A stretch of 64,000 nucleotides of DNA from Micromonospora okii (GTDB lineage Bacteria; Actinomycetota; Actinomycetes; Mycobacteriales; Micromonosporaceae), in assembly GCF_020884795.1 (NCBI RefSeq), contig NZ_BBZF01000016.1:1-64000 (forward strand), given 5' to 3'. Below the pieces are notes generated by a model. It did not search any database. It saw only the letters and a program-made list of their open reading frames with translations, and was not told where the DNA came from. The translations under genes were made by a program, and so were the position numbers. Shown piece by piece: positions 1-64,000 of this stretch; the stretch's first letter is position 1, and every line of letters begins with the position of its first letter.

Positions 1-35
1 CCCGCTTTCTGCATGGCAAGGGGCCCTTCCTAACC
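1..35 (+). repeat. Dispersed GGGGCCC palindromic element, copy A (cut by window edge)
   Basis: This is the right half of a dispersed intergenic element. It reads CGCTTTCTGCATGG, then the palindromic core AAGGGGCCCTT, then CCTAACC. It matches the right half of the copy at 48483-48537 in the same orientation. It lies just downstream of the 3' end of phoU. Confidence 0.7.
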
Positions 36-60
36 GGCGCACGCCACGTGCGCGGCCCGC

Positions 61-717
61 TCAGGCCGTCGACGCCGCGGGCTCCCCGGTGATCAGGTAG
101 ACGACGTGCTCGCCCGCGTTGACCGCGTGGTCGGCGAACCGCTCGTAGAAGCGGCCCAGCAGGGTGGCGTCGATCGCCGTCTCCACCCCGTACGGCCAGT
201 CGTCGCCGAGCAGCACCCCGAACAGGCTCTTGTGCAGGTCGTCCATGGCATCGTCGTCGCGGTCCAGCTCGGCGGCGAGCACGGCGTCGGGCCGCGCCAG
301 CACCGAGCCGATCTTCTCGGCCATCCGGTCGGCGATCGAGGCCATGTCGGTGAAGACCGGCCGCAGCTCCGCCGGGACGGCCGGGGACGGGTGGCGGCGC
401 AGCGCCGTCTTCGCCACGTGGTCGGCCAGGTCGCCCATCCGTTCCAGGTCGGCGGCGACGTGCAGGGCGGTGATCATGGCGCGCAGGTCGGAGGCGACCG
501 GGGACTGACGGGCGAGCAGGTCGCAGACCCGCTCCTCGATGTTCCGGTACTCCGCGTCGATCTCGGCGTCCCGCTCGATCACGGTCTCGGCCGCCCGCCG
601 GTCGGCGGTGAGCAGGGCCCGGGTCGCCTGGCGCATCGCGGCGCGAACCCCCTCGGCCATGTCCACCAGCAGTTGGCTGACGGTGTGCAGGTCGGCCCGG
701 AACTCGTCGCGCATCAT
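61..717 (-). CDS. phoU: Phosphate transport/signalling regulator PhoU
   Basis: 218 residues, the usual PhoU length. PhoU is a cytoplasmic all-helical protein that links the Pst phosphate transporter to the SenX3/PhoR-type kinase and represses the Pho response in high phosphate. The sequence shows the two-repeat PhoU pattern with the motifs DxExD (residues near 50) and LRAMITALHVAADLERMGD, the typical metal-contacting helix. The start is placed at the first of two tandem ATGs (717 and 714) because AGGAC lies a few bases upstream; an upstream in-frame ATG at 816 would add an arginine/proline-rich tail unlike the family. It is transcribed divergently from senX3-regX3, the arrangement found in other actinobacteria, and shares a promoter region with PHO-box-like repeats. 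Confidence 0.93.
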   Translation of the reverse strand: MMRDEFRADLHTVSQLLVDMAEGVRAAMRQATRALLTADRRAAETVIERDAEIDAEYRNIEERVCDLLARQSPVASDLRAMITALHVAADLERMGDLADHVAKTALRRHPSPAVPAELRPVFTDMASIADRMAEKIGSVLARPDAVLAAELDRDDDAMDDLHKSLFGVLLGDDWPYGVETAIDATLLGRFYERFADHAVNAGEHVVYLITGEPAASTA

Positions 718-816
718 CACGTCCTGTGGTCGGTGGCGCCGGCCCGGCCGGTGCGGGCCCCGGCGCCGGGGGTCGAGCGGTGCGCGACCACCGTAGGCCG
801 GGGGGAGAGGACCCAA

Positions 817-855
817 GGTTAACGGCGGTGAACGGCGTGGGAGCGGGGGGTGAAC
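817..855 (-). promoter_or_regulatory. Candidate PHO box (11-bp direct repeats)
   Basis: Read on the minus strand the region contains consecutive 11-mers GTTCACCCCCC, GCTCCCACGCC and GTTCACCGCCG, followed by TTAACC. GTTCACC direct repeats with 11-bp periodicity are the PhoP-binding PHO box described in Streptomyces. The position between divergent phoU and senX3 fits autoregulation. Assignment is by pattern only. Confidence 0.6.
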
Positions 856-915
856 ATTGCCGGAAGTGAGGGCGATTCGTCCGGTTTATTCCTATGGCCG
901 AGTGAACAATGACCC

Positions 916-921
916 TACGAT
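916..921 (+). promoter_or_regulatory. -10 element TACGAT, leaderless start of senX3
   Basis: TACGAT sits 6 nt before the GTG start of the kinase gene at 928 and no Shine-Dalgarno sequence is present. This is the TANNNT-N6-7-start layout of leaderless actinobacterial genes and supports the chosen start. Confidence 0.6.
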
Positions 922-927
922 CGCCGG

Positions 928-2313
928 GTGGAATGGGCGGTGACGACGACGGTGGTCGTGGCGCTGGTGGCCGGGCTGGCCATCGGGTCGCTGCTGCCCG
1001 GGATCGTCCGGGCGTGGCGCCGCCGCGGCCCGACCGCCGCGAGCGACGGGCTCGGACACCTGCTCCGGAACAGGGAAGGGCCCCCGATGGTCGACGATCA
1101 GCAGACCGTGCTTTCCGGCCTCGGGCGCCGGACGGTGGACTCGCTGCGCGCGGGCGTGCTGGTGCTCGGTCCCGACGACGTACCGGTCATGGTGAACCCG
1201 GCGGCCCGCGCGATGGGGCTGCTGCGCACCGGCGCCACCCCGGGCTCGACCGCCGCCCACCCGCTGATCCGTACCCTGGCCGGGCAGGTGCGCCGCACGG
1301 GCGTGCGGCGCGAGATCGAGCTGGACCTGCCACGTGGCCGCGACAACGCCGGCCCGGGCCCGCTCGGCGTGCACCTGCGGGCCGTGGCGGTCGGCGGCGG
1401 GTACGTGGCCGTCGAGGCGGCCGACGTCACCGACTCCCACCGGCTGGCCAGGGTCCGCCGGGACTTCGTGGCCAACGTCAGCCACGAGCTGAAGACCCCG
1501 ATCGGCGCGCTGCAACTGCTCGCCGAGGCGCTGCTCGACGCCACCGAGCCGGCCGGCGACCTGGCCCGCGCGGCGACCCCCGGGGTGGCCGGCGGCGCTG
1601 CCGGTACGGCCGCCCCCGGCCCGCAGCTCCCCGGCCTCTCCGAGGACCTCGTCGCCGCGCGGCGGTTCGCCGAGCGCATCCAGCACGAGTCGACCCGGCT
1701 GGGCCGGCTTGTGCAGGAGCTGCTGGAGCTGACCCGGCTCCAGGGGGCGGAGCCGCAGCCCGCCCCGGAGCCCGTCGCGCTGGACTGGGTGGTCGCGGAG
1801 GTGCTCGACCGCACCCGCACCAGCGCCGCCGCACGCCGGGTCGAGGTAACGACCGAGGGCGAGCGCGGGCTGATCGTGTACGGCAGCGACGCCCAGATCG
1901 CCACCGCCGTGGCCAACCTGGTCGAGAACGCCATCAACTACTCCGCCGAGCACACCACGGTCCGGGTCGCCACCCGCGCCGAGGGCGAGCACGTCGTGGT
2001 CTCCGTCGCCGACCAGGGGATCGGGATCGCCCCCACCGACGTGGAGCGGATCTTCGAACGGTTCTACCGCGCCGACCAGGCCCGCTCCCGCACCACCGGC
2101 GGCACGGGGCTCGGCCTGGCCATCGTCAAGCACATTGCGAGCAACCACGGCGGCCGGGTCGAGGTGTCGAGCACCCTCGGGGGTGGGTCGACGTTCACCC
2201 TCCGGCTGCCTGCCCGCCCGCCGGAGGACGTCCCACCGGCACCGCCGTCGGTGGGGGCGGGGGCCGGCCCGGCCGGCCCCAATTGTGAGGACCCGGTCGG
2301 TCTGGTTCCGTGA
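928..2313 (+). CDS. senX3: Phosphate-responsive sensor histidine kinase SenX3/PhoR
   Basis: 461 residues. One N-terminal membrane helix (about residues 5-26), a PAS-like segment, HisKA with the phospho-accepting His186 in FVANVSHELKTP, and HATPase_c with N box (NLVENAINYS), G1 (DQGIGI) and G2 (GTGLGLAIVKH). It should autophosphorylate under phosphate limitation and pass phosphate to RegX3, encoded 43 bp downstream. Oddity: between the two dimerisation helices (about residues 205-240) there is a Gly/Ala/Pro-rich insert of some 35 residues, where SenX3 proteins usually have a short turn. The GTG start is supported by the -10 element at 916-921. Confidence 0.92.
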   Translation: MEWAVTTTVVVALVAGLAIGSLLPGIVRAWRRRGPTAASDGLGHLLRNREGPPMVDDQQTVLSGLGRRTVDSLRAGVLVLGPDDVPVMVNPAARAMGLLRTGATPGSTAAHPLIRTLAGQVRRTGVRREIELDLPRGRDNAGPGPLGVHLRAVAVGGGYVAVEAADVTDSHRLARVRRDFVANVSHELKTPIGALQLLAEALLDATEPAGDLARAATPGVAGGAAGTAAPGPQLPGLSEDLVAARRFAERIQHESTRLGRLVQELLELTRLQGAEPQPAPEPVALDWVVAEVLDRTRTSAAARRVEVTTEGERGLIVYGSDAQIATAVANLVENAINYSAEHTTVRVATRAEGEHVVVSVADQGIGIAPTDVERIFERFYRADQARSRTTGGTGLGLAIVKHIASNHGGRVEVSSTLGGGSTFTLRLPARPPEDVPPAPPSVGAGAGPAGPNCEDPVGLVP

Positions 2314-2356
2314 GAACCGACCCGCCCCGTCCGATTCGTGAGGAAAGGAAAGCCCG

Positions 2357-3040
2357 TTGAGCCGCGTTCTGGTGGTCGAGGACGAGGAGTCGTTCTCCGA
2401 CGCCCTGTCGTACATGCTCCGCAAGGAGGGCTTCGAGGTCTCGGTCGCAGCCACCGGCACCTCCGCCCTCACCGAATTCGACCGGACCGGCGCCGACATC
2501 GTGCTGCTCGACCTGATGCTGCCCGAGATGTCCGGCACGGAGGTGTGCCGGCAGCTCCGCCAGCGCTCCCACGTGCCGATCATCATGGTCACCGCGCGGG
2601 ACAGCGAGATCGACAAGGTGGTCGGCCTGGAGATTGGGGCCGACGACTACGTCACCAAGCCGTACTCGCCCCGGGAGTTGGTCGCCCGCATCCGGGCGGT
2701 GCTGCGCCGGCGGAACCCGGAGGTTACCGAGTCGGGCGCGCCGACCCTGGCGGCCGGCCCGGTGCGGATGGACGTCGAGCGGCACGTAGTGACCGTCGGC
2801 GGGGGGCCCGTCCAGCTTCCGCTCAAGGAGTTCGAGCTGCTGGAGCTGCTGCTGCGCAACGCCGGCCGGGTGCTGACCCGGGGGCAGCTCATCGACCGGG
2901 TCTGGGGGGCCGACTACGTCGGCGACACCAAGACCCTGGACGTGCACGTCAAGCGGCTGCGCTCGAAGATCGAGCCGGAGCCGTCCGCGCCGCGCTTCAT
3001 CGTCACCGTCCGGGGCCTGGGCTACAAGTTCGAGCCGTAG
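2357..3040 (+). CDS. regX3: Response regulator RegX3 (OmpR/PhoB family)
   Basis: 227 residues: receiver domain (acidic pocket EDE at 8-10, phospho-acceptor Asp52 in LLDLMLP, Lys101 in YVTKPYS) followed by a winged-helix DNA-binding domain ending in VTVRGLGYKFEP. It is the cognate regulator of the upstream kinase and activates phosphate-scavenging genes through PHO-type sites. Similarity to mycobacterial RegX3 is near-continuous through the receiver and the RVWGADYVGDTKTLDVHVKR region. The start is TTG at 2357, preceded by AGGAAAGG; no nearby in-frame ATG/GTG gives a complete receiver strand 1. Confidence 0.94.
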   Translation: MSRVLVVEDEESFSDALSYMLRKEGFEVSVAATGTSALTEFDRTGADIVLLDLMLPEMSGTEVCRQLRQRSHVPIIMVTARDSEIDKVVGLEIGADDYVTKPYSPRELVARIRAVLRRRNPEVTESGAPTLAAGPVRMDVERHVVTVGGGPVQLPLKEFELLELLLRNAGRVLTRGQLIDRVWGADYVGDTKTLDVHVKRLRSKIEPEPSAPRFIVTVRGLGYKFEP

Positions 3041-3098
3041 CCGTAGCCGTAGTCGTAGCCGGCCGTCGCGTGCCGCGCCGGCCGTCGCGCTCGGTGAG

Positions 3099-3153
3099 GT
3101 GAGAGGGGCGCCCTTCTCTACCGCAGGCGTTGGGAAGGGGCCCTTCCTTACCT
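3099..3153 (+). repeat. Dispersed GGGGCCC palindromic element, copy B
   Basis: GTGAGAGGGGCGCCCTTCTC, a short spacer with ACCGCAGGCGTTG, then GGAAGGGGCCCTTCC TTACC. It is nearly identical to the reverse complement of copy C at 8003-8058. It lies between convergent genes, and its TTA at 3148-3150 is the TAA stop codon of the minus-strand gene that follows. Confidence 0.8.
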
Positions 3154-3954
3154 GCTGGCCGGGTGGGGGGCGACCTGGCCCTGGCGGTGCCGGGCCGCGC
3201 ACAGCTCGGCGAGCTTCGCGTACGCGGGCGCGCCGATCAGCGCGGTCAGCTCCGGGCCGTACGAGACGTACATCGGCTCGGCGCCGACGTGCGCGTCGGT
3301 CGACGAGGTGCACCACCAGTCGAGGTCGTGCCCGCCCGCGCCCCAGCCCCGCCGGTCGAACTCCGCGAGGGTGGAGATCAGCACCTTGGTGTTGTCGGGG
3401 CGCTTGTGCCAGTCCTGGTCCCGCCGGACGGGGAGCTGCCAGCAGACGTCCGGCTTGTACTCCAGCGGGTGCACCCCGTCGCGCAGCGCCTGGGCGTGCA
3501 GCGCGCAGCCGCCCCCGGCGGGGAAGTCGGCGTCGTTGAGGAAGACGCAGGGGGCGTCGACGTCCCGGGTGGCGGTGCGCCGGGCCGGGTTCTCGCCGTC
3601 GATCGTGTCCTCCTCCGTCCAGTTCCTGAACCCGCGGCGGAAGTGCTGCCAGGTGGCCGGGGTGAGCCGCTTCACCGCCGCGCGGACCCGTTTCTCGTCG
3701 TCGGCGTCGGTGAAGAACGCGCCGTGCGAGCAGCAGCCGTCGGCGGCCCGGCCGGCGACGATGCCGTGGCAGCCCCGGCCGAACACGCAGGTCCAGCGGG
3801 ACAGCAGCCAGGTCAGGTCGGCGCGGACCACGTGCTTGTCGTCCGCCGGGTCGACGAACTCGATCCACTCCCGGGGGAAGTCCAGCCCGACCTCCCGGCT
3901 GCGCGGGTCGTCGGGGTCGTCCACCAGCGCCTGGATCTCGATCTGGCTCGTCAC
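3148..3954 (-). CDS. Cysteine-rich protein, DUF3109/YkgJ-like
   Basis: 268 residues, function unknown. A series of cysteines arranged as C-x5-C (WTCVFGRGC), [22 protein letters not shown] and KPDVCWQLP resembles the zinc- or iron-sulphur-binding cysteine clusters of the DUF3109/YkgJ group. No signal peptide or membrane helix is visible, so it is probably cytoplasmic. The family assignment rests on the cysteine pattern and the phrases [10 protein letters not shown] and [10 protein letters not shown]. The stop codon is contributed by repeat copy B, so insertion of the element may have trimmed or re-set the C-terminus, which ends in a short polar tail. Confidence 0.75.
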
Positions 3955-4015
3955 CCGGCCCAGCCTACGCGCGGAGCCCTCTTTCCACCGGCGAGCCGCC
4001 GAAGCGGTCAGGCCC

Positions 4016-4021
4016 TAGGGT
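4016..4021 (+). promoter_or_regulatory. -10 element TAGGGT, leaderless start
   Basis: TAGGGT lies 7 nt before the ATG at 4029 and no Shine-Dalgarno sequence is visible. This favours ATG 4029 over the in-frame GTG at 4023. Confidence 0.55.
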
Positions 4022-4028
4022 CGTGGGC

Positions 4029-4973
4029 ATGCGACTGGGAGTGCTCGACGTCGGTTCCAACACCGTGCACCTGCTCGTGGTCGACGCCCACCACGGCGCG
4101 CACCCCTGGGCGGCCCACTCGGAGAAGGTGGTGCTGCGGCTCGCCGAGCAGATCGGCCCCGACGGCGCGCTCACCCGGGCCGGGGCGGACGGGCTGGTCG
4201 AGGCCGTCGGCGCGGCCCGCGCCGCCGCGTCCGGGCTGGGCAGCGACGAGCTGCTCGCGTTCGCCACCTCGGCGGTCCGCGACGCCACCAACGCGGCCGA
4301 GGTGCTGGCCCGGGTGCGCGACGAGGCCGGCGTACGGCTGGAGGTGCTCGCCGGCGCGGACGAGGCACGCATCACGTTCCTCGCGGTCCGGCGGTGGTTC
4401 GGTTGGTCCGCCGGCCGGCTGCTGGCGCTGGACATCGGCGGTGGCTCGCTGGAGGTGGCGGCCGGCATCGACGAGCAGCCCACCGTCGCGGTCTCCCTCC
4501 CGCTCGGCGCGGGCCGGCTGACCCGCGACCGGCTCCGGGTCGCCCCGGACGGCGCGGCCCCCCCGCCGGCCGAGGCCGTGGAGGAGCTGCGGGAGTACGT
4601 CGACGGGCTGCTCGACCCGGTCGTGGAGCAGCTCGCCGGCACGGGCTGGGACCGGGCGGTGGCCAGCTCGAAGACGTTCCGCACCCTGGCCCGGCTGGCC
4701 GGCGCGGCACCGTCGGGCGCCGGGCTCTGGGCGCCGCGCCGCCTGACCCGCGACGGCCTGCGGCAGGTGCTCGCCTTCGTCCGGCACATCCCGCCGCGCC
4801 ACCTGTCCCAGTTGGAGGGGGTCGGCGCGGGGCGGGCGCACCAGCTCCTGGCCGGGGCGGTGGTGGCCGAGGCGGTGCTGCGCCGCCTCGACGTGGAGTC
4901 GCTGGACATCTGCCCCTGGGCGCTGCGCGAGGGCGTCATCCTGCGCCGACTCGATCAGCTCTCGCCGATGTAG
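4029..4973 (+). CDS. Ppx/GppA family phosphatase (exopolyphosphatase-like)
   Basis: 314 residues, ASKHA-fold phosphatase expected to cleave polyphosphate or the pentaphosphate pppGpp. The phosphate-binding loops are visible: [14 protein letters not shown] at the N-terminus and [13 protein letters not shown] near residue 140, with the catalytic-region SAVRDATN. The length matches the short, two-domain actinobacterial form that lacks the C-terminal HD-like domains of E. coli Ppx. Location near the Pho regulators fits phosphate-reserve metabolism but there is no shared transcript. Which substrate it uses cannot be decided from sequence. Confidence 0.88.
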
Positions 4974-5036
4974 GCTGCTTGCGGGCGTTAGGGGCGGTTT
5001 GCGACCGCTCGTCACGATGCCGCAGCGGAGGCGGGC

Positions 5037-5042
5037 TACCCT
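5037..5042 (+). promoter_or_regulatory. -10 element TACCCT, leaderless start
   Basis: TACCCT lies 7 nt before the GTG at 5050, which begins the conserved TIM-barrel sequence. There is no Shine-Dalgarno sequence. Confidence 0.55.
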
Positions 5043-5049
5043 GGCTGGT

Positions 5050-5856
5050 GTGACTTCCCGCGTCCCCGTGCTCCTGTCCACGTCCTCGGTCTTCCCCGAG
5101 CGGACCGCGGCGGCGTTCCAGCTCGCCGCAGCGCTCGGGTACGACGGCGTCGAGGTGATGGTGTGGACCGACGCCGTCAGCCAGGACGCCGGCGCGCTGC
5201 GCGGCCTCGCCGCGCACTACGGCGTGCCGGTGCTCTCCGTCCACGCGCCCTGCCTGCTGGTCACCCAGCGGGTGTGGAGCCCCGACCCGTGGGAGCGGCT
5301 GCGCCGGGCCGCCGAGCTGGCGGAGACCCTGGAGGCGCCGACCGTGGTGGTGCACCCGCCGTTCACCTGGCAGCGGGACTACGCCCGCAACTTCGCCACC
5401 GGCCTGGACCGCATCGCCGGGAGCTTCGGCGGGCTGCGCTTCGCGGTGGAGAACATGTACCCGGTGCGGATGGCCGGCCGGCAGTTCGTCCCGTACGTGC
5501 CGGGCTGGGACCCGACCGACACCGGCTACCCGTCGTACACGCTCGACCTGTCGCACTGCGCCGCGTCGCACACCGACGCGCTGGAGATGGCCGACCGGAT
5601 GGGCGCCGGCCTGGCCCACGTGCACCTCGGCGACGGCACCGGCGAGGGGCGCGACGAGCACCTGGTGCCGGGGCGCGGCACCCAGCCCTGCGCCGAGCTG
5701 CTCCGCTCGCTGGCGGGGCGCGGCTTCACCGGCTCGGTGGCCGTGGAGGTCACCACCCGGGGCGCGAAGAGCCGCGCCGTGCGGGAGGCCGACCTGCGCG
5801 AGGCCCTGGAGTTCGCCCGCGCGCACCTGACGGCCCCGTCCCCGGTCGACGCCTGA
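5050..5856 (+). CDS. Sugar phosphate isomerase/epimerase (xylose isomerase-like TIM barrel)
   Basis: 268 residues, AP-endonuclease-2/xylose-isomerase fold. Metal-site segments are recognisable: VHPPF, the glutamate in [18 protein letters not shown], and [19 protein letters not shown] near the end. These proteins act on sugar phosphates or inositol-type substrates; the exact substrate cannot be inferred. The GTG start at 5050 is preferred over an ATG 51 nt upstream because it begins with the first beta strand and has a -10 box 7 nt before it. It is monocistronic, pointing towards the minus-strand CGNR gene. Confidence 0.82.
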
Positions 5857-5917
5857 GCGCCCGCCCCGGGCGGGCCGCCCGGGGTGGGTCAGCTCGCCGG
5901 CGTCAGCTCGCCGGCGT

Positions 5918-6505
5918 TCAGCTCACCGGGGTCAGCGGGGCGTCGCTGAGCGGGGCGTCTGCCGGGGCGGCGGGCCGCTCGCCGTTCGCGGCGCGCTTGC
6001 GGGCCCGGTGGGCGGCCACGTGCGAGCGGGTCGCGCAGCGCTCCGAGCAGAACCGCCGGCAGCAGTTCGACGAGGTGTCCAGGTAGACGTTGCCGCAGCG
6101 CTCGTCGGCGCAGACCCCGAACCGGGCGCTGCCGTACTCGCAGAGCCAGACCGACAGCCCCCACACCGCGCCGGCCAGGTACTCCGCGCTCACCGAAGCG
6201 CCCCGGCTGGTGACGTGCATGTGCCAGTCGCTGGAGTCGTGCCCCGAGATGCGCGGCTGCACCGGGTACGCCTCGAGCAGCGTGTTCAGTTCCGCCACCG
6301 CCTGGGCGTCGCGGCCCGAGGTGCCGTACTCGAAGACGTCGCGCAGTCGCTTCTGCGCCCGCCGGAAGGTCGCCAGGTCCCGCTCCGCGACCTCGTCGCG
6401 CATCCAGGCGTTGTCCTCGGGAAAGAGGGCCCGCAGGTCGTCGAGGTCGTCCAGCCGGGCGTTGACGAGATCAACTCCGGTCCGGGCGTACGCGTCGAAG
6501 TTCAC
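5918..6505 (-). CDS. CGNR zinc-finger (ABATE domain) transcription regulator
   Basis: 195 residues. An N-terminal helical ABATE-like stress-response domain (about 1-130) is followed by a C-terminal zinc finger: CADERCGNVYLDTS then CCRRFCSERCATR, the C-x4-CGN...C-x3-C arrangement that names CGNR proteins. These are small DNA-binding regulators, often auxiliary to stress or antibiotic genes. The tail after residue 175 is basic then Ala/Pro-rich. It lies 19 bp downstream of the ATP-grasp gene on the same strand and could be co-transcribed with it. Confidence 0.85.
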   Translation of the reverse strand: MNFDAYARTGVDLVNARLDDLDDLRALFPEDNAWMRDEVAERDLATFRRAQKRLRDVFEYGTSGRDAQAVAELNTLLEAYPVQPRISGHDSSDWHMHVTSRGASVSAEYLAGAVWGLSVWLCEYGSARFGVCADERCGNVYLDTSSNCCRRFCSERCATRSHVAAHRARKRAANGERPAAPADAPLSDAPLTPVS

Positions 6506-6524
6506 GCCCCCAACGGTAGACGAC

Positions 6525-7691
6525 TCACGTCAGTCGCGGCGCGTCGATGTAGTGCGGCAGGAACCGCGAGTAGTTGTCGGTGATCAGGCTCGCGCTCTCC
6601 CGCAGCCCGGCGCCGGCCGGCTCGCCGCCGACGACCCAGCTCCCCAACACCACGTGGTTGCCGTCGAAGCTCGGCAGGGCCCGGAACTGCTGGTAGCAGA
6701 AGCCCTCGTCGCCGTACTGGCTCGGGTTGGTGATCTCCCCGGCGGCCGTGACGATCCGCACCGAGCCGCCCTCGCGGCCGAGCAGCGGCTTCGCCACGTA
6801 CTCGGTCATGCCCCGGGGCGAGTCCAGGTAGGCGGGGAGGAGGTAGTCGTGGCCCGGGTACAGCTCCCAGAGCACCGCGAGCAGCGCCTTGTTGGACAGC
6901 AGCAGCTTCCACGCCGGCTCGATCCAGGTGGTCGGGGTGCCCGGGTCCAACGCCAGCGGCCCGTACGGCTCGGTCAGCATCCACTCCCAGGGGTACAGCT
7001 TGAAGCAGGTGGTGACCGGCCGGTCGGCGGCGTCGACGAAGCGCCGGCCGTCCCAGCCGACGTCCTGGATCGCCAGCAGCTCCGCCGCGAGCCCCGCCTG
7101 CCGGGCGGTCTCGGCCAGGTAGCCGGCGGTCATCTGGTCCTCGCCCGACTCGTCCTCGTTCGAGAAGGCCACGTGCACCCGGCCGTCGTGCAGGCCCGCG
7201 CCGATCTTCGCCCAGGTGGCGACGAGGCGCTCGTGCAGGCTGTTCCACTGGTCCGCCTCGGGGCGGGTCTCCTCCAGCCAGAACCACTGCGCGATGCCCG
7301 CCTCGACCAGGGAGGTGGGGGTGTCGGCGTTGTACTCCAGCAGCTTCGGCGGCCAGGTGCCGTCGTAGTGCAGGTCGAAGCGGCCGTAGAGGCTCGGCGG
7401 GGCCTCGCGCAGCGAGCGGGCCACCGCCTCGGCCGCCCAGGCGGGGAGGCCGAACTCGGCGTACCGGCGGCGGGCCACCACGTGCTCGGCGGCGGCGACC
7501 GACATTCGGTGCAGCTCCGCGGTGGCCTCCTCCAGCCGCAGCACCTCCTCCAGGCCGAAGGCGTACGCGGCGGTCTCGTCCCAGTACGACATGACCTCGC
7601 CGTCGGGCAGCTCCGTGTCGACGTACACCAGGCCCTGGGAACGCACGCTGGCCTCCCAGTCGGGGCGCGGGGTGACCGCCTCGCGCCGCAC
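6525..7691 (-). CDS. Glutathionylspermidine synthase family ATP-grasp ligase (YgiC/YjfC-like)
   Basis: 388 residues. It matches the C-terminal synthetase half of E. coli Gsp and the stand-alone YgiC/YjfC proteins: RFDLHYDGTWPPKLLEYNAD, EDESGEDQMTAGYLAETARQ, PLLGREGGSVRIV and the ending LGSWVVGGEPAGAGLRES. The fold is an ATP-grasp amide ligase that joins a carboxylate to an amine; actinomycetes lack glutathionylspermidine, so the substrate is open. The GTG start at 7691 gives a family-like N-terminus (VRREAVTPRPDWEA) and lies 1 bp after the stop codon of the lipoprotein gene, so the two are almost certainly translated from one mRNA. Confidence 0.85.
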   Translation of the reverse strand: MRREAVTPRPDWEASVRSQGLVYVDTELPDGEVMSYWDETAAYAFGLEEVLRLEEATAELHRMSVAAAEHVVARRRYAEFGLPAWAAEAVARSLREAPPSLYGRFDLHYDGTWPPKLLEYNADTPTSLVEAGIAQWFWLEETRPEADQWNSLHERLVATWAKIGAGLHDGRVHVAFSNEDESGEDQMTAGYLAETARQAGLAAELLAIQDVGWDGRRFVDAADRPVTTCFKLYPWEWMLTEPYGPLALDPGTPTTWIEPAWKLLLSNKALLAVLWELYPGHDYLLPAYLDSPRGMTEYVAKPLLGREGGSVRIVTAAGEITNPSQYGDEGFCYQQFRALPSFDGNHVVLGSWVVGGEPAGAGLRESASLITDNYSRFLPHYIDAPRLT

Positions 7692-7692
7692 G

Positions 7693-7974
7693 TCAGCCGC
7701 CGCAGGAGGCGAGGTAGGTGCCGAAGCCGCCGCGCTCGGGCACGGCCGCCGTCGCCGGTCGCGGCTCGGTGCGCGCGGTGGCGTCGGTGACCGTCGGCGC
7801 GTGCATCGCCAGCGCCACGGTCCCGCCGCCGCCGACCGGGCCGAGCGCGCAGTCATCGTCGTCGTCATCGGCGGAGGAGGAGGTGTTGCAGCCGGAGACG
7901 GCGAGCGCGAGGGCGGTCAGCGCGCCGAGCTGCACGGTGGCCGACCGCAGTCGGCGTCGGGGGCGTTGTTCCAC
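7693..7974 (-). CDS. Short DUF1190-like lipoprotein with C-terminal Gly-Gly
   Basis: 93 residues. Basic N-terminus, hydrophobic core and lipobox LAVSGC with Cys29 give a clear type II signal peptide. The mature part begins NTSSSADDDDDD, then carries a low-complexity region and ends in ERGGFGTYLASCGG. Enterobacterial YgiB/YjfM (DUF1190), encoded next to the YgiC/YjfC ATP-grasp ligases, also has an RGGFG motif in its tail and ends in Gly-Gly. This looks like a miniature actinobacterial equivalent. The GTG start at 7974 gives a normal signal peptide; the reading frame stays open upstream into repeat copy C. The gene is 1 bp from the downstream ligase gene. Function is inferred only from pairing. 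Confidence 0.72.
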   Translation of the reverse strand: MEQRPRRRLRSATVQLGALTALALAVSGCNTSSSADDDDDDCALGPVGGGGTVALAMHAPTVTDATARTEPRPATAAVPERGGFGTYLASCGG

Positions 7975-8002
7975 GGCATCGTTGTAGCCGATCCGCGCAC
8001 GG

Positions 8003-8058
8003 GGTAAGGAAGGGCCCCTTCCCAACGCATACGGTAGAGAAGGGTTCCCCTCTCACCG
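8003..8058 (-). repeat. Dispersed GGGGCCC palindromic element, copy C
   Basis: On the minus strand it reads GTGAGAGGGGAACCCTTCTC, a spacer, then GGGAAGGGGCCCTTCC TTACC, differing at only a few positions from copy B. It sits in the divergent promoter region between the lipoprotein gene and proline dehydrogenase, so it is not simply a terminator. Confidence 0.8.
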
Positions 8059-8110
8059 TGGGCCGAGCCCCGGCAACGGCCACGGCGGCGCGGGGGTGCC
8101 CGGGGAGCGT

Positions 8111-8116
8111 TACGCT
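8111..8116 (+). promoter_or_regulatory. -10 element TACGCT, leaderless start of proline dehydrogenase
   Basis: TACGCT lies 6 nt before the ATG at 8123. There is no Shine-Dalgarno sequence. Confidence 0.55.
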
Positions 8117-8122
8117 CGGCCC

Positions 8123-9043
8123 ATGCTCCGTTCCGTCATTCTTGCCGCCTCCCGCTCGGCCCAGATCGAGCGGCTCGTAGCGACGGCTCCCTTCACCCGG
8201 GACGTCGTCCGCCGGTTCGTCGCCGGCGCCGGCACCGGCGACGCGTTGCGCGCGACCCGCGAACTCGCCGCCGCCGGCCTCGCGGTCACCCTCGACAACC
8301 TCGGGGAGGACACCGTCACCGCAGAGCAGGCCACCGCCACCCGGGACGAGTACGTCACGCTGCTCGGGCTGCTCGCCGAGGCCGGGCTCACCCCGGCGGC
8401 CGAGGTGAGCCTGAAGCTCTCCGCCCTCGGCCAGATGTTCGACGAGCAACTCGCGTACGACAACGCGAGGGCGATCTGCGCGGCGGCGGAGCGGGCGGGC
8501 ACCACGGTCACCCTGGACATGGAGGACCACACCACCACCGACTCGACCCTGGACGTGCTGGCCAAGCTCCGTAAGGACTTCCCGTCGACCGGGGCGGTGC
8601 TCCAGGCGTACCTGCGGCGCACCGAGTCGGACTGCCGGGAGCTGGCGTCGGCCGGGTCCCGGGTGCGACTGTGCAAGGGGGCGTACAAGGAGCCGGAGTC
8701 GGTGGCGTACCAGTCGGCCCGCGAGGTGGACAAGTCGTACGTGCGCTGCATGAACATCCTGATGTCCGGCGACGGGTACCCGATGCTGGCCACCCACGAC
8801 CCGCGCCTGATCGCCATCGGCGAGGACCGGGCCCGCTGGTTCGACCGGGGGGCGGACCGCTTCGAGTTCCAGATGCTGTACGGCATCCGGCCGGAGGAGC
8901 AGACCCGGCTGGTGGGCGAGGGCTACACCGTGCGCACGTACCTGCCGTACGGCACCGACTGGTACGGCTACCTGATGCGCCGGCTCGCCGAGCGCCCTGC
9001 CAACTTGACCTTCTTCGGTCGCGCCCTGCTGTCGAAGAAGTGA
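8123..9043 (+). CDS. Proline dehydrogenase (monofunctional, FAD)
   Basis: 306 residues, the size of stand-alone bacterial PRODH. It oxidises L-proline to pyrroline-5-carboxylate with FAD. Recognisable segments: EVSLKLSALGQ, TLDMEDHTTTD, RVRLCKGAYKEPESVAY and the substrate/flavin-contacting C-terminus RTYLPYGTDWYGYLMRRLAERPAN. The ATG at 8123 has a -10 box 6 nt upstream; an upstream start would add a short arginine-rich stretch not seen in the family. No pyrroline-5-carboxylate dehydrogenase gene is adjacent in this window. Confidence 0.93.
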   Translation: MLRSVILAASRSAQIERLVATAPFTRDVVRRFVAGAGTGDALRATRELAAAGLAVTLDNLGEDTVTAEQATATRDEYVTLLGLLAEAGLTPAAEVSLKLSALGQMFDEQLAYDNARAICAAAERAGTTVTLDMEDHTTTDSTLDVLAKLRKDFPSTGAVLQAYLRRTESDCRELASAGSRVRLCKGAYKEPESVAYQSAREVDKSYVRCMNILMSGDGYPMLATHDPRLIAIGEDRARWFDRGADRFEFQMLYGIRPEEQTRLVGEGYTVRTYLPYGTDWYGYLMRRLAERPANLTFFGRALLSKK

Positions 9044-9062
9044 CCTACCTGGCCTGGCGTTC

Positions 9063-9161
9063 GTGACGTCTACCGGCGGGAACGCGGTCACCGTCGGCGG
9101 TTACCACCACGAGATCGTCCGGTACGAGCCGATTCACGTTCCGTCGGTCCCGTCGCCCTGA
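9063..9161 (+). CDS. Possible small ORF or gene remnant
   Basis: A 32-codon GTG-initiated frame ending 6 bp before the hairpin at 9167-9210. The peptide is not recognised. It could be the remains of a 3' gene end at the edge of the accessory island. There is no convincing ribosome binding site, so it is reported only as a possibility. Confidence 0.15.
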   Translation: MTSTGGNAVTVGGYHHEIVRYEPIHVPSVPSP

Positions 9162-9166
9162 GTCGC

Positions 9167-9210
9167 CGGTGGTGCCGTCTCCACCCGCACGGGTGGAGAC
9201 GGCACCACCG
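9167..9210. terminator. Strong hairpin, bidirectional terminator candidate
   Basis: A perfect 20-bp stem with a 4-nt GCAC loop: CGGTGGTGCCGTCTCCACCC at 9167-9186 pairs with its exact complement at 9191-9210. No U-run follows, as is usual in high-GC actinomycetes. It separates proline dehydrogenase from the decayed minus-strand lectin-like gene. Confidence 0.75.
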
Positions 9211-9215
9211 CTCGA

Positions 9216-9650
9216 TCAGGGAATCTCCGTCCAAGGCGTCAGTCCCGTGCCGGGGGATGGCTGGTCGGTCCTGTGGATCCGGCCTTCGGTGCCGCAGCCG
9301 AGCAGGTGATTGCCGTCCGTGCCGACCACGTAGAGCACGAGGGTGCCGTTCGCGCCGAGCAGCGCGGCCGGGTTGCCGGCGAAACCGCCGGTCGGTTCCC
9401 CATGCCGAAGGTCGCCCAGTCGCCGAACGGACCCACCGGCGGCATTCTGAGTCACTCCGCGGACCTTCCCGTTCCCGGGCCGTGAGTGGATGGACGACCG
9501 CGCGGTCGTCGGCCCTGACCACCGCCCGGTGACGATCCGTACGCCGACCGCCGCGCTGCGGGCGCCGTGACCCGGCCACTGCCACACGTAAGCCGGGGTC
9601 ACGTGACAGTCTGTGATGCTTTTCAAGCCTTCTGCGACGATTTGGTCCAT
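9216..9650 (-). pseudogene. Decayed PLL/beta-propeller lectin-like gene fragment
   Basis: On the minus strand the end of the frame reads FAGNPAALLGANGTLVLYV, VGTDGNHLL and GLTPWTEIP, which resembles the last blade of repeat lectins with GADGxLxVFxRGTDG units. A preceding piece, PFGDWATFGMGNRPAVS, typical of the same repeats, lies in another frame just upstream, and NGKVRGVTQNAAGG joins to it. At least one frameshift is therefore needed to rebuild the repeat. No intact start is visible. It sits at the left edge of the RHS island and is probably a relic of an accessory secreted protein. Family assignment is by pattern only. Confidence 0.45.
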
Positions 9651-9783
9651 GCGTGCTTATCGATCGTTATCTTACCGTGATCTTTGGCGAGGCTGAACGT
9701 GAAAGATTGTCGGCGCGCCCCGCAGCGTGCTCGATCGACTACGTTGTGTGGCTTTCCTTGTTTCTCGCGGAGTGGGAGTACGC

Positions 9784-12700
9784 ATGGTCGGGCACGGGGA
9801 TCTGCGCCTGCTGAGTCGCTGCAGGCGTTCGGTCGCGGTGGTCGTGGCGGCGTCACTGGCGGCGGGGCTGTTGTCCGGTACGCCAGCGACGGCGAGGCCG
9901 TCGGACGACGGGCAGGCACTGCTGCCCCCGGTGTCGCCCGGCCGGTCGGTGAAGGGCGTCAAGCCCTTGCCGACGAACTTCGTGACGCCGGTGGACCAGG
10001 CGAAGTCCAGCCACCGCCCCACGCGGACGGTCTGGCCGAAGGCCGCATCCGCCCAGGTCGACCTGACGGCGTCGGCGGCCAAGCCCGGTACACGGGCGCA
10101 GAAGCCGGCAAAGGTGCGCGCGGCGGGCACTCCGGTGTGGACCCGGCCGGTCGGCGAGGGTGGCCGATACACCGGCCCGAAGCGGCTTGCGGTTACGGTT
10201 GCCGACCGGGCCGCAGCCGAGGCTGCCGGCGTGGCCGGGGTGCTCCTGTCGGTGGCCCCGGCCTCCGAACCCACAGCCGGCACTGTGCAGGTCGGCGTCG
10301 ACTACGCCGAATTCGCCGAGGCGTACGGCGGAAACTACGGCTCTCGACTGGGGCTCGTGCGGCTGCCCGCCTGCGCCCTGACCACCCCGCAGATCGCCGA
10401 GTGTCGCATCGCCTCCCCGCTGCCGTCGATCAACGACATCGCCACCAACTCGGTGTCAGCCGAGGTGGCGCTGACTGCCGCCGGCTCTGTCGCCGGAGCG
10501 CCCGGCACCGCGACGGTGCTGGCAACCGTCGCGACTGCGGACGACGAGGGTGGCAAGGGCGGCACCTACGCCGCAACCGACCTGTCGCCGTCCCAGTCCT
10601 GGAGTGTGGGCGGGAGCACGGGCTCCTTCACCTACTCCTACCCGGTGGAGCTGCCGGCGACCCGGTCGAAGCTGGTGCCGAAGGTCGCCCTGTCCTACGA
10701 CTCCGGCGCCGTCGACGGCCAGACCTCCTCGACCAACGCGCAGGCGTCCTGGGCCGGTGACGGCTGGACGACGCCGAGGTCGTTCGTCGAGCAGACCTTC
10801 GTCTCGTGCAACGACGATCCGGGCGGTAGCCCCTCCCCGGTGAAGACCTACGACCGCTGCTACACCGGCCCGGTCCTGACCATCATGCTGAACGGCTCGT
10901 CGAGCTCCCTGATCTGGGACTCCGCGAAGGAGACATGGAAGCTCCAGAACGACACCGGGGCCAAGGTCACCCGGGTGACCAACTCGGGGAACGGCAGCAA
11001 CACGCACGACAGTGACTACTGGCGGGTTGTCGAGCGTGACGGCACCGTCTACGAGTTCGGGCGTAACCGGCTGCCGGGTTGGAGCACCGGCAAGCCCGAG
11101 ACCAAGTCGGTCGACACAGTTCCGGTCTACTCACCGCACTCGGGAGACCCCTGCTACAACTCGGCCGGGTTCTCGTCCTCGGTCTGCACGGAGGCGTACC
11201 GGTGGAACCTGGACTACGTCAAGGACGTCCACGGCAACGCCATGGCCTACTACTACAAGCAGGACACCAACTACTACGGGCGGAACAAGGGAACCACCGA
11301 CGTCACCTACGTCCGGGACAGCTACCTGACCCGAATCGACTACGGTTTCCGCGACGACGGGGCCTACGGCACGGTTCCGAACCAGGTCGTCTTCAACACC
11401 GCCGACCGGTGCCTCTCCGGCACCTGCCAGCCCCTGAACTCCGCGAACAAGGCGAACTGGCCGGACGTTCCGTTCGACCTGGTGTGCAACTCCGGCACCG
11501 ACTGCCAGGCGTGGAGCCCCTCGTTCTTCTCCACCGTGCGGCTGGCCTCGATCGAGACCAGGCAGTACGACACCGCCACCTCCACGCACAAGAAGGTGGA
11601 CTCGTACGCGCTCGCCCACACCATGCCGGCGACCGGCGACGGGACCTCGCCGACGCTGTGGTTGACCTCGATCACCCGCACCGGTCACGACACCACCTCC
11701 GGCGGCTCCACCGCCGCCATCGCGTTGCCCTCGGTGTCGTTCACCGGGATCAAGTTGGCCAACCGCGTCGACACCGCCGGCGGCCTGCCCAACTTCTACC
11801 GGCAGCGCATCGCCACCATCACCACCGAGACCGGTTCGGTGATCTCGCCCAGCTACGAGCTGCCGGTACCGTGCACGGCTCCGGTGACGACCAGCCCCGC
11901 CTCGAACACGAAGTCCTGCTACCCGATCTACTGGACGCCGAGCGGGTACACCGACCAGCTCCGTGACTGGTTCCACAAGTACGCCGTCACGCGGGTCACC
12001 GCCACCGATCCCACCGGCGGCGCCCCCGCCACGTCCACCAACCACGAGTACGTCGGCGGTGCCGCCTGGCACTTCGACGACAACGAGGTGGTCAAGGCCA
12101 AGTACCGCACCTACGGCCAGTTCCGCGGCTACGGCAAGGTCAGGGTGCGCGCGGGCGACGGGGTCAACGATCCCCGCACGCTCTCCGAGACGACGTACTA
12201 CCGCGGCATGAGCAAGAACAACAACACCACGGTCGTCAACGTCACCGACTCCGCCGGCGGCGTCCACGAGGACGTCGACCAGCTCGCCGGCCGCGAACTC
12301 GAAGTCACGAACCACGTCGGTGACGGCGGTCCCGTCGACAGCTCGACGGTCACCTCGTACTGGGTGTCGGGCGCGACCGCGACCCGTGCCCGCACCGGCC
12401 TCTCCCCGCTGACCGCCACGTTCGCCGCGCCGGCGCGCGTCTGGCGGCGGCAGGCGGTCACGTCCGGCGGCACCACGACCTGGCGGTACAGCGCGACCGA
12501 CAACTCGTACGACGCCTCCACCAGCTCGGCCACGTTCGGCCTGCTCAAGCACACGTATCAGCACACCGTCCCGGCGAACGCCGCCTACGACCGGTGCACG
12601 ACCACGTCGTACGCCGCGCCGAACACGGGACTCAACCTCGTGGGCCTGACCAGCGAGACCGAGACGGTGTCCGTCGCCTGCGGTGGCTACGCCCAGGGCC

Positions 12701-15700
12701 CCTCGGCCACGGCACCCGGCAGCGTGAACACGTTGACGGCCCCGGCCACGGTCGACCGGCCGGCGCAGGTCGTCTCGCACGTGCGGACGCACTACGACGA
12801 TCCCGCCTTCGGCACGGCCTTTCCGCAGGCCGCCGCGCCCACCAAGGGCAACGTCACGATGGTCCGCAAGGCCGCCGACTGGGTCTCCGGGGCATACGTC
12901 TACCAGACCACCGACCGGGCGGAGTTCGACACCTACGGCCGGGCCACCGGTAGCTGGGACGGCAACGGCAACAAGAGCACCGTCAGCTACACGGACAACG
13001 CCGTCGGGCTCACCACCGCGCTCACCGTCACGAACGCCGAGGGGCACGCCACCGTCAACACCGTCACGCCGCTGCGGAACCTGACCACCGCCAGCACCGA
13101 TCCGAACGGCATCGTCACCCGTAACCAGTACGACGCGCTGGGCAGGCTCACCGGGGTCTGGCTCGCCTCCCGGGCGACCAGCAACCCCGCCCACGTCAAG
13201 CACACCTACACGGTGTCGAAGACCGGGCCGACGGCCACGATGACCCAGACGCTCAACAACAACAGCGGCTACCACAAGTCGATCACCATCTACGACGCGC
13301 TGCACCGGGTGCGGCAGAAACAGGAGGAGAGCCCGGCGAGCGGCAGGTTGGTGACCGACTCCTTCTACGACAGCCGTGGCTGGGTGCGTGCCACGTACAA
13401 CGGCTGGTGGGATGCTTCCACCTCCCCGGACACCACCCCGGTCCATACCGACAACCTGCTGAAGAAGGCGCTGAACCAGACCTTCAACACGTACGACGGG
13501 CTCGGCCGGGTCATCCTGGCCGAGAGCGCCCGCGACGGCGTCGTGAAGTCGGCGACCCGGACCGTGTACAACGGCGACCGGACGACGGTGATCCCGCCGA
13601 CGGGCGGCACCACCACCGCCGTGGTGACCGACCCGATGGGGCGGACCGAGAAGCAACTCCAGTACGTCTCCGCGCCGACCCTGAACAGCCCGACCAACCC
13701 GTTCACCGGCGTCTACCACCTGACCGGCGGCACGACGGTCGCCACCAGTCACGGCTACGACGCCGGCGGCAACCCGGCCACCCTGACCGACCCCGCCGGC
13801 AACGTCTGGACCAGCCAGTACGACCTGCGTGGGCAGGTGGTCAGCAAGGACGACCCGGACGCCGGCACCAGCACGATGCGCTACGACGGCGCCGGCAACC
13901 TCGTCGAGGCCACCGACTCCAGGGGCAGGACGACCTCCTCCACGTACGACAAGATCAACCGCAAGACGGCCCACCACGCCGCGGCGGTCTCGGCGCAGTC
14001 GACGGGCAACCGACTCGCCGCCTGGGTGTACGACAACGACAACCTCGCCGTGGCCGCGATGGCCAACCCGGTCGGCCGGCTGACCACGTCCACCGCCTTC
14101 CGTAACGGTGCCGAGTACCGCACCCAGTGGACCGGATTCAACGCCTTCGGCTCCTCGACCGGCGAGACGGTCACCATCCCGGCGACCGAAGGGCCGCTCG
14201 GCAACACCTACGGTTACACCCACAGCTACAACAGCGTGACCGGCAAGCCGCTCACCGACGGCTACCAGGCCCGGGGCGGTCTGCCCGCCGAAACCGTCTT
14301 CCGCGGCTATATCGGCGTCCTGGACATGCCGAACTCCCTCGCCGGCCTCGCCGGCTACGCCACCTCGACCGAGTACGACGCCTGGGGCCGGGTTCTCCAG
14401 GGCGTCGGCGGCCCGACCACCAGCGCCGCCGTCGTCTCCAACGAGTACGACGACCACAACGGCCGGCTCACGCAGCAGACCATCAGCCGCGCGACCACCA
14501 CGGCCACCAGCATCGGCAAGCAGAACTACGAGTACGACCTGTACGGGAACATCCTCAAGACTGCCGACACCCGCTACCTGCCGGGCGCGGCCTCGGAGAC
14601 CGAGTGCTATCGGTACGACGCGCTGCGCCGGCTGACCAGGGCGTGGACCGCCACCGACGACTGCGCGGTCGCCCCCACGACCGGCAACCGGGCGATGGTC
14701 GGCAGCGGGATCGGCACCACCAGCGCGTACTGGACCGAGTGGGAGATCGATTCGCTCGGCAACCGGACCAAGCAGACCCAGTACTCGCTCTCCGGCGGCA
14801 CCGACACCACCACCACCTACGCGTACGACGGCAACGGTGGTGGGCAGCCCCACACGCTGACGGGCACGACCACCACCGGCGGCCTCACCGGCAGTACGTC
14901 CTACGCCTACGACAGCGCCGGCAACATGACCACCCGCCAGGCCGGGCAGGGCACGCAGACCCTCGCCTGGGACGACGCCGGAGAGCTGACCTCGGTGACC
15001 GGCGGCACCGACGGGGACAGCTCGTTCCTGTACGACGCCGACGGCAACCTGCTCATCCAGCGCGACCCGGGAACCACGACCCTGTACCTGTTCGGCGAGC
15101 AGATCACCCTGAACACCGCCACCCAGAGCCTGAGCGGCGTCCGCTACTACTCACTGCCGAGCGGGGCGGTGGCCCACCGGACGGGCAGCGGCACCGCGTA
15201 CGGGTTCAGCGTGCCGGACCACCAGGGCACGCCCAGCCTCTACCTCGACAGCACCGCCCAGCCGACCTGGCGGCAGTACACCCCCTACGGCGCGCCGCGC
15301 GGTGCCACCGTGGCGGCCCCGGACAACCGGGGCTTCCTCAACCAGCCGCTCAACCCGAACACCGGGCTGACCCAGGTCGGCGCCCGCAACTACGACCCGA
15401 CCATCGGCCGGTTCGTCTCGCTCGACCCACTACAGGACCTGGCCGACCCGCAGCAGTGGAACGGCTACTCGTACGCCAACAACTCCCCGGTCACCCTCAG
15501 CGACCCATCGGGGCTGATCCCCGACGACTGTAGGTACTTCGACTGCTTCGGCTACGACCCGAAGAAGGGTTGCCCGCACGGCTGCGGCACGCCGGAGAAC
15601 GTCCAGTGGGGAGAGGACCAGAAAAAGGGAAGTTCCAAGCCCAATAAGGAGAACCACCCGCGCGACCTCGGCCATGGCATCCGGGTGCCGGAGAGCGTGC

Positions 15701-16707
15701 CGTTCGAGGAGTTCATGCGCCGCTGGCGGGAGCAGCGGGCGAAGTACTTCGCCACGATGAGCGAGGGCAACAACGACGACTGGATGCGGAACGACACCGC
15801 CAAGCTCGCCATGAACATCTGTCATGAGATGGGCAGGCCCGGCGGCTGTCAGCAGTGGATCGAAGAACTCTTCTGGGACGTGCACTACAAGTGGGGTGTC
15901 GACAACCTGCCCAGCGACGACCGGATCGTCAGCGGCGTTCCCGGCGTGCCCGTCCGCGGCGGCAGCCAGGGAGGCAGAGGCACCGGCGCGCGCCGCGGCG
16001 GCTGCATGAGCTTCAGTGGTGACACCGAGGTCCTCATGGCTGACGGCACCACCAAAAAGCTTGAAGAGATTCGCATCGGCGATGAGGTGGTTGCCTCCGA
16101 CCCCGAGACCGGCGAGCAGGGGCCCCGCACCGTCACCCGTGTCTGGGTGCACAAGGACGACCTGATCGACCTTGAGGTCGGCGGTGCTCTCCTCACCACC
16201 ACGGAGGACCACCCGTTCTGGAACCAGACCGATCGCCAGTGGCAGCGCGCCGATCAACTCGACCGAGGTGATCTGACGCTCAGCTCAGAGGGTAAATCAG
16301 GTGCTGTTGGCGGCCTGATGTTCTTCTCGGCACGTTCCTCCCTCGCCTACAACCTTACTGTTGACGGCATTCACACGTACTATGTTCTCTCGGGCGCCAT
16401 CCCCGTGCTCGTGCATAATGACAACACGGCTCCGTCGCCGAATATAATTCAGCGTGGAATCGAACAAATTAAGGACGGAACCCTGCAGCAGCGTGTCAAT
16501 CCGGATGGTACGCCGGATTTTTACAAGGGTGGCGACAATCGCAAGACAGCATGGTGGGCCGGTGCTAAGATCTACGCGCCGGACCCAAAGAATAACGCGT
16601 ATAGAATCCTTGAAAAGAATGGTCAGTATGCCTGGATCGGTCCAGACGGAAAGAATCCCAACGGGCATAACTATAACAAGCTCAATCCGTTCGTGCCGAA
16701 GTGCTGA
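9784..16707 (+). CDS. Secreted RHS-repeat polymorphic toxin with Hint domain and C-terminal toxin module
   Basis: 2307 residues. A signal peptide is clear (basic start, then RSVAVVVAASLAAGLLSG and cleavage near ATA). The long middle has WapA/RHS-type sequence with many YDxxGNLxxxTD repeats, closing with the RHS core around residues 1861-1912 (GARNYDPTIGRFVSLDPL ... SYANNSPVTLSDPSGL). Next is a Hint autoprotease: Cys2074 opens block A (CMSFSGDTEVLMADG), TEDHPFW is block B, and VLVHN ends at Asn2212. The residue after it is Asp, so it should cleave rather than splice. Residues 2213-2307 form a short, unrecognised C-terminal module, the likely toxin. ATG 9784 has GGAG upstream. Base composition drops clearly over the last 300-400 bp, a usual sign of module exchange. 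Confidence 0.9.
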   Translation: MVGHGDLRLLSRCRRSVAVVVAASLAAGLLSGTPATARPSDDGQALLPPVSPGRSVKGVKPLPTNFVTPVDQAKSSHRPTRTVWPKAASAQVDLTASAAKPGTRAQKPAKVRAAGTPVWTRPVGEGGRYTGPKRLAVTVADRAAAEAAGVAGVLLSVAPASEPTAGTVQVGVDYAEFAEAYGGNYGSRLGLVRLPACALTTPQIAECRIASPLPSINDIATNSVSAEVALTAAGSVAGAPGTATVLATVATADDEGGKGGTYAATDLSPSQSWSVGGSTGSFTYSYPVELPATRSKLVPKVALSYDSGAVDGQTSSTNAQASWAGDGWTTPRSFVEQTFVSCNDDPGGSPSPVKTYDRCYTGPVLTIMLNGSSSSLIWDSAKETWKLQNDTGAKVTRVTNSGNGSNTHDSDYWRVVERDGTVYEFGRNRLPGWSTGKPETKSVDTVPVYSPHSGDPCYNSAGFSSSVCTEAYRWNLDYVKDVHGNAMAYYYKQDTNYYGRNKGTTDVTYVRDSYLTRIDYGFRDDGAYGTVPNQVVFNTADRCLSGTCQPLNSANKANWPDVPFDLVCNSGTDCQAWSPSFFSTVRLASIETRQYDTATSTHKKVDSYALAHTMPATGDGTSPTLWLTSITRTGHDTTSGGSTAAIALPSVSFTGIKLANRVDTAGGLPNFYRQRIATITTETGSVISPSYELPVPCTAPVTTSPASNTKSCYPIYWTPSGYTDQLRDWFHKYAVTRVTATDPTGGAPATSTNHEYVGGAAWHFDDNEVVKAKYRTYGQFRGYGKVRVRAGDGVNDPRTLSETTYYRGMSKNNNTTVVNVTDSAGGVHEDVDQLAGRELEVTNHVGDGGPVDSSTVTSYWVSGATATRARTGLSPLTATFAAPARVWRRQAVTSGGTTTWRYSATDNSYDASTSSATFGLLKHTYQHTVPANAAYDRCTTTSYAAPNTGLNLVGLTSETETVSVACGGYAQGPSATAPGSVNTLTAPATVDRPAQVVSHVRTHYDDPAFGTAFPQAAAPTKGNVTMVRKAADWVSGAYVYQTTDRAEFDTYGRATGSWDGNGNKSTVSYTDNAVGLTTALTVTNAEGHATVNTVTPLRNLTTASTDPNGIVTRNQYDALGRLTGVWLASRATSNPAHVKHTYTVSKTGPTATMTQTLNNNSGYHKSITIYDALHRVRQKQEESPASGRLVTDSFYDSRGWVRATYNGWWDASTSPDTTPVHTDNLLKKALNQTFNTYDGLGRVILAESARDGVVKSATRTVYNGDRTTVIPPTGGTTTAVVTDPMGRTEKQLQYVSAPTLNSPTNPFTGVYHLTGGTTVATSHGYDAGGNPATLTDPAGNVWTSQYDLRGQVVSKDDPDAGTSTMRYDGAGNLVEATDSRGRTTSSTYDKINRKTAHHAAAVSAQSTGNRLAAWVYDNDNLAVAAMANPVGRLTTSTAFRNGAEYRTQWTGFNAFGSSTGETVTIPATEGPLGNTYGYTHSYNSVTGKPLTDGYQARGGLPAETVFRGYIGVLDMPNSLAGLAGYATSTEYDAWGRVLQGVGGPTTSAAVVSNEYDDHNGRLTQQTISRATTTATSIGKQNYEYDLYGNILKTADTRYLPGAASETECYRYDALRRLTRAWTATDDCAVAPTTGNRAMVGSGIGTTSAYWTEWEIDSLGNRTKQTQYSLSGGTDTTTTYAYDGNGGGQPHTLTGTTTTGGLTGSTSYAYDSAGNMTTRQAGQGTQTLAWDDAGELTSVTGGTDGDSSFLYDADGNLLIQRDPGTTTLYLFGEQITLNTATQSLSGVRYYSLPSGAVAHRTGSGTAYGFSVPDHQGTPSLYLDSTAQPTWRQYTPYGAPRGATVAAPDNRGFLNQPLNPNTGLTQVGARNYDPTIGRFVSLDPLQDLADPQQWNGYSYANNSPVTLSDPSGLIPDDCRYFDCFGYDPKKGCPHGCGTPENVQWGEDQKKGSSKPNKENHPRDLGHGIRVPESVPFEEFMRRWREQRAKYFATMSEGNNDDWMRNDTAKLAMNICHEMGRPGGCQQWIEELFWDVHYKWGVDNLPSDDRIVSGVPGVPVRGGSQGGRGTGARRGGCMSFSGDTEVLMADGTTKKLEEIRIGDEVVASDPETGEQGPRTVTRVWVHKDDLIDLEVGGALLTTTEDHPFWNQTDRQWQRADQLDRGDLTLSSEGKSGAVGGLMFFSARSSLAYNLTVDGIHTYYVLSGAIPVLVHNDNTAPSPNIIQRGIEQIKDGTLQQRVNPDGTPDFYKGGDNRKTAWWAGAKIYAPDPKNNAYRILEKNGQYAWIGPDGKNPNGHNYNKLNPFVPKC

Positions 16708-17333
16708 TGGGTGACTCGATGGCTGCGCGCGTTTCGCAAGGTGATGAGTTTTCCAAGATCATGCCCGGTTTTGGCTTGAGATTCCTTGGATTCAAGCGCT
16801 CGACGGGAATTCCTAACTTCGTCGCCTGGTCGGTCACCTCATGTCATCCCCGTGAGGGGCGGCGGGACAGGACCGTGGGGATCGACGATCCCGATCGAGT
16901 CTCGAAGGCCAATGCAGGATGGTATGCGCTGGCGACTGAATTAAAGCTATTTTCGGCCGAACGCCTGTTTCTGGTCTCCTTGGACCTGTCTATCGATCTG
17001 GCTGCGGATCGAGGCTCGGTTGACGAAGATCCGGCTGAGATGGTGTGGGGACTGGTGGAGCTTCTTGATGAGTGGGACATCATGGGTGCTGGCGCCGCAT
17101 CTCGTATACTCGGTTGGGGTTTTGGTTGTCCGGGCTTCGCCATGTCTGCGGTCGACGGATCGGTGTTTGTTCAGGGGACGGTGTGGCAAGACAGCATCGG
17201 ATCTTCAGCCCTTCCTTGCCCTAGTCAAGTGCCGTCACTCCGAGAGATGGTTCGCAAGAACTTGGGAAAGCCATACCGCACAGCTGCGGAGAATGAGGAT
17301 GCACTGTCGTGGCTTGCTCGGACGGATTGTTGA
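16707..17333 (+). CDS. Candidate immunity protein for the RHS toxin
   Basis: 208 residues, no recognised family, no signal peptide or membrane helix, hence cytoplasmic. Its ATG overlaps the TGA stop of the RHS gene (TGATG), so the two are translationally coupled, the standard arrangement for a polymorphic toxin and its antidote. It shares the lower GC content and unusual codon use of the toxin-encoding end. Visible features are a tryptophan/glycine-rich middle (ASRILGWGFGCPGFAMS) and an acidic central stretch (SVDEDPAEMVWGLVELLDE), which could face a basic nuclease toxin. Immunity function is inferred from position, size and composition. Confidence 0.65.
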   Translation: MGDSMAARVSQGDEFSKIMPGFGLRFLGFKRSTGIPNFVAWSVTSCHPREGRRDRTVGIDDPDRVSKANAGWYALATELKLFSAERLFLVSLDLSIDLAADRGSVDEDPAEMVWGLVELLDEWDIMGAGAASRILGWGFGCPGFAMSAVDGSVFVQGTVWQDSIGSSALPCPSQVPSLREMVRKNLGKPYRTAAENEDALSWLARTDC

Positions 17334-17689
17334 TTGACGGACGGCCGTCGTGACGATGCGATGGTTTATTGCGAACCCGGCTTGTTCCTCAAAGCGTGAT
17401 CTGTAGGAAGGCTCAACCCGTGCTCCGGCAACCCGGTGGCCGCCGCTGGAACTGCCAGGTCCTCTCCTCGGCACCAAGTGTCACGGGAGGGGAGCGCGAC
17501 GCGAGCTTTGGGGCGGGGCGGCATAGATCACGGCCGGGGAAGCGGGCATCACGCCATGATCAGTTGTACGAAGGGATCGCGCCGGTCACAGCCGCCCCGC
17601 TACCGTACTGGTAACACGCGCGTAGCCCGCCGGAGCGGGAGCACCCCGTCCGGCGGCACGCGCCGGGGCAGGGGATGGGGCGGTGAACC
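17334..17689. other. Right flank of the RHS island, no gene seen
   Basis: No convincing coding frame on either strand and no tRNA. The composition returns from AT-richer at the left to normal high GC by about 17450. A short G-rich stretch lies before the ATG of the next gene. This is the probable right boundary of the transferred segment. Confidence 0.5.
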
Positions 17690-17899
17690 ATGACCGGGTC
17701 ACAGTCCGACGGACGGCTGTCGGAGGTCAAGTTCCTCACCGTCGCCGAGGTGGCGGCGGTGATGCGGGTGTCGAAGATGACGGTCTACCGTCTGGTGCAC
17801 AGCGGTGAGCTGACCGCCGTGCGGGTCGGCAGGTCGTTCCGGGTGCCCGAGCACGCGGTGCACGAGTACCTGCGGGGCGCCTTCCAGGAGACCGCCTGA
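17690..17899 (+). CDS. Excisionase-type helix-turn-helix DNA-binding protein
   Basis: 69 residues. A single MerR/excisionase-like winged helix (FLTVAEVAAVMRVSKMTVYRLVHSGELTAVRVGRSFRVPEH, shown in two parts: recognition segment MTVYRLVHSG and wing RVGRSFRVPEHAV) fills almost the whole protein. Such proteins bind DNA without a separate effector domain. In other sporulating actinomycetes a similar gene lies next to the tiny ribosomal protein bS22, as here, so it is a core gene and not part of the neighbouring island. Targets are unknown. ATG 17690 follows GGGGCGGTGAACC. Confidence 0.85.
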   Translation: MTGSQSDGRLSEVKFLTVAEVAAVMRVSKMTVYRLVHSGELTAVRVGRSFRVPEHAVHEYLRGAFQETA

Positions 17900-18136
17900 T
17901 ACCTCGCCAACTGCGGTGCGATGTGACGGGCCCCAGGATGCGACGTAACGGGCATCGACGGGGGCGCGTTGGTCCTGCTGACGCTCTCCGGCTACCCTGG
18001 AGCGGTCCGTGACCGCACACCGGTGCGCCCGCCGCCCGCCACGCTGGTCCGGTCCGTTGTCCGCAAGCGGTCGTCGACGCCACCGCGTGGTGTCTTCCGG
18101 TCCGCCCCGCACGTTGCATCGAAAGGCTGTCGTCGT

Positions 18137-18238
18137 ATGGGCTCGGTGGTCAAGAAGCGCCGCAAGCGCATGGCTAAGAAGAAGCACCGCAAGCTGCTGC
18201 GCAAGACCCGCGTCCAGCGTCGCCGTCTCGGCAAGTGA
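18137..18238 (+). CDS. Small ribosomal protein bS22 (AURKAIP1/COX24 domain)
   Basis: 33 residues, extremely basic: [17 protein letters not shown] then [16 protein letters not shown]. This is the actinobacterial bS22/AURKAIP1 protein that binds 16S rRNA near the decoding region. Length and sequence match the family end to end, so the ATG at 18137 is secure. AAAGG lies about 11 nt before it. Confidence 0.93.
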
Positions 18239-18358
18239 TCGGGGCCGGGCCTCGGCCCGGCGCCCCTCGCTTGCCAACTGTCGACCCTCGGAGGCTCAGG
18301 TGATCAGGCCGCGGTTCCCCCGGCTCGATCCCACCTGCCGGATCATCAGGTGCGCGAC

Positions 18359-19432
18359 ATGACCCCCGGTGGCACCCCAGGTGCCCCGGGGGTGGTTGTC
18401 GTCACCGGGGTCAACCGCTACCTCGGCGCGCACGTCGCGGCCCGGCTCGCCGCCGACGCCCGCATCGAGCGGGTGATCGGCGTCGACCCCGCAGCCCCGA
18501 ACCCCGAGCTGGCCGGCCTGCTCGACGGCGTCGAGCGCGTCCGGCTCGACCTCGGCTCGCTGGGCGGCCTCCTCGTCGACCTCGACGTCGACACCGTCGT
18601 GCACCTCGCCCTCGTGACGGCCCCCGACCCGCAGCAGGGCGGGCGGTCGGCGATGAAGGAACAGAACGTCATCGCCACCATGCAGCTCCTCGCCGCCTGC
18701 CAGCGGGCACCCGGGCTGCGCAAGCTCGTCGTCCGCTCGTCGACCGCCGCCTACGGCGCGTCGTTCCGGGACCCGGCCGTCTTCACCGAGGAGACCGAGC
18801 CGCGCGAGGTGCCGCGCGGCGGTTTCGGCCGCGACATCCTCGACATCGAGGGGTACGTCCGCGGCTTCCGCCGCCGCCGGCCCGACGTCACCGCCACGGT
18901 GCTGCGCTTCGCCCCGTTCATCGGCTCGACGGCGGACACCACGCTGACCACGTACTTCTCCCAGCCCTTCGTGCCCACCGTCTTCGGGCGCGACCCCCGG
19001 CTGCAGTTCGTGCACTTCGACGACGCGCTCGAGGTCCTGCACCGGTCGGTCGCCGAGGAGCACCCGGGGACGTTCAACGTCGCCGGGCCGGGGGTGCTCT
19101 CCCTGTCCCAGGCGATCCGGCGGGCGGGCCGGGTCGGCGTGCCGGTGCTCGAACCGGGCCTGTCCGGCGCCGTCGCGCTGGCCCGCAACCTCGGCTTCGG
19201 CCGGTACGGCCTGGACCAGGTCGACCTCTTCGTGCACGGCCGGGTCGTCGACACCTCCGCCCTGGAGCGCGAGTACGGCTTCACACCCCGCTCGACCGTC
19301 GCCGCCTTCGACGACTTCATCCGCGCCCACCAGGGTGGCGTGGTGCTCACCCGGGAACGGCTGGCCGCCGCCGAGCGGGCCGTCCTCGACGGCATCCGCC
19401 AGGTGCGCGCGGCCGTACGGGAGCAGCCGTGA
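18359..19432 (+). CDS. NAD-dependent epimerase/dehydratase (extended SDR)
   Basis: 357 residues. Rossmann N-terminus VVVVTGVNRYLGAHVAARL (a GxxxxxG variant of TGxxGxxG), VRLDL, and an SSTAAYG segment; the usual YxxxK is not obvious, which is common in this actinobacterial subfamily. It probably acts on a nucleotide sugar or a cell-envelope intermediate. Its stop overlaps the GTG of the acyltransferase gene by 4 nt (GTGA), so they form one translational unit and may cooperate in lipid or envelope metabolism. ATG 18359 is preferred over GTG 18350 because AGGTG is properly spaced from it. Confidence 0.82.
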   Translation: MTPGGTPGAPGVVVVTGVNRYLGAHVAARLAADARIERVIGVDPAAPNPELAGLLDGVERVRLDLGSLGGLLVDLDVDTVVHLALVTAPDPQQGGRSAMKEQNVIATMQLLAACQRAPGLRKLVVRSSTAAYGASFRDPAVFTEETEPREVPRGGFGRDILDIEGYVRGFRRRRPDVTATVLRFAPFIGSTADTTLTTYFSQPFVPTVFGRDPRLQFVHFDDALEVLHRSVAEEHPGTFNVAGPGVLSLSQAIRRAGRVGVPVLEPGLSGAVALARNLGFGRYGLDQVDLFVHGRVVDTSALEREYGFTPRSTVAAFDDFIRAHQGGVVLTRERLAAAERAVLDGIRQVRAAVREQP

Positions 19433-20475
19433 GCGGGCTGGACAACGGGCGCGCCGTGGCCAACGGCCGGTACGACGTACCGCTGGTGGTGGCCGGTTCC
19501 GGCGACGAGCCGGCGCGGCGCGACGGCCGGCACCCGGCCCCGGAGCCCGCGCCGGACGCGCAGGGCGGGTTCGGGTCTGCTGCTCCCGGTCAGGAGCCGG
19601 CGCCGCGGGACGCGGCGGTGCCCGAGCGGGCCGGTGACGTGTGGGACCGGCGGGTCGCCTCCGGGCTGGCGTTCCTGCGCCGTCGGCTCTCCGGGGACTA
19701 CGAGGTCGACGAGTTCGGCTTCGACCCGGAGCTGACCGACGCCGTCGTCCACCCGCTGCTGCGGCTGCTCTACCGGGACTGGTTCCGCACCGAGGTCGGC
19801 GGCCTGGAGCACGTGCCGGCGGACGGGGCCGGCCTGATCGTCGGCAACCACTCGGGCACGGTGGCGCTGGACGCGCTGGTCCTCTCCGCCGTCCTGCACG
19901 ACCGGCACCCGGCCCACCGCTACCTGCGGCTGCTCGGCGCGGACCTGGTGTTCCGGATGCCGGTGGTCTCCGGCATCGCCCGCAAGACCGGCGGCACGGT
20001 CGCCTGCAACCCGGACGCCGAGCGGCTGCTCCGCTCCGGCGAGGTGGTGGGCGTCTTCCCCGAGGGGTTCAAGGGCGTCGGGAAGCTCTACTCCGAGCGC
20101 TACAAGCTGCAACGCTTCGGCCGGGGCGGGTTCGTCTCGGCGGCGCTGCGCACCGGCACCCCGATCGTGCCGGTGGCGATCGTGGGCGGCGAGGAGATCT
20201 ACCCGATGCTCGCCGACATCAAGCCCCTCGCCCGGCTGCTCAAGCTGCCGTACTTCCCGGTCACCCCCACGTTCCCGTGGCTCGGGCCGCTCGGGATGGT
20301 GCCGCTGCCGAGCAAGTGGCTGATCGAGTTCTGCCCGCCGATCCCGACCGCGCACCTGACCGACTCGGCCGACGACCCGCTGGTCGTGTTCAACCTCGCC
20401 GACCAGGTGCGGGAGACCATCCAGCAGACCCTCCACCGCCTGCTGGAACGCCGCCCCGACCCGTTCGGCCCCTGA
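19429..20475 (+). CDS. Lysophospholipid acyltransferase family protein (PlsC-like)
   Basis: 348 residues. An N-terminal Ala/Pro-rich, probably disordered stretch of about 65 residues precedes the acyltransferase domain. Motifs seen: NHSGTVALDAL (His-Asp block I), FPEGFKGVGK (block III, FPEG) and IVPVAIVGGEE (block IV). It should transfer an acyl group from acyl-CoA or acyl-ACP to a lyso-lipid or diacylglycerol at the cytoplasmic membrane. Block I has the longer spacing typical of the actinobacterial group annotated as phosphate or glycerolipid acyltransferases. It overlaps the upstream epimerase gene by 4 nt. Confidence 0.86.
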   Translation: MSGLDNGRAVANGRYDVPLVVAGSGDEPARRDGRHPAPEPAPDAQGGFGSAAPGQEPAPRDAAVPERAGDVWDRRVASGLAFLRRRLSGDYEVDEFGFDPELTDAVVHPLLRLLYRDWFRTEVGGLEHVPADGAGLIVGNHSGTVALDALVLSAVLHDRHPAHRYLRLLGADLVFRMPVVSGIARKTGGTVACNPDAERLLRSGEVVGVFPEGFKGVGKLYSERYKLQRFGRGGFVSAALRTGTPIVPVAIVGGEEIYPMLADIKPLARLLKLPYFPVTPTFPWLGPLGMVPLPSKWLIEFCPPIPTAHLTDSADDPLVVFNLADQVRETIQQTLHRLLERRPDPFGP

Positions 20476-20572
20476 CCCGCCCGGCCCGCACCGTCGGTCC
20501 GGCCCCGGACCCGCCCAACCCCGTTCGGCCCCGATCCGGCCGGCGGGCCGCGCGGCGCGGGCGGTCGGTGGG

Positions 20573-21445
20573 TCAGCCGGTCCGGCGGCGTCGGTGCAGG
20601 GCCAGCCCGGCGCTGACCGCGCCCGCGAGCACCCCCGCCGCCGCCGTCGACGGTACGGCGATCCTGACGGCCCGCCGGCCGGTGCGGAAGTCCCGCACCT
20701 CCCAGCCCCGCTGCCGGGCCTGGCGCAGCAGCCCGCCGTCCGGGTTCACCGCCACCGCGCGGCCCACGCTGGAGAGCATCGGCAGGTCGTTGGAGGAGTC
20801 GCTGTAGGCGGCGCAGCGGGACAGGTCCAGCCCCTCCACGGCGGCGAGCTGGGTCACCGCCTCGGCCTTCGCCGGCCCGTGCATCAGGTCGCCGACCAGC
20901 CGTCCCGTGTACGCCCCGTCGACCACCTCCGCCACCGTGCCGATGGCCCCGGTCAGCCCGAGCCGGGACGCGATGACCCGGCCGATCTCGATCGGCGCGG
21001 CGCTGACCAGCCAGACCCGCTCGCCGGCGTCCAGGTGACGCTGCGCCAGTCGGTGGGTGCCGACCCAGATCCGGGGGGCCATCAGTTCGTCGAAGATCTC
21101 CTCGGCGAGCCGTTCCACGTCGTCCACGCGCCAGCCCTCGATGAAGGCGAGAGCCGCCTCCTTGGCCTGCGACACGTCCCCGGCGTGCTCGGTCGCGAGC
21201 ACCCGGAAGCGGAGCTGCTGCCAGGCGAACCGGGCCAGGTCGCCGGTGGTGAAGTGGTTGCGGGCGGCGAGCCCACGGGCGAACCAGTAGATCGAGGCGC
21301 CCTGCATCATCGTGTTGTCCACATCGAAGAAGGCAGCGGCACCGGGGTCGGGGGCCACCGGGGTGACGGGCGCGGCCTCGGTCTCCGCCCAGCCGGCGGT
21401 GTGGCCCTGCCGATCCGTGCTGACCGTGACCTTGTGGGTGCCCAC
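20573..21445 (-). CDS. HAD-IB family phosphatase (SerB-like)
   Basis: 290 residues. HAD motif I is FFDVDNTMMQG (nucleophile Asp41 and Asp43), motif II SAAPIEIG, motif III/IV YSDSSNDLPMLSS. The helical cap of the SerB/CicA type lies between motif I and II. The C-terminus has a hydrophobic stretch followed by HRRRRTG and may be a membrane anchor. In actinomycetes this HAD gene is commonly found near bldN and PlsC-like genes; the substrate may be a lysophosphatidic-type or phosphoserine-like compound, not decidable here. The GTG start at 21445 has GAGGGAGG upstream. Confidence 0.85.
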   Translation of the reverse strand: MGTHKVTVSTDRQGHTAGWAETEAAPVTPVAPDPGAAAFFDVDNTMMQGASIYWFARGLAARNHFTTGDLARFAWQQLRFRVLATEHAGDVSQAKEAALAFIEGWRVDDVERLAEEIFDELMAPRIWVGTHRLAQRHLDAGERVWLVSAAPIEIGRVIASRLGLTGAIGTVAEVVDGAYTGRLVGDLMHGPAKAEAVTQLAAVEGLDLSRCAAYSDSSNDLPMLSSVGRAVAVNPDGGLLRQARQRGWEVRDFRTGRRAVRIAVPSTAAAGVLAGAVSAGLALHRRRRTG

Positions 21446-21505
21446 CGCGCCTCCCTCACTCGCCTCCCGCGAGAGTAGCCGCCCCTGGCCCTCGCCCTGC
21501 CCATT

Positions 21506-21559
21506 GGTAAGGAAGGGCACCCTGTCGACGCTTTCCGTTGTACAAGGGCCCCTTCCTGG
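21506..21559 (+). repeat. Dispersed GGGGCCC palindromic element, copy D
   Basis: GGTAAGGAAGGGCACCCTG, spacer TCGACGCTTTCCG, then a right arm with AAGGGCCCCTTCCTGG. Same orientation and layout as copy F at 48483. It lies between the HAD gene (5' side) and the 3' end of the bldN-associated gene, both on the minus strand. Confidence 0.8.
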
Positions 21560-21608
21560 CAGCGGGCCCGATTCGGCCGGGTCGCCGGAGGGGTGCGGGG
21601 AGGCAGGC

Positions 21609-22478
21609 TCAGCGGTCGCCGGGGCAGGCTGCCGGGACGGGACCGAGCGCGTCGCTGGCGGTCGGGGCGGGCAGCTTGCAGCCGATGGCGGCGCGCAGCG
21701 CGTCCGCGCGTGTGCCGACGGCGTCGAGCAGGGCGAGCGACCGGCGGACCCGGTCCCGCTCCGGCCGGCTGGCCCCGTCGAGCAGGCCGGTCACGCCCCG
21801 GCGCTGCCCGGTGACGAAGGCGTCGACGGTGGTCAGGCCGGTCGTGTCGGCGCGCTGCGCGGCCGTCGTGGTCAGCAGCCGTACGCCCTGGCGGGTGTTG
21901 GAGTCCATGTCGCCGAGCACGGCCTCGAAGCCGAGCTGGTCGCCGCGCAGCGCGGCAGCCTCGTCGAGCCGGGTGCGGGCGAAGTCGAGGAAGAGCTGAC
22001 CCCGGCTGAGGTCCGAGCTGGCGAGGGCGAGCTGTGCCCGCTCGGTGGAGCGCTTCATCCCGTAGAGGGCGTCGCCCGGCACCGCGTTCTCACTGGCGGC
22101 GGAGATGCCGGAGACGGCGATGGCGCCGGCGGCCACCCCGACCAGGATCGCGCCCCGGGCGCGGGCCCGGCGGGCCGTCACCGCCGGCAGCAACGAGCCG
22201 CGGTGGCCGGCGGGCACGGCTTCGGTCGACGCGGCGGCCGGCGCTCCGATGCCCTCCCGCTCGGCGGTGGCGACGAGCATCGCCCGTAGGCCCGTGCGGA
22301 AGTCGGGGTCGACCTCGGCGGGTGGGGGATCGGTGCTGAGCTGCCGGCCGACCGCGACGAGCGCGGCGAGGTGGTCGTCGGCCCGTGACCGGACGTGGTG
22401 GCGCCGGCCGCCGTTGGCTTCGTCGAGAAGCTGCGCGAAGCGCTCGGCGCGCCGGCGGGAGAAGAGGTAGCTTTTCAC
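21609..22478 (-). CDS. DUF5667 membrane protein, probable RsbN-like anti-sigma factor for BldN
   Basis: 289 residues. N-terminal cytoplasmic domain (1-105) beginning VKSYLFSRRRAERFAQLLDE, a single membrane helix at about 109-126, and an extracytoplasmic DUF5667 helical domain (130-260) with a cysteine-proline-containing tail. It is encoded directly downstream of bldN on the same strand, where Streptomyces has rsbN, a single-pass anti-sigma factor for BldN. Topology and position agree with that role; sequence similarity to RsbN could not be tested. The GTG start at 22478 is set by AGGAGGTG at the proper distance; an in-frame GTG at 22487 overlaps that ribosome binding site. Confidence 0.7.
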   Translation of the reverse strand: MKSYLFSRRRAERFAQLLDEANGGRRHHVRSRADDHLAALVAVGRQLSTDPPPAEVDPDFRTGLRAMLVATAEREGIGAPAAASTEAVPAGHRGSLLPAVTARRARARGAILVGVAAGAIAVSGISAASENAVPGDALYGMKRSTERAQLALASSDLSRGQLFLDFARTRLDEAAALRGDQLGFEAVLGDMDSNTRQGVRLLTTTAAQRADTTGLTTVDAFVTGQRRGVTGLLDGASRPERDRVRRSLALLDAVGTRADALRAAIGCKLPAPTASDALGPVPAACPGDR

Positions 22479-22930
22479 CGCAGGCACCTCCTCTCGCTGG
22501 TCGCGGCCGGTCGGCCGCTGTCGTCACCAGCGACCGGTGGCAGCGGGGCACCGACGGACGGAGGGCCCTCGCGGGCTGCCCAGTCCGGACCGTGGGTGCC
22601 GGGGAAACCGTCGGTCGCATCCGGAGAAACGCTCCGCGCCGGGCACGGGTTACGGGGCCGGCGGGAGCAGAATCCCGACGATCGACGGCCCGCAGGCCGC
22701 GGTGTTCGTCGATCCGATGTGGAGCACGCCGTCCGCGCTCGGTGCCGGCGGTGGATGCGGCACCGGCACCCGGGACGGCGGTCGGGCGGAGAGCAGCGGT
22801 GCGCGGGACGGCGGTCGGGCGAGGAACATCGGCGTGCGGGGAGGGCCGGGGGGATCGGCGTGCGGGGACGGGCGGGCGCCCGCCGGGGCGTCGGTGGTGG
22901 AACTGGAGCGCCCGGCGGGGCGGCTGCGGG

Positions 22931-23908
22931 TCAGGGCTGGAAGCCGTCCGGCAGCAGGCGGGCCAGGGCGCGGACCGCGCGGTACTGGAGAGCCTTGATC
23001 GCACCCTCGTTCTTGCCCATCGCACGGGCGGTCTCCGCCACCGAGAAGCTCTGGAGGAACCGCAGCACGATGCACTCCTGCTGCTCCGGGTTGAGCTGCT
23101 TGACGGCGGTGAGCAGGGCGACGTTGGTGATGTGCTCGACGACTGCCGCCTCGGGGCTGCCCTCCGGCCCCCGGTCCTCCCGGTCGGCGTCCAGCACGTC
23201 GCCGGTGGTGACCTCCAGCCGGTACCGGCCGGACTTGAAGTGATCGGCGACCAGGTTCCGGGCGATGGTGACCAGCCACGCCCCGAGGTCCCGACCCTGC
23301 CAGGTGAAGCTGCCGATCCGCTTGAGGGCGCGCAGGAACGTGTCGGAGGTGAGGTCCTCCGCGAGCTGCCGGTTGCCGACGCGGAAGTAGACGAAGCGGA
23401 AGACGGTGTCGACGTACCTGTCGTAGATCAGCCCGAACGCCTCGGCCTCGCCGGCCTGGGCGCGCTCGACCAGGGCCCAGACCTCGGTGGCCGGGTCGGA
23501 CGGGTCCGGCCGGCTCGGGAAGCCGGTGGGAGGGTCGGGCGGCGGCGAATCGGCCGGCACCGCCGGCAGGACCGCCGTCTCGCCGGCTGACGGGTCGCCG
23601 ACCGGCGAGACGGCGGCCGACTGCTCGCTGGCCGGCGGGGTGTCGCCGCCGCGCCTGCCCTGCGCGGGCATGGTCGGCCGGGCCGGCGACGCGACCCGCC
23701 CGCCGTTGCCGCCGGGGAGGGGAGGGCGCGGCAGGGCCTCGTTGTGCTGTGACCGGTTGCGTAACCGTCTGGAGGAGCCGTCGCCGCGCACGGTGGTGCT
23801 CCACAGGTCGTCGACCGGGTCGCGGCCGCTGCCCAGTCGCTCGTTCAGGGCGGCCCGCGCCGCCGCGGCCAGCCCTCGTGGACGTTCCGCGAAACCGAAG
23901 CTGATCAC
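22931..23908 (-). CDS. bldN: Developmental ECF sigma factor BldN
   Basis: 325 residues. Residues 1-140 are a Pro/Gly/Ala-rich N-terminal extension; the sigma domains follow. Sigma2 reads YDRYVDTVFRFVYFRVGN ... AEDLTSDTFLRAL, then the highly characteristic TWQGRDLGAWLVTIARNLVA and DHFKSGRYRLEVTTGDVLDA; sigma4 contains LNPEQQECIVLRFLQ and MGKNEGAIKALQYRAVRALA. These phrases match Streptomyces BldN almost word for word. In Streptomyces BldN is made with a pro-sequence, is held by RsbN, and drives chaplin and rodlin genes during aerial growth; here the extension is longer. The 620-bp upstream region holds an inverted repeat and a partial BldD box. Confidence 0.92.
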   Translation of the reverse strand: MISFGFAERPRGLAAAARAALNERLGSGRDPVDDLWSTTVRGDGSSRRLRNRSQHNEALPRPPLPGGNGGRVASPARPTMPAQGRRGGDTPPASEQSAAVSPVGDPSAGETAVLPAVPADSPPPDPPTGFPSRPDPSDPATEVWALVERAQAGEAEAFGLIYDRYVDTVFRFVYFRVGNRQLAEDLTSDTFLRALKRIGSFTWQGRDLGAWLVTIARNLVADHFKSGRYRLEVTTGDVLDADREDRGPEGSPEAAVVEHITNVALLTAVKQLNPEQQECIVLRFLQSFSVAETARAMGKNEGAIKALQYRAVRALARLLPDGFQP

Positions 23909-24075
23909 CGTGCCTCCCCCGTCCCGTCCGACGCGGGTCGCCGACGGGCCGCGCCGGGGGCGCGGCCACGACGGCCGGTCAGGGCTCGTCCGGGACGTGC
24001 CGACGGGCGGCAGGTCCCCTTGAGGTGCTGGTCCAATGCGCTTACGGGCACAGGGGCCTCCTCGGGCTGAGGGGT

Positions 24076-24105
24076 GTCAACTCACGGCAAATGGGGTGAG
24101 TCGAC
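24076..24105. promoter_or_regulatory. Inverted repeat upstream of bldN, operator candidate
   Basis: GTCAACTCAC (24076-24085) and GTGAGTCGAC (24096-24105) form 10-bp arms with one mismatch and a 10-nt spacer. It lies about 170 bp upstream of the bldN start, within an AT-richer stretch that would suit a promoter. Confidence 0.4.
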
Positions 24106-24149
24106 CCGAGTGATGATAGGGCCAACGTCACCCACGCGTGGCAAGTCCG

Positions 24150-24162
24150 TTACACAGAGCGG
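24150..24162. promoter_or_regulatory. Partial BldD box upstream of bldN
   Basis: TTACACAGAGCGG agrees with the BldD consensus TNACNCWGNGTNA at seven of nine fixed positions. In Streptomyces, BldD with cyclic-di-GMP represses bldN. Pattern match only. Confidence 0.35.
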
Positions 24163-24534
24163 AAGTATTTACTCGGCCCCCGCACCGGCGGCGGACCGGT
24201 TGTCCGTCGCGGGTGGTTGACTTTCCCGCGGCCGGCTGATTGGCGGGTAATCCCAGCTCAGCGCCCTGGCAACGGCCTGCCGGGGGCGGTGGCCGGGCGC
24301 GGTGCGGCAGCCGTCCGGCGCGCCCCGCCGGCACCCGCGTCGGGCGGCGCGACCGGCATCCGGGTCGGGCGCCCCGCGTCACGCCGGCGAGACACTACCC
24401 TGGACTGGTCCGAACTGGACGCCTCGGTCGCGCACCCGCGTTGCCGTGCCCGGCGATCGGCGAGGCGCGCAAGACCCAGCTCAGGCCGGAGCCGCCGCAG
24501 GCGTAGCCGGCCGACACCCGCACGGAGGTTCCCG

Positions 24535-24789
24535 ATGTCCAGTGACGCCCGGCTCACGCTGATCACCCGCCCCGGCTGTCACCTCTGCGAGGACGCCAAG
24601 GCGGCGCTCGACCGGGTGGTGGCGGTGACCGGGGACCGCTGGCGGGAGAAGGACGTGACCGGGGACGTCGAGCTGGAGCGAGAGTACGGCGACCGGCTGC
24701 CGGTGGTGCTGCTCGACGGCAAGGAGCACGGCTACTGGCGGGTGGAGGAGGAGCGGCTGCTGCGGGACCTGACCACCCCGCAGCTCTGA
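24535..24789 (+). CDS. Glutaredoxin family protein
   Basis: 84 residues, thioredoxin fold: LTLITRPGCHLCEDAKAAL carries the CxxC redox pair, and the cis-Pro loop is RLPVVLLDG. It belongs to the short DUF836/glutaredoxin-like proteins found beside hemA-rex in actinomycetes. Likely a thiol-disulphide reductase in the cytosol. The ATG at 24535 follows GGAGG; longer upstream frames are non-coding in composition. Confidence 0.88.
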   Translation: MSSDARLTLITRPGCHLCEDAKAALDRVVAVTGDRWREKDVTGDVELEREYGDRLPVVLLDGKEHGYWRVEEERLLRDLTTPQL

Positions 24790-24800
24790 GCGGGCCGCCC

Positions 24801-24894
24801 CGGCGGCTCCGGGCGGGGCCGCCCCGGCGGGTCGGGGCGGTTCGTTCCGGCGGCTCCGGGCGGGGTCACTCCGGCGGGTCGGGGTGGTTGGTTC
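24801..24894. repeat. Two tandem 47-bp repeats
   Basis: Units 24801-24847 and 24848-24894 both start CGGCGGCTCCGGGCGGGG and agree at about 42 of 47 positions. They fill the gap between the glutaredoxin gene and the HAD gene and may have arisen by slippage. Confidence 0.75.
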
Positions 24895-24940
24895 CGGTTC
24901 GGCCGGAAAGTGCCGCTCCCGCGCGGCGGGGACGGGCGCT

Positions 24941-24946
24941 TATGGT
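24941..24946 (+). promoter_or_regulatory. -10 element TATGGT, leaderless start
   Basis: TATGGT lies 6 nt before ATG 24953. There is no Shine-Dalgarno sequence. Confidence 0.6.
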
Positions 24947-24952
24947 GCTGGC

Positions 24953-25603
24953 ATGACCCCTGCGCGAAGCCACCTGGTGTGGGACTGGAACGGCACCCTG
25001 CTCAACGACCTCAGCCTGGTGGTGGCGGCGACCAACGCCGCCTTCGCCAGCGTGGGCGGGCCGTCCGTCAGCGCCGACGAGCACCGGGTGCGGTTCCGCC
25101 GCCCGATCGCCGACTACTACGCAGAGGTGCTCGGCCGGGCGGTGGACGACGAGGCGTTCGGCGAGCTGGACCGGATCTTCCACGACGCGTACCGGGGCGG
25201 CCTGACCACCTGCGCGCTCGCCGACGACGCGACCGCGGCGATGACCGCCTGGCCCGGCACCCAGTCGCTGCTGTCCATGTGGTTCCACGACGAGCTGGTG
25301 CCGACCGTGCGCACCTACGGGCTGACCGGCCGGTTCGCCCGGGTGGACGGGCTGCGCGCCGAGGTCGGCGGGGGCCGCAAGGCCGAGTCGCTGGTGCGGC
25401 ACCTGGCCGGGTTGGGGGTCGACGGCCGGGAGGTGGTGCTGATCGGTGACTCGATCGACGACGCCGACGCCGCCCTCTCGGTCGGCGGCCGGGCCGTGCT
25501 CTACACGGGCGGCTTCACCGACGCGGTCCGGCTGCGCGCCTCGGGCCACCCGGTCGCCGACACCCTCGGTGAGGCCGTCGCCCTGGCCGCCGCCCTGCCC
25601 TGA
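24953..25603 (+). CDS. HAD family hydrolase (phosphoglycolate phosphatase-like)
   Basis: 216 residues. Motif I is VWDWNGTLLNDL (Asp-x-Asn, so the second Asp of DxD is replaced by Asn, as in many beta-phosphoglucomutase/Gph relatives), and motif IV is LIGDSIDDADAA. A helical cap lies between. Likely a small-molecule phosphatase in the cytosol. The start is fixed by the leaderless promoter at 24941. Its stop is 1 bp from the stop of the convergent response regulator. Confidence 0.83.
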   Translation: MTPARSHLVWDWNGTLLNDLSLVVAATNAAFASVGGPSVSADEHRVRFRRPIADYYAEVLGRAVDDEAFGELDRIFHDAYRGGLTTCALADDATAAMTAWPGTQSLLSMWFHDELVPTVRTYGLTGRFARVDGLRAEVGGGRKAESLVRHLAGLGVDGREVVLIGDSIDDADAALSVGGRAVLYTGGFTDAVRLRASGHPVADTLGEAVALAAALP

Positions 25604-25604
25604 G

Positions 25605-26261
25605 TCAGGTGCGCAGGTAGGTGAGGACCGCCAGGACGCGGCGGTGCTGGGCGGTGTCCGGCGGCAGGCCGAGCTTGGTGAAGATGTTGCGGACGTGCTT
25701 CTCCACCGCCCCGTCGGTGACGACCAGGGTGCGGGCGATGGCCGTGTTCGAGTGCCCCTCGGCCATCAGGGCCAGCACCTCGCGCTCGCGGGGGGTCAGC
25801 TCGCGCAGCGGGTCGTCGCGCCGCCGCCGGACCAGGAGCTGGCCGACCACCTCCGGGTCGAGCACGGTGCCGCCGGCGGCCACCCTGGCCAGCGCGTCCA
25901 GGAACTCGTCGATGTCGGCCACCCGATCCTTGAGCAGGTAGCCCACGCCGCCCCCGCCGGCACCGCCGGTGGTGGCCAGCAGGTCGTCGGCGTACGACAC
26001 CTCGACGTACTGGGAGAGCACCAGGACCGGGGTACGGGGGACCAGCCGGCGGGCCTCGACCGCCGCGCGCAGCCCCTCGTCGGTGTGCGAGGGGGGCATC
26101 CGCACGTCGACGATGGAGACGTCGGGGCGGTGCGCCACCACCGCCCCGACCAACGCGTCACCGTCCCCGACGGCCGCCACCACGTCGTGTCCCTGCTCGG
26201 TCAGCAGCCGGACCAGCCCCTCCCGGAGCAGTACGGCGTCGTCCGCGATCACTACCCGCAT
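25605..26261 (-). CDS. NarL/FixJ-type response regulator
   Basis: 218 residues: receiver (RVVIADDAVLLREGL; phospho-acceptor in VSIVDVRMPP) and LuxR-type HTH (LTPREREVLALMAEGHSNTAIA). It pairs with the HisKA_3 kinase encoded 36 bp upstream on the same strand. A GTG at 26279 could extend it by six residues, but ATG 26261 begins exactly at strand 1. The receiver contains a glycine insert (TTGGAGGGGVGYLLKD) in the beta4-alpha5 area. Confidence 0.88.
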   Translation of the reverse strand: MRVVIADDAVLLREGLVRLLTEQGHDVVAAVGDGDALVGAVVAHRPDVSIVDVRMPPSHTDEGLRAAVEARRLVPRTPVLVLSQYVEVSYADDLLATTGGAGGGGVGYLLKDRVADIDEFLDALARVAAGGTVLDPEVVGQLLVRRRRDDPLRELTPREREVLALMAEGHSNTAIARTLVVTDGAVEKHVRNIFTKLGLPPDTAQHRRVLAVLTYLRT

Positions 26262-26297
26262 GGTGCGGATGTCTACCACGTGCCGGGCAGGCGACGC

Positions 26298-27593
26298 TCA
26301 CAGCGGTAGGTCCGCGCGGATCCCGGTCGGGCCGCCCACCGGGCTGACCACGTCGAGCCGGCCGCCCGCCGCGCGCACCCGGTCGGCGATCCCGACCAGC
26401 CCGTGGCCCTTGGCCAGGTGCGCCCCGCCGTGCCCGTCGTCGCTCACCTCGACCACCAGCCGGTCGTCGGTCCGGGTGACCGCGACCTCGCACGTCGTCG
26501 CCCCGCTGTGCTTGGCGACGTTGGTCAGGGCCTCGGCGACCACGAAGTAGGCGGTGCTCTCCACGGTCGGCTCGAGCCGACCGCCCGGGGCCTCCAGCCG
26601 GGGGTCGATCCGCAGCTCGATGGGGACCAGGCCGCGCCCGGCGAGTGCGGCCAGGGCGCTGGGCAGCCCCCGGTCGACCAGGATCGGCGGAGCGATGCCC
26701 CGGGAGAGGGCGCGCAGCTCGGCGAGGGTGTCCCGGGTCTGGGTGACCGCCTCGTCGAGGGTCCGGCCGACGGCGTCGGGGTCGTTGGCGAGCTGCTGGC
26801 GAGCCCGGCTCAGGTCCAGGGCCAGCCGGACGAGGCGCTGCTGCGGGCCGTCGTGGATGTCCCGTTCCAGCCGGCGCAGCGCGGTGGCCTCGGCGGAGAC
26901 GGCAGCCCGCTTCTGGTCCTCCAGCACGACGATCCGGTTGCGCATCTCGGCGACCCCGGTGAGCAGGGCACGGGCGAAGCCGGCCTGGAGCAGCGCGCAG
27001 CCCCGGACCACGATCGGCAGGGTGAGCAGGAAGAACAACCCGATGGCGGTGTAAAGCCCGACCCTGACGCCGGTCGAGTCGCCCAGGCCGATCAGTTCGT
27101 TGAGGTCCTTGTTCTCCGGCGGGTTGGGCAGCGCCCAGCCGTAAACCCAGTAGAGGCTGCCGAGGAGCGCGCCGGCCCACCAGGTGACCGTCACCACGAA
27201 GGTGATGATGGCCACGATCAGCTTGAGGATTCCGTGGGCCAGGTCGAGCCAGGACTGCGCGTCCCGCATCGGCATGAAGATCCGCCGCCAGATGCCCGCC
27301 TCCGGCTCCGGCCGGCGGTAGTCGGGGCGGATGCGGCCCTGCCGGAGCACGGCGGGCAGCCGGAGCCGCTCGATGTCGGCGAAGCCGCGGGCGGCGTACA
27401 GGGCGCCGGCGAGGACCGGCAGGCCGATCACCGTCACCACCAGCCCCACGCCGAGCGCCAGCCCCACCAGGAGGACCACGAAGCTGGCCAGCGCGAGGGG
27501 AAAACCGAGCAGCAGGTATCCGGAGTCGCGGAGGAGCTGGCGGGGGACGCTGGGCGAGGTGGCGGTCGGCTCGGCCAGGGGGGTGGCGGTCAT
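26298..27593 (-). CDS. Membrane sensor histidine kinase (HisKA_3 type)
   Basis: 431 residues. Four to five membrane helices in an N-terminal sensor module of the DUF1707/'sensor domain' type (about 25-70, 120-155, 178-200), then HisKA_3 with His247 in RDIHDGPQQRLV, then HATPase_c (VAEALTNVAKHS, DDGHGG, GHGLVGIADRV). It should sense an envelope or membrane signal and phosphorylate the regulator encoded immediately downstream. The start is set by TAGCCT 7 nt upstream, again leaderless. Confidence 0.88.
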   Translation of the reverse strand: MTATPLAEPTATSPSVPRQLLRDSGYLLLGFPLALASFVVLLVGLALGVGLVVTVIGLPVLAGALYAARGFADIERLRLPAVLRQGRIRPDYRRPEPEAGIWRRIFMPMRDAQSWLDLAHGILKLIVAIITFVVTVTWWAGALLGSLYWVYGWALPNPPENKDLNELIGLGDSTGVRVGLYTAIGLFFLLTLPIVVRGCALLQAGFARALLTGVAEMRNRIVVLEDQKRAAVSAEATALRRLERDIHDGPQQRLVRLALDLSRARQQLANDPDAVGRTLDEAVTQTRDTLAELRALSRGIAPPILVDRGLPSALAALAGRGLVPIELRIDPRLEAPGGRLEPTVESTAYFVVAEALTNVAKHSGATTCEVAVTRTDDRLVVEVSDDGHGGAHLAKGHGLVGIADRVRAAGGRLDVVSPVGGPTGIRADLPL

Positions 27594-27600
27594 GGCTTCG

Positions 27601-27606
27601 AGGCTA
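27601..27606 (-). promoter_or_regulatory. -10 element TAGCCT, leaderless start of the kinase gene
   Basis: On the minus strand TAGCCT precedes the ATG at 27593 by 7 nt. There is no Shine-Dalgarno sequence. Confidence 0.55.
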
Positions 27607-27856
27607 GGCCCGCGACGGGCCGGGCCCCATCCCGCCGGCCGCCCTGTCCACGGTAGGGCCAGCCTCACCTCCACCTCACCGAACGTAGATCGACTGCGCC
27701 CCGGGGGCCCCGGCCCGGGGCGGGGCGGCTCGCGCGATTGGTGAGGGAAGTCGGTATTGAGCAATAATCGTCGGGCGGCGTCGCGGGGGCTGCCGGATCG
27801 ATCTTGCGGAACGGAGGGGCAGGTGAGGGCTGGTCGCGCGTCTTCAAGATCGCGAT

Positions 27857-27874
27857 TTGTGCGTGTCTTCACAA
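27857..27874. promoter_or_regulatory. Rex operator (ROP site)
   Basis: TTGTGCGTGTCTTCACAA is an 18-bp inverted repeat with perfect TTGTG/CACAA ends, the Rex recognition pattern. It lies 5 bp before a plausible -10 box (TACTCT, 27880-27885) of the rex-hem operon, about 120 bp before the rex ATG. This placement would let NAD+-bound Rex repress its own operon. Confidence 0.8.
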
Positions 27875-27993
27875 GCGCCTACTCTGTAGTTCCGACGCGT
27901 CCTGCTAGCACAGCCGGCAATCTCGGTCGCCAGCGGGATTCCCGGTACGGCTGGCCCCTGGAGCTGGCCGCGGATCGCACCGCACGGAGTCTC

Positions 27994-28764
27994 ATGAGTC
28001 AGCACCGTCACCCTGGCGCGCCCGGCCGCGCCGGTGCCGTACCGGCGCTTCCGGACCTGCCCGAGGCGACCGTCGCGCGGCTGCCGGAATACCTCCGTGC
28101 CCTGCACCAGCTCGTCGAGACCGGTCACGAGACCGTCTCCAGCGAGGGCCTGGCCACGGCCGTCGGGGTCAACTCCGCCAAGCTCCGCAAGGACCTGTCC
28201 CACCTCGGCTCGTACGGCACCCGGGGCGTCGGCTACGACGTGGCCCTGCTGGTCGAGCAGATCGAGTTCGTGCTCGGGCTCACCCAGCGGCGGGCCGTCG
28301 CCCTCGTCGGGGTGGGTAACCTCGGTCACGCCCTCGCCGGCTACGACGGCTTCGCCAGCCGGGGCTTCCGCATCGCGGCCCTGCTGGACGCCGACCCGTC
28401 CCGCGTCGGCGAGGAGATCAGCGGCCTGGTCGTGCGGCACATCGACGAGCTGCCCCGGATCGCCGCCGAGGAATCGATCGCGATCGGCGTGATCGCCACC
28501 CCGGCCGGTGCCGCCCAGGCGGTCGCCGACCAGTTGGTCGCCGTCGGCGTGACGAGCATCCTCAACTTCGCCCCGTGCGTACTCTCGGTGCCGGACGGGG
28601 TCGACGTGCGCAAGGTCGACCTCGCCATCGAGTTGCAGATCCTGTCCTTCCACGAGCACCGCAAGGCCTCGCTGACCGCGCTGCCCGCCGCCGGCGGCTC
28701 CGCCCTCAAGGCCCTGCCCGGCGGGCTCGTCGACCCCGACCCGCAGGAGGCGATCGGCACGTGA
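27994..28764 (+). CDS. rex: Redox-sensing transcriptional repressor Rex
   Basis: 256 residues. N-terminal winged helix (ATVARLPEYLRALHQLVETG, recognition part VNSAKLRKDLSHLGSYGTRG), Rossmann NAD(H)-binding domain (VALVGVGNLGHALAGYDGF) and C-terminal swap helix (DLAIELQILSFHEHR). Rex binds DNA when NAD+ is high and releases it when NADH rises, controlling respiratory and heme genes. It is the first gene of a run with hemA-hemC-cobA/hemD-hemB; its TGA overlaps the GTG of hemA. The ATG at 27994 has GGAG 6 nt upstream. Confidence 0.96.
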   Translation: MSQHRHPGAPGRAGAVPALPDLPEATVARLPEYLRALHQLVETGHETVSSEGLATAVGVNSAKLRKDLSHLGSYGTRGVGYDVALLVEQIEFVLGLTQRRAVALVGVGNLGHALAGYDGFASRGFRIAALLDADPSRVGEEISGLVVRHIDELPRIAAEESIAIGVIATPAGAAQAVADQLVAVGVTSILNFAPCVLSVPDGVDVRKVDLAIELQILSFHEHRKASLTALPAAGGSALKALPGGLVDPDPQEAIGT

Positions 28765-30098
28765 AACTGCTCGTCGTCGGCGCGTCCTACCGCACCGCTC
28801 CCGTCGCCACCCTGGAGCGGCTGGCGGTCGGCCCCGCCGACCTCACCCGCGTCCTGGACCGCCTGGTCGCCCAGCCGTACGTGAGCGAGGCGGTGCTGGT
28901 CTCCACCTGCAACCGGGTGGAGGTCTACGCCGCCGTGTCCGGCTTCCACGGCGGCCTCGGCGACATCTGCGCCGTCCTCGCCGAGCAGGCCGGGGCGACG
29001 CCCGCCAGCCTGGCCAACCACCTCTACGTGCACTACGACGCCGCCGCCGTGGACCACGTCTTCCGGGTCGCCGCCGGGCTGGACTCGATGGTGGTCGGCG
29101 AGGCGCAGATCCTCGGCCAGTTGCGGGACGCGTACCACTGGGCCGGCGGGGCCGACTCCGCCGGCCGGCTGATGCACGAGCTGATGCAGCAGGCGCTGCG
29201 GGTGGGGAAGCGGGCGCACGCGGAGACCGGCATCGACCGGGCCGGCCAGAGCGTCGTCAGCGCCGCGCTCGACCTGGCCGCCGCGCAGTTCGACGGGGGG
29301 CTCCCCGGCCGCCCGGCCCTGGTGGTCGGCGCGGGCGCGATGGGGGCGCTGGGCGTGGCGACGCTCTCCCGGCTCGGCGCGGGGCCGCTCACCGTGACCA
29401 ACCGGGGGGCCGACCGGGCCGTCCGGCTGGCCGAGTCGTACGGGGCCAGCGCCGCGCCGATGGCCGAGCTGACCGACGTGCTCTCCACAGTGGACATCGT
29501 AGTGGCCGCCACCGCGGCCACCGAACCGGTCCTCACCCCCGAGGTCGTCGCCGGGGCGCTCGCCGACCGCGACCCCGCCCGAGGGCCGCTCGTGCTGCTC
29601 GACCTCGCCGTCCCGCGCGACGTGGCGGACGGCGTGGCCGACCTGCCCGGCGTCGAGGTGATCGACATCGGCCGGATGGCCGCGCTCCTCGCCGACGGCC
29701 CGGCCGCCGCCGACGCCGCCGCCGTCGAGCGGATCGTGGCCGGCGAGGTCGAGTCGTTCCTCACCTGGCTGCGCGGGTCCGACGTGGCCCCCACCGTGGC
29801 CGCGCTGCGCGGGCGGGCCGAGGACGTGGTCGCCGCCGAGCTGCGTCGGCTGGCCCAGCGCCGCCCCGACCTCAGCGAGGAGCAACGCGCCGAGGTGGCC
29901 CGGACGGTGCACCGGGTCGTGCAGCGGCTGTTGCACCAGCCCACCGTGCGGGTCCGCCAGCTCGCCGCCGAGCCCGGCGGCGACCAGTACGCCGCGCTGC
30001 TGCGCGAGCTGTTCGACCTCCAGGTCCCCCAGACCTCCCCGGTCGACACCGTTCCCGACGTGGTCGAGACCCACAGCAACTTCGGAGGTGAGCGATGA
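28761..30098 (+). CDS. hemA: Glutamyl-tRNA reductase
   Basis: 445 residues. It reduces glutamyl-tRNA to glutamate-1-semialdehyde with NADPH, the committed step of the C5 route to heme. Catalytic Cys is in VLVSTCNRVEVYA; the NADP domain begins LVVGAGAMGALGVATL; the C-terminal dimerisation helices follow. The N-terminal motif reads GASYRTAPV, with Tyr where most family members have His (GxxHRTAP). The GTG start overlaps the rex stop by 4 nt and has AGGAGG upstream; the stop overlaps hemC's ATG. Confidence 0.96.
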   Translation: MKLLVVGASYRTAPVATLERLAVGPADLTRVLDRLVAQPYVSEAVLVSTCNRVEVYAAVSGFHGGLGDICAVLAEQAGATPASLANHLYVHYDAAAVDHVFRVAAGLDSMVVGEAQILGQLRDAYHWAGGADSAGRLMHELMQQALRVGKRAHAETGIDRAGQSVVSAALDLAAAQFDGGLPGRPALVVGAGAMGALGVATLSRLGAGPLTVTNRGADRAVRLAESYGASAAPMAELTDVLSTVDIVVAATAATEPVLTPEVVAGALADRDPARGPLVLLDLAVPRDVADGVADLPGVEVIDIGRMAALLADGPAAADAAAVERIVAGEVESFLTWLRGSDVAPTVAALRGRAEDVVAAELRRLAQRRPDLSEEQRAEVARTVHRVVQRLLHQPTVRVRQLAAEPGGDQYAALLRELFDLQVPQTSPVDTVPDVVETHSNFGGER

Positions 30099-31063
30099 CC
30101 GCCCCCCTGCGCCTCGGCACCCGGGGCAGCGCGCTGGCGATGGCCCAGTCCGGCCACGTCGCGGCGGCCCTCACCGAGGCGACCGGCCGGGAGGTGGAGC
30201 TGGTCGAGGTGCTCACCGCCGGGGACCGCTCGACCGCCCCGGTGCAGCGGCTCGGCATCGGCGTGTTCGTCTCCGCGCTGCGCGACGCCCTGACCGCCCG
30301 CACCATCGACTTCGCGGTGCACTCCTACAAGGACCTGCCCACCGCGGCGGCCCCCGGGCTGCTCGTCGCGGCGGTGCCCACCCGACAGGACCCGCGCGAC
30401 GCGCTGGTCGCCCGGGACGGGCGCACCCTCGCCGAGCTGCCCCCCGGCGCGGTGGTGGGCACGGGCGCGCTGCGCCGCATCGCCCAGCTCCACGCGCTCG
30501 GGCTGCACCTGGAGGTCGCCCCGATCCGCGGCAACGTGGACACCCGCCTGGCGCGGGCGCTCGGCCCGGACGCCGACCTCGACGCGGTGGTCCTGGCCCG
30601 GGCGGGGCTGGCCCGGCTCGGCCGAACCGACGTGATCACCGAGACGCTCGACCCGATGCTCATGCTGCCCGCGCCCGCCCAGGGCGCGCTGGCCGTGGAG
30701 TGCCGGGTCGACGACCCGGAGATGGTCGAGCTGCTCTCGGCGCTCGACCACGCACCGTCCCGGTTGGCGGTCGCCGCGGAGCGGGCGCTGCTGGCCACCC
30801 TGGAGGCCGGGTGCAGCGCACCCGTGGCCGCCTACGCGGAACTCGCCGAAGGTGACGCCGGCGAGGAGATCTACCTGCGCGGCGCGGTGATCAGCCCGGA
30901 CGGTTCCCGAGACCTCCGGCTGTCCCGCACCGGAACGCCCGCCGAGGCGGCGGAGATCGGCAAGGCACTCGCCGCCGAACTCCTCGAACTCGGCGCCGAC
31001 TCGATCCTCGGCCAAGACGGACACGCCCGTCCGGGGACCCAGCAATTTGGGAGCACAGAATGA
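30095..31063 (+). CDS. hemC: Porphobilinogen deaminase (hydroxymethylbilane synthase)
   Basis: 322 residues. It polymerises four porphobilinogens into hydroxymethylbilane on a dipyrromethane cofactor attached to the Cys in LEAGCSAPVAAYAE. Other signatures: RLGTRGSALAMAQSGHVA, FAVHSYKDLPT, RRIAQLHALG and PIRGNVDTRL. Start and stop both overlap neighbouring genes by 4 nt (ATGA), showing tight translational coupling in the hem operon. Confidence 0.96.
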   Translation: MTAPLRLGTRGSALAMAQSGHVAAALTEATGREVELVEVLTAGDRSTAPVQRLGIGVFVSALRDALTARTIDFAVHSYKDLPTAAAPGLLVAAVPTRQDPRDALVARDGRTLAELPPGAVVGTGALRRIAQLHALGLHLEVAPIRGNVDTRLARALGPDADLDAVVLARAGLARLGRTDVITETLDPMLMLPAPAQGALAVECRVDDPEMVELLSALDHAPSRLAVAAERALLATLEAGCSAPVAAYAELAEGDAGEEIYLRGAVISPDGSRDLRLSRTGTPAEAAEIGKALAAELLELGADSILGQDGHARPGTQQFGSTE

Positions 31064-32640
31064 CCCGCACCCGTAAGCCCGTAGGCCGCATCGCGTTCGT
31101 CGGGGCCGGTCCCGGCGACCCGGGCCTGCTGACCCGCCGGGCGCACGACGCCCTGGTCGACGCCGACCAGGTGGTGTACGACCGGGGAGTCCCCGAGTCG
31201 CTGCTCGACGCCGTCCGTGCCCAGGCCAAGGAGGACGCCCAGTTCACCCCGGCGGAGGGCGTGCCGGGGGACGTGGCGAAGGTGCTGATCTCGGCCGCCC
31301 GCTCCGGCCTGAACGCGGTCCACCTGGTCTCGGGCGACCCGTTCGGCCACGACTCGGTGGTCAAGGAGGTGCAGGCGGTCGCGCGCACCGCGGCGCACTT
31401 CGAGGTGGTGCCGGGCGTCGGCCAGGCCGAGGGCGTCGCCACGTACGCGGGTGTGCCGCTGCCCGGCGTCCGCACCGCCGCCGACGTGGAGGACGTCACC
31501 GCGCTGGACTTCGACGCGCTGGCCGCCGCCGTCGGCCGGGGCTCCCTCGCGCTCGCCGTGGACGCCGGCGACCTGGCCGCGATCCGCGACGGCCTGCTCG
31601 CCGCGGGCGTCGACGGCACCACCGGCGTCGGGGTGACCGGCGACGGCACGGGCGAGACCCAGTACACGACCACGTCGACCGTGGACTCCTTCGTCGCGGC
31701 GGCGCTCGGCTTCACCGGCCGGGTGGTGCTCACCGTCGGCGAGGGCGTCGGCGAGCGGGACAAGCTGAGCTGGTGGGAGAACCGCCCGCTGTACGGCTGG
31801 AAGGTGCTCGTCCCCCGCACCAAGGAGCAGGCCGGCGTGATGAGCGCGCGGCTGCGGGCGTACGGGGCGATCCCCTGCGAGGTGCCGACCATCGCGGTCG
31901 AGCCGCCGCGCACCCCCGCCCAGATGGAGCGGGCGGTCAAGGGGCTGGTCGACGGCCGGTACGCCTGGGTGATCTTCACCTCGGTCAACGCCGTCCGGGC
32001 GGTCTGGGAGAAGTTCGCCGAGCACGGCCTGGACGCCCGGCACTTCGGCGGCGTCAAGATCGCCTGTATCGGCGAGGCCACCGCCGAGGCGGTCCGCGCG
32101 TTCGGCATCCAGCCGGAGCTGATCCCGACGGGGGAGCAGTCCTCCGAGGGGCTGCTGGCCGAGTTCTCGCCGCACGACGAGATCCTCGACCCGGTGGGTC
32201 GGGTGCTGCTGCCGCGCGCCGACATCGCCACCGAGACCCTCGCCGCCGGGCTCACCGAGCGCGGCTGGGAGGTCGACGACGTCACCGCGTACCGGACGGT
32301 CCGGGCCGCCCCGCCGCCCGCCGAGATCCGGGACGCGATCAAGTCGGGCGGGTTCGACGCGGTGCTGTTCACCTCGTCCTCCACCGTGCGGAACCTCGTC
32401 GGCATCGCCGGGAAACCGCACGCGCGTACCGTTGTTGCGGTCATCGGGCCCAAGACGGCGGAGACCGCGACGGAGTTCGGCCTGCGGGTCGACGTGCAGC
32501 CCCAGCACGCCTCGGTGCCCGACCTGGTCGAGGCGCTCGCCGCCTACGCCGTCGAGCTGCGCGAGAAGCTCGCCGCCATGCCGGCGAAGCAGCGTCGCGG
32601 CTCGAAGGTGCAGGGCCCGACCGCCCTGAGGTTCCGCTAG
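31060..32640 (+). CDS. Fused CobA-like / uroporphyrinogen-III synthase (HemD)
   Basis: 526 residues. Residues about 1-245 are a uroporphyrinogen-III methyltransferase fold ([19 protein letters not shown]), and 250-520 are HemD ([46 protein letters not shown]). HemD closes hydroxymethylbilane to uroporphyrinogen III. Oddity: in the methyltransferase half the usual RLKGGDPFxFGRGGEE loop is changed to [17 protein letters not shown] and the TSA/HR motifs are altered, so methylation activity is doubtful and this half may be structural. Short basic C-terminal tail. ATG overlaps the hemC stop. Confidence 0.9.
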
Positions 32641-32660
32641 TCGTCACAGGGAGGCCCCTC

Positions 32661-33644
32661 ATGTCGTACCCCGAGATCCGGCCCCGCCGGCTGCGCCGCA
32701 CCGCAGCCGTGCGGCGGCTGGTCTCCGAGACCCGCGTCGACCCGGCCGAGCTGGTCGTGCCGATGTTCGTCAGGGAGGGGCTGACCGAGCCGCGGCCGAT
32801 CTCCTCGCTCCCGGGGGTGCTCCAGCACTCCCGGGACTCGCTGCGCAAGGCGGCGGCGGAGGCGGTCCAGGCCGGGGTCGGCGGGATCATGCTGTTCGGG
32901 GTGCCGGCGCAGCGGGACGAGCGCGGGTCGGGCGGCCTCGACCCGGCGGGCATCCTCAACGTCGCCATCCGCGACGTGGTCGGCGAGGTCGGCGACGCCA
33001 CCGTGGTGATGAGCGACCTCTGCCTGGACGAGTTCACCTCCCACGGGCACTGCGGGCTGCTCACCCCCGACGGCGCGGTGGACAACGACGCCACGCTCGC
33101 CGCCTACGCCGAGATGGCGGTGGCCCAGGCCAACGCCGGGGTCGGCGTGGTCGGGCCGTCCGGGATGATGGACGGCCAGGTCGGCGTGGTACGCCGGGCG
33201 CTCGACGCCGCCGGTCACTCCGACGTGGCCGTGCTGGCGTACGCGGCGAAGTACGCCTCCGCCTTCTACGGCCCGTTCCGGGAGGCGGTGGAGTCGGCGC
33301 TGGAGGGCGACCGGCGCACCTACCAGCAGGACCCGGCGAACCTGCGCGAATCGCTGCGCGAGGTCGAGCTGGACGTCGCCGAGGGCGCCGACATGGTGAT
33401 GGTCAAGCCCGCGCTGCCCTACCTCGACGTGGTGGCGGCGGTCCGGGCCGCCGTGAACGTCCCCGTCGCCGCCTACCAGGTCTCCGGCGAGTACGCGATG
33501 GTCGAGGCCGCCGCCGCGAACGGCTGGATCGACCGGGAGCGGGTGATGCTGGAGACGCTCACCTCGATCCGGCGGGCCGGGGCGCAGGTCATCCTCACCT
33601 ACTGGGCGGTCGAGGCCGCCACCCTGCTCCGCCAGCTTCCCTGA
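32661..33644 (+). CDS. hemB: Delta-aminolevulinic acid dehydratase (porphobilinogen synthase)
   Basis: 327 residues. It condenses two 5-aminolevulinates. Active-site lysines are in [13 protein letters not shown] and [12 protein letters not shown]. The metal segment is [14 protein letters not shown]: the first and third zinc cysteines are present but Asp replaces the middle one, between the Cys3 zinc type and the Asp/Mg type. It follows the HemD gene by 20 bp with AGGGAGG as ribosome binding site and is the last gene of the rex-hem run. Confidence 0.95.
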
Positions 33645-33945
33645 GCTGCCCCGCCCGGCGTTGGGCAGGCGGCGCGGTGGCATCGCGCGTGGCACAGCGA
33701 CCGCCTCCCGCCGGGCGGCCCGGTAGCGCGGCGAAGCGCTCCGGGCGCTGGAGCGCGATGAGCGCGGCAGTGCCGCAGACGCCGAGTGTCGCGGCGCCGA
33801 GTGCCGCAGACGCCGAGTGTCGCGGATGCCGGCCGGCGCACGGCTCCGCCGACCTCGCCTGAGCGCCCCAGGTGCCGAGAGTGCCCCTCACTTCCCGATC
33901 CCCTACTCGGCGTCATCTAGCTCGTTCCTGGTGCCCCCTACTCGG
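33645..33945. other. Intergenic stretch after hemB with 26-bp tandem repeat
   Basis: No coding frame supported. It contains two identical 26-bp units starting AGTGCCGCAGACGCCGAG at 33769-33794 and 33800-33825, separated by 5 nt. Immediately to the right lies a MITE-like element. Confidence 0.6.
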
Positions 33946-34076
33946 CCCCTTTGCTCTGCTGTAGCGGAGGCAACAGTCACGCAGTGTCCATGCCAGCGCG
34001 CACCTGCCCTCCTGGCCGTTTCGGCGTTGATGCTGCTCGTGGCTGGTGTTGCCTGGAAGGCAGCAGCGCAAAGGGG
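33946..34076. mobile_element. MITE-like element, copy 1
   Basis: 131 bp bounded by CCCCTTTGCTCTGC and GCAGCGCAAAGGGG (13 of 14 inverted). A second inner inverted repeat GGCAACA/TGTTGCC lies about 10-16 bp inside. It has the same outer ends, inner GCAACA/TGTTGC pair and the shared phrase GTCACGCAG as the copy at 49218-49359. It encodes nothing recognisable; it may fold into a long hairpin or be a non-autonomous transposon remnant. Confidence 0.65.
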
Positions 34077-34202
34077 CGCGGGGAGGGGTTTGGGGGGTAG
34101 GGCTGCCATCGCTCAGGGTAGTTGGCCAGCTTGGCTGTCGATCGTGACCCAGCGTGCCTGGTTAACTCTGTAATGCGGCGGCGACGGCTGGACGGGGACA
34201 GG

Positions 34203-34223
34203 TTTTCCACAGGTTTGTCCACA
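34203..34223 (+). promoter_or_regulatory. Pair of DnaA boxes
   Basis: TTTTCCACA (34203-34211) and TTGTCCACA (34215-34223) lie on the same strand with starts 12 bp apart. TTGTCCACA is the high-affinity DnaA box of high-GC actinomycetes. They lie 40-60 bp upstream of the HTH gene, far from any dnaA/dnaN gene in view. Confidence 0.5.
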
Positions 34224-34263
34224 GGGATTGCCGACCGTTCATCAGGGTCGGCAGGCTCCCCGT

Positions 34264-34764
34264 ATGGCTTCCGCACTTGATCCACCACCGACCGGCCCGA
34301 CAGTCGGGCCGTTTCCCATCGCCGGTCTGGTGCGCAAGGCCCGACGCATCGCCGGGCTGGGGCAGCGCCAGATGGCGCGCTTCGCGAAGGTGGCACCGTC
34401 GACGGTGGGCCGGGTGGAGACCGGTGCCATGACGCCCAGCCTCGTGGTGCTGGAACGACTCCTCGGCGCGGCCGGCCTCTACCTCGCCGTCGTCGACCAG
34501 GACGGCCGGGTGATCCAGCCGATGGCGGACTGGGACGACACCCGCGACGGTGCGGGGCGACGCTACCCGTCCCACCTGGACACCATCCTCGACCCCGAGC
34601 CGGGCGAATGGTGGGCCGACATCTACGGGCTGGCCCGGCCACCAGAGACGTTCCATCGCTCGCCCCGCGACCGCGAGGCGCGCCGGCGGCGCAGCCAGTG
34701 GGAGGTGAGGGTCGCGCAGCACCGCAACGTGCGACCGCCGAAGGACATGGGGGATCGGTGCTGA
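34264..34764 (+). CDS. XRE-family helix-turn-helix regulator
   Basis: 166 residues. HTH of Cro/CI type at about 17-65: LVRKARRIAGLGQRQMARFA then VAPSTVGRVETGAMTPSL. The rest (YLAVVDQDGRVIQPM, WWADIYGLARPPETF) resembles actinobacterial HTH proteins of unknown target and ends in a basic region. CAGGCT 6 nt before ATG 34264 may be a leaderless -10 box, and two DnaA boxes lie just upstream. It is not linked to a recognisable toxin or restriction partner. Confidence 0.83.
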   Translation: MASALDPPPTGPTVGPFPIAGLVRKARRIAGLGQRQMARFAKVAPSTVGRVETGAMTPSLVVLERLLGAAGLYLAVVDQDGRVIQPMADWDDTRDGAGRRYPSHLDTILDPEPGEWWADIYGLARPPETFHRSPRDREARRRRSQWEVRVAQHRNVRPPKDMGDRC

Positions 34765-34765
34765 G

Positions 34766-34803
34766 ACGGCCCCCGCCCGGGCGGGCACCCGGGCGGGGGC
34801 CGT
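34766..34803. terminator. Bidirectional hairpin terminator
   Basis: Perfect 16-bp stem ACGGCCCCCGCCCGGG / CCCGGGCGGGGGCCGT with a 6-nt loop, placed between the convergent HTH and nuclease genes. Confidence 0.8.
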
Positions 34804-34819
34804 CGTCGGCCGGAGCAGG

Positions 34820-37800
34820 TCAGTCGTCGTTCGAGATGACGCCCACCGCGAGCGGGTCGGCCAGGCGCAGGCCCGGCACCCCGGCCACCAGCAGGTTCAC
34901 CTTCTCGTCGGCCTCCCGCCTCCGGTCACCGCGTACGGCGACCGTGAACGTCAGCGAGGTCTGCCCCGCCGCGAGGGTCCGGCAGCCCACGTACGGCTCG
35001 TAGTCCGAGCCGGCGTCGGCCGTGGTGCCGTACGTGGTGGCGCAGATCAGCGCGGCCCGGGAGAGCGGACGCGACACGGTGACCGTGAACGTCAGCGGGC
35101 TGGTGCCCCGGTCGCCCTCGACCACGGACGCGTCGCCGACACTCAGCGCGGGCAGGGACCGGAAGCGGGCCACCTGCGGGTCGTGGTCGCTGGAGCCCCG
35201 CGACCCGTCCCCGGTGTGCTCCGCCGGCCAGTCCGCGTTGACGTGCGCCGCCCGCACCTGGACCAGGTCGTCGCGCAGCGCGTCGTTGACGAGCAGGTGG
35301 TCCAGCGTCTGCGCCTGCCCCTCGAAGCTGTACGAGTACGCCGACGAGGGCACGTCGGCGACCAGGTCGTCCCAGAGGTTGTGCAGGCCGGCGTCGTACA
35401 GCGGCGCGAGCTGGTCCGACGGCGTCGGGTCCGCCCCCGTGGCGATCGGGTCGTCGGGGCGGGGGAAGACGTTCAGGTCGCCGCCGTAGACCACCCGGGC
35501 GTGCCGGTCGGCGTTCTGGATCGCGGTGACGAGCGCGGCGCCGTACGCGGCCTGCTCGGTGCGCTGCCCGACCCGGCTGTCCGGCCCCGACGAGAAGTGG
35601 TTGCTCAGCGCCCACAGGGTGTACGTCTCGGAGCCGCCCGGCGTCGCCCGGACCGTGAACTTCCCGAGCTGCGGCGCGCGGGTGTAGACGTTGTTGCCGT
35701 CCTTGCCGGTCGAGGTGTCGGTGTCGGCCGGCAGCACCGCGTTGAGCGCCTTCGGGTTCTGCACGTCCGCGTTGGACGGCAGCCCCGCCGACCGGTACGG
35801 CACCGCCGGCGCGGAGCCGAGCAGCGGGTCGGCGGCGGTCGCCCCGGCCAGCGACAGCCGGTCGGTGCGGTACAGGAACCCGGCGGTGATGCCCCGGGCG
35901 TCCGCGCCGGTGCGGTCGTAGGCGGCGGCGTACGCCGGGCCGCCCGCGGCGGCGACGGCCAGGGCCAGCTCCTGGAGGGTGTCCGGCGCGCCGTCGGCGT
36001 CGTCCGTGTCGCCGCAGACCAGCGCGCCTCCGGAGACGGAGCAGATGTCCTGGTCCTCGGCCTCCTGCGCCAGGATCAGGTCCGGCGAGTGCAGGTCGGT
36101 GACGATCTGGTCGGCGAGGTCGGCGAGCTGCTCCCGGTACTCGGCCTCACCGGCCGGCACGTAGTCGAACGGCGGCTTGACCCCGGTGCAGCCCGGGTTG
36201 CCGGCGAAGTCGCAGCCGTCGAACGGGTCGTCCCGGTGGTCGTACAGGTTCTCCACGTTGTAGGTCGCCACGGCGATCTCCCGCGACCGGTCGGCCGGCT
36301 GCGGCGGGTTGTTCTTCGCCGGGTCGGCCCCGGCGGCGAAGACGGCCCGCTCCACCTGGACGCCGTACTTCTCGAACGAGTAGTAGAGCGCGCCGTACGC
36401 GTCCTCGCCGAGGGTGTCGAAGGTCTTCGACGGCGGCAGCAGGGCCGTGCTGTCCCCGGCGCTGCCCTTGACGCCCATGCTGCCCAGCATGATCCGCTGG
36501 CCGTTGCCGTCGTCGAAGCGCCGCGTCGGGTCGTTGTCCAGCGGGTGCGCGTCGCGGAACACCCGGCGGGCGTACGGGTCGGCGCGGTCCAGCAGCGGGT
36601 CGTCCCGGTCGACCACCCAGGTCTCGGCGTCGGCGGTGGACGCGAAGACGGCCCGGCCGCTCACCGCGCCGCTGCCGGCGCGCACCCGCAGCCGGGCACC
36701 CTCGTGCCGCTCCCAGAACCGTTGCGCGGCGGCCAGGTCGGCCGGGGGCACGGCGTCGTCGACCGCGACCACGGCGTTCACGTCCAGCCCGGAGGCGAGC
36801 TTGCGGACCAGGGAGGCCCCGGAGAGCTGCGTGAAGTCGTAGTACTCGGAGACCCGGGCCCGCAGCACCACCTCGTCGCCGACGGTCGGCACGTAGCCGC
36901 CGAGCAGCGAGGTGAACGAGCCCATGAACACGAAGACGCCGTCCGACGAGGTCGGGTCGCCGTCGGTGGCGTCGGCGCGGCTCTGGAGGAAGAAGCCGCG
37001 CTGCTCGGCGCCGGCCGAGGTCCGGGCCAGGGTGAGCTGGGTGATCACGCCCCGGACGTCGTACAGGGTGCTGCTGGTGCCGTTGCCCGACGGCGGCGCG
37101 AGCGGCGAGCGGTCGGCCGGGCCGGACTCGGCGTCCGTGGTCGGGCCCTGCACCTCGCCGACCGTCAGCTCCCGGGTCACCGTCACGGCCAGCGCGCAGG
37201 TCGCGGTGCCGCCGTCGGCGTCGGTCGCGGTCACGGTCACCGTGTACGCCCCGGCGGCCAGGTCGGCGCTCATGGCGACGGTGGCGCGGGCGGTGCCGCC
37301 GACGGCGTCGGCCGGGGTGAACGCGGTCCGGCCGATGGAGCCGGTGGCCGGGGTGGGGCTGACCGAGGTGACCGCCAGGTCGACGATCGTGTCGTCCGGG
37401 TCGGTGGCGGTGACCTCGCGGCTCGCGGCGGTGCCGGCCGCCGTGGTCAGCGCGCCGCCGCAGGTGACCGTGGCGGGCTGGTCGACCGGGCCGCCGCCGT
37501 CGACGCGGTGCGCGCCGAGCCCGTCGAAGGTGTCGGTGGCGTAGCCGGCCCACTGGGCGGCCGGGTCGAACGCGTCCGACGGGTCCGGGTCGCCGGAGGT
37601 GACCGTCGGCAGCCGGCGCAGCGTGTTGTTCTCGGTGCTGGTGAGGCCGGTGCCCCACTCGGTGCCCGGGTCGACGCCGACCTGGCCGATCGAGTCGAGC
37701 ACGGCGTCGCCCCTGCGCAGCACGACCGCGTCGTCGCCGTTGAAGAGGCCGATGGTGGTCGTCTGGTCGGCCTCGGCGAGGATCGCCGGTGCGGCCGAGG

Positions 37801-38095
37801 CAGCGGCGAACACGAACGCGTCACCCGCGGCGACGGTCCCGGTCAGCGCCACGGTGGTCGCGGCGGCGCTGCCGTTGAAGTGGAACTGGAGCCGGTATCC
37901 GCCGGCGGCCAGGTCGACGGGGGCGCCGGTGCCGTTGTACAGCTCGATCGCCTTGTTGTTCGACGAGCCCTCGACGTACTCGGAGATGAACAGGTCGGTG
38001 GGTGCGGCGCTGGCCGCGGTGGGTGCGACGCCGACGACCGGGATGGTGACGGCGGCGGCGGTCGCGAGCGCGGCGTATCTGCGGCGCGGGCGCAT
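34820..38095 (-). CDS. Secreted ExeM/NucH-family endonuclease with lamin-tail and Calx-beta domains
   Basis: 1091 residues. Signal peptide 1-30 (ending AASA), a lamin-tail domain (LFISEYVEGSSNNKAIELYN), an Ig-like segment around 230-330, an OB-type region (YDVRGVITQL), then the endonuclease/exonuclease/phosphatase core starting IAVATYNVENLYDHRDDPFD and containing LWALSNHFSSGPDSR, VVYGGDLNVFPRPDD and SSDHDPQVARF. The C-terminal 100 residues are a Calx-beta-like domain (SVVEGDRGTSPLTFTVTVSR). Such proteins degrade extracellular DNA, for phosphate and nucleotide scavenging or biofilm turnover. The ATG at 38095 follows GGAGG. Confidence 0.9.
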   Translation of the reverse strand: MRPRRRYAALATAAAVTIPVVGVAPTAASAAPTDLFISEYVEGSSNNKAIELYNGTGAPVDLAAGGYRLQFHFNGSAAATTVALTGTVAAGDAFVFAAASAAPAILAEADQTTTIGLFNGDDAVVLRRGDAVLDSIGQVGVDPGTEWGTGLTSTENNTLRRLPTVTSGDPDPSDAFDPAAQWAGYATDTFDGLGAHRVDGGGPVDQPATVTCGGALTTAAGTAASREVTATDPDDTIVDLAVTSVSPTPATGSIGRTAFTPADAVGGTARATVAMSADLAAGAYTVTVTATDADGGTATCALAVTVTRELTVGEVQGPTTDAESGPADRSPLAPPSGNGTSSTLYDVRGVITQLTLARTSAGAEQRGFFLQSRADATDGDPTSSDGVFVFMGSFTSLLGGYVPTVGDEVVLRARVSEYYDFTQLSGASLVRKLASGLDVNAVVAVDDAVPPADLAAAQRFWERHEGARLRVRAGSGAVSGRAVFASTADAETWVVDRDDPLLDRADPYARRVFRDAHPLDNDPTRRFDDGNGQRIMLGSMGVKGSAGDSTALLPPSKTFDTLGEDAYGALYYSFEKYGVQVERAVFAAGADPAKNNPPQPADRSREIAVATYNVENLYDHRDDPFDGCDFAGNPGCTGVKPPFDYVPAGEAEYREQLADLADQIVTDLHSPDLILAQEAEDQDICSVSGGALVCGDTDDADGAPDTLQELALAVAAAGGPAYAAAYDRTGADARGITAGFLYRTDRLSLAGATAADPLLGSAPAVPYRSAGLPSNADVQNPKALNAVLPADTDTSTGKDGNNVYTRAPQLGKFTVRATPGGSETYTLWALSNHFSSGPDSRVGQRTEQAAYGAALVTAIQNADRHARVVYGGDLNVFPRPDDPIATGADPTPSDQLAPLYDAGLHNLWDDLVADVPSSAYSYSFEGQAQTLDHLLVNDALRDDLVQVRAAHVNADWPAEHTGDGSRGSSDHDPQVARFRSLPALSVGDASVVEGDRGTSPLTFTVTVSRPLSRAALICATTYGTTADAGSDYEPYVGCRTLAAGQTSLTFTVAVRGDRRREADEKVNLLVAGVPGLRLADPLAVGVISNDD

Positions 38096-38184
38096 GGGGC
38101 CTCCACGATGGGTGGACGAAATCAACGCACGTTAAGGCGTGGCGCGGCCCGCCGTCCATCCCCCGCAGGGTTCGGTGAATTGGC

Positions 38185-39246
38185 TCAGCGGGCGGCGTCG
38201 AGCCGGTGCACCAGCTCGGCCACGTCCACGCTGTACTCGCACCACTCCCGGTCGGGGCGGTAGCCCAGCTCGGCGTTGACCTTGAGCATCGCCTCGTTGG
38301 CCTGGGCGTTCCAGGTCTGCACCTCGGCCAGCTCCGGCTCCGCCGAACGCAGCTCCAGCAGCATCCGCGCCTTGATCGCCCGGTCGATGCCGTGGCCCCG
38401 GTGGGCCTGCGCCACGATCGTGTCGTACTGGTCGGCCCGGGTGGGGTGCTGCGCCGGCACCACCACCTCGGTCAGCCCGGCCACCTCCCCGGTGCCGTCG
38501 TGGATGGCGAGCACGATGTACGGCTTCATGCCGCGCCGGTGCAGGGTGTCGAGGCTGTCACGCAGCCGCTGCGGGTCGTACGAGCTGGGGCGCAGCTCCA
38601 CGTCGTCGGTGTCGCGGGACTCGGCCTTGGCCCGCGCGTACGCCTCGATCAGCTCGTCCGGCGGGCCACCCGGGCAGAACTCCACCCGGTACCCCGGGCC
38701 GGCGTCGGTGGCCATCTCGGTCAGCGCCGACCAGTCCACCGTGGTCAGGTCCAGCACGCTGCGGGTCTCGACGTACTCCCGGGAGAAGCGGAGCGCCTCG
38801 TAGAACGCCACGGCCGGGGTGTCGCCGACGACCTCCACCCCGATCGACCGGAACCCCTCCTGGTAGACCCGGCGGGCGGCCAGCAGGAGCAGCTCCCGGC
38901 CCAGGCCGGTGCGGCGCGCCGCCGGGTGCACCAGCACCTCCAGCACGCCGATGTCACCGAGCAGCAGCACCTGGACGTGGCCGACGATCGCGCCGGGGCC
39001 CATCTGGGCACCCGGGCCGGCCTGGGCGGCCCCGTCGGCCCCGTCGGCCCCGGCGGCCCGCTCGGCCTGGGCCACCCAGGAGATCCGCCGCTCGCCCGGC
39101 ATCACCTCGGAGAGGTACTCCCGCAGCGAACTCTCCCGCCAGGGAGGGTCCAGCGGCAGGTCGGCCGCCAGCACCGCGTTCAGCGTGTCCAGCAGCGACG
39201 CGATCTCGGCAGGCGACGCGGTCCGGGGGTCCCATTCGCGCACCAT
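38185..39246 (-). CDS. Double-GNAT acetyltransferase
   Basis: 353 residues with two GNAT folds. The N-terminal half has the acetyl-CoA loop (LVHPAARRTGLGRELLLLAA, motif RxxGLG); the C-terminal half has QAHRGHGIDRAIKARMLLEL. This two-domain layout resembles mycothiol synthase and aminoglycoside-type relatives, but no mycothiol-specific evidence is seen, so substrate is unknown. A glycine/alanine-rich insert (GADGADGAAQAGPGAQMG) lies in the first domain. Two possible starts (GTG 39249, ATG 39246) differ by one codon. Confidence 0.84.
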   Translation of the reverse strand: MVREWDPRTASPAEIASLLDTLNAVLAADLPLDPPWRESSLREYLSEVMPGERRISWVAQAERAAGADGADGAAQAGPGAQMGPGAIVGHVQVLLLGDIGVLEVLVHPAARRTGLGRELLLLAARRVYQEGFRSIGVEVVGDTPAVAFYEALRFSREYVETRSVLDLTTVDWSALTEMATDAGPGYRVEFCPGGPPDELIEAYARAKAESRDTDDVELRPSSYDPQRLRDSLDTLHRRGMKPYIVLAIHDGTGEVAGLTEVVVPAQHPTRADQYDTIVAQAHRGHGIDRAIKARMLLELRSAEPELAEVQTWNAQANEAMLKVNAELGYRPDREWCEYSVDVAELVHRLDAAR

Positions 39247-39317
39247 CACCCGTCTAGCTTGCCGCCAACGGCAGCGCGACGGAAGTGCCAGTTGTCCGAC
39301 GTGCGCGGCCCGTCACG

Positions 39318-40979
39318 TCACGTTCGGCTGGCCAGCCCGTACTCGTTGGCCTTGTCGAACACGTCCTGGGCGTACCGGCGCACGTCGTTGTAGGACAGGA
39401 TGGCCCCCCACCAGTCGCCCGGGACGGTCAGGTTCCGGTTGCCTTTACAGAGGTAGTTGCCGGCGGCCAGGGCCGCGTCGTCCAGGTCGTGCGGGTCCTT
39501 GCGGCCGTCGTTGTCCGCGTCCGCGCCGATCTCCTGCCAGGTGGTCGGGATGAACTGCATCGGCCCGATCGCCCGGTCGTAGACGGTGTCCCGGTCGTAG
39601 AGCCCCCGGTCCGTGTCCATGATCCTCGACCGGCCGCCCTGGCCGTCGAGCGGATCGCCGATGATCTCCGGCAGGGCCCGCCCGTCCGGGCCCAGGGTCG
39701 CGCCGTTGGCCTGGCCGTGGCGGGACTCCACGTATCCGATGGCGGCGAGGGTGGTCCAGCTCAGCCGGCAGTTCGGGGTGGTCTGGGCGAGCACCATCTC
39801 CGCGTAGCCGTACGCCTGCACGGCCACCGGCGAGATGCCGGCCTTCGCCCCGACCTGCTGCGCCCACCCGGCGAGCGCGTCCGCCGGCCGCCCGGTCGCC
39901 ACCGGCCCGCCCGGCGGGACCGTCGCGCCGGGCGGCAGCGGGGCACCGGACCCGCCCGGCGGCAGCGGCGCGCCGGACACCCCGGGGAGGACCACGCCCG
40001 GGGGCACCGCCGTGGCGGCCACCGACGCGCCGTCGGTTGCGTCCACCGCCACGGGGCGGGGCTCCGGCGCGGTCGCCGGCACCACCAGCGCACCAGCTGC
40101 GGCGGTCGCGCCGATCAGGGCGAGCAGGAACAGCCCCGACAGGGTGAGCCGGCCGCTCGGGCGGCGGGACCAGGCGCGGGTGGCGCGGGCGGCGGCCACC
40201 GCGACCTGCCGCGGCGGCGTCCGTACGGCGTGCGCGAACGGCACCCGCCGCCGACGCGGGACCCGGCCCGCCTTCGCGCCCCGGCCGCCCCCCGCCTTCG
40301 CGGCCTCTGCGCCGTCCGACTTCCCGGCGTCGGCGGCATCCGTCTTCGCGGTCTTCGCGCCGTCCGACTTTCCGGCCTCCGCGCCGTCCACCTCTGCGCC
40401 GCCCGCCTTCGCGGCGTCGGGGGCGTCCTGCCCGGCGTCCGCCTTATCAGCCACCCCGGTTGCCGTCCCCGCAGCCGCCCCGGCCCCCGCCGTCGGCTCG
40501 GAGGCCGGTGCCTTCTCCGGGGTGTCCGACTTCGCCTTCGGGCCGCCGGGCTCAGCCTCCGCGGTATCGGGTTCCGCCTTCGGGCCGCCGGGCTCTGCCT
40601 TCGCGACCACGGGCTCCGCCTTCGGGCCGCCGGGCTCCGCCCTTGTGACGACGGGCTCTGCCTTTGCCGTGTCGGGCTTCGCCGGACCGTCGGCGGCGGC
40701 CCGCGCGGCGTTCGCGTCCTTGCGGCTCTCGGCACCCTCGCCACTCTCGGTGCCCTCGCGGCCCCCGCCATCCTTGGCGTGCTTCGGCGCGCCCGCGTCC
40801 TTCGCGGCCGGCCCGGCGGCGTCGGCGGGTGCCTGGGACCACCGCGGCCAGGGCCGTCGGGGACGGGGCAGCCGACCGCGTGCTGGTGCGCCACCCGGGT
40901 CCTCGGGCGGCGCGGCCGGTCGCAGGGGTCGAACCGTCGCTCTGTCCTCGCCGTCCACCACCCGTCGAGTATCACCCAT
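39318..40979 (-). CDS. Membrane-anchored lytic transglycosylase with long cytoplasmic tail
   Basis: 553 residues. Residues 1-278 are low-complexity, charged and Ala/Pro/Gly-rich, with repeats of AEPGGPKAEP around 105-155 and AxAGKSDGA around 200-225; they precede a single membrane helix (279-300), so they should be cytoplasmic. After a short Pro/Gly linker, residues about 350-553 are a lytic murein transglycosylase: catalytic Glu in LAAIGYVESRHGQAN, then AIGPMQFIPTTWQEIG and NYLCKGNRNL. It should cleave peptidoglycan glycan strands. Divergent from fmdB-like gene. Confidence 0.85.
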   Translation of the reverse strand: MGDTRRVVDGEDRATVRPLRPAAPPEDPGGAPARGRLPRPRRPWPRWSQAPADAAGPAAKDAGAPKHAKDGGGREGTESGEGAESRKDANAARAAADGPAKPDTAKAEPVVTRAEPGGPKAEPVVAKAEPGGPKAEPDTAEAEPGGPKAKSDTPEKAPASEPTAGAGAAAGTATGVADKADAGQDAPDAAKAGGAEVDGAEAGKSDGAKTAKTDAADAGKSDGAEAAKAGGGRGAKAGRVPRRRRVPFAHAVRTPPRQVAVAAARATRAWSRRPSGRLTLSGLFLLALIGATAAAGALVVPATAPEPRPVAVDATDGASVAATAVPPGVVLPGVSGAPLPPGGSGAPLPPGATVPPGGPVATGRPADALAGWAQQVGAKAGISPVAVQAYGYAEMVLAQTTPNCRLSWTTLAAIGYVESRHGQANGATLGPDGRALPEIIGDPLDGQGGRSRIMDTDRGLYDRDTVYDRAIGPMQFIPTTWQEIGADADNDGRKDPHDLDDAALAAGNYLCKGNRNLTVPGDWWGAILSYNDVRRYAQDVFDKANEYGLASRT

Positions 40980-41005
40980 GTCCCGCCAGGAGTCAGGCCC
41001 GGTCG

Positions 41006-41011
41006 TACCCT
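41006..41011 (+). promoter_or_regulatory. -10 element TACCCT, leaderless start
   Basis: TACCCT lies 6 nt before ATG 41018 of the FmdB-family gene, without a Shine-Dalgarno sequence. Confidence 0.6.
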
Positions 41012-41017
41012 GGTGGC

Positions 41018-41233
41018 ATGCCCCGGTACGAGTTCCGCTGCCGCGCCTGCGGCGACACCTTCGAGGTCAACCGTCCGATGGCCCAGGCCGGTGAGCCGGC
41101 GTCCTGCCCGCAGGGGCACGCCGACACGGTCAAGCTGCTCTCCACCGTGGCCGTGACCGGCCGGGGTGGCCCCGGCGCCGCCGCGCCGGCCCCCTCCGGT
41201 GGGGGCTGCTGCGGCGGAGGCTGCGGCTGCTGA
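41018..41233 (+). CDS. FmdB-family zinc ribbon protein
   Basis: 71 residues. MPRYEFRCRACGDTFEVNRP opens the zinc ribbon, CxxC plus CPQGH forming the second pair. The tail is glycine/cysteine-rich (GGGCCGGGCGC), as in many actinobacterial FmdB proteins. Function is unknown; a regulatory or metal-related role is usual. The start is fixed by the leaderless promoter. Confidence 0.9.
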   Translation: MPRYEFRCRACGDTFEVNRPMAQAGEPASCPQGHADTVKLLSTVAVTGRGGPGAAAPAPSGGGCCGGGCGC

Positions 41234-41292
41234 TCGCCTGAGCGGTCGGCCCGACCGCTGCCCGCTGCCCGCCTGTCCTCCCGGCGCCTGGT

Positions 41293-41345
41293 GTTAGGAA
41301 GGGGCCCTTCCTATACCGAAAGCGTTAACAAGGTGCCCTTCCTTC
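41293..41345 (-). repeat. Dispersed GGGGCCC palindromic element, copy E
   Basis: On the plus strand GTTAGGAAGGGGCCCTTCCT, spacer ATACCGAAAGCG, then TTAACAAGGTGCCCTTCC. It is the reverse complement of the copy F layout. It lies between the convergent FmdB and GHL10 genes. Confidence 0.85.
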
Positions 41346-41388
41346 GCGTGAGGGCCCGGCCGCGCCAGCGGCCGGGCCCTCACCCTTC

Positions 41389-43050
41389 TCAGCGCACGAA
41401 CCGCGGCGGGCTGACGGCGCTCTCGTTCGACAGCCGGTCCAGCGCGGTCACGTGGTACGTGTACCGCTTACCGGCCTCGGCCGTGGTGTCCACCCAGGAC
41501 TGGACCGCGCCGGGGGTGGCCCGGACGGTGCCGACCAGGTGGGACGCGTCGGCGAGGTCGCACTTCCCGGCCAGGCCGGTCCCGTCGAGGCGGTAGATCG
41601 CGTACGAGGTGGCCTTCCCGAGCGGGCCCACGCCGTCGGCCGGCTGCCGCCAGCTCAGCCGGACCCCGTCGTCCTGCCGCTTGGCGCCGGTGACCACCGG
41701 GAACAGCAGCGGCTTGGCCGGCAGGTGCGGCATCGTCGGCACCAGGGCGGGGCGGGAGTAGTGCTCGGCGGCGTAGATGTCCGTCGCGTTCAGCCGGTTC
41801 GCCCTGACCTGGACGGCGGAGAAGTGCACGTTGCCGAGCACCTCCGGGTACGACCGGTTCAGCGTCAGGTGGTCGGACAGCTCGCGCGGGTTCTGCCAGA
41901 ACGACCCGTACGCCGGGTCGCCGCTCTTGTAGTCGGCCTGGCCGATGTAGAGCTGCACGCGGGTGCCGCGCACCGTCTCGGCCCACCACGGGACCAGCCG
42001 GGCGTAGTCGGCCGCCGGGTACTGGCCGATGTACCAGTAGAGCTGCGGCACGATGTAGTCGATCCACTCCTCCTTGACCCACTTGCGGGTGTCGGCGGAG
42101 ATGATGTCGTACGACTGGCTGCCGGTGGTGTCCGAGCCGAGCGGGTCGGCGGCCTTGTTCCGCCAGATGCCGAACGGGCTGACCCCGAACTTCACCCACG
42201 GCTTGACGGCCTTGATCTTGGTGTTCATCTCCTGGACCAGCAGGTTGATGTTGTCCCGCCGCCAGTCGGCCTTGTTCGTGAAGCCCCGGTTGAACTCGGC
42301 GAACGTCGCGTCGTCGGGCACCTGGTGGGCGCCGCTCGGGTAGGGGTAGAAGTAGTCGTCGAAGTGCACGCCGTCGACGTCGTACCGCTTGACCGCGTCC
42401 ATCATCGCGGTCTGGACGAACTCGCGGACCTCGGGAATGCCGGGGTTGTAGTAGAGCCGGCTGCCGGCGACGCCGGCCGGCGGGTACGCGAAGGTCCAGT
42501 CCGGGTGCTGCCGGGCCGGGTGGTTCGGCGCGAGCTTGGCGAGGTCGCCGCCCGCGCCGTCGGGCATGGAGATCCGGTACGGGTTGAACCAGGCGTGGAA
42601 CTCCAGGTTCCGCTTGTGCGCCTCGTCGACGAGGAACGCCAGCGGGTCCCAGCCCGGGTCCTGCCCGCGCACCCCGGTCAGGTACTCCGACCACGGCTCG
42701 TAGGGCGAGGGCCAGAACGCGTCGGCGGTCGGCCGGACCTGCACCACCACCGCGTTGTGGTTGAGCTTGCGGGCCAGGTCGAGCCAGCCCCGGTACTCCG
42801 CCTGCTGGGCGGCGATCCGGTCGGGGGCGGTCTGGGACGCCTTGGTCGGCCAGTCGATGTTGACCACGGAGGAGATCCACATGGCCCGGAACTGCCGCTT
42901 GGGGGTTGCCGGGTCGGTGGCGCAGGTGGTGGGGTTGGCGGCGCGCGTCGCGTCGGTCCCGGCCGCGCTCGCGGCGGTGGGTGAGGCGGCGACGAGCGCC
43001 CCGAGCAGGGCTACGGCCAGCCCGGCGGCTCTGAGCCGAGTTGCCTTCAT
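41389..43050 (-). CDS. Secreted glycoside hydrolase of the GHL10/DUF187 (YngK-like) family
   Basis: 553 residues. Signal peptide 1-29 (LAVALLGALVAASPTAASA). TIM-barrel domain starts RQFRAMWISSVVNIDWPTKA; further segments are NHNAVVVQVRPTADAFWPS, FHAWFNPYRISMPD, DGVHFDDYFYPYPSG (candidate catalytic Asp pair), VKFGVSPFGIWRN and YIVPQLYWYIGQYPAADYA. The C-terminal 90 residues form a fibronectin-III-like domain. Relatives hydrolyse cell-wall or microbial polysaccharides; substrate open. ATG 43050 with GGGA upstream is chosen because it begins the signal peptide. Confidence 0.88.
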   Translation of the reverse strand: MKATRLRAAGLAVALLGALVAASPTAASAAGTDATRAANPTTCATDPATPKRQFRAMWISSVVNIDWPTKASQTAPDRIAAQQAEYRGWLDLARKLNHNAVVVQVRPTADAFWPSPYEPWSEYLTGVRGQDPGWDPLAFLVDEAHKRNLEFHAWFNPYRISMPDGAGGDLAKLAPNHPARQHPDWTFAYPPAGVAGSRLYYNPGIPEVREFVQTAMMDAVKRYDVDGVHFDDYFYPYPSGAHQVPDDATFAEFNRGFTNKADWRRDNINLLVQEMNTKIKAVKPWVKFGVSPFGIWRNKAADPLGSDTTGSQSYDIISADTRKWVKEEWIDYIVPQLYWYIGQYPAADYARLVPWWAETVRGTRVQLYIGQADYKSGDPAYGSFWQNPRELSDHLTLNRSYPEVLGNVHFSAVQVRANRLNATDIYAAEHYSRPALVPTMPHLPAKPLLFPVVTGAKRQDDGVRLSWRQPADGVGPLGKATSYAIYRLDGTGLAGKCDLADASHLVGTVRATPGAVQSWVDTTAEAGKRYTYHVTALDRLSNESAVSPPRFVR

Positions 43051-43387
43051 CCGGTGCGTCCCTTCGTTGGGGCTCGGCGTGGCGGGTCGGTGGCGACGGG
43101 CGCCCGGCGGCTGCCGGCCCGACGCGCGGCGGCGGCGCCTCGGCAAGATTCGCCGAGTGCGATCTGTCGCTTGGTAGGAAATTTTCACATCGGGCGGGTG
43201 CGGCGCAAGAGCTCCGGCCAGATCCCTCCCACCGGCGCCGCCGGCCCCCGGCGCGGCCCGGCGGGGCCGGGGCGGAACGTGACCTTATCGATACCCACGG
43301 TGGTGGTTGACCGCCGGGTCGCCTGGGTAGCTTGGCCGGTCACCGGCCGCCACGGAGGGTGGTCGCACGGTGGGAGGGGTGAGCGCG
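43051..43387. other. Intergenic stretch between glycosidase and permease
   Basis: Divergent promoter region with no gene. An AT-rich island in GC-rich DNA at 43171-43190 (TTGGTAGGAAATTTTCACAT) contains GGTAGGAAATTTTCAC, loosely palindromic, and is a candidate promoter or operator for the glycosidase gene. Nothing else is recognised. Confidence 0.35.
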
Positions 43388-44863
43388 GTGTCCGTGCTGC
43401 GTACCAAACCGATCAAGGACGTGATCGCCCAGGGAGAGGCGGACGGCGAGGAGGGCGGTCCGGGGCTCAAACGACGCCTCGGGGCCCGGGACCTCGCCGG
43501 CTTCGGCATCGGCATCGTGATCGGCACCGGCATCTTCACCCTCACCGGCATCGAGGCCCGCGACAGCGCCGGGCCGGCCGTGGTGATCTCGTTCGCCATC
43601 GGCGGCCTGGTCGCCCTGCTCGCCGCGCTCTGCTACGCCGAGCTGGCCTCCAGCGTGCCGACGGCCGGCAGCGCCTACACGTACGCGTACGCGACGATGG
43701 GCGAGATCGTCGCCTGGATCATCGGCTGGGACCTGCTGCTGGAGTTCGCGCTCGGCGCGGCGGTGGTGGCCCGGGGCTGGTCGGGCTACCTCGCCGAACT
43801 GTTCGGCCTGCCCACCGCCTGGTTCGGCGAGGAGGGCAGCGTCGTCAACCTCGGCGCGATCGGCATCGTCCTGCTGCTCGGCATCGTGGCGATCGTCGGC
43901 ATCCGCGAGTCCGCCCGGGTGACCAACCTGCTCGTACTGGTCAAGGTCGCGATCTGCGTCTTCGTCGTGGTCGCCGGCCTGTTCTTCGTCAAGGCCGCGA
44001 ACCTCACCCCGTTCATCCCGCCGGCCGAGCCCGCCAGCTCGGGCGACGACGGCATCAAGCAGCCCGTCACGCAGGCCCTCTTCGGGCTGGAGCCGTCGGT
44101 GTTCGGCTTCGCCGGGGTGCTCAGCGCCGCCGCCGTGGTCTTCTTCGCCTACACCGGCTTCGAGGCCGTGGCGAACCTCGGCGAGGAAACCAAGCGGCCC
44201 AAGCGCGACCTCACCCTCGGCCTGCTCGGCACCCTGCTGATCTCCACCGTGCTGTACATCGGCGTCTCGCTCGTCGTCGTCGGCATGGTCCCGTACACGG
44301 AGATCGACCGGGGCGCCCCGATCGCGTCGGCCTTCAACGCGGTCGGCGCGGGCTGGGCTGGCGCCCTCGTCTCCATCGCCGCCGTCGCCGGCCTGACCAG
44401 CGTGATCCTGGTGGACCTGGTGGCCATGGGCAGGATCGGCTTCGCCATCAGCCGGGACGGGCTGATCCCGCCGTCGATCGCGAAGGTGCACCCCCGCTGG
44501 GGCACCCCGTACCGGATCTCGGCGGTGATGACCGTGGCCGTGGCGCTGCTCGCCGGCTTCCTGCCGCTCTCCGCCCTGGCCGACCTGGTCAGCATCGGCG
44601 CGCTCTGCGCGTTCGTGCTGGTCTCGCTGGCGGTGCCGATCCTGCGCCGCAAGCGCCCCGACCTGGAGCGGCCGTTCCGGGTGCCGTTCTCCCCGGTGCT
44701 GCCGATCGTTTCCGCGCTGGCCTGCTTCTACCTGATGCTCAACCTGTCGGTGGAGACCTGGATCCGGTTCCTCATCTGGATGGCGCTCGGCGCGCTCATC
44801 TACTTCGGCTACGGCCACCGCCGCAACCGCCTCGCCGTGAAGGAAGGTGCCCCCGTCAGCTGA
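43388..44863 (+). CDS. APC-family amino acid permease
   Basis: 491 residues with about 12 membrane helices. The family hallmark GFGIGIVIGTGIFTLTGIEA is at the first helix, followed by PTAGSAYTYAYATMGE and FFAYTGFEAVANLGEETKRP. It resembles the cationic amino acid transporter group (YfnA/CAT). The start is placed at GTG 43388 (VSVLRTKPIKDV) because GGGAGG lies 9 nt upstream; an in-frame GTG at 43370 would add six residues. Its 3' end overlaps the convergent methyltransferase gene by 8 bp. Confidence 0.88.
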   Translation: MSVLRTKPIKDVIAQGEADGEEGGPGLKRRLGARDLAGFGIGIVIGTGIFTLTGIEARDSAGPAVVISFAIGGLVALLAALCYAELASSVPTAGSAYTYAYATMGEIVAWIIGWDLLLEFALGAAVVARGWSGYLAELFGLPTAWFGEEGSVVNLGAIGIVLLLGIVAIVGIRESARVTNLLVLVKVAICVFVVVAGLFFVKAANLTPFIPPAEPASSGDDGIKQPVTQALFGLEPSVFGFAGVLSAAAVVFFAYTGFEAVANLGEETKRPKRDLTLGLLGTLLISTVLYIGVSLVVVGMVPYTEIDRGAPIASAFNAVGAGWAGALVSIAAVAGLTSVILVDLVAMGRIGFAISRDGLIPPSIAKVHPRWGTPYRISAVMTVAVALLAGFLPLSALADLVSIGALCAFVLVSLAVPILRRKRPDLERPFRVPFSPVLPIVSALACFYLMLNLSVETWIRFLIWMALGALIYFGYGHRRNRLAVKEGAPVS

Positions 44864-45581
44864 AGAAGCGGGACAGGTGGGAGTCGGCCGGCGGGGCGGC
44901 GTCCGGCGGTAGGGGCGTCAGGTCGGCGAAGATGCTCGCCCCGTCGCAGCCGGCGTGCAGGGGATACCAGCGCGGGGCGCCCGGCGGGCGCTGAAGGCAG
45001 ACGCCCTTGATCGTCTGCACGTCGAGCAGCCGGACGTGGGTCGGGTCGGCCACCGCGTTGACGTGGCCCCACCAGGGGCTCATGACGTGCAGTACGCCAC
45101 CCGGGCGGAGCACCCGGTGACACTCGTCGACCAGGGGCAGGAAGTCGATCAGGTGCTCCAGGATGTGCACCGCGAAGATCACGTCCACCGAGTCGTCGGC
45201 CAGCGGCAGCGAGCCGGACAGGTCGGCCACCGCGTCCACGCCCGGCGCGGGGAAGATGTCCAGCCCCAGGTTGCCCGGGTACTGCTTCGTGCCGCCGCAG
45301 CCCAGGTCCACCACCACCGGCTCCCGGCCGGCGACCCGCACCCGGGCCCAGACGCCGAACACCCCCGCGAGCCGGCCCACCAGGTCCCGGACCAGCCGCA
45401 ACCGCGCCGCGTCGGCCACCTCACCGGTCAGGTGCGCCACCCCCCGGTCGAAACGCACCCGCACCGCCAGGCCGCGCAGCCGCTCGTCGTGGGCCGCCTG
45501 ATCCGCCCACGCCTCGGCGAGAAAGGCGTCGACCGCCCGCAGTCGTTCGACCGAGGGCGGGGTCAGGGCCTGCGCGACCAT
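44856..45581 (-). CDS. BON-domain / SAM methyltransferase fusion
   Basis: 241 residues. Residues 30-84 look like a BON domain (VRFDRGVAHLTGEVADAARL, then VGRLAGVFGVWARVRV), usually a periplasmic or lipid-associated module. Residues 88-200 are a class I methyltransferase: motif I VVDLGCG, then DLSGSLPLADDSVDVIFAVH, ILEHLIDF and VLRPGGVLHVMSPWWGHVN. No signal peptide is present, so both are cytoplasmic. The substrate is unknown. The motif I loop lacks the usual third Gly spacing (GCGGTKQY) but is otherwise intact. Confidence 0.8.
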   Translation of the reverse strand: MVAQALTPPSVERLRAVDAFLAEAWADQAAHDERLRGLAVRVRFDRGVAHLTGEVADAARLRLVRDLVGRLAGVFGVWARVRVAGREPVVVDLGCGGTKQYPGNLGLDIFPAPGVDAVADLSGSLPLADDSVDVIFAVHILEHLIDFLPLVDECHRVLRPGGVLHVMSPWWGHVNAVADPTHVRLLDVQTIKGVCLQRPPGAPRWYPLHAGCDGASIFADLTPLPPDAAPPADSHLSRFFS

Positions 45582-45641
45582 GGGGCCACCTCCGGCCGGC
45601 CCGTTACCCGAATCGGCCGCCCGTATGCCCGGTGCGCCCGC

Positions 45642-45959
45642 TCAGCCGGAGATGCGGCGGGCGGGGCGGCCGGCGCCCCGGATGCGCTGCCGGGGCGGCG
45701 AGGTGGGCGCCTTGGGCCGCTTGAGGTGGTACCGGTGCAGCTCGCTGCTGCCCGGCTGGGACGGGTCCTCGCTCATCGCCACCAGCTCCCAGCCCTGGTC
45801 GCCGGCCCGGTTCAGGTGGGCCAGCGCCGTGTCGCCGTACGGGGTGACGTCGACCATCGAGCCGTCCGGGCCGTACCAGACGAAGACGAGTTCCCAGCCG
45901 ATGTCCGTGCTGGCCGCCTGGCGGCGCCGGACCAACAGCGCGTACTCCCACTTGAGCAT
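45642..45959 (-). CDS. Small DUF4177-like protein
   Basis: 105 residues. It begins MLKWEYALLVRRRQAAS and contains LNRAGDQGWELVAMSEDP, a pattern like DUF4177 proteins (KWEYxxx ... LNxxGxxGWELV). The C-terminus is basic and proline-rich (RQRIRGAGRPARRISG). GACAAT 6 nt before ATG 45959 may be a leaderless -10. Function unknown. Confidence 0.72.
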   Translation of the reverse strand: MLKWEYALLVRRRQAASTDIGWELVFVWYGPDGSMVDVTPYGDTALAHLNRAGDQGWELVAMSEDPSQPGSSELHRYHLKRPKAPTSPPRQRIRGAGRPARRISG

Positions 45960-46018
45960 GGGGTCATTGTCACCCCGGCGGCGCCACTCGGCACGGCGTC
46001 GGCCCTCGGAGTGCGGCG

Positions 46019-47656
46019 TCAGTCCTCGGAGATCCGCCCGTCCGCCACCCGCACCCGACGGTTGACGGTCACCGCGTCCAGCATCCGCCGGTCGTGGGTG
46101 ACCAGCAGCAGCGTCCCGGGGTACCCGGCCAGCGCCGACTCCAACTGCTCGATGGCCGGCAGGTCCAGGTGGTTCGTCGGCTCGTCGAGCACCAGCAGGT
46201 TCACCCCGCGCCCCTGCAACAGCGCCAGCGCGGCCCGGGTCCGCTCGCCGGGCGACAGCGACGCCGCCGGCCGCAGGACATGGTCGGCCCGCAGGCCGAA
46301 CTTCGCCAGCAGCGTCCGCGCGTCCGCCGGGGAGAGCTCCGGTACGGCCAGCCGGAACGCGTCCAGCAGCGGCTGGCCGCCGAGGAACAGCCCCCGGGCC
46401 TGGTCGACCTCGCCGACCACCACCCCGGGGCCGAGCGAGGCGTGCCCGCCGTCCAGGGGCAGCCGCCCCAGCAGCGCCCCGAGCAGCGTGGTCTTGCCGG
46501 AGCCGTTCGCCCCGGTGATCGCCATCCGGTCGGCCCAGTCGACCTGGAGGTTCACCGGGCCGAGGGTGAAGTCGCCCCGGCGTACCACGGCGTCGCGGAG
46601 CGCGGCCACGACGGCGCCGGCGCGGGGCGCGGCGGCGATCTCCATGCGCAGCTCCCACTCCTTGCGCGGCTCCTCGACCACCTCCAGCCGCTCGATCAGC
46701 CGGTCCGTCTGCCGGGCCTTCGCCGCCTGCTTCTCCGACGTCTCGCCGCGGAAGTGCTTGACGTGCTTGTCCGGGTCGGTGGCCTTGCGCCGGGCGTTGC
46801 GCACGCCCTTCTCCATCCAGGCCCGCTGGGTGCGGGCGCGCGCCTCCAGGGAGGCCCGGGTGTCGGCGTACTCCTCGTACTCGGCGCGGGCGTGCCGGCG
46901 GGCCACCTCCCGCTCCTCCAGGTATCCCGCGTAGCCGCCGCCGTAGTGCCGGACCTGCTGCTGGTGCAGGTCCAGCTCCAGCACCCGGGTCACCGTGCGG
47001 GCCAGGAACTCCCGGTCGTGGCTGACCAGCACCGTGCCGGCGCGCAGGCCGGTGACGAACTTCTCCAGCCGGTCCAGCCCGTCCAGGTCGAGGTCGTTGG
47101 TGGGCTCGTCGAGCAGGAAGACGTCGTACCGGCTGAGCAGCAGCGAGGCCAGCCCGGCGCGGGCCGCCTGGCCCCCGGACAGGCCGGTCATCGGGTGGTC
47201 CAGGTCGACGGTCAGCCCCAGCTCGGCGGCCACCTGCTCGGCGCGCTCCTCCAGGTCCGCCCCGCCGAGGTCGAGCCAGCGCTCCAGCGCCTCCGCGTAC
47301 GCGTCGTCGGCCCCCACCGCCCCGCCCGTCAGTGCCTCCGTCGCCGCGTCCAGCGCCGCCTGCGCGGCCGTCACCCCGGTCCGCCGGGCCAGGAAGTCCC
47401 GCACCGTCTCCCCGGGGCGGCGCTCCGGCTCCTGCGGCAGGTGCCCGACCGTCGCCGTGGGCGGGCTCAGCGTGACGCTGCCGGCCTCGACGGGCAGCGC
47501 CCCCGCGAGGGTGCGCAGCAGCGTCGACTTGCCGGCCCCGTTCACCCCGACGAGGCCGATCACGTCGCCCGGGGCGACCACCAGCTCCAGCCCGGAGAAG
47601 AGCAGCCGGTCCCCGTGGCCGGCGGCGAGATCCTTGACTACCAATGTGGCGCTCAT
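46019..47656 (-). CDS. ABC-F family ATPase
   Basis: 545 residues, two ABC domains without membrane helices. Domain 1: Walker A GVNGAGKST, signature LSGGQAARAGL, Walker B VFLLDEPTNDLDL. Domain 2: Walker A GANGSGKTT, signature LSPGERTRAAL, Walker B LLVLDEPTNHLDL. The linker between them is rich in Arg/Lys/Glu (about 240-330), as in ABC-F proteins that enter the ribosomal E site. It may relieve ribosome stalling or protect against ribosome-binding antibiotics; class cannot be fixed here. Confidence 0.92.
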   Translation of the reverse strand: MSATLVVKDLAAGHGDRLLFSGLELVVAPGDVIGLVGVNGAGKSTLLRTLAGALPVEAGSVTLSPPTATVGHLPQEPERRPGETVRDFLARRTGVTAAQAALDAATEALTGGAVGADDAYAEALERWLDLGGADLEERAEQVAAELGLTVDLDHPMTGLSGGQAARAGLASLLLSRYDVFLLDEPTNDLDLDGLDRLEKFVTGLRAGTVLVSHDREFLARTVTRVLELDLHQQQVRHYGGGYAGYLEEREVARRHARAEYEEYADTRASLEARARTQRAWMEKGVRNARRKATDPDKHVKHFRGETSEKQAAKARQTDRLIERLEVVEEPRKEWELRMEIAAAPRAGAVVAALRDAVVRRGDFTLGPVNLQVDWADRMAITGANGSGKTTLLGALLGRLPLDGGHASLGPGVVVGEVDQARGLFLGGQPLLDAFRLAVPELSPADARTLLAKFGLRADHVLRPAASLSPGERTRAALALLQGRGVNLLVLDEPTNHLDLPAIEQLESALAGYPGTLLLVTHDRRMLDAVTVNRRVRVADGRISED

Positions 47657-47726
47657 GACGAGGCGAGCCTAACCGTCGCGTCCAGCGACTTCCGTGACCG
47701 GTGGGGGTCGCCCCCGGCCCGCCGGG

Positions 47727-47732
47727 CAGACT
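47727..47732 (+). promoter_or_regulatory. -10 element CAGACT, leaderless start
   Basis: CAGACT lies 7 nt before GTG 47740 and supports that start; there is no Shine-Dalgarno sequence. Confidence 0.4.
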
Positions 47733-47739
47733 CACCGGT

Positions 47740-48486
47740 GTGGTGACCACCCTGGCGATCGACTGCGGAGGCGGCGGGATCAAGGCGTCGGTGCTCGACG
47801 GGGCGGGGACGATGCGGGCCCGTCCGCTGCGGGTGCCCACCCCGTACCCGCTGCCGCCGGAACTGTTCGTGCGGACGCTGCTGGACCTCGGGGCCCGGCT
47901 GCCCGCAGCCGACCGGGTGACCGTCGGGATGCCCGGGATGCTCCGGCACGGCGTGGTGGTGGCGACCCCGCACTACGTCACCCGGGCGGGCCCCCGCTCG
48001 AAGGTCGACCCCGCCCTGCTCGCCGAGTGGTCCGGCTTCGACGCGCGGACGGCGCTCGCCGACGCGTTCGGGGTGCCCGCGCTGGTGCTCAACGACGCCG
48101 AGGTGCACGGCGCCGGGGTGGTCGCCGGCACCGGCCTGGAGCTGGTGCTGACCCTCGGCACCGGGCTGGGCAGCGCCGTCTTCGACGGCGGGGTGCTCGC
48201 CCCGCACCTGGAGCTGTCGCACGCGCCGGTGCGCTGGGGCACCACCTACGACACGTACGTGGGGGAGCCGGAGCGCCGACGCCTCGGCGACGCGTTCTGG
48301 TCCCGCCGGATCCGGCAGGTGGTGGACGGGCTGCGCCCGGTGTTCCGCTGGGACCGGCTCTACCTGGGCGGCGGCAACTCCCGGCTGATCCGCCCCGAGC
48401 AGCTCGCCCGGATGGGCGACGACGTGGTGGTCGTCCCGAACACGGCCGGAATAGTGGGCGGCGTCCGCGCCTGGACCCTGGTGTAA
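47740..48486 (+). CDS. ROK-family kinase, polyphosphate-glucokinase-like
   Basis: 248 residues. Phosphate-1 loop LAIDCGGGGIKASVLDG, sugar-site VGMPGMLRHG, and the phosphate-2/adenosine motif LVLTLGTGLGSAVFDGG match the ROK polyphosphate glucokinases of actinomycetes, which phosphorylate glucose with polyphosphate or ATP. Two adjacent GTGs (47740, 47743) could start translation. The TAA stop (48484-48486) lies inside repeat copy F. Confidence 0.85.
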   Translation: MVTTLAIDCGGGGIKASVLDGAGTMRARPLRVPTPYPLPPELFVRTLLDLGARLPAADRVTVGMPGMLRHGVVVATPHYVTRAGPRSKVDPALLAEWSGFDARTALADAFGVPALVLNDAEVHGAGVVAGTGLELVLTLGTGLGSAVFDGGVLAPHLELSHAPVRWGTTYDTYVGEPERRRLGDAFWSRRIRQVVDGLRPVFRWDRLYLGGGNSRLIRPEQLARMGDDVVVVPNTAGIVGGVRAWTLV

Positions 48487-48537
48487 GGAGGGGCACCTTG
48501 TTAACGCTTTCTGTATAGGAAGGGCCCCTTCCTAACC
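48483..48537 (+). repeat. Dispersed GGGGCCC palindromic element, copy F
   Basis: GTAAGGAGGGGCACCTTG, spacer TTAACGCTTTCTGTAT, then AGGAAGGGCCCCTTCCTAAC. Best complete copy; its first bases give the TAA stop of the ROK kinase gene. Confidence 0.85.
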
Positions 48538-48633
48538 GCCGCTCCGCGCGCGCTCCGGCGAGGAACACTCGCGGTCCGCCCGGCGTTGTGTCAGCGTCGG
48601 AGCAGAGGCGCGCGAGACGAGGGGGTGCGGTCG

Positions 48634-49002
48634 ATGGATCTTCTGGCGGAGTACCGGCGGGCGACCATGTTCTTCGAGATGGGTGACGCGTCCGGGGCGG
48701 TCCGGCTGCTGGAGCCGATCGTCGAGGCCGAGCCCGGCAACTCGGCCGTGCGGCAGTTGCTGGCCCGGGCGTACTTCCAGACTGCCCAGCTCAACCGCGC
48801 CGAGGAGCAGCTGCGCGAGCTGGTGGACCGGGACCCGAGCGACCACTACGCGCACCACGTGCTGGGCCGCACGCTGGAGCGGATGAACCGGCCGGCGGAC
48901 GCGCTGCGGCACCTGCGCATCGCCGCCGCGATGCACGCGACGAACGACGACTACACGACGGCCCTGCGTCGGGTGGAGAGCCGCGTCAACGGCGCTCATT
49001 GA
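48634..49002 (+). CDS. Tetratricopeptide repeat protein
   Basis: 122 residues with about three TPR units (AVRLLEPIVEAEPGNSAVRQ, AEEQLRELVDRDPSDHYAHH, ADALRHLRIAAAMHATNDDY). No signal peptide. It is a small all-helical scaffold; partner unknown. ATG 48634 follows GAGGGGG. Confidence 0.85.
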   Translation: MDLLAEYRRATMFFEMGDASGAVRLLEPIVEAEPGNSAVRQLLARAYFQTAQLNRAEEQLRELVDRDPSDHYAHHVLGRTLERMNRPADALRHLRIAAAMHATNDDYTTALRRVESRVNGAH

Positions 49003-49058
49003 GCGCGCGGCACGAACTCGGCGGCGTCGACCGGGGTGTCGTCGCTGCTGCCCCCGTA

Positions 49059-49092
49059 GTGCGGGGGGAGGGCGCCCGCCCTCCCCCCGCAC
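49059..49092. terminator. Hairpin terminator after TPR gene
   Basis: GTGCGGGGGGAGGGCG and CGCCCTCCCCCCGCAC are perfect complements (16 bp) separated by 2 nt, about 60 bp after the TPR stop codon. Confidence 0.75.
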
Positions 49093-49217
49093 GTCCTCGG
49101 GCGCGTTCGGGTGCCTCGGTGCCGAGATCCGGGGGCGCGGCTCGAAGGGGCCGCCCGCCGAGGGCCGGCGGCGTGACTCTTCGTCACACTCACTGCCGCC
49201 GACATGACGCCCCACGC

Positions 49218-49359
49218 CCCCTTTGCTCTGCACCCGCCCACGCAACACCGTGCCGGAACTGCGGGCTTACAGGATCACCCTGGAGATTGGGCTGCGGCGC
49301 TCGGTGGCGCTGCGTGACCGTCCAGCGAGTGTTGCGTCCTATGAAGCAGAGCAAAGGGG
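49218..49359. mobile_element. MITE-like element, copy 2
   Basis: 142 bp with perfect 14-bp terminal inverted repeats CCCCTTTGCTCTGC / GCAGAGCAAAGGGG. Inner arms CGCAACAC (49241-49248) and GTGTTGCG (49329-49336) are also perfect inverted repeats. It shares ends, inner arms and the flank GCGCGGG with copy 1 at 33946-34076. No protein is encoded. Confidence 0.7.
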
Positions 49360-49564
49360 CGCGGGTGGTGGGGTGGGCGCGGCCCGCGGGGGCGCGTCGC
49401 GGCGTGGGGTGTCGCTGTGTGAGGCGTGGCGGCGTGGTGCGTCGTGGCGTGAGGCGTGGTGGCGGGCGTGGGGCGTCCCGGCGCGGGTGGGCGGGCGGCG
49501 GACGGGGGCGGCGCGCCGGCCTACCATGGGCTGCCATGGGAGCCGAGCAGGTGGTGGAGGCGGA
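49360..49564. other. G/T-rich leader region before the Smr-like gene
   Basis: From about 49365 to 49505 the plus strand is strikingly G/T-rich, made of imperfect GCGTGG/GCGTCG units. No coding frame is supported. A -10-like TACCAT occurs near 49522, about 40 nt before the gene start. Confidence 0.4.
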
Positions 49565-49819
49565 ATGAAGCTCAAGCTGGACCTGCACGACATCTTCAAC
49601 AAGGGCCATGACATCGACCGGGCGCTGCGCGGGATCATGGACGAGGCGGTGGCGAAGAAGGCCACCCTCGTCGAGATCATCCCCGGCAAGGGGTCCGGCC
49701 AGCTCAAGAAGCGCGTGCTGCGGTTCCTCGACCAGAAGGACGTCAAGCAGCTCTACCACCGGGTCGAGAAGGACTCGAAGAACTTCGGCCGCCTCTTCGT
49801 CCACTTCCGCTGGAAGTAG
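49565..49819 (+). CDS. Small Smr-domain protein
   Basis: 84 residues. MKLKLDLHDIFNKGHDIDRA opens the Smr fold (LDLH), and VEIIPGKGSGQLKKRVLRFL corresponds to the HGKGxG loop, here with Pro replacing the His. The rest (GRLFVHFRWK) closes the domain. Smr domains are nucleic-acid nickases or RNA-binding modules; the loss of the conserved His makes nuclease activity uncertain. Start is ATG 49565 with GGTGGAGG upstream. Confidence 0.82.
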   Translation: MKLKLDLHDIFNKGHDIDRALRGIMDEAVAKKATLVEIIPGKGSGQLKKRVLRFLDQKDVKQLYHRVEKDSKNFGRLFVHFRWK

Positions 49820-49859
49820 CGACGACGTGACCCCGTGAGCCGCAGCACCCCGGGGATGC

Positions 49860-50130
49860 TCAGAGGTCCAGGACGCCGACCGTCTGACCGTCGCTCTGCT
49901 CGCCCGTCGGGCGGAAGCCCAACCGCAGGTAGAACGGTTCCGGTCCGCCGGCCCGCGGCTCCCAGGTGACGTACGCCCGGGTGCCGCCCCGGGCCCGGAT
50001 CTCCCCGCACACCGCCTCGACGGCGAACCGGCCGTAGCCGCTGCCCTGCGAGTCGGCCGCGATGTTCAGTCGCCACAGACCGGAGCGCAGGTCGGTGGGG
50101 TCGTCGCCCCAGGGGATGTCGAGGAAGCAC
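49860..50130 (-). pseudogene. 5'-truncated GNAT acetyltransferase
   Basis: The open frame encodes only the C-terminal portion of a GNAT protein: WRLNIAADSQGSGYGRFAVE holds the acetyl-CoA loop (QGSGYG), then AYVTWEPRAGGPEPFYLRLG and the final strand. It begins abruptly at a hairpin (50123-50160) with no in-frame ATG or GTG before the conserved core, so the N-terminal half is missing. It was probably cut when the neighbouring sequence arrived. Confidence 0.7.
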
Positions 50131-50160
50131 GGCCGTCGCGTCCGTAACGGCCGTGCTTCC
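50123..50160. terminator. Hairpin terminator for the M28 peptidase gene
   Basis: Perfect 14-bp arms GGAAGCACGGCCGT / ACGGCCGTGCTTCC with a 10-nt loop, located 15 bp beyond the peptidase stop codon and exactly at the truncation point of the GNAT remnant. Confidence 0.75.
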
Positions 50161-50175
50161 CGCCCACCTGCCGGG

Positions 50176-52599
50176 TCAGAGCGGGTACGTGCGGGCCACC
50201 GCGAGCATCTCCGAGGTGTGGGAGCCGACCACGCCCACGTCCGGCGGGCGGGGGCGGAAGCCGGGCACCCCGGTGAGCCCGTCGCTGGCGTCCATGACGC
50301 GGAGCCGGGCCGGCCCGCCGCCGGGCGCGAGCGTCAGGGCGACCTCGACGCCCTCGGGCGGCGGGGCGTGGAAGACCACTCCGAAGGCCCAGTCCGCGCC
50401 CTCGTCGGGGTCGCCGACGTCCAGAGCCCGCCCGTTCACCGTCGCCGCCGTCACGATCGCGCCGCCGACGTGCAGGGTGGCGAGCCGCACCTGCCGCTGC
50501 GGGAGCACCCGCACCCGCATGGTCCGCTGCTGCGCGGAACGGTCGTCGGCGAGGACCTCCAGCTTCGGCGCGGGCAGGTTCGCCGCCTGCGCCGGGCCGC
50601 CGCGCAGCACCGCGCCCCCGAGCCCCGGGAAGTCGCCGACGTCGACCACCCCGTCCACGTACCCCGCCGTCCACGGCTGCGGGTCCGTTTCGCGGCTGAG
50701 CCAGCGGGCCTGGCCGGTGCCGGCGTCGAGGGCGTACATCAGGTGGGTGGGCACGGGGTGGTCGGCGTCGAAGCGGTCGACGGCGAGCCCGACCCCCGCG
50801 AACACCGCCGCCGCGAGCCCGGCGGCCACGGCCGGCAGCGCGCCCGCCCGCCGGGCGCGGGCCGCGACCAGCCCGCGCTGCCCGCCGGCCTCGGGGTGCA
50901 GCAGGTCCACCACCGGCAGCACGGCCAGCCCGAGCAGCACCGCGACCAGCGCCGCGACCCCGCCCATGCCCATGCCGAGCGCGGGGAAGAGCAGCACCAC
51001 AGGCGGCAGCAGGACCACCACGGCGACCGCGCCGGCCAGGGTGACCGCGACGACCGGCCACGGGCCGTCGAGCCGGGCGGCGAGGGCGACCAGCCCGGCC
51101 GCCGCGCCGGCCAGGGCCGGCAGGCTCGCCAGGTACGCCCCACCGGGCACCAGCACGGCGAGCACCACCCCGAGCACGGCCAGCCAGCCCAGCCCGCCGA
51201 TCGCCAGGGCGGCCGGGCCGACCCGGCGGCGGCTCAGCGCGTACCAGGTGAACAGGATCGCGGCGGCGAGCGCCACCACGGCGAGCCGGTACCCGGTGGG
51301 CCGGTACGGGTCGAGCAGCTCGGCATAGCCGGGCCGGACGGTGGTGATGCCCGCCCAGAGCAGCCACGCGGCCAGCGGCGCGGCGACGATCGGCACCAGC
51401 GCCAGCCCGAAACCGGCGGCGAGCCGCCCGTACGTGGTCCGGCCGCGCCGCCGGGCCAGCGCGCCGAGCGCGGCCACGGCGACCAGCGCGGCCAGGGCCA
51501 GCGGCAGCACCAGCCAGCCGGGGTAGCGGACCAGGCCCCCGGGGACGGGGAAGTACGTGGCGTCGTGCCCGGCGTCCAGGGCCTTCAGGTCGACGCGGCC
51601 GAACTCGCGGGCCAGGCCGAGGGCGTTGTCGCCGTGGTGCTGGAGGCTGGCCCGGTCCATCCCGGCCGGCGTGTCCAGGGGGGTGTGGTAGAGGGCTCCG
51701 CCGTCGATGTACGCGGAGTTCAGCCCGGTGAAACCGGCCCGGTCGAGGAACGCGGTGAAGTCGGTGTCGTTGGGCAGCGCCCGGTAGATCTCCACCGCGA
51801 AGGAGGTGCCGACCGGGTGCGGGGCGGCCCGGCCGAAGACGTCCACCAGCCTGGCGTTGTCCCGGGACGTCTCGAACATGATCACGGGACCGGTGGAGCC
51901 GCGCGCCTCCAGGTTGAGCACGACCCCGCCGTCGGCGGCGAGCGGGTGCTGCCCGGCGAACGCGGACGCCCCGCACAGGCACGCCTCCTCGGCGTCGGTG
52001 AGCACGAAGACGACGTCGTTGCGGGGGCGGGGCCCGGCGGCCAGGGCCCGGGCGGTCTCCAGGATCGTCGAGGTGCCGGCGGCGTCGTCGTTGCCGCCCG
52101 GCCCGGACTGCACCGAGTCGTAGTGGGCGACCAGGAACACCTTGCCGGTCGGGTCGGTGCCGGGCAGCACGGCCACGACGTTGCGCACCCGGGCCAGGGT
52201 CGTTCCGGCGGCGGCCCCGCTGAGCTGGCCGGCCTCCTCGGCGACGGTGTCCTGCACGGTGGTCTCCAGCCCCAGGCCGCGCAGCACGCCCTCCACGTGC
52301 GCGCGGACCTCGTCGTTGGCCGGGCTGCCGGCCGGGTGCGGCCGGGTCGCGATCGCCTGCACGTGCTCGTACGCCCGCCCGGCGCTGAACTCGTCGGCCG
52401 GGGCGTCGGCCGGGGCCGGGGCGGGGGTGTCCAGGTCGTACGCGACGGTGCCGCCGACCGCGAGCAGGGCGGCGAGCGCGGCGAGGGCGGCGAGCGCCCG
52501 GCGGCGGGGCCGGGCCAGCGCACGGTCGGCGGCGGCGGTCGGCGTTGCGGCGGGGGGTGGTGTGGACGGGGGCGGTGTGGTGGGGGGCGGTGCGCCCAC
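50176..52599 (-). CDS. Multi-pass membrane M28 family metallopeptidase
   Basis: 807 residues. A proline-rich N-terminus and one membrane helix (about 38-55) precede an M28 zinc peptidase domain: zinc ligands and catalytic residues in VFLVAHYDSVQSGPGGNDDAA (His-Asp and Asp) and VLTDAEEACLCGASA (Glu-Glu), NLEARG. Around 8-9 membrane helices (about 390-640) and a soluble C-terminal domain follow. The layout matches the ER-type/actinobacterial membrane aminopeptidases. GTG 52599 is chosen because GAGGAG lies 6 nt upstream. Confidence 0.87.
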   Translation of the reverse strand: MGAPPPTTPPPSTPPPAATPTAAADRALARPRRRALAALAALAALLAVGGTVAYDLDTPAPAPADAPADEFSAGRAYEHVQAIATRPHPAGSPANDEVRAHVEGVLRGLGLETTVQDTVAEEAGQLSGAAAGTTLARVRNVVAVLPGTDPTGKVFLVAHYDSVQSGPGGNDDAAGTSTILETARALAAGPRPRNDVVFVLTDAEEACLCGASAFAGQHPLAADGGVVLNLEARGSTGPVIMFETSRDNARLVDVFGRAAPHPVGTSFAVEIYRALPNDTDFTAFLDRAGFTGLNSAYIDGGALYHTPLDTPAGMDRASLQHHGDNALGLAREFGRVDLKALDAGHDATYFPVPGGLVRYPGWLVLPLALAALVAVAALGALARRRGRTTYGRLAAGFGLALVPIVAAPLAAWLLWAGITTVRPGYAELLDPYRPTGYRLAVVALAAAILFTWYALSRRRVGPAALAIGGLGWLAVLGVVLAVLVPGGAYLASLPALAGAAAGLVALAARLDGPWPVVAVTLAGAVAVVVLLPPVVLLFPALGMGMGGVAALVAVLLGLAVLPVVDLLHPEAGGQRGLVAARARRAGALPAVAAGLAAAVFAGVGLAVDRFDADHPVPTHLMYALDAGTGQARWLSRETDPQPWTAGYVDGVVDVGDFPGLGGAVLRGGPAQAANLPAPKLEVLADDRSAQQRTMRVRVLPQRQVRLATLHVGGAIVTAATVNGRALDVGDPDEGADWAFGVVFHAPPPEGVEVALTLAPGGGPARLRVMDASDGLTGVPGFRPRPPDVGVVGSHTSEMLAVARTYPL

Positions 52600-52814
52600 G
52601 GGAACTCCTCGGGGTCGGGCCAGGTGGGCCCCATCCTGCACCTTCGCGCCGCGGGCGGGCTTCCCGGAAGGGCCGCCGGCCGGCGCGGGGTGACCGGGTG
52701 CATGACCGGCCGTGCAGAGCCCGTCGTGTTGTGTGGGACCGTTGTCTAATACAGGATCAGCAGGGCACTCGGAAGGAGCCCGACATCACCAGCGATCTCC
52801 CGCGCCTCGCGGCG

Positions 52815-54059
52815 GTGAACCGGCCGTCCCGAGGGGCCGGCCCTGCCGGTCCCTCCTTCGTGCCGTACCCGCACGGCGGCGTCGGGCAGCACCCCAACCT
52901 GCCCCCCGGCGAGCGGCTGCGGGTGCTGCTGGTCGAGGACGACGAGGGCGACGCCTTCCTGGTCAGCGAGCTGCTCGCCGAGACCAACTCGATGATCGAC
53001 CTGCTCGTCGCCACCAGCCTCAGCGAGGCGCGGCAGCGGGTGGCCGGCGTCGACTGCGTGCTGCTCGACCTCGGCCTGCCCGACGCCCAGGGGCTGGACG
53101 GGCTGCGTCAGGTGCTGGAGATGTCGAGCGGCGCGGCGGTCTGCGTGCTGACCGGCCGCTCCGACGAGCACCTGGGCATCGTCGCGGTCGCCGAGGGCGC
53201 CCAGGACTACCTGGTCAAGGGCCAGGTCGACGGGGTGCTGCTGGCCCGGGCCCTGCGCTACGCGGTCGAGCGCAAGCGGGCCGACGAGAACGCCCGGCGG
53301 CTGCGCGAGGTGGAGCTGCGCCAGGCGGAGTCCGCCCGGCTGGAGCGGGGGCTGCTGCCCCAGCCGCTGATGTCGACCGACGAGGTGGCGGTGCACACCT
53401 TCTACCGCCCCGGCCGGCATGCCGCGCTGATCGGCGGCGACTTCTACGACGTGGTGCAGACCCGGCAGGACCGGGTCGACCTCATCGTCGGCGACGTGTG
53501 CGGGCACGGGGTGGACGAGGCGGCCCTCGGGGTGGAGCTGCGGGTCGCCTGGCGCGCCCTCGTGCTGGCGGGGGTGCCCGACGACGAGGTGCTGCCCGCG
53601 CTGGAGCAGGTGCTGATGAGCGAGCGCCGGCTCCAGGAGATCTTCGCCACCGTGGCGACCGCCCGACTCGACCTGGCCCGCAACGCCGCCACGGTGCGGC
53701 TCGCCGGCCATCCGCCGCCGCTGCTGCTGTCCGGGGGTAAGGTCGCGCCGGTGCCGGCGCCGGGCGGCCTGCTGCTCGGTGTGCGTCCCCGCCGGCCCGT
53801 GGCCTTCGACCTGGAGTTCGACAGCGATGACTGGTCCCTGCTGATGTACACCGACGGCCTCATCGAGGGGCGGGTCGGCGACGGCGACGAGCGGCTCGAC
53901 GTGCCGGGCCTGACCGCCCTGCTCGGCGAGCCCGACAACCTCGCCGTGCCGCTTTCGGAGCTGCCGGCCTGGCTGGTGGGGCGGGCGGAGCAGCTCAACG
54001 ACGGCCCGTTCGCCGACGACGTGGCGATGCTCCTGGTCACCCGGGGCGGTGGCCGGTGA
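52815..54059 (+). CDS. Receiver-PP2C (RsbU-like) phosphatase
   Basis: 414 residues from GTG 52815. Receiver domain (LRVLLVEDDEGDAFLVSELL; phospho-acceptor in VLLDLGLPDAQG), short coiled coil (about 160-200) and SpoIIE/PP2C domain with metal motifs GGDFYDVV, VGDVCGHGVDEAA and FADDVAMLLV. It dephosphorylates a serine, typically on an anti-anti-sigma protein. The start is uncertain: a strong GGAAGGAG precedes ATC 52785, from which the frame reads ITSDLPRLAAVNRPS, and GTG 52731 is also in frame; GTG 52815 lacks a Shine-Dalgarno. First gene of an overlapping four-gene operon. Confidence 0.85.
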   Translation: MNRPSRGAGPAGPSFVPYPHGGVGQHPNLPPGERLRVLLVEDDEGDAFLVSELLAETNSMIDLLVATSLSEARQRVAGVDCVLLDLGLPDAQGLDGLRQVLEMSSGAAVCVLTGRSDEHLGIVAVAEGAQDYLVKGQVDGVLLARALRYAVERKRADENARRLREVELRQAESARLERGLLPQPLMSTDEVAVHTFYRPGRHAALIGGDFYDVVQTRQDRVDLIVGDVCGHGVDEAALGVELRVAWRALVLAGVPDDEVLPALEQVLMSERRLQEIFATVATARLDLARNAATVRLAGHPPPLLLSGGKVAPVPAPGGLLLGVRPRRPVAFDLEFDSDDWSLLMYTDGLIEGRVGDGDERLDVPGLTALLGEPDNLAVPLSELPAWLVGRAEQLNDGPFADDVAMLLVTRGGGR

Positions 54060-55822
54060 GGGCCCGGTTCGCCGGTTGGACCCTGCGCCGCCGGGTCGTG
54101 GCGCTGCTCACCGTCGTGGGCGTGCTGCTCGGCGTCTCCGTGGCGGTCGAGATCGCCGTGGCGACCAAGAACCGCGAGCACATCAACACGGTGCTGAACC
54201 GCGCCGGCCCGCTGCGCGCCTGGTCGCAGGAGCTGCTCGGCGTGCTGGTCGACCAGGAGACGGCGATCCGCGGGTACGCCCTCACCGGCAACGACCGCGA
54301 CCTCGAACCGTACGTGCAGGGCAGCGCGCGTGAGCAGCAGCTCTACCGCGACATGCGCGCCCTGATCGGGGTCTACCCGAGCCTGCGCGGCCAGCTCGAC
54401 CGGGTGGAGGCGGAGGCGGCCGAGTGGCGGCGCACGGTCGCCGAGCCGGTGATCCGGACCACGGAGCAGGAGGGCACGGAGGCCGGGCGGGCGCTGGTCA
54501 CCGACCAGACCCGGCAGCGCTTCACCGTGATCCGCACGTCGGTCGCCGAGCTCCAGCAGGGCATCCTCGCCGAGCGGGAGAAGAGCGCGGACGACATCTA
54601 CCGCACCAGCAGCATCCTGGTGGTGCTGCTGGTGATGGCGGCGCTGGTGGTGGTGGCGGCCGGCGCGGTGCTGCTGATCTCGCTGGACCGGATGGTGGTC
54701 CGGCCGCTGACCGGCCTCGCCGAGCAGGTCCGCGAGGTGGCCGAGGGCGACTACCAGCACCGGATCGTGGGGGCGGGCCCGCCGGAGCTCCAGCAGCTCG
54801 CCGGCGACGTGGACGCGATGCGCCAGAAGATCGCCAAGGAACTGGCCGAGGTGCGCGAGGCCCGGGAGAGCATCGAGTGGGTCAACAGCCAGCTCCAGAA
54901 GCAGGCCGAGGAGCTGGTCCGCTCCAACCGCGACCTGGAGCAGTTCGCGTACGTCGCCTCGCACGACCTCCAGGAGCCGCTGCGTAAGGTGGCCAGCTTC
55001 TGTCAGCTCCTCCAGCGCCGGTACGCGGGGCAGCTCGACGAGCGGGCCGACCAGTACATCGCCTTCGCCGTCGACGGCGCGCAGCGGATGCAGCGCCTGA
55101 TCAACGACCTGCTGGCGTTCTCCCGGATCGGGCGGCTCACCACCGGCTTCACCGAGGTCGACCTGAACCGGTTGATGGGCGACGTGGCGGGGCAGACCGA
55201 GTCCGCCCGGCAGTACGCCGACGCCGAGCTGACCTGGGACGAGCTGCCGACGATCCGTGGCGAGGAGCCCCTGCTGACCAACCTGGTGGCGAACCTGGTC
55301 AGCAACTCGGTCAAGTTCCGCCGCCCGGACGTGCCGCCGAGGGTGCACGTCTCCGCCCGCCTGGTGGGCGACGAGTGGGAGATCAGCTGCCAGGACAACG
55401 GCATCGGCATCGAGCCGGAGTTCGCCGACAAGATCTTCGTCATCTTCCAGCGGCTGCACTCGAAGGACGCCTACCCGGGCACCGGCATCGGCCTGGCGAT
55501 CGTCAAGAAGATCGTCGAGTACCACGGCGGCCGGGTCTGGGTGGACACCGGCACCGCCGAGGGGACCGCGATCCGGTTCACCCTCCCGGCCCTGCCGGAG
55601 GACGTCGAGGCGGCCCGGGAGGCCGAGCGGCGGGCCGCCGAGGCCGACGCGGCGGAGGCGGGGGAGCCGGCCGACGGGTCTGAGCCGGCCGACGGGTCTG
55701 AGCCGGCCGGGGACGACGCGACCGGGGCGCGCCCGCCCCGGCAGGCCGACCCCCGGACGGAGCGGGCCGACGGGGCCCCGGACAGCGACAGCACGGGCGG
55801 CGTGAAGGAGACAGTGGGATGA
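54056..55822 (+). CDS. CHASE3-type sensor histidine kinase
   Basis: 588 residues. Membrane helix 1 (about 13-33), an extracytoplasmic CHASE3-like four-helix sensor (about 40-185), helix 2 (about 183-205), HAMP (207-260), HisKA with phospho-His in [18 protein letters not shown], and HATPase_c ([42 protein letters not shown]). A 60-residue acidic/Ala-rich tail with repeats of EPADGS follows. Overlaps the phosphatase gene by 4 nt (GTGA) and the next regulator by 4 nt (ATGA). Confidence 0.9.
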
Positions 55823-56271
55823 CCGCGCCAGCGGACGGCAGGAGTCCGATCGAGGTGCTGCTGGTCGAGGACGACCCGGGCGACGTGCTGATGACCCAGG
55901 AGGCGTTCGAGGAGCACAAGCTCCGCAACCGGCTCACCGTCGTCTCCGACGGCGCGGAGGCGCTGGCCTACCTGCGCCGGGAGGGCCAGTACGCGGACGC
56001 CGTCGCGCCGGACCTGATCCTGCTCGACCTGAACCTGCCCCGCCGGGACGGCCGGGAGGTGCTGGAGGAGATAAAGAAGGACGAGCAGCTCTGCCGCATC
56101 CCGGTGGTGGTGCTGACCACCTCCCAGGCCGACGAGGACATCCTGCGCAGCTACCAGCTCCACGCGAACGCGTACGTCACCAAGCCGGTCGACTTCGAGC
56201 GGTTCATCTCGGTGGTCCGGCAGATCGACGAGTTCTTCGTCAGCGTGGTGAAGTTGCCGCCCCGTGGCTGA
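55819..56271 (+). CDS. Rcp1-like single-domain response regulator
   Basis: 150 residues, receiver only: [20 protein letters not shown], phospho-acceptor Asp in [26 protein letters not shown] and [11 protein letters not shown]. The EEHK and DLNLPRRDG features are typical of Rcp1 regulators paired with phytochrome-like kinases. It probably relays from the CHASE3 kinase to the upstream PP2C phosphatase. Overlaps its neighbours on both sides. Confidence 0.92.
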
Positions 56272-57073
56272 CACCCTGCTGGACGACGTCTCCGAGCTGC
56301 TGCGCCGCGCGGCGGCCGACGTCGTGCTTCCCCTGTTCCGCAAGCTCGACGACGCCGACGTCACCGAGAAGGCCCCCGGCGAGCTGGTCACCGTCGCCGA
56401 CCGGCGCGCCGAGGAGCTGATCAGCGCCGGGCTGCGCCGGCTGCGCCCCGGCTCGGTGGTGGTCGGCGAGGAGGCCGTGGCCGAGGACCCGGCCCTGCTG
56501 GACCACCTGCGCGGCGGCGGGGACGTCTGGTTGGTCGACCCGGTCGACGGCACCTCCAACTTCGCCGCCGGCAAGCGGCCCTTCGCGCTGATGGTGGCCC
56601 TCCTGACCGACACGCAGCCGGCTGCCGCCTGGGTGCTGGACCCGCTGGCCGAGACGCTGGCGGTGACCCGGGTGGGCGAGGGCACCACGGTCAACGGCGC
56701 GCCGGTGCGCGGCGACCACGAGGTGCCGCCGACCGGCGCCCTGCGGGGCACCGCGATGACCCGCTTCCTGCCACCGGAGGCCCGGCGGCGCGCCGAGGCG
56801 GGCGCGGAACGGATCGGGGAGCTGCTCCCCGGCCAGCACTGCGCCGGCCGGGAGTACCTGGACCTGCTCGCCGGGGACCAGCAGTTCGTGCTCTTCTGGC
56901 GCACCCTGCCCTGGGACCATGCCCCGGGCACGCTGCTGGTCCGGGGGGCCGGCGGGGTGGCCCGGCGCTTCGACGGCAGCGACTACGACCCCGCCGACGA
57001 CGGCCGGGGGCTGCTGGTCGCCGTGAACGAGCAGGTCTGGGCCGAGGCCCACGAGGCGCTGGTACACGGCTGA
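56264..57073 (+). CDS. Inositol monophosphatase family protein
   Basis: 269 residues. Mg-binding motifs: GEEAV (around 67), [20 protein letters not shown], and the C-terminal [16 protein letters not shown]. Substrates of the family include inositol-1-phosphate, PAP and histidinol-phosphate. The GTG start lies 8 nt inside the upstream regulator gene, so it is co-translated. No helix or signal. Confidence 0.9.
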
Positions 57074-57255
57074 GCTGCCCGCCGCCGGCCCGGAGGTCCA
57101 CATCGGTGCGCGGTGCGGTCACGGGGGCCGGACGGGATCGACCGGTCCGGTATCGTGACCGGCGGTTTCCGCCAGCAGGCCGCCGCCCGGCGCCGGTGGG
57201 GCCGCCGCCGCGCTGCGCACGACCCGGGCCGGCGGTCGAGGGAAGGGACGCTGCC

Positions 57256-58308
57256 GTGCCCAGGACCAGCCTCATCCGGCCTGGCGGCCGGGGGCCGCTG
57301 ACCGTGTCGCGCGCCCGTCGCGGCGCGTGGCGGCTGACCGCGCTGCTCGCGGCCGTGGCGCTGCTGCTCGGGCTCGGGGTGGTGCCGGCGTCCGCCGAGC
57401 CCGCCGAGGGCGGGTCGAAGAAGCTCCGCGAGGCGCTGGAGTCCGCCGCCAAGGGGCACATCGAGGCCAAGGCGAAGCTGGACAACTCCAAGCGCCGGCA
57501 GAAGCTGCTGACCGAGCGGCTCAGGACGGTCGAGTCCACGTTGGACGGGCTGACCGCGCAGGTCGGCGAGGTGGCCGCGCAGTCGTACCGGCTGGGGCGG
57601 ATGACCGCCCCGGCGCTGCTCATCCAGTCGGTCTCCCCGGAGGCGTTCCTGCAACGGGCCGGCGAGCTGGACGTGATGGCCCAGCGGGACAGCCGCCGGC
57701 TGCGGGCCCTCATCGCGACCCGGGATCAGGCCAACCGGGCGAAGATCGCCATCGACACCGAGGTCCGCGAGCAGAAGAAGCAGCTCACGGTGCTGGCCAA
57801 GAAGAAGCGGGAGGCCGAGCGGGCGCTCGCCGAGGTCAGCTCCGGCGGCGGCGCCGGGTTCGGCGGCGGCTCCGCCTCGGCCAAGCCGGCCCCGCGCAAC
57901 TCCGACGGGTCCTGGCCGTCGGAGTCCTGCTCGGTCGACGACCCGACCCCCGCCAACGGCTGCATCACGCCGCGCACCCTGCACGCGCTCAAGCAGGCCC
58001 AGGCCGCCGGCTACACCCGGTACGTCTCCTGCTACCGCCCCAGCGGAGGCGGCGAGCACCCGAAGGGGCGGGCCTGCGACTTCTCGGCCGCCGTCGGCGG
58101 GTTCAAGGACGAGACGGCCACCGGCGGGGACAAGGCGTACGGCGACCGCCTGGCCAACTACTACAAGAACAACGCCAGCCGGCTCGGCGTGCTCTACGTG
58201 ATCTGGTACCGGCAGATCTGGATGCCGAACACCGGGTGGCGGGCGTACAGCGGCAGCGGCAGCCCCGCCGCCGACCACACGAACCATGTTCATCTCTCGA
58301 TGTACTGA
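57256..58308 (+). CDS. Secreted coiled-coil protein with VldE/M15-like C-terminal domain
   Basis: 350 residues. Signal peptide about 1-47 (LLAAVALLLGLGVVPASA), a long coiled coil (about 55-195, Lys/Glu/Ala-rich), Gly/Ser linker, then a C-terminal domain with YTRYVSCYRPSGGGEHPKGR, ACDFSAAVGGF, GVLYVIWYRQIW and DHTNHVHLSMY. The pattern HPKGxxxDF ... HVHxS resembles the zinc site layout of D,D-peptidases of the M15 group. The layout is like NlpC/P60 or EnvC-type wall hydrolase activators. GTG 57256 has GGAAGGGA upstream; a second GTG lies at 57304. Confidence 0.8.
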   Translation: MPRTSLIRPGGRGPLTVSRARRGAWRLTALLAAVALLLGLGVVPASAEPAEGGSKKLREALESAAKGHIEAKAKLDNSKRRQKLLTERLRTVESTLDGLTAQVGEVAAQSYRLGRMTAPALLIQSVSPEAFLQRAGELDVMAQRDSRRLRALIATRDQANRAKIAIDTEVREQKKQLTVLAKKKREAERALAEVSSGGGAGFGGGSASAKPAPRNSDGSWPSESCSVDDPTPANGCITPRTLHALKQAQAAGYTRYVSCYRPSGGGEHPKGRACDFSAAVGGFKDETATGGDKAYGDRLANYYKNNASRLGVLYVIWYRQIWMPNTGWRAYSGSGSPAADHTNHVHLSMY

Positions 58309-58331
58309 CCCGCGGGGCCGGGGGCGCTGCG

Positions 58332-58337
58332 TACCAT
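58332..58337 (+). promoter_or_regulatory. -10 element TACCAT, leaderless start
   Basis: TACCAT lies 7 nt before GTG 58345; no Shine-Dalgarno sequence. Confidence 0.6.
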
Positions 58338-58344
58338 CGCGACG

Positions 58345-59895
58345 GTGAGCAGTTCATCGCCCGACCTCGCGGTGGGCAGCGCGCCGGCGGCGCCCGCCGC
58401 CCACGCCCTGCCCAACGGCCTCGCCGCGTTCCTGGTCTTCTTCTCCAGCGGCGCGGTGCTCGTGCTGGAGACAGTCTCGCTGCGTCTGGTCGGCCCGTAC
58501 GTCGGGGTCACCCTCCAGGTCACCAGCTCCGTCATCGGCATCGCGCTGGCCGCCATCGCGTACGGGGCGTGGACCGGCGGCTGGCTGGCCGACCGGCGCG
58601 ACCCGCGCGGCCTGATCGCCCCGGCGCTGGTGCTCGCCGGCATCGCCGCCGCGGTCACCCTCCCGGTCGTCCGGTACGCCGGTGAGTCGCTGCGCGGTGG
58701 GGCGGCCAGCGCCGTGCTGCTGCTCACCGCGCTCGCCGTGTTCGTGCCGGCGGCGCTGCTGTCGGCCGTCACCCCGCTGGTGGTCAAGCTCCAGCTCGCC
58801 GACCTGCGCCGCACCGGGCAGGTGGTCGGCCGGCTCTCGGGCATCGGCACCCTCGGCGGCATCACCGCCACCCTGCTGACCGGGTTCGTCCTGGTGGCCG
58901 CGCTGCCCAGCACCGCCATCGTGCTCACCCTCGCGGTGCTGCTCGGGGCGACCGGGCTCGGGCTCGGGTGGTACCTGCACCGGCGGGGGCGCGCCGCGCT
59001 GCCCGGTCCGACCCGGGCCAGGGGCGCGCTCGCGGTGCTCGGGATCGTCGGGGCGGGGCTGACCACGGTCGCCCCCAACCCGTGCGACGTGGAGACGGCG
59101 TACCACTGCGCCTCGGTGCGCACCGACCCCGACCGCCCCTCCGGGCGGACGCTGCTGCTCAACTCGGCCGAGCACTCGTACGTCGACCTGGCCGACCCCA
59201 CCCACCTGGAGTACGCGTACACGCGGTGGATCGGCGCGGCGGCCGACGTGGCCGCCCCGGCCCGGCAGCGCCTCGACGCCCTGCACCTGGGCGGCGGCGG
59301 CCTCACCGTGCCCCGCTACCTGACCGCGACCCGGCCGGGCACCGACAACCTGGTCTTCGAGATCGACGGCGGGCTGGTCGGGCTGAACCGCCGGGAGCTG
59401 GGCGCGACCGACGGCCCCGACCTGCGTACCCGGGTGGGCGACGCCCGGGTGCTGGTCGGCCGGGAGGCCACCGACAGCCGCGACCTGGTGGTGGGCGACG
59501 CGTTCGGGCACCTCGTGGTGCCCTGGCACCTGGCCACCCGAGAGATGGCCGCCGAGGTCGCCCGGGTGCTCCGCCCCGGCGGGATCTACGTGCAGAACGT
59601 CATCGACTACCCGCCGGGCCGGTTCGTCCGCAGCGAGGTGGCCACCGTCGCCGCCGCGTTCCGGCACGTCGCGCTGGTCGCCCCGCCCGACGCGGTCGCC
59701 GGCCTGGTGGGGTCCAACTTCCTCATCGTCGCCTCCGACGCGCCGCTGCCGCTGGGCCCGCTCGGGCAGCGGATCGCGGCCCTGCCCGAGGCGGCGAGCG
59801 TGCTCTCCGGGGCCACGCTGGGCTCGTTCGTCGGCGACGCGCTGGTGCTCACCGACGACTACGCCCCCGTGGACCAACTCCTCGCGACGGCCTGA
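58345..59895 (+). CDS. Fused membrane / spermidine-synthase-like protein
   Basis: 516 residues. Six to seven membrane helices (about 22-220) of the MFS-like kind, then a Rossmann methyltransferase-like spermidine synthase domain (LDALHLGGGGLTVPRYLTAT, NLVFEIDGGLVGLNRREL, DARVLVGREATDSRDLVVGD). These fusions are common in actinobacteria; the enzyme's true substrate is unknown since the classic catalytic Asp/GGG pattern is only partly kept. The start is set by the promoter at 58332. Confidence 0.85.
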   Translation: MSSSSPDLAVGSAPAAPAAHALPNGLAAFLVFFSSGAVLVLETVSLRLVGPYVGVTLQVTSSVIGIALAAIAYGAWTGGWLADRRDPRGLIAPALVLAGIAAAVTLPVVRYAGESLRGGAASAVLLLTALAVFVPAALLSAVTPLVVKLQLADLRRTGQVVGRLSGIGTLGGITATLLTGFVLVAALPSTAIVLTLAVLLGATGLGLGWYLHRRGRAALPGPTRARGALAVLGIVGAGLTTVAPNPCDVETAYHCASVRTDPDRPSGRTLLLNSAEHSYVDLADPTHLEYAYTRWIGAAADVAAPARQRLDALHLGGGGLTVPRYLTATRPGTDNLVFEIDGGLVGLNRRELGATDGPDLRTRVGDARVLVGREATDSRDLVVGDAFGHLVVPWHLATREMAAEVARVLRPGGIYVQNVIDYPPGRFVRSEVATVAAAFRHVALVAPPDAVAGLVGSNFLIVASDAPLPLGPLGQRIAALPEAASVLSGATLGSFVGDALVLTDDYAPVDQLLATA

Positions 59896-59965
59896 TCGGG
59901 TGATTCGCTGACCGATTCCGACGGTCGGGGGTTAGGAACACCCGCCACGGGCAAAACCTCCGACC

Positions 59966-61684
59966 ATGGGTGGAGCGGTCCGTAACGGCGCGCAGGTGCT
60001 CGGTGACCGGTATCGGCTCATCGAGCAGCTCGGCGCGGGCGGCATGTCCGTCGTGTGGCGGGGCTACGACGAGGTGCTGGGCCGGCAGGTGGCGGTGAAG
60101 GTGCTCGCGTCCCGGCTGGCCAGCGACCGGGCGTTCCGGCACCGCATCCGGATCGAGGCGCAGGCCGCCGCGCGGCTCTGCCACCCCAACATCACCAACG
60201 TGTACGACTACGGCGAGTCCGAGCAGGTCGGGCTCACGGTGCCGTACGTCGTGATGGAGCTGGTCGACGGCGGCCCGCTCAGCGCCCGACTCGGCCGGGG
60301 CGCGACGCTGCCCTGGCGGGAGGCGGTGACGATCGGCGCGGAGGTCAGCTCGGCGCTGGCCACCGCGCACGCCCGGGGCGTGGTGCACCGGGACGTGACC
60401 CCGGGCAACGTCATGCTCACCCCGACCGGGGTGAAGGTCGTCGACTTCGGCATCTCGGCGCTGGCCGGGGAGAGCGAGAAGGGCGCGGACGGCACCCTGC
60501 TGGGCACCCCGGCGTACCTGGCCCCGGAGCGGCTGGACAACGGCCAGGTCTCCCCGGCCACCGACGTGTACGCCGTCGGCCTGCTGCTGTACCGGATGCT
60601 CACCGGCCGGCTGCCCTGGGAGGCCAGCACCACCACCCAGATGCTGCGCGCCCACATGTACACCGAGCCGGAGCCGATGCCCGAGGTGCCGGGGCTGCCC
60701 GACGAGGTGGCCGAGCTGGTGCGCCGCTGCCTGGCCAAGCGCCCCGAGGATCGCCCGCTGACCGCCGAGCTGGCCCGCACGCTCGCCGAGGCGGCCGGGA
60801 TGCACGCCGCCGTGCCGGTGTCGCCCGCCCCGGGGCCGGCCGGCGCCTCGCCGCTCGACCCGGCCGCGCTCGCCAACGCCGGCACCACGATCCTGCCGTG
60901 GTCGGCGGAGACGGGCGCGCTGCCCCTGTCGGGCCGTACTCGCGCCCGGAGGGCGGCGGCGCGGCGGCGCAAGGTCGAGGCCGGGGTGGCGGCGGCCAGC
61001 CTGGTCGTGGTCACCGCGACGATGTGGGGGATGACCTCCCGCAGCTCGGCCAGCGGCGGGATCGACAAGCCCACCGAGGCCCGGATGGGCCTGGCCCAGC
61101 CCGCGCCGTGCGCGGTGGAGTACGCGCTGCGCAAGGACTCCGGCAAGGAGTTCACCGCCGAGCTGACCGTCACCAACACCGGCCAGCGGGAGCTGCGGGA
61201 CTGGACGATGAGCTTCGCCTTCCCGGGGCAGCAGAGCGTGACGAAGGCCGACCCGGCGGTACGCCAGCAGGGCCGCACGGTCGAGGTGCGTCCGGCCGGC
61301 GCGCAGGCCACGCTGGGGCCGGGCGCGGCCAGGAAGCTGGCCCTGACCGGCCGGTACACGGGGACGAACCCGCTGCCGGTGGAGTTCCGCCTCGGCGACG
61401 CCGCCTGCCAGGTGCGGGTCTCCGGGGTGGCCGGTTCGGTGCCGACGACCGCGCCGACGACCAAGGCTCCGGCGAGGCCCACCACGAAGAAGGCGACGGT
61501 CGCGAAGGCCGGCCCGTCGGGTTCCTCGGGCTCCTCGGGCTCCTCGGGTTCGTCGGGCTCCTCGGGTTCGTCGGGCTCCTCGGCCAGGAGCGGCCCCGGG
61601 AGCGGCTCTGGCGGCGGCGCCAAGGCGAAACCCCACAAGCCAGGCAAGGGCAAGGGGGCCGGCGACAAGGGAAAAGGAAGGTGA
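59966..61684 (+). CDS. Membrane Ser/Thr protein kinase with extracellular CBM2-like domain
   Basis: 572 residues. Kinase domain 15-275: P-loop LGAGGMSVVWRG, Lys45 in VAVKVL, HRDVTPGNVML (H141, D143), DFG at 160, APE. The Lys of the usual HRDxKxxN is Thr145 here. A membrane helix follows at about 336-356. Outside, residues 382-481 form a CBM2-like beta domain bounded by Cys382 and Cys481, with TAELTVTNTGQRELRDWTMS and FAFPGQQSV. A Gly/Ser then Lys/Gly tail ends the protein. Likely senses a wall or sugar ligand and signals inward. Confidence 0.85.
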   Translation: MGGAVRNGAQVLGDRYRLIEQLGAGGMSVVWRGYDEVLGRQVAVKVLASRLASDRAFRHRIRIEAQAAARLCHPNITNVYDYGESEQVGLTVPYVVMELVDGGPLSARLGRGATLPWREAVTIGAEVSSALATAHARGVVHRDVTPGNVMLTPTGVKVVDFGISALAGESEKGADGTLLGTPAYLAPERLDNGQVSPATDVYAVGLLLYRMLTGRLPWEASTTTQMLRAHMYTEPEPMPEVPGLPDEVAELVRRCLAKRPEDRPLTAELARTLAEAAGMHAAVPVSPAPGPAGASPLDPAALANAGTTILPWSAETGALPLSGRTRARRAAARRRKVEAGVAAASLVVVTATMWGMTSRSSASGGIDKPTEARMGLAQPAPCAVEYALRKDSGKEFTAELTVTNTGQRELRDWTMSFAFPGQQSVTKADPAVRQQGRTVEVRPAGAQATLGPGAARKLALTGRYTGTNPLPVEFRLGDAACQVRVSGVAGSVPTTAPTTKAPARPTTKKATVAKAGPSGSSGSSGSSGSSGSSGSSGSSARSGPGSGSGGGAKAKPHKPGKGKGAGDKGKGR

Positions 61685-61734
61685 CGAAGGGAAAGGGGGC
61701 CGGCAAGGGTAAGGGAAAGGGAAAGGGCCGGTGA
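61681..61734 (+). CDS. Possible 17-residue tail ORF overlapping the kinase stop
   Basis: GTG at 61681 overlaps the kinase TGA by 4 nt (GTGA) and encodes VTKGKGAGKGKGKGKGR, nearly the same Lys/Gly sequence as the kinase C-terminus in another frame. It may be a small peptide, a product of repeat slippage, or a frameshift extension. Confidence 0.2.
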   Translation: MTKGKGAGKGKGKGKGR

Positions 61735-61802
61735 CCTGACCGGCGGCTGTCCGAATCGGGTCAGCGCGGACCCGGGTCGCCGTGGTGTTGATCCGCGGGC
61801 CG

Positions 61803-62471
61803 TCAGGTCAGCGCGGCGAAGCGCTGCACCTGGGCGATGCCCCCCTCCACGATCAACACGCTGCCCGGGGCGAGGACCGTCCCCGGCTCGGCGTACCGGA
61901 ACCGCTCGCCGGGGAGCTTCGCGCCGACCACCATCACCCCGTGGCGCTCGGACATGGCCAGGTCGCGCAGCCGACGGCCGACCAGCACGTCCGGCACCCG
62001 GACCGTGGCGATGGCGAAGTCGTCGCCGAGCTCGATGAAGTCGAGCATCTTGCTGACGATCAGGTGCGCGACCCGCTCCCCGGTCTCCGCCTCGGGGAAG
62101 ATGACGTGGTGCGAGCCGACGGAGGCCAGTATCCGCGCGTGCTTCTCCGAGGTCGCCCGCGCCCAGACCTGCGGCACCCCCAGCTCGGTCAGCGCGAGGA
62201 CGGTCAGCACGCTGGCCTCCAGGGAGGCGCCGATCGCCACCACCACGCGCGGGAAGTCCGCCACGCCGAGCTGCCGCAGCGCCCCCTCCTCGGTCGCGTC
62301 CGCCTGCACCACCCGATCGAGGTACGGCGACCAGCGCTGCACCTGGTCGCTGCCCCGGTCGATGGCGAGCACCTCGTAGCCGAGCTGGGTCAGCGACGTG
62401 GCCAGGTGGCAGCCGAACCGCCCCAGGCCGATCACCGCGATGCCGCTGTCGCCCCTGTTCCTAGCCGACAA
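61803..62471 (-). CDS. Potassium uptake regulatory subunit KtrA/TrkA
   Basis: 222 residues. RCK_N domain GIAVIGLGRFGCHLATSLTQ (GxGxxG NAD/ATP-binding), then RCK_C from about 140 (GERVAHLIVSKMLDFIELGD). It gates the partner channel in response to nucleotides. The TTG start at 62471 overlaps the end of the channel gene; no ATG or GTG lies before the nucleotide-binding strand. Confidence 0.9.
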   Translation of the reverse strand: MSARNRGDSGIAVIGLGRFGCHLATSLTQLGYEVLAIDRGSDQVQRWSPYLDRVVQADATEEGALRQLGVADFPRVVVAIGASLEASVLTVLALTELGVPQVWARATSEKHARILASVGSHHVIFPEAETGERVAHLIVSKMLDFIELGDDFAIATVRVPDVLVGRRLRDLAMSERHGVMVVGAKLPGERFRYAEPGTVLAPGSVLIVEGGIAQVQRFAALT

Positions 62472-63795
62472 TGGGTTGCTCCTCCGCGTAGCGGTACAGA
62501 CGCCGTCGGGTGTTCAACGCGATCGCGGACCCGAGGGTGAGCGGCCCGACCCGGCCGACGTACATCAGCAGGGCCAGGACGAGCCGGCCCGGCTCGTCGG
62601 AGGCCGACGCGACCCCGCTGGACAGGCCGGTGGTGCTGAACGCGGAGGTCACCTCCAGCAGCGCCCAGTGGTACGCCAGCCCCTCCGTGAGCAGCAGCAG
62701 GACGACGGTCCCGCCGGCGACCAGCGCGACGCTCAGCAGCGCCACGGTCAGCGCCTGCCGCTGGCTGGCCGTGGCCACCCGGCGGCGGCCCACCGTGACG
62801 TCCGGCTCGCCCCGCAGCTCGGCCCAGATGACGAAGGCGAGCAGGAAGAACGTGGAGACCTTGATCCCGCCGGCGGTGCTGGCGCTGCCGCCGCCGATGA
62901 ACATCAGCGCGATCAGCAACGGGATGCTCTCCTCGTCCAGCTCCGCCGTGTCCAGGGTGGCGAACCCGCCGGTACGCACCACCGCGTTCTGGGTGAAGGC
63001 GGCCAGCAGCTTGCCGGGGACGTCGTACGGGCCGATGGTGCGCGGATCGGACCACTCGGCGGCGAGCAGGCCCACGAAGCCGACGACCAGCAGCACCGCG
63101 CTGCCCCAGACGGTGAGCTTCGTGGCGATCGCCCAGCGGTCCGGCCTGCGCCACCGCCGGGCCGCCTCGAACAGGGCCGGGAAGCCCAGCCCGCCGACGA
63201 TCGTGCCGAACGCGATCGGCAGGCAGACCCACGGGTCGCGGGCGAAGCCGACGAGGCTGTCGGGGAAGAGGGCGAACCCGCCGTTGTTGAACCCCTGCAC
63301 GGCGTGGAAGACGCCGTACCAGAGTGCCCGGCCGGGCGGGTAGTCGTAGCCGAGCCAGAACCGGCCGGCGAGCAGGCCGGTCATCACCGCCTCGCAGACG
63401 CCGACGGTGGCGGCGATGCGCAGCAGCAGCCGGCGCACGTCGCCCACGCCGAACTCCGCCGTCTCGGCCTGCACGAGCAGCCGGTTGCGCAGCCCGAGTT
63501 GCCGGGACACCACCAGGATCACCAGGGTGGCCCCGGTCAGGATGCCGAGCCCGCCGACCTGGGTGAGCACGGTGATCATCACCAGCCCGAACGTGTTCCA
63601 GTAGGCCGGGGTATCGACCACGGACATGCCCGTGACGGAGACCGCCGAGGTGGCGGTGAACAGCGCCGTGGTGAACGGGGTGTAGCGCGCCTCGCTGGTC
63701 GCCGCCGGCAGCATCAGCAGGCCGGTGCCGACCAGGATCACCGCCAGGAACCCGAACGGCACAAACCGCACGGGACGACGAAAAACCGAACGCAC
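62461..63795 (-). CDS. Potassium channel/transporter subunit KtrB/TrkH
   Basis: 444 residues with 8-10 membrane segments and four P-loop repeats (TATSAVSVTGMSVVDTPAYW, NNGGFALFPDSL, AVVRTGGFATLDTA, AFSTTGLSSGVA) carrying the selectivity-filter glycines. It imports K+, perhaps with Na+, and is paired with the RCK subunit encoded downstream with an 11-nt overlap. GTG start at 63795. Confidence 0.92.
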   Translation of the reverse strand: MRSVFRRPVRFVPFGFLAVILVGTGLLMLPAATSEARYTPFTTALFTATSAVSVTGMSVVDTPAYWNTFGLVMITVLTQVGGLGILTGATLVILVVSRQLGLRNRLLVQAETAEFGVGDVRRLLLRIAATVGVCEAVMTGLLAGRFWLGYDYPPGRALWYGVFHAVQGFNNGGFALFPDSLVGFARDPWVCLPIAFGTIVGGLGFPALFEAARRWRRPDRWAIATKLTVWGSAVLLVVGFVGLLAAEWSDPRTIGPYDVPGKLLAAFTQNAVVRTGGFATLDTAELDEESIPLLIALMFIGGGSASTAGGIKVSTFFLLAFVIWAELRGEPDVTVGRRRVATASQRQALTVALLSVALVAGGTVVLLLLTEGLAYHWALLEVTSAFSTTGLSSGVASASDEPGRLVLALLMYVGRVGPLTLGSAIALNTRRRLYRYAEEQPIVG

Positions 63796-63870
63796 CCCCC
63801 AATCTTCCTGGCCCTACCCCCTCTCCCGCACCCAAACCCCGCCCCCGGCCCCCACCCCGCCCGCCCCCGC

Positions 63871-63927
63871 TGATCAAGAGGTTTGCGTCACAGCAACACG
63901 GAAGTCATGACGAAAACCTCTTGATCA
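63871..63927. repeat. 57-bp palindrome, TGATCAAGAGG family
   Basis: Arms TGATCAAGAGGTTTGCGTCA (63871-63890) and TGACGAAAACCTCTTGATCA (63908-63927) pair at 19 of 20 positions around a 17-nt loop. It is upstream of the minus-strand K+ channel gene. Could be a terminator of an unseen gene or a dispersed palindromic repeat. Confidence 0.65.
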
Positions 63928-64000
63928 ACAAGGCGGCCAGCGCGCCTGGGTTCGCCCCGCAGCGTCGGCCCGGCTGTCAGCCTCCCCGGCCGCCATGGAC
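63928..64000. other. Window end, unassigned
   Basis: 73 bp beyond the palindrome. Short open frames exist on both strands but none can be identified; a gene may begin or end here outside the window. Confidence 0.2.

Follow-up and report, generated by a model that had tools for sequence, protein, structure and literature searches.

We found that a gene for an ATP-grasp ligase of the YgiC/YjfC type in Micromonospora okii is paired with a gene for a small lipoprotein ending in a conserved Gly/Ser tail, and that this pairing is genuine and much more widespread than one would gather from the analysed stretch. The gene pair, the conservation of the tail, the catalytic residues of the ligase and the co-loss of tail and ligase function were directly established. 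The best explanation, in our view a fairly probable one, is that an amide is formed at the C-terminus of the lipoprotein by its dedicated ligase, probably with a polyamine, before export.

The two genes lie on the reverse strand of the window, by which we mean the whole analysed stretch of 64,000 nucleotides. The lipoprotein gene is upstream, and a single base (7692) separates its stop codon from the GTG of the ligase. The sequence-only reading had placed a YgiC/YjfC-like ligase 1 bp from a 93-residue lipoprotein, and coordinates, Pfam match and structure matches all agree with this. The features of the pair are as follows.

7696-7974, reverse strand: lipoprotein gene, 93 amino acids, GTG start at 7974 and TGA stop at 7693-7695; proposed substrate, with homologues adjoining the ligase elsewhere.
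7888-7899, reverse strand: lipobox VSGC (residues 26-29) after an Arg-rich n-region and a hydrophobic stretch, assigned by eye.
7852-7869, reverse strand: run of six Asp (residues 36-41) behind the Cys predicted to be lipid-anchored, read from the sequence.
7720-7734, reverse strand: RGGFG motif (residues 81-85), proposed recognition element of the ligase, from comparison of homologues.
7696-7719, reverse strand: C-terminal octapeptide TYLASCGG with a free Gly carboxylate, proposed site of amide formation, from tail conservation.
6528-7691, reverse strand: ATP-grasp GSP_synth ligase, YgiC/YjfC-like, 388 amino acids, GTG start at 7691 and stop at 6525-6527.
7329-7382, reverse strand: stretch with R104, D106, E119 and N121, equivalent by alignment to R316, D318, E330 and N332 of E. 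coli GspS.
6888-6890, reverse strand: K268, equivalent by alignment to GspS K498.
6789-6791, reverse strand: K301 of the KPLLGREG loop, equivalent by alignment to GspS K533; a gap in three partnerless ligases of the family census.

The lipoprotein has the signal peptide with lipobox (RRRLRSATVQLGALTALALAVSGC) expected of a bacterial lipoprotein, as judged by eye. An Arg-rich n-region, a hydrophobic stretch, VSGC, six Asp and a low-complexity middle are followed by the C-terminal end RGGFGTYLASCGG, also written ERGGFGTYLASCGG. Across 10 close relatives, D36-D38 and D40 were invariant and D39 and D41 nearly so. The AlphaFold model of the protein was without secondary structure (pLDDT 54). The label "DUF1190-like", given to it by the sequence-only reading, held for the tail but not for the body: a Pfam search with the window lipoprotein (P0002) gave no match to DUF1190 (PF06693) at E up to 10, and the NCBIfam DUF1190 model PRK11653 reached E=0.12 over model positions 177-201 and protein residues 63-87 only. 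Membership in DUF1190 was ruled out by profile, the tail alone being common to both. Two other candidate explanations of the sequence were rejected. The window tail has no hydrophobic and charged segments of the kind that the accessible part of PMC6219818 names for the GlyGly-CTERM/rhombosortase signal. General twin-arginine export was considered in view of an RRRLR in the window lipoprotein, but YgiB and YjfM have no clear consensus by eye.

Several features around the pair were also noted. A TACAAC six bases before the lipoprotein GTG (window 7975-7995, reverse strand) is possibly the -10 element of a leaderless transcript, and in many Micromonospora loci there is coding-like conservation of the form IGYN(D/H)xV just upstream of the lipoprotein. 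A CGNR zinc-finger protein (5918-6505, reverse strand; Pfam zf-CGNR and ABATE) is encoded downstream of the ligase, and a proline dehydrogenase (8096-9043, forward strand; Pfam Pro_dh) diverges upstream of the lipoprotein. Further on, positions 9727-16707 (forward strand) encode a 2326-amino-acid YD-repeat (RHS-like) protein that has CMSFSGDTEVLMADGTTKKLEEI, a Hint-like segment, close to the C-terminus and by its look is of the polymorphic-toxin type.

The window ligase matched the Pfam family GSP_synth (PF03738) with E=2e-141 and 472 bits, against a cut-off of 29.3, over positions 1-371 of 371. Its nearest solved relatives were E. coli YgiC and YjfC, YgiC (7uk8) being the best match by sequence (E=8.7e-86). 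Foldseek comparison of its AlphaFold model (pLDDT 86.5) gave TM scores of 0.90 to YjfC (7uk6), 0.87 to YgiC (7uk8) and 0.82 to GspS (2io8). Residues R316, D318, E330, N332, K498, K533 and R598 of GspS, which we take to be the ATP-grasp catalytic residues, all have equivalents in the window ligase (R104, D106, E119, N121, K268, K301 and R364, numbered by counting from the printed alignment). The N-terminal amidase domain that marks a bifunctional GspS was absent from the 388-residue protein, in which GSP_synth was the sole Pfam match above cut-off. The ligase has no signal peptide by eye and is the product of the one GSP_synth gene in the M. okii genome. In the window, then, an intact ligase adjoins a lipoprotein with an RGGFG-like motif and a small C-terminal residue.

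The pair can be compared with known systems. GspS and trypanothione synthetase share the ATP-grasp synthetase fold (TM 0.82 to 2io8) and the aligned catalytic residues with the window ligase, but GspS has the amidase domain that the window ligase lacks. RimK-type protein C-terminal ligases and pupylation also involve ATP-dependent amide formation at or with a protein C-terminus, but they use other enzyme families and other acyl and amine partners, and no lipoprotein substrate. E. coli YgiBC is like the window in gene order, ligase fold (TM 0.87), checked catalytic residues, RGGFG and GG end, whereas YgiB has 223 residues and a DUF1190 body (E=2.9e-55) and the window lipoprotein has 93 residues and no such body. 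E. coli YjfLMC likewise has a YjfC-like ligase beside a lipoprotein (YjfM) with RGGYG and a GG end, but YjfLMC and the PspA/DUF350/DUF1190/ATP-grasp operons in the part of PMC11237479 available to us add DUF350 and PspA-like genes, whereas the window pair stands alone.

We surveyed 152 actinobacterial loci, as the sequence-only reading had proposed: 80 named loci, 29 from a draw of Micromonosporaceae, 40 from a draw of the phylum, the window locus and two plasmid records. Partners were picked blind to the tail, as the same-strand open reading frame (ORF) with the highest third-position G+C near the ligase start and with its stop from 260 bases before to 60 bases after that start. Third-position G+C was used because a strict lipobox filter missed many partners, for example in Nonomuraea. 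One locus with 81 bases upstream (L049) was left out of the partner counts, and at another (L102), which failed the G+C filter, the partner was added by eye. The picks at L179 and L180 were removed as antisense ORFs of proline dehydrogenase, and an ORF beside L216, with a Ser end by chance, was judged antisense likewise from its similarity to them. Ligase and tailed partner were found to co-occur in 149 of the 151 loci with upstream sequence, the adjoining ORF ending in two Gly/Ser residues, usually after an RGGFG-like motif. The last two residues of the 148 script-picked partners were GG in 107, GS in 40 and SS in one. The tailed lipoprotein beside the ligase in an Arthrobacter locus (L184 2868-3374, WP_227934263.1, 168 amino acids) is mis-annotated as a tRNA-dihydrouridine synthase.

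The tail signature persisted when the ligases were dereplicated. At about 90% identity, all 77 partners ended in [GS][GS] and 69 of the 77 had an RGGFG-type motif within the last 45 residues; at about 75%, the corresponding counts were 31/31 and 25/31. Control ORFs from the same loci, which were G+C-filtered open frames of which a few may not be genes, had a [GS][GS] end in 13 of 515 cases, the motif in 9 and both in none. Permuting the last 12 residues gave an expectation of 34.8 [GS][GS] ends in 77 versus the 77 observed; the Gly/Ser-rich composition of the tail accounts for part, not all, of these ends. Lack of conservation at the C-terminus would have spoken against the sequence-only reading, and in the bacterial loci read these residues were conserved.

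In further comparisons, these lipoproteins were best conserved in the tail and differed in their bodies. All 44 distinct Micromonospora-type tails ended in Cys-Gly-Gly. Their last 15 codons showed 0.20 synonymous versus 0.076 amino-acid-changing differences per pair and codon, and are under purifying selection; the preceding 25 codons showed 0.135 synonymous versus 0.614 changing, a figure inflated because they were not gap-aligned. When 16 partners of actinobacterial, proteobacterial and phage origin were aligned, Gly83, Gly85 and Gly92 were invariant and Phe84 and Gly93 nearly so; two of the five invariant columns of this alignment (28 and 46), partly out of register, were excluded as evidence. 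Asp and Glu were both absent from the segment after the motif in 68 of the 76 dereplicated partners counted, and the D+E content of this segment was 2.5%, versus 10.9% upstream (L099, one of the 77, had no motif by the pattern used and was left out of this count). Since the post-motif tail is poor in Asp and Glu, the C-terminal carboxylate is the likely target.

We then asked how tail and ligase are distributed in one family. A GSP_synth match was present in 66 of 121 Micromonosporaceae genomes, and the census read the 75 genes or fragments behind these matches. The checked residue set was kept in 70 (69 complete, one cut by a contig end), and all 70 of these intact ligases had an upstream partner with a Gly or Ser end. 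Three genomes each have one ligase gene without a lipoprotein gene, and in all three of these ligases K268 and the K301 loop have been lost. Two of these decayed loci (L179 and L180) have the neighbours of the window, proline dehydrogenase on one side and the CGNR protein on the other, but only 133 and 69 bases lie between the proline dehydrogenase start and the ligase start, so there is no room for a lipoprotein gene. In G021, one of the genomes with a decayed ligase, there is a second ligase that is intact and has a partner of its own (L149). Every one of the 29 genomes with a P0002 match at E<=1e-3 carries the ligase, and none of the 55 Micromonosporaceae genomes without the ligase has such a match. 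By these comparisons of residues, the tail accompanies catalytically intact ligases and is missing beside the three decayed ones. A fragment (L236) and a distant GSP_synth-like gene of 28 bits (L235) were set aside in the census; the latter keeps most of the checked residues and has no partner on its 4.6-kb contig, both of which count against the amide reading.

A variant of the motif was found in the same family. In 25 of the 70 partners, [VI][VI]G replaces GGFG, and their ligases form exactly one clade of 25 (FastTree, support 1.0). Such a match between tail type and ligase clade is predicted by cognate recognition, but co-inheritance alone could give it too.

Pairs of this kind recur in the Pseudomonadota, Bacillota and phages that were sampled, and the bodies of their lipoproteins differ. 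The sequence-only reading had also pointed to E. coli YgiB, which does carry RGGFG, ends in MGG and lies beside YgiC; YjfM, with RGGYG and a WGG end, lies beside YjfC in the same manner. Of 5426 complete E. coli genomes, 5375 have the ygiBC pair, for which we know of no physiological role. In 16 of 18 further bacterial loci (14 Pseudomonadota and two Bacillota), a neighbouring gene product ended in [GS][GS]. The 16 comprise YgiB, YjfM, seven plasmid loci, six more (some of these six found through a G[FYILVW]G pattern) and Methylorubrum; the Methylorubrum partner, missed by the regular expression, was seen upstream on reading the ORFs (SRGGFSSGGGSSGG). The order is reversed, with the ligase first, in four rhodobacterial loci (L196 among them), and the two Bacillus-type partners have a short SGIG motif only. 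Two Azospirillum loci had a divergent ligase and no partner; in the one aligned (L189), His and Arg stand in place of both lysines. When 29 ligases were aligned, R104, D106, E119, K268, K301 and R364 proved to be kept in all 26 that have a tailed partner, the exceptions at other positions being Gln for N121 in L193 and Trp for R306 in L173, and all three partnerless ligases have lost K268 and K301.

We found the ligase in 117 of 50,697 phage records. In all seven phage stretches read, a lipoprotein-like gene ending in GG or GS precedes the ligase on the same strand, immediately in three stretches, at a distance of one gene in three and of three genes in one. Six of the seven lipoproteins have the GGFG motif. 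In Achromobacter phage Motura (L203 719-4312), homospermidine synthase, the tailed lipoprotein and the ligase are encoded in a row, a gene run that appears to be a genetic link to a polyamine; a DUF350 protein, identified by profile, follows just behind the ligase. In Aeromonas phage LAh_8, an ion-channel protein (L205 1570-1944, Pfam Ion_trans_2) directly precedes the tailed lipoprotein, and the annotation divides the ligase (L205 2495-3703) into two genes, 2495-3511 and 3524-3703; this copy may therefore be split or frameshifted. The phage tailed lipoproteins at L206 1572-2108, L208 1322-1891 and L204 1344-1952 match phrog_13808 or phrog_3739, which are function-unassigned PHROG families. 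A GSP_synth gene is listed for Aeromonas phage 44RR in the part of PMC1524935 available to us.

In IMG/VR, a motif-tailed ORF, chosen regardless of its last residue, was near the ligase in 57 of 67 distinct loci. A relaxed motif, in a search that demanded a Gly, Ser or Ala end, added three partners (DGFG, TGGFG and VGGFG), bringing the count to 60 of 67. The last residues of the 60 tails were Gly (29), Ser (19), Ala (9) and Glu (3); viral tail ends are less strict than bacterial ones. Seven of the 67 loci had no partner within the fetched stretch. L296 and L304 have short upstream sequence, and L345, with an ORF 9.8 kb off and a ligase match over the first half only, was set aside in the viral counts; L288, L289, L322 and L337 have 1.7 to 10 kb of upstream sequence, no partner and all ten checked residues, which is evidence against the amide reading.

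At E<=0.01, 140 phage records contain a YgiB-like protein, most of them from phages of Enterobacterales, and no Klebsiella, Erwinia, Cronobacter or Escherichia phage is named in the ligase tally of 117 records. Alignments that end near residue 177 seemed to show a loss of the tail in these proteins, but for the two whose full sequence was read this was rejected as due to the alignment: the YgiB-like lipoproteins of phages 4MG and Deimos-Minion keep RGGFG and the GG end. From these two proteins and the two tallies, YgiB-carrying Enterobacterales phages may rely on the host ligase. A YgiB-like lipoprotein of unknown role is mentioned for phage Moon in the accessible part of PMC4319498.

A conserved tail beside an intact ligase could also be a docking or regulatory element, the ligase making a separate peptide-amine metabolite while the unmodified tail binds or controls the enzyme or reports the state of the envelope. 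Conserved adjacency and co-loss suit any obligate partnership, and the RGGFG-like motifs of the viral tails, in loci that were found by motif, are stricter than the very last residue. However, docking would not require a conserved end, whereas all 77 dereplicated loci have Gly/Ser as the last two residues; the tail is depleted of other carboxylates, and homologous enzymes are reported to use peptide substrates (Pederick 2023, from its title). We consider this alternative unlikely.

A short conserved end behind a variable, disordered body would equally fit a precursor, cut at or near RGGFG, whose C-terminal peptide, once released, is coupled by the ligase to an amine in the manner of ribosomally made peptide products. 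Some peptide natural products do have known ATP-grasp ligases, but the annotated neighbourhoods read, several records being unannotated, contained no recurrent peptidase gene (one rhomboid protease and one M23 peptidase were seen), the window pair stands alone and a cytosolic precursor would hardly be expected to have a lipobox, so that we regard this as quite improbable. It is very improbable that the tail serves an envelope partner, such as a DUF350 or PspA/band-7 system, with the ligase nearby incidentally: DUF350 is annotated beside the pair in seven records and lies near it by profile in phage Motura, PspA-like genes are near the pair in five of the records with DUF350 and such operons are described in the available part of PMC11237479, but the window has no DUF350 neighbour, the genome's two DUF350 genes are on other contigs, and tail and ligase function, as judged by residues, vanish together in three genomes.

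Amide formation at the tail, which the sequence-only reading had offered as speculation, gains from the conserved tail, its association with intact ligases and the scarcity of other carboxylates; the looser viral ends (Ala, Glu) do not favour it. ATP-grasp enzymes activate a carboxylate and then pass it to an amine, and in GspS the Gly carboxylate of glutathione is the donor and spermidine the acceptor. The two genes would form a module in which a lipoprotein, disordered and targeted to the membrane, has an ATP-grasp ligase dedicated to it. This ligase would recognise RGG[FY]G near the lipoprotein C-terminus and activate the C-terminal carboxylate (that of Gly; here of Cys-Gly-Gly) as an acyl-phosphate with ATP and Mg2+. 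An amide bond would then link the carboxylate to an amine, for which spermidine or a related polyamine is the likeliest candidate. The best assignment of roles is recognition through the motif and modification at the small C-terminal residue. By sequence the ligase is cytosolic and the lipoprotein exported; modification would therefore have to precede the end of translocation, taking place in the cytosol before or during export, with the tail leaving the cytosol last. The modified lipoprotein would carry a cationic C-terminus at the envelope, which, speculatively, could help it bind acidic lipids or polymers. We infer the lipoprotein as the peptide substrate, as well as the amine, the timing and the role. 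That enzyme and lipoprotein would end in different compartments, and that the timing would have to be special, counts against the amide reading.

Spermidine as the acceptor is supported by the title of Pederick 2023, on peptide-spermidine ligase activity of E. coli YgiC/YjfC, by the description of YgiC and YjfC as peptidylpolyamine synthetases in the accessible part of PMC12568646, and by the gene run of phage Motura. A published table (PMC12506659, seen in part) gives YgiC as without GspS activity. The M. okii genome gave no match to AdoMet decarboxylase, which leaves its source of spermidine doubtful and counts against the reading; another amine is therefore possible in this organism. Apart from the ligase, a DUF350 gene and a gene for a spermidine-synthase-like protein are clustered on contig C13 of M. 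okii (326500-336500, L214). The third product of this cluster is, by its position, presumably DUF4247-like. Among the gene models read in two stretches, no further tailed substrates were found at the spermidine-synthase/DUF350 locus.

The family itself is already known. The available part of PMC11237479 describes operons in which a GspS-related ATP-grasp ligase occurs with DUF350 and a "metal-chelating lipoprotein (DUF1190)", and names a potassium channel in the bacterial operon. No paper in the literature searched, part of it accessible as excerpts and with Iyer 2009, Sui 2012, Li 2019 and Pederick 2023 outside its scope, names the lipoprotein C-terminus as the ligase substrate. Added here are the tail signature, the miniature non-DUF1190 partner, the co-decay and the viral distribution. 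The chances seem to us about even that C-terminal polyamination of envelope lipoproteins is widespread and unrecognised, each ligase having its own tailed lipoprotein, with phages of several hosts carrying the whole pair and Enterobacterales phages carrying the substrate alone and borrowing the YgiC/YjfC of the host. The tail is a specific candidate substrate for the reported peptide-spermidine ligases, and its signature provides a means to find partners that profiles miss. Reading the tail in this way would explain why lipoproteins without a common body share one common end. If true, it would mean that lipoproteins are modified at the C-terminus in sampled members of three bacterial phyla and in phages.
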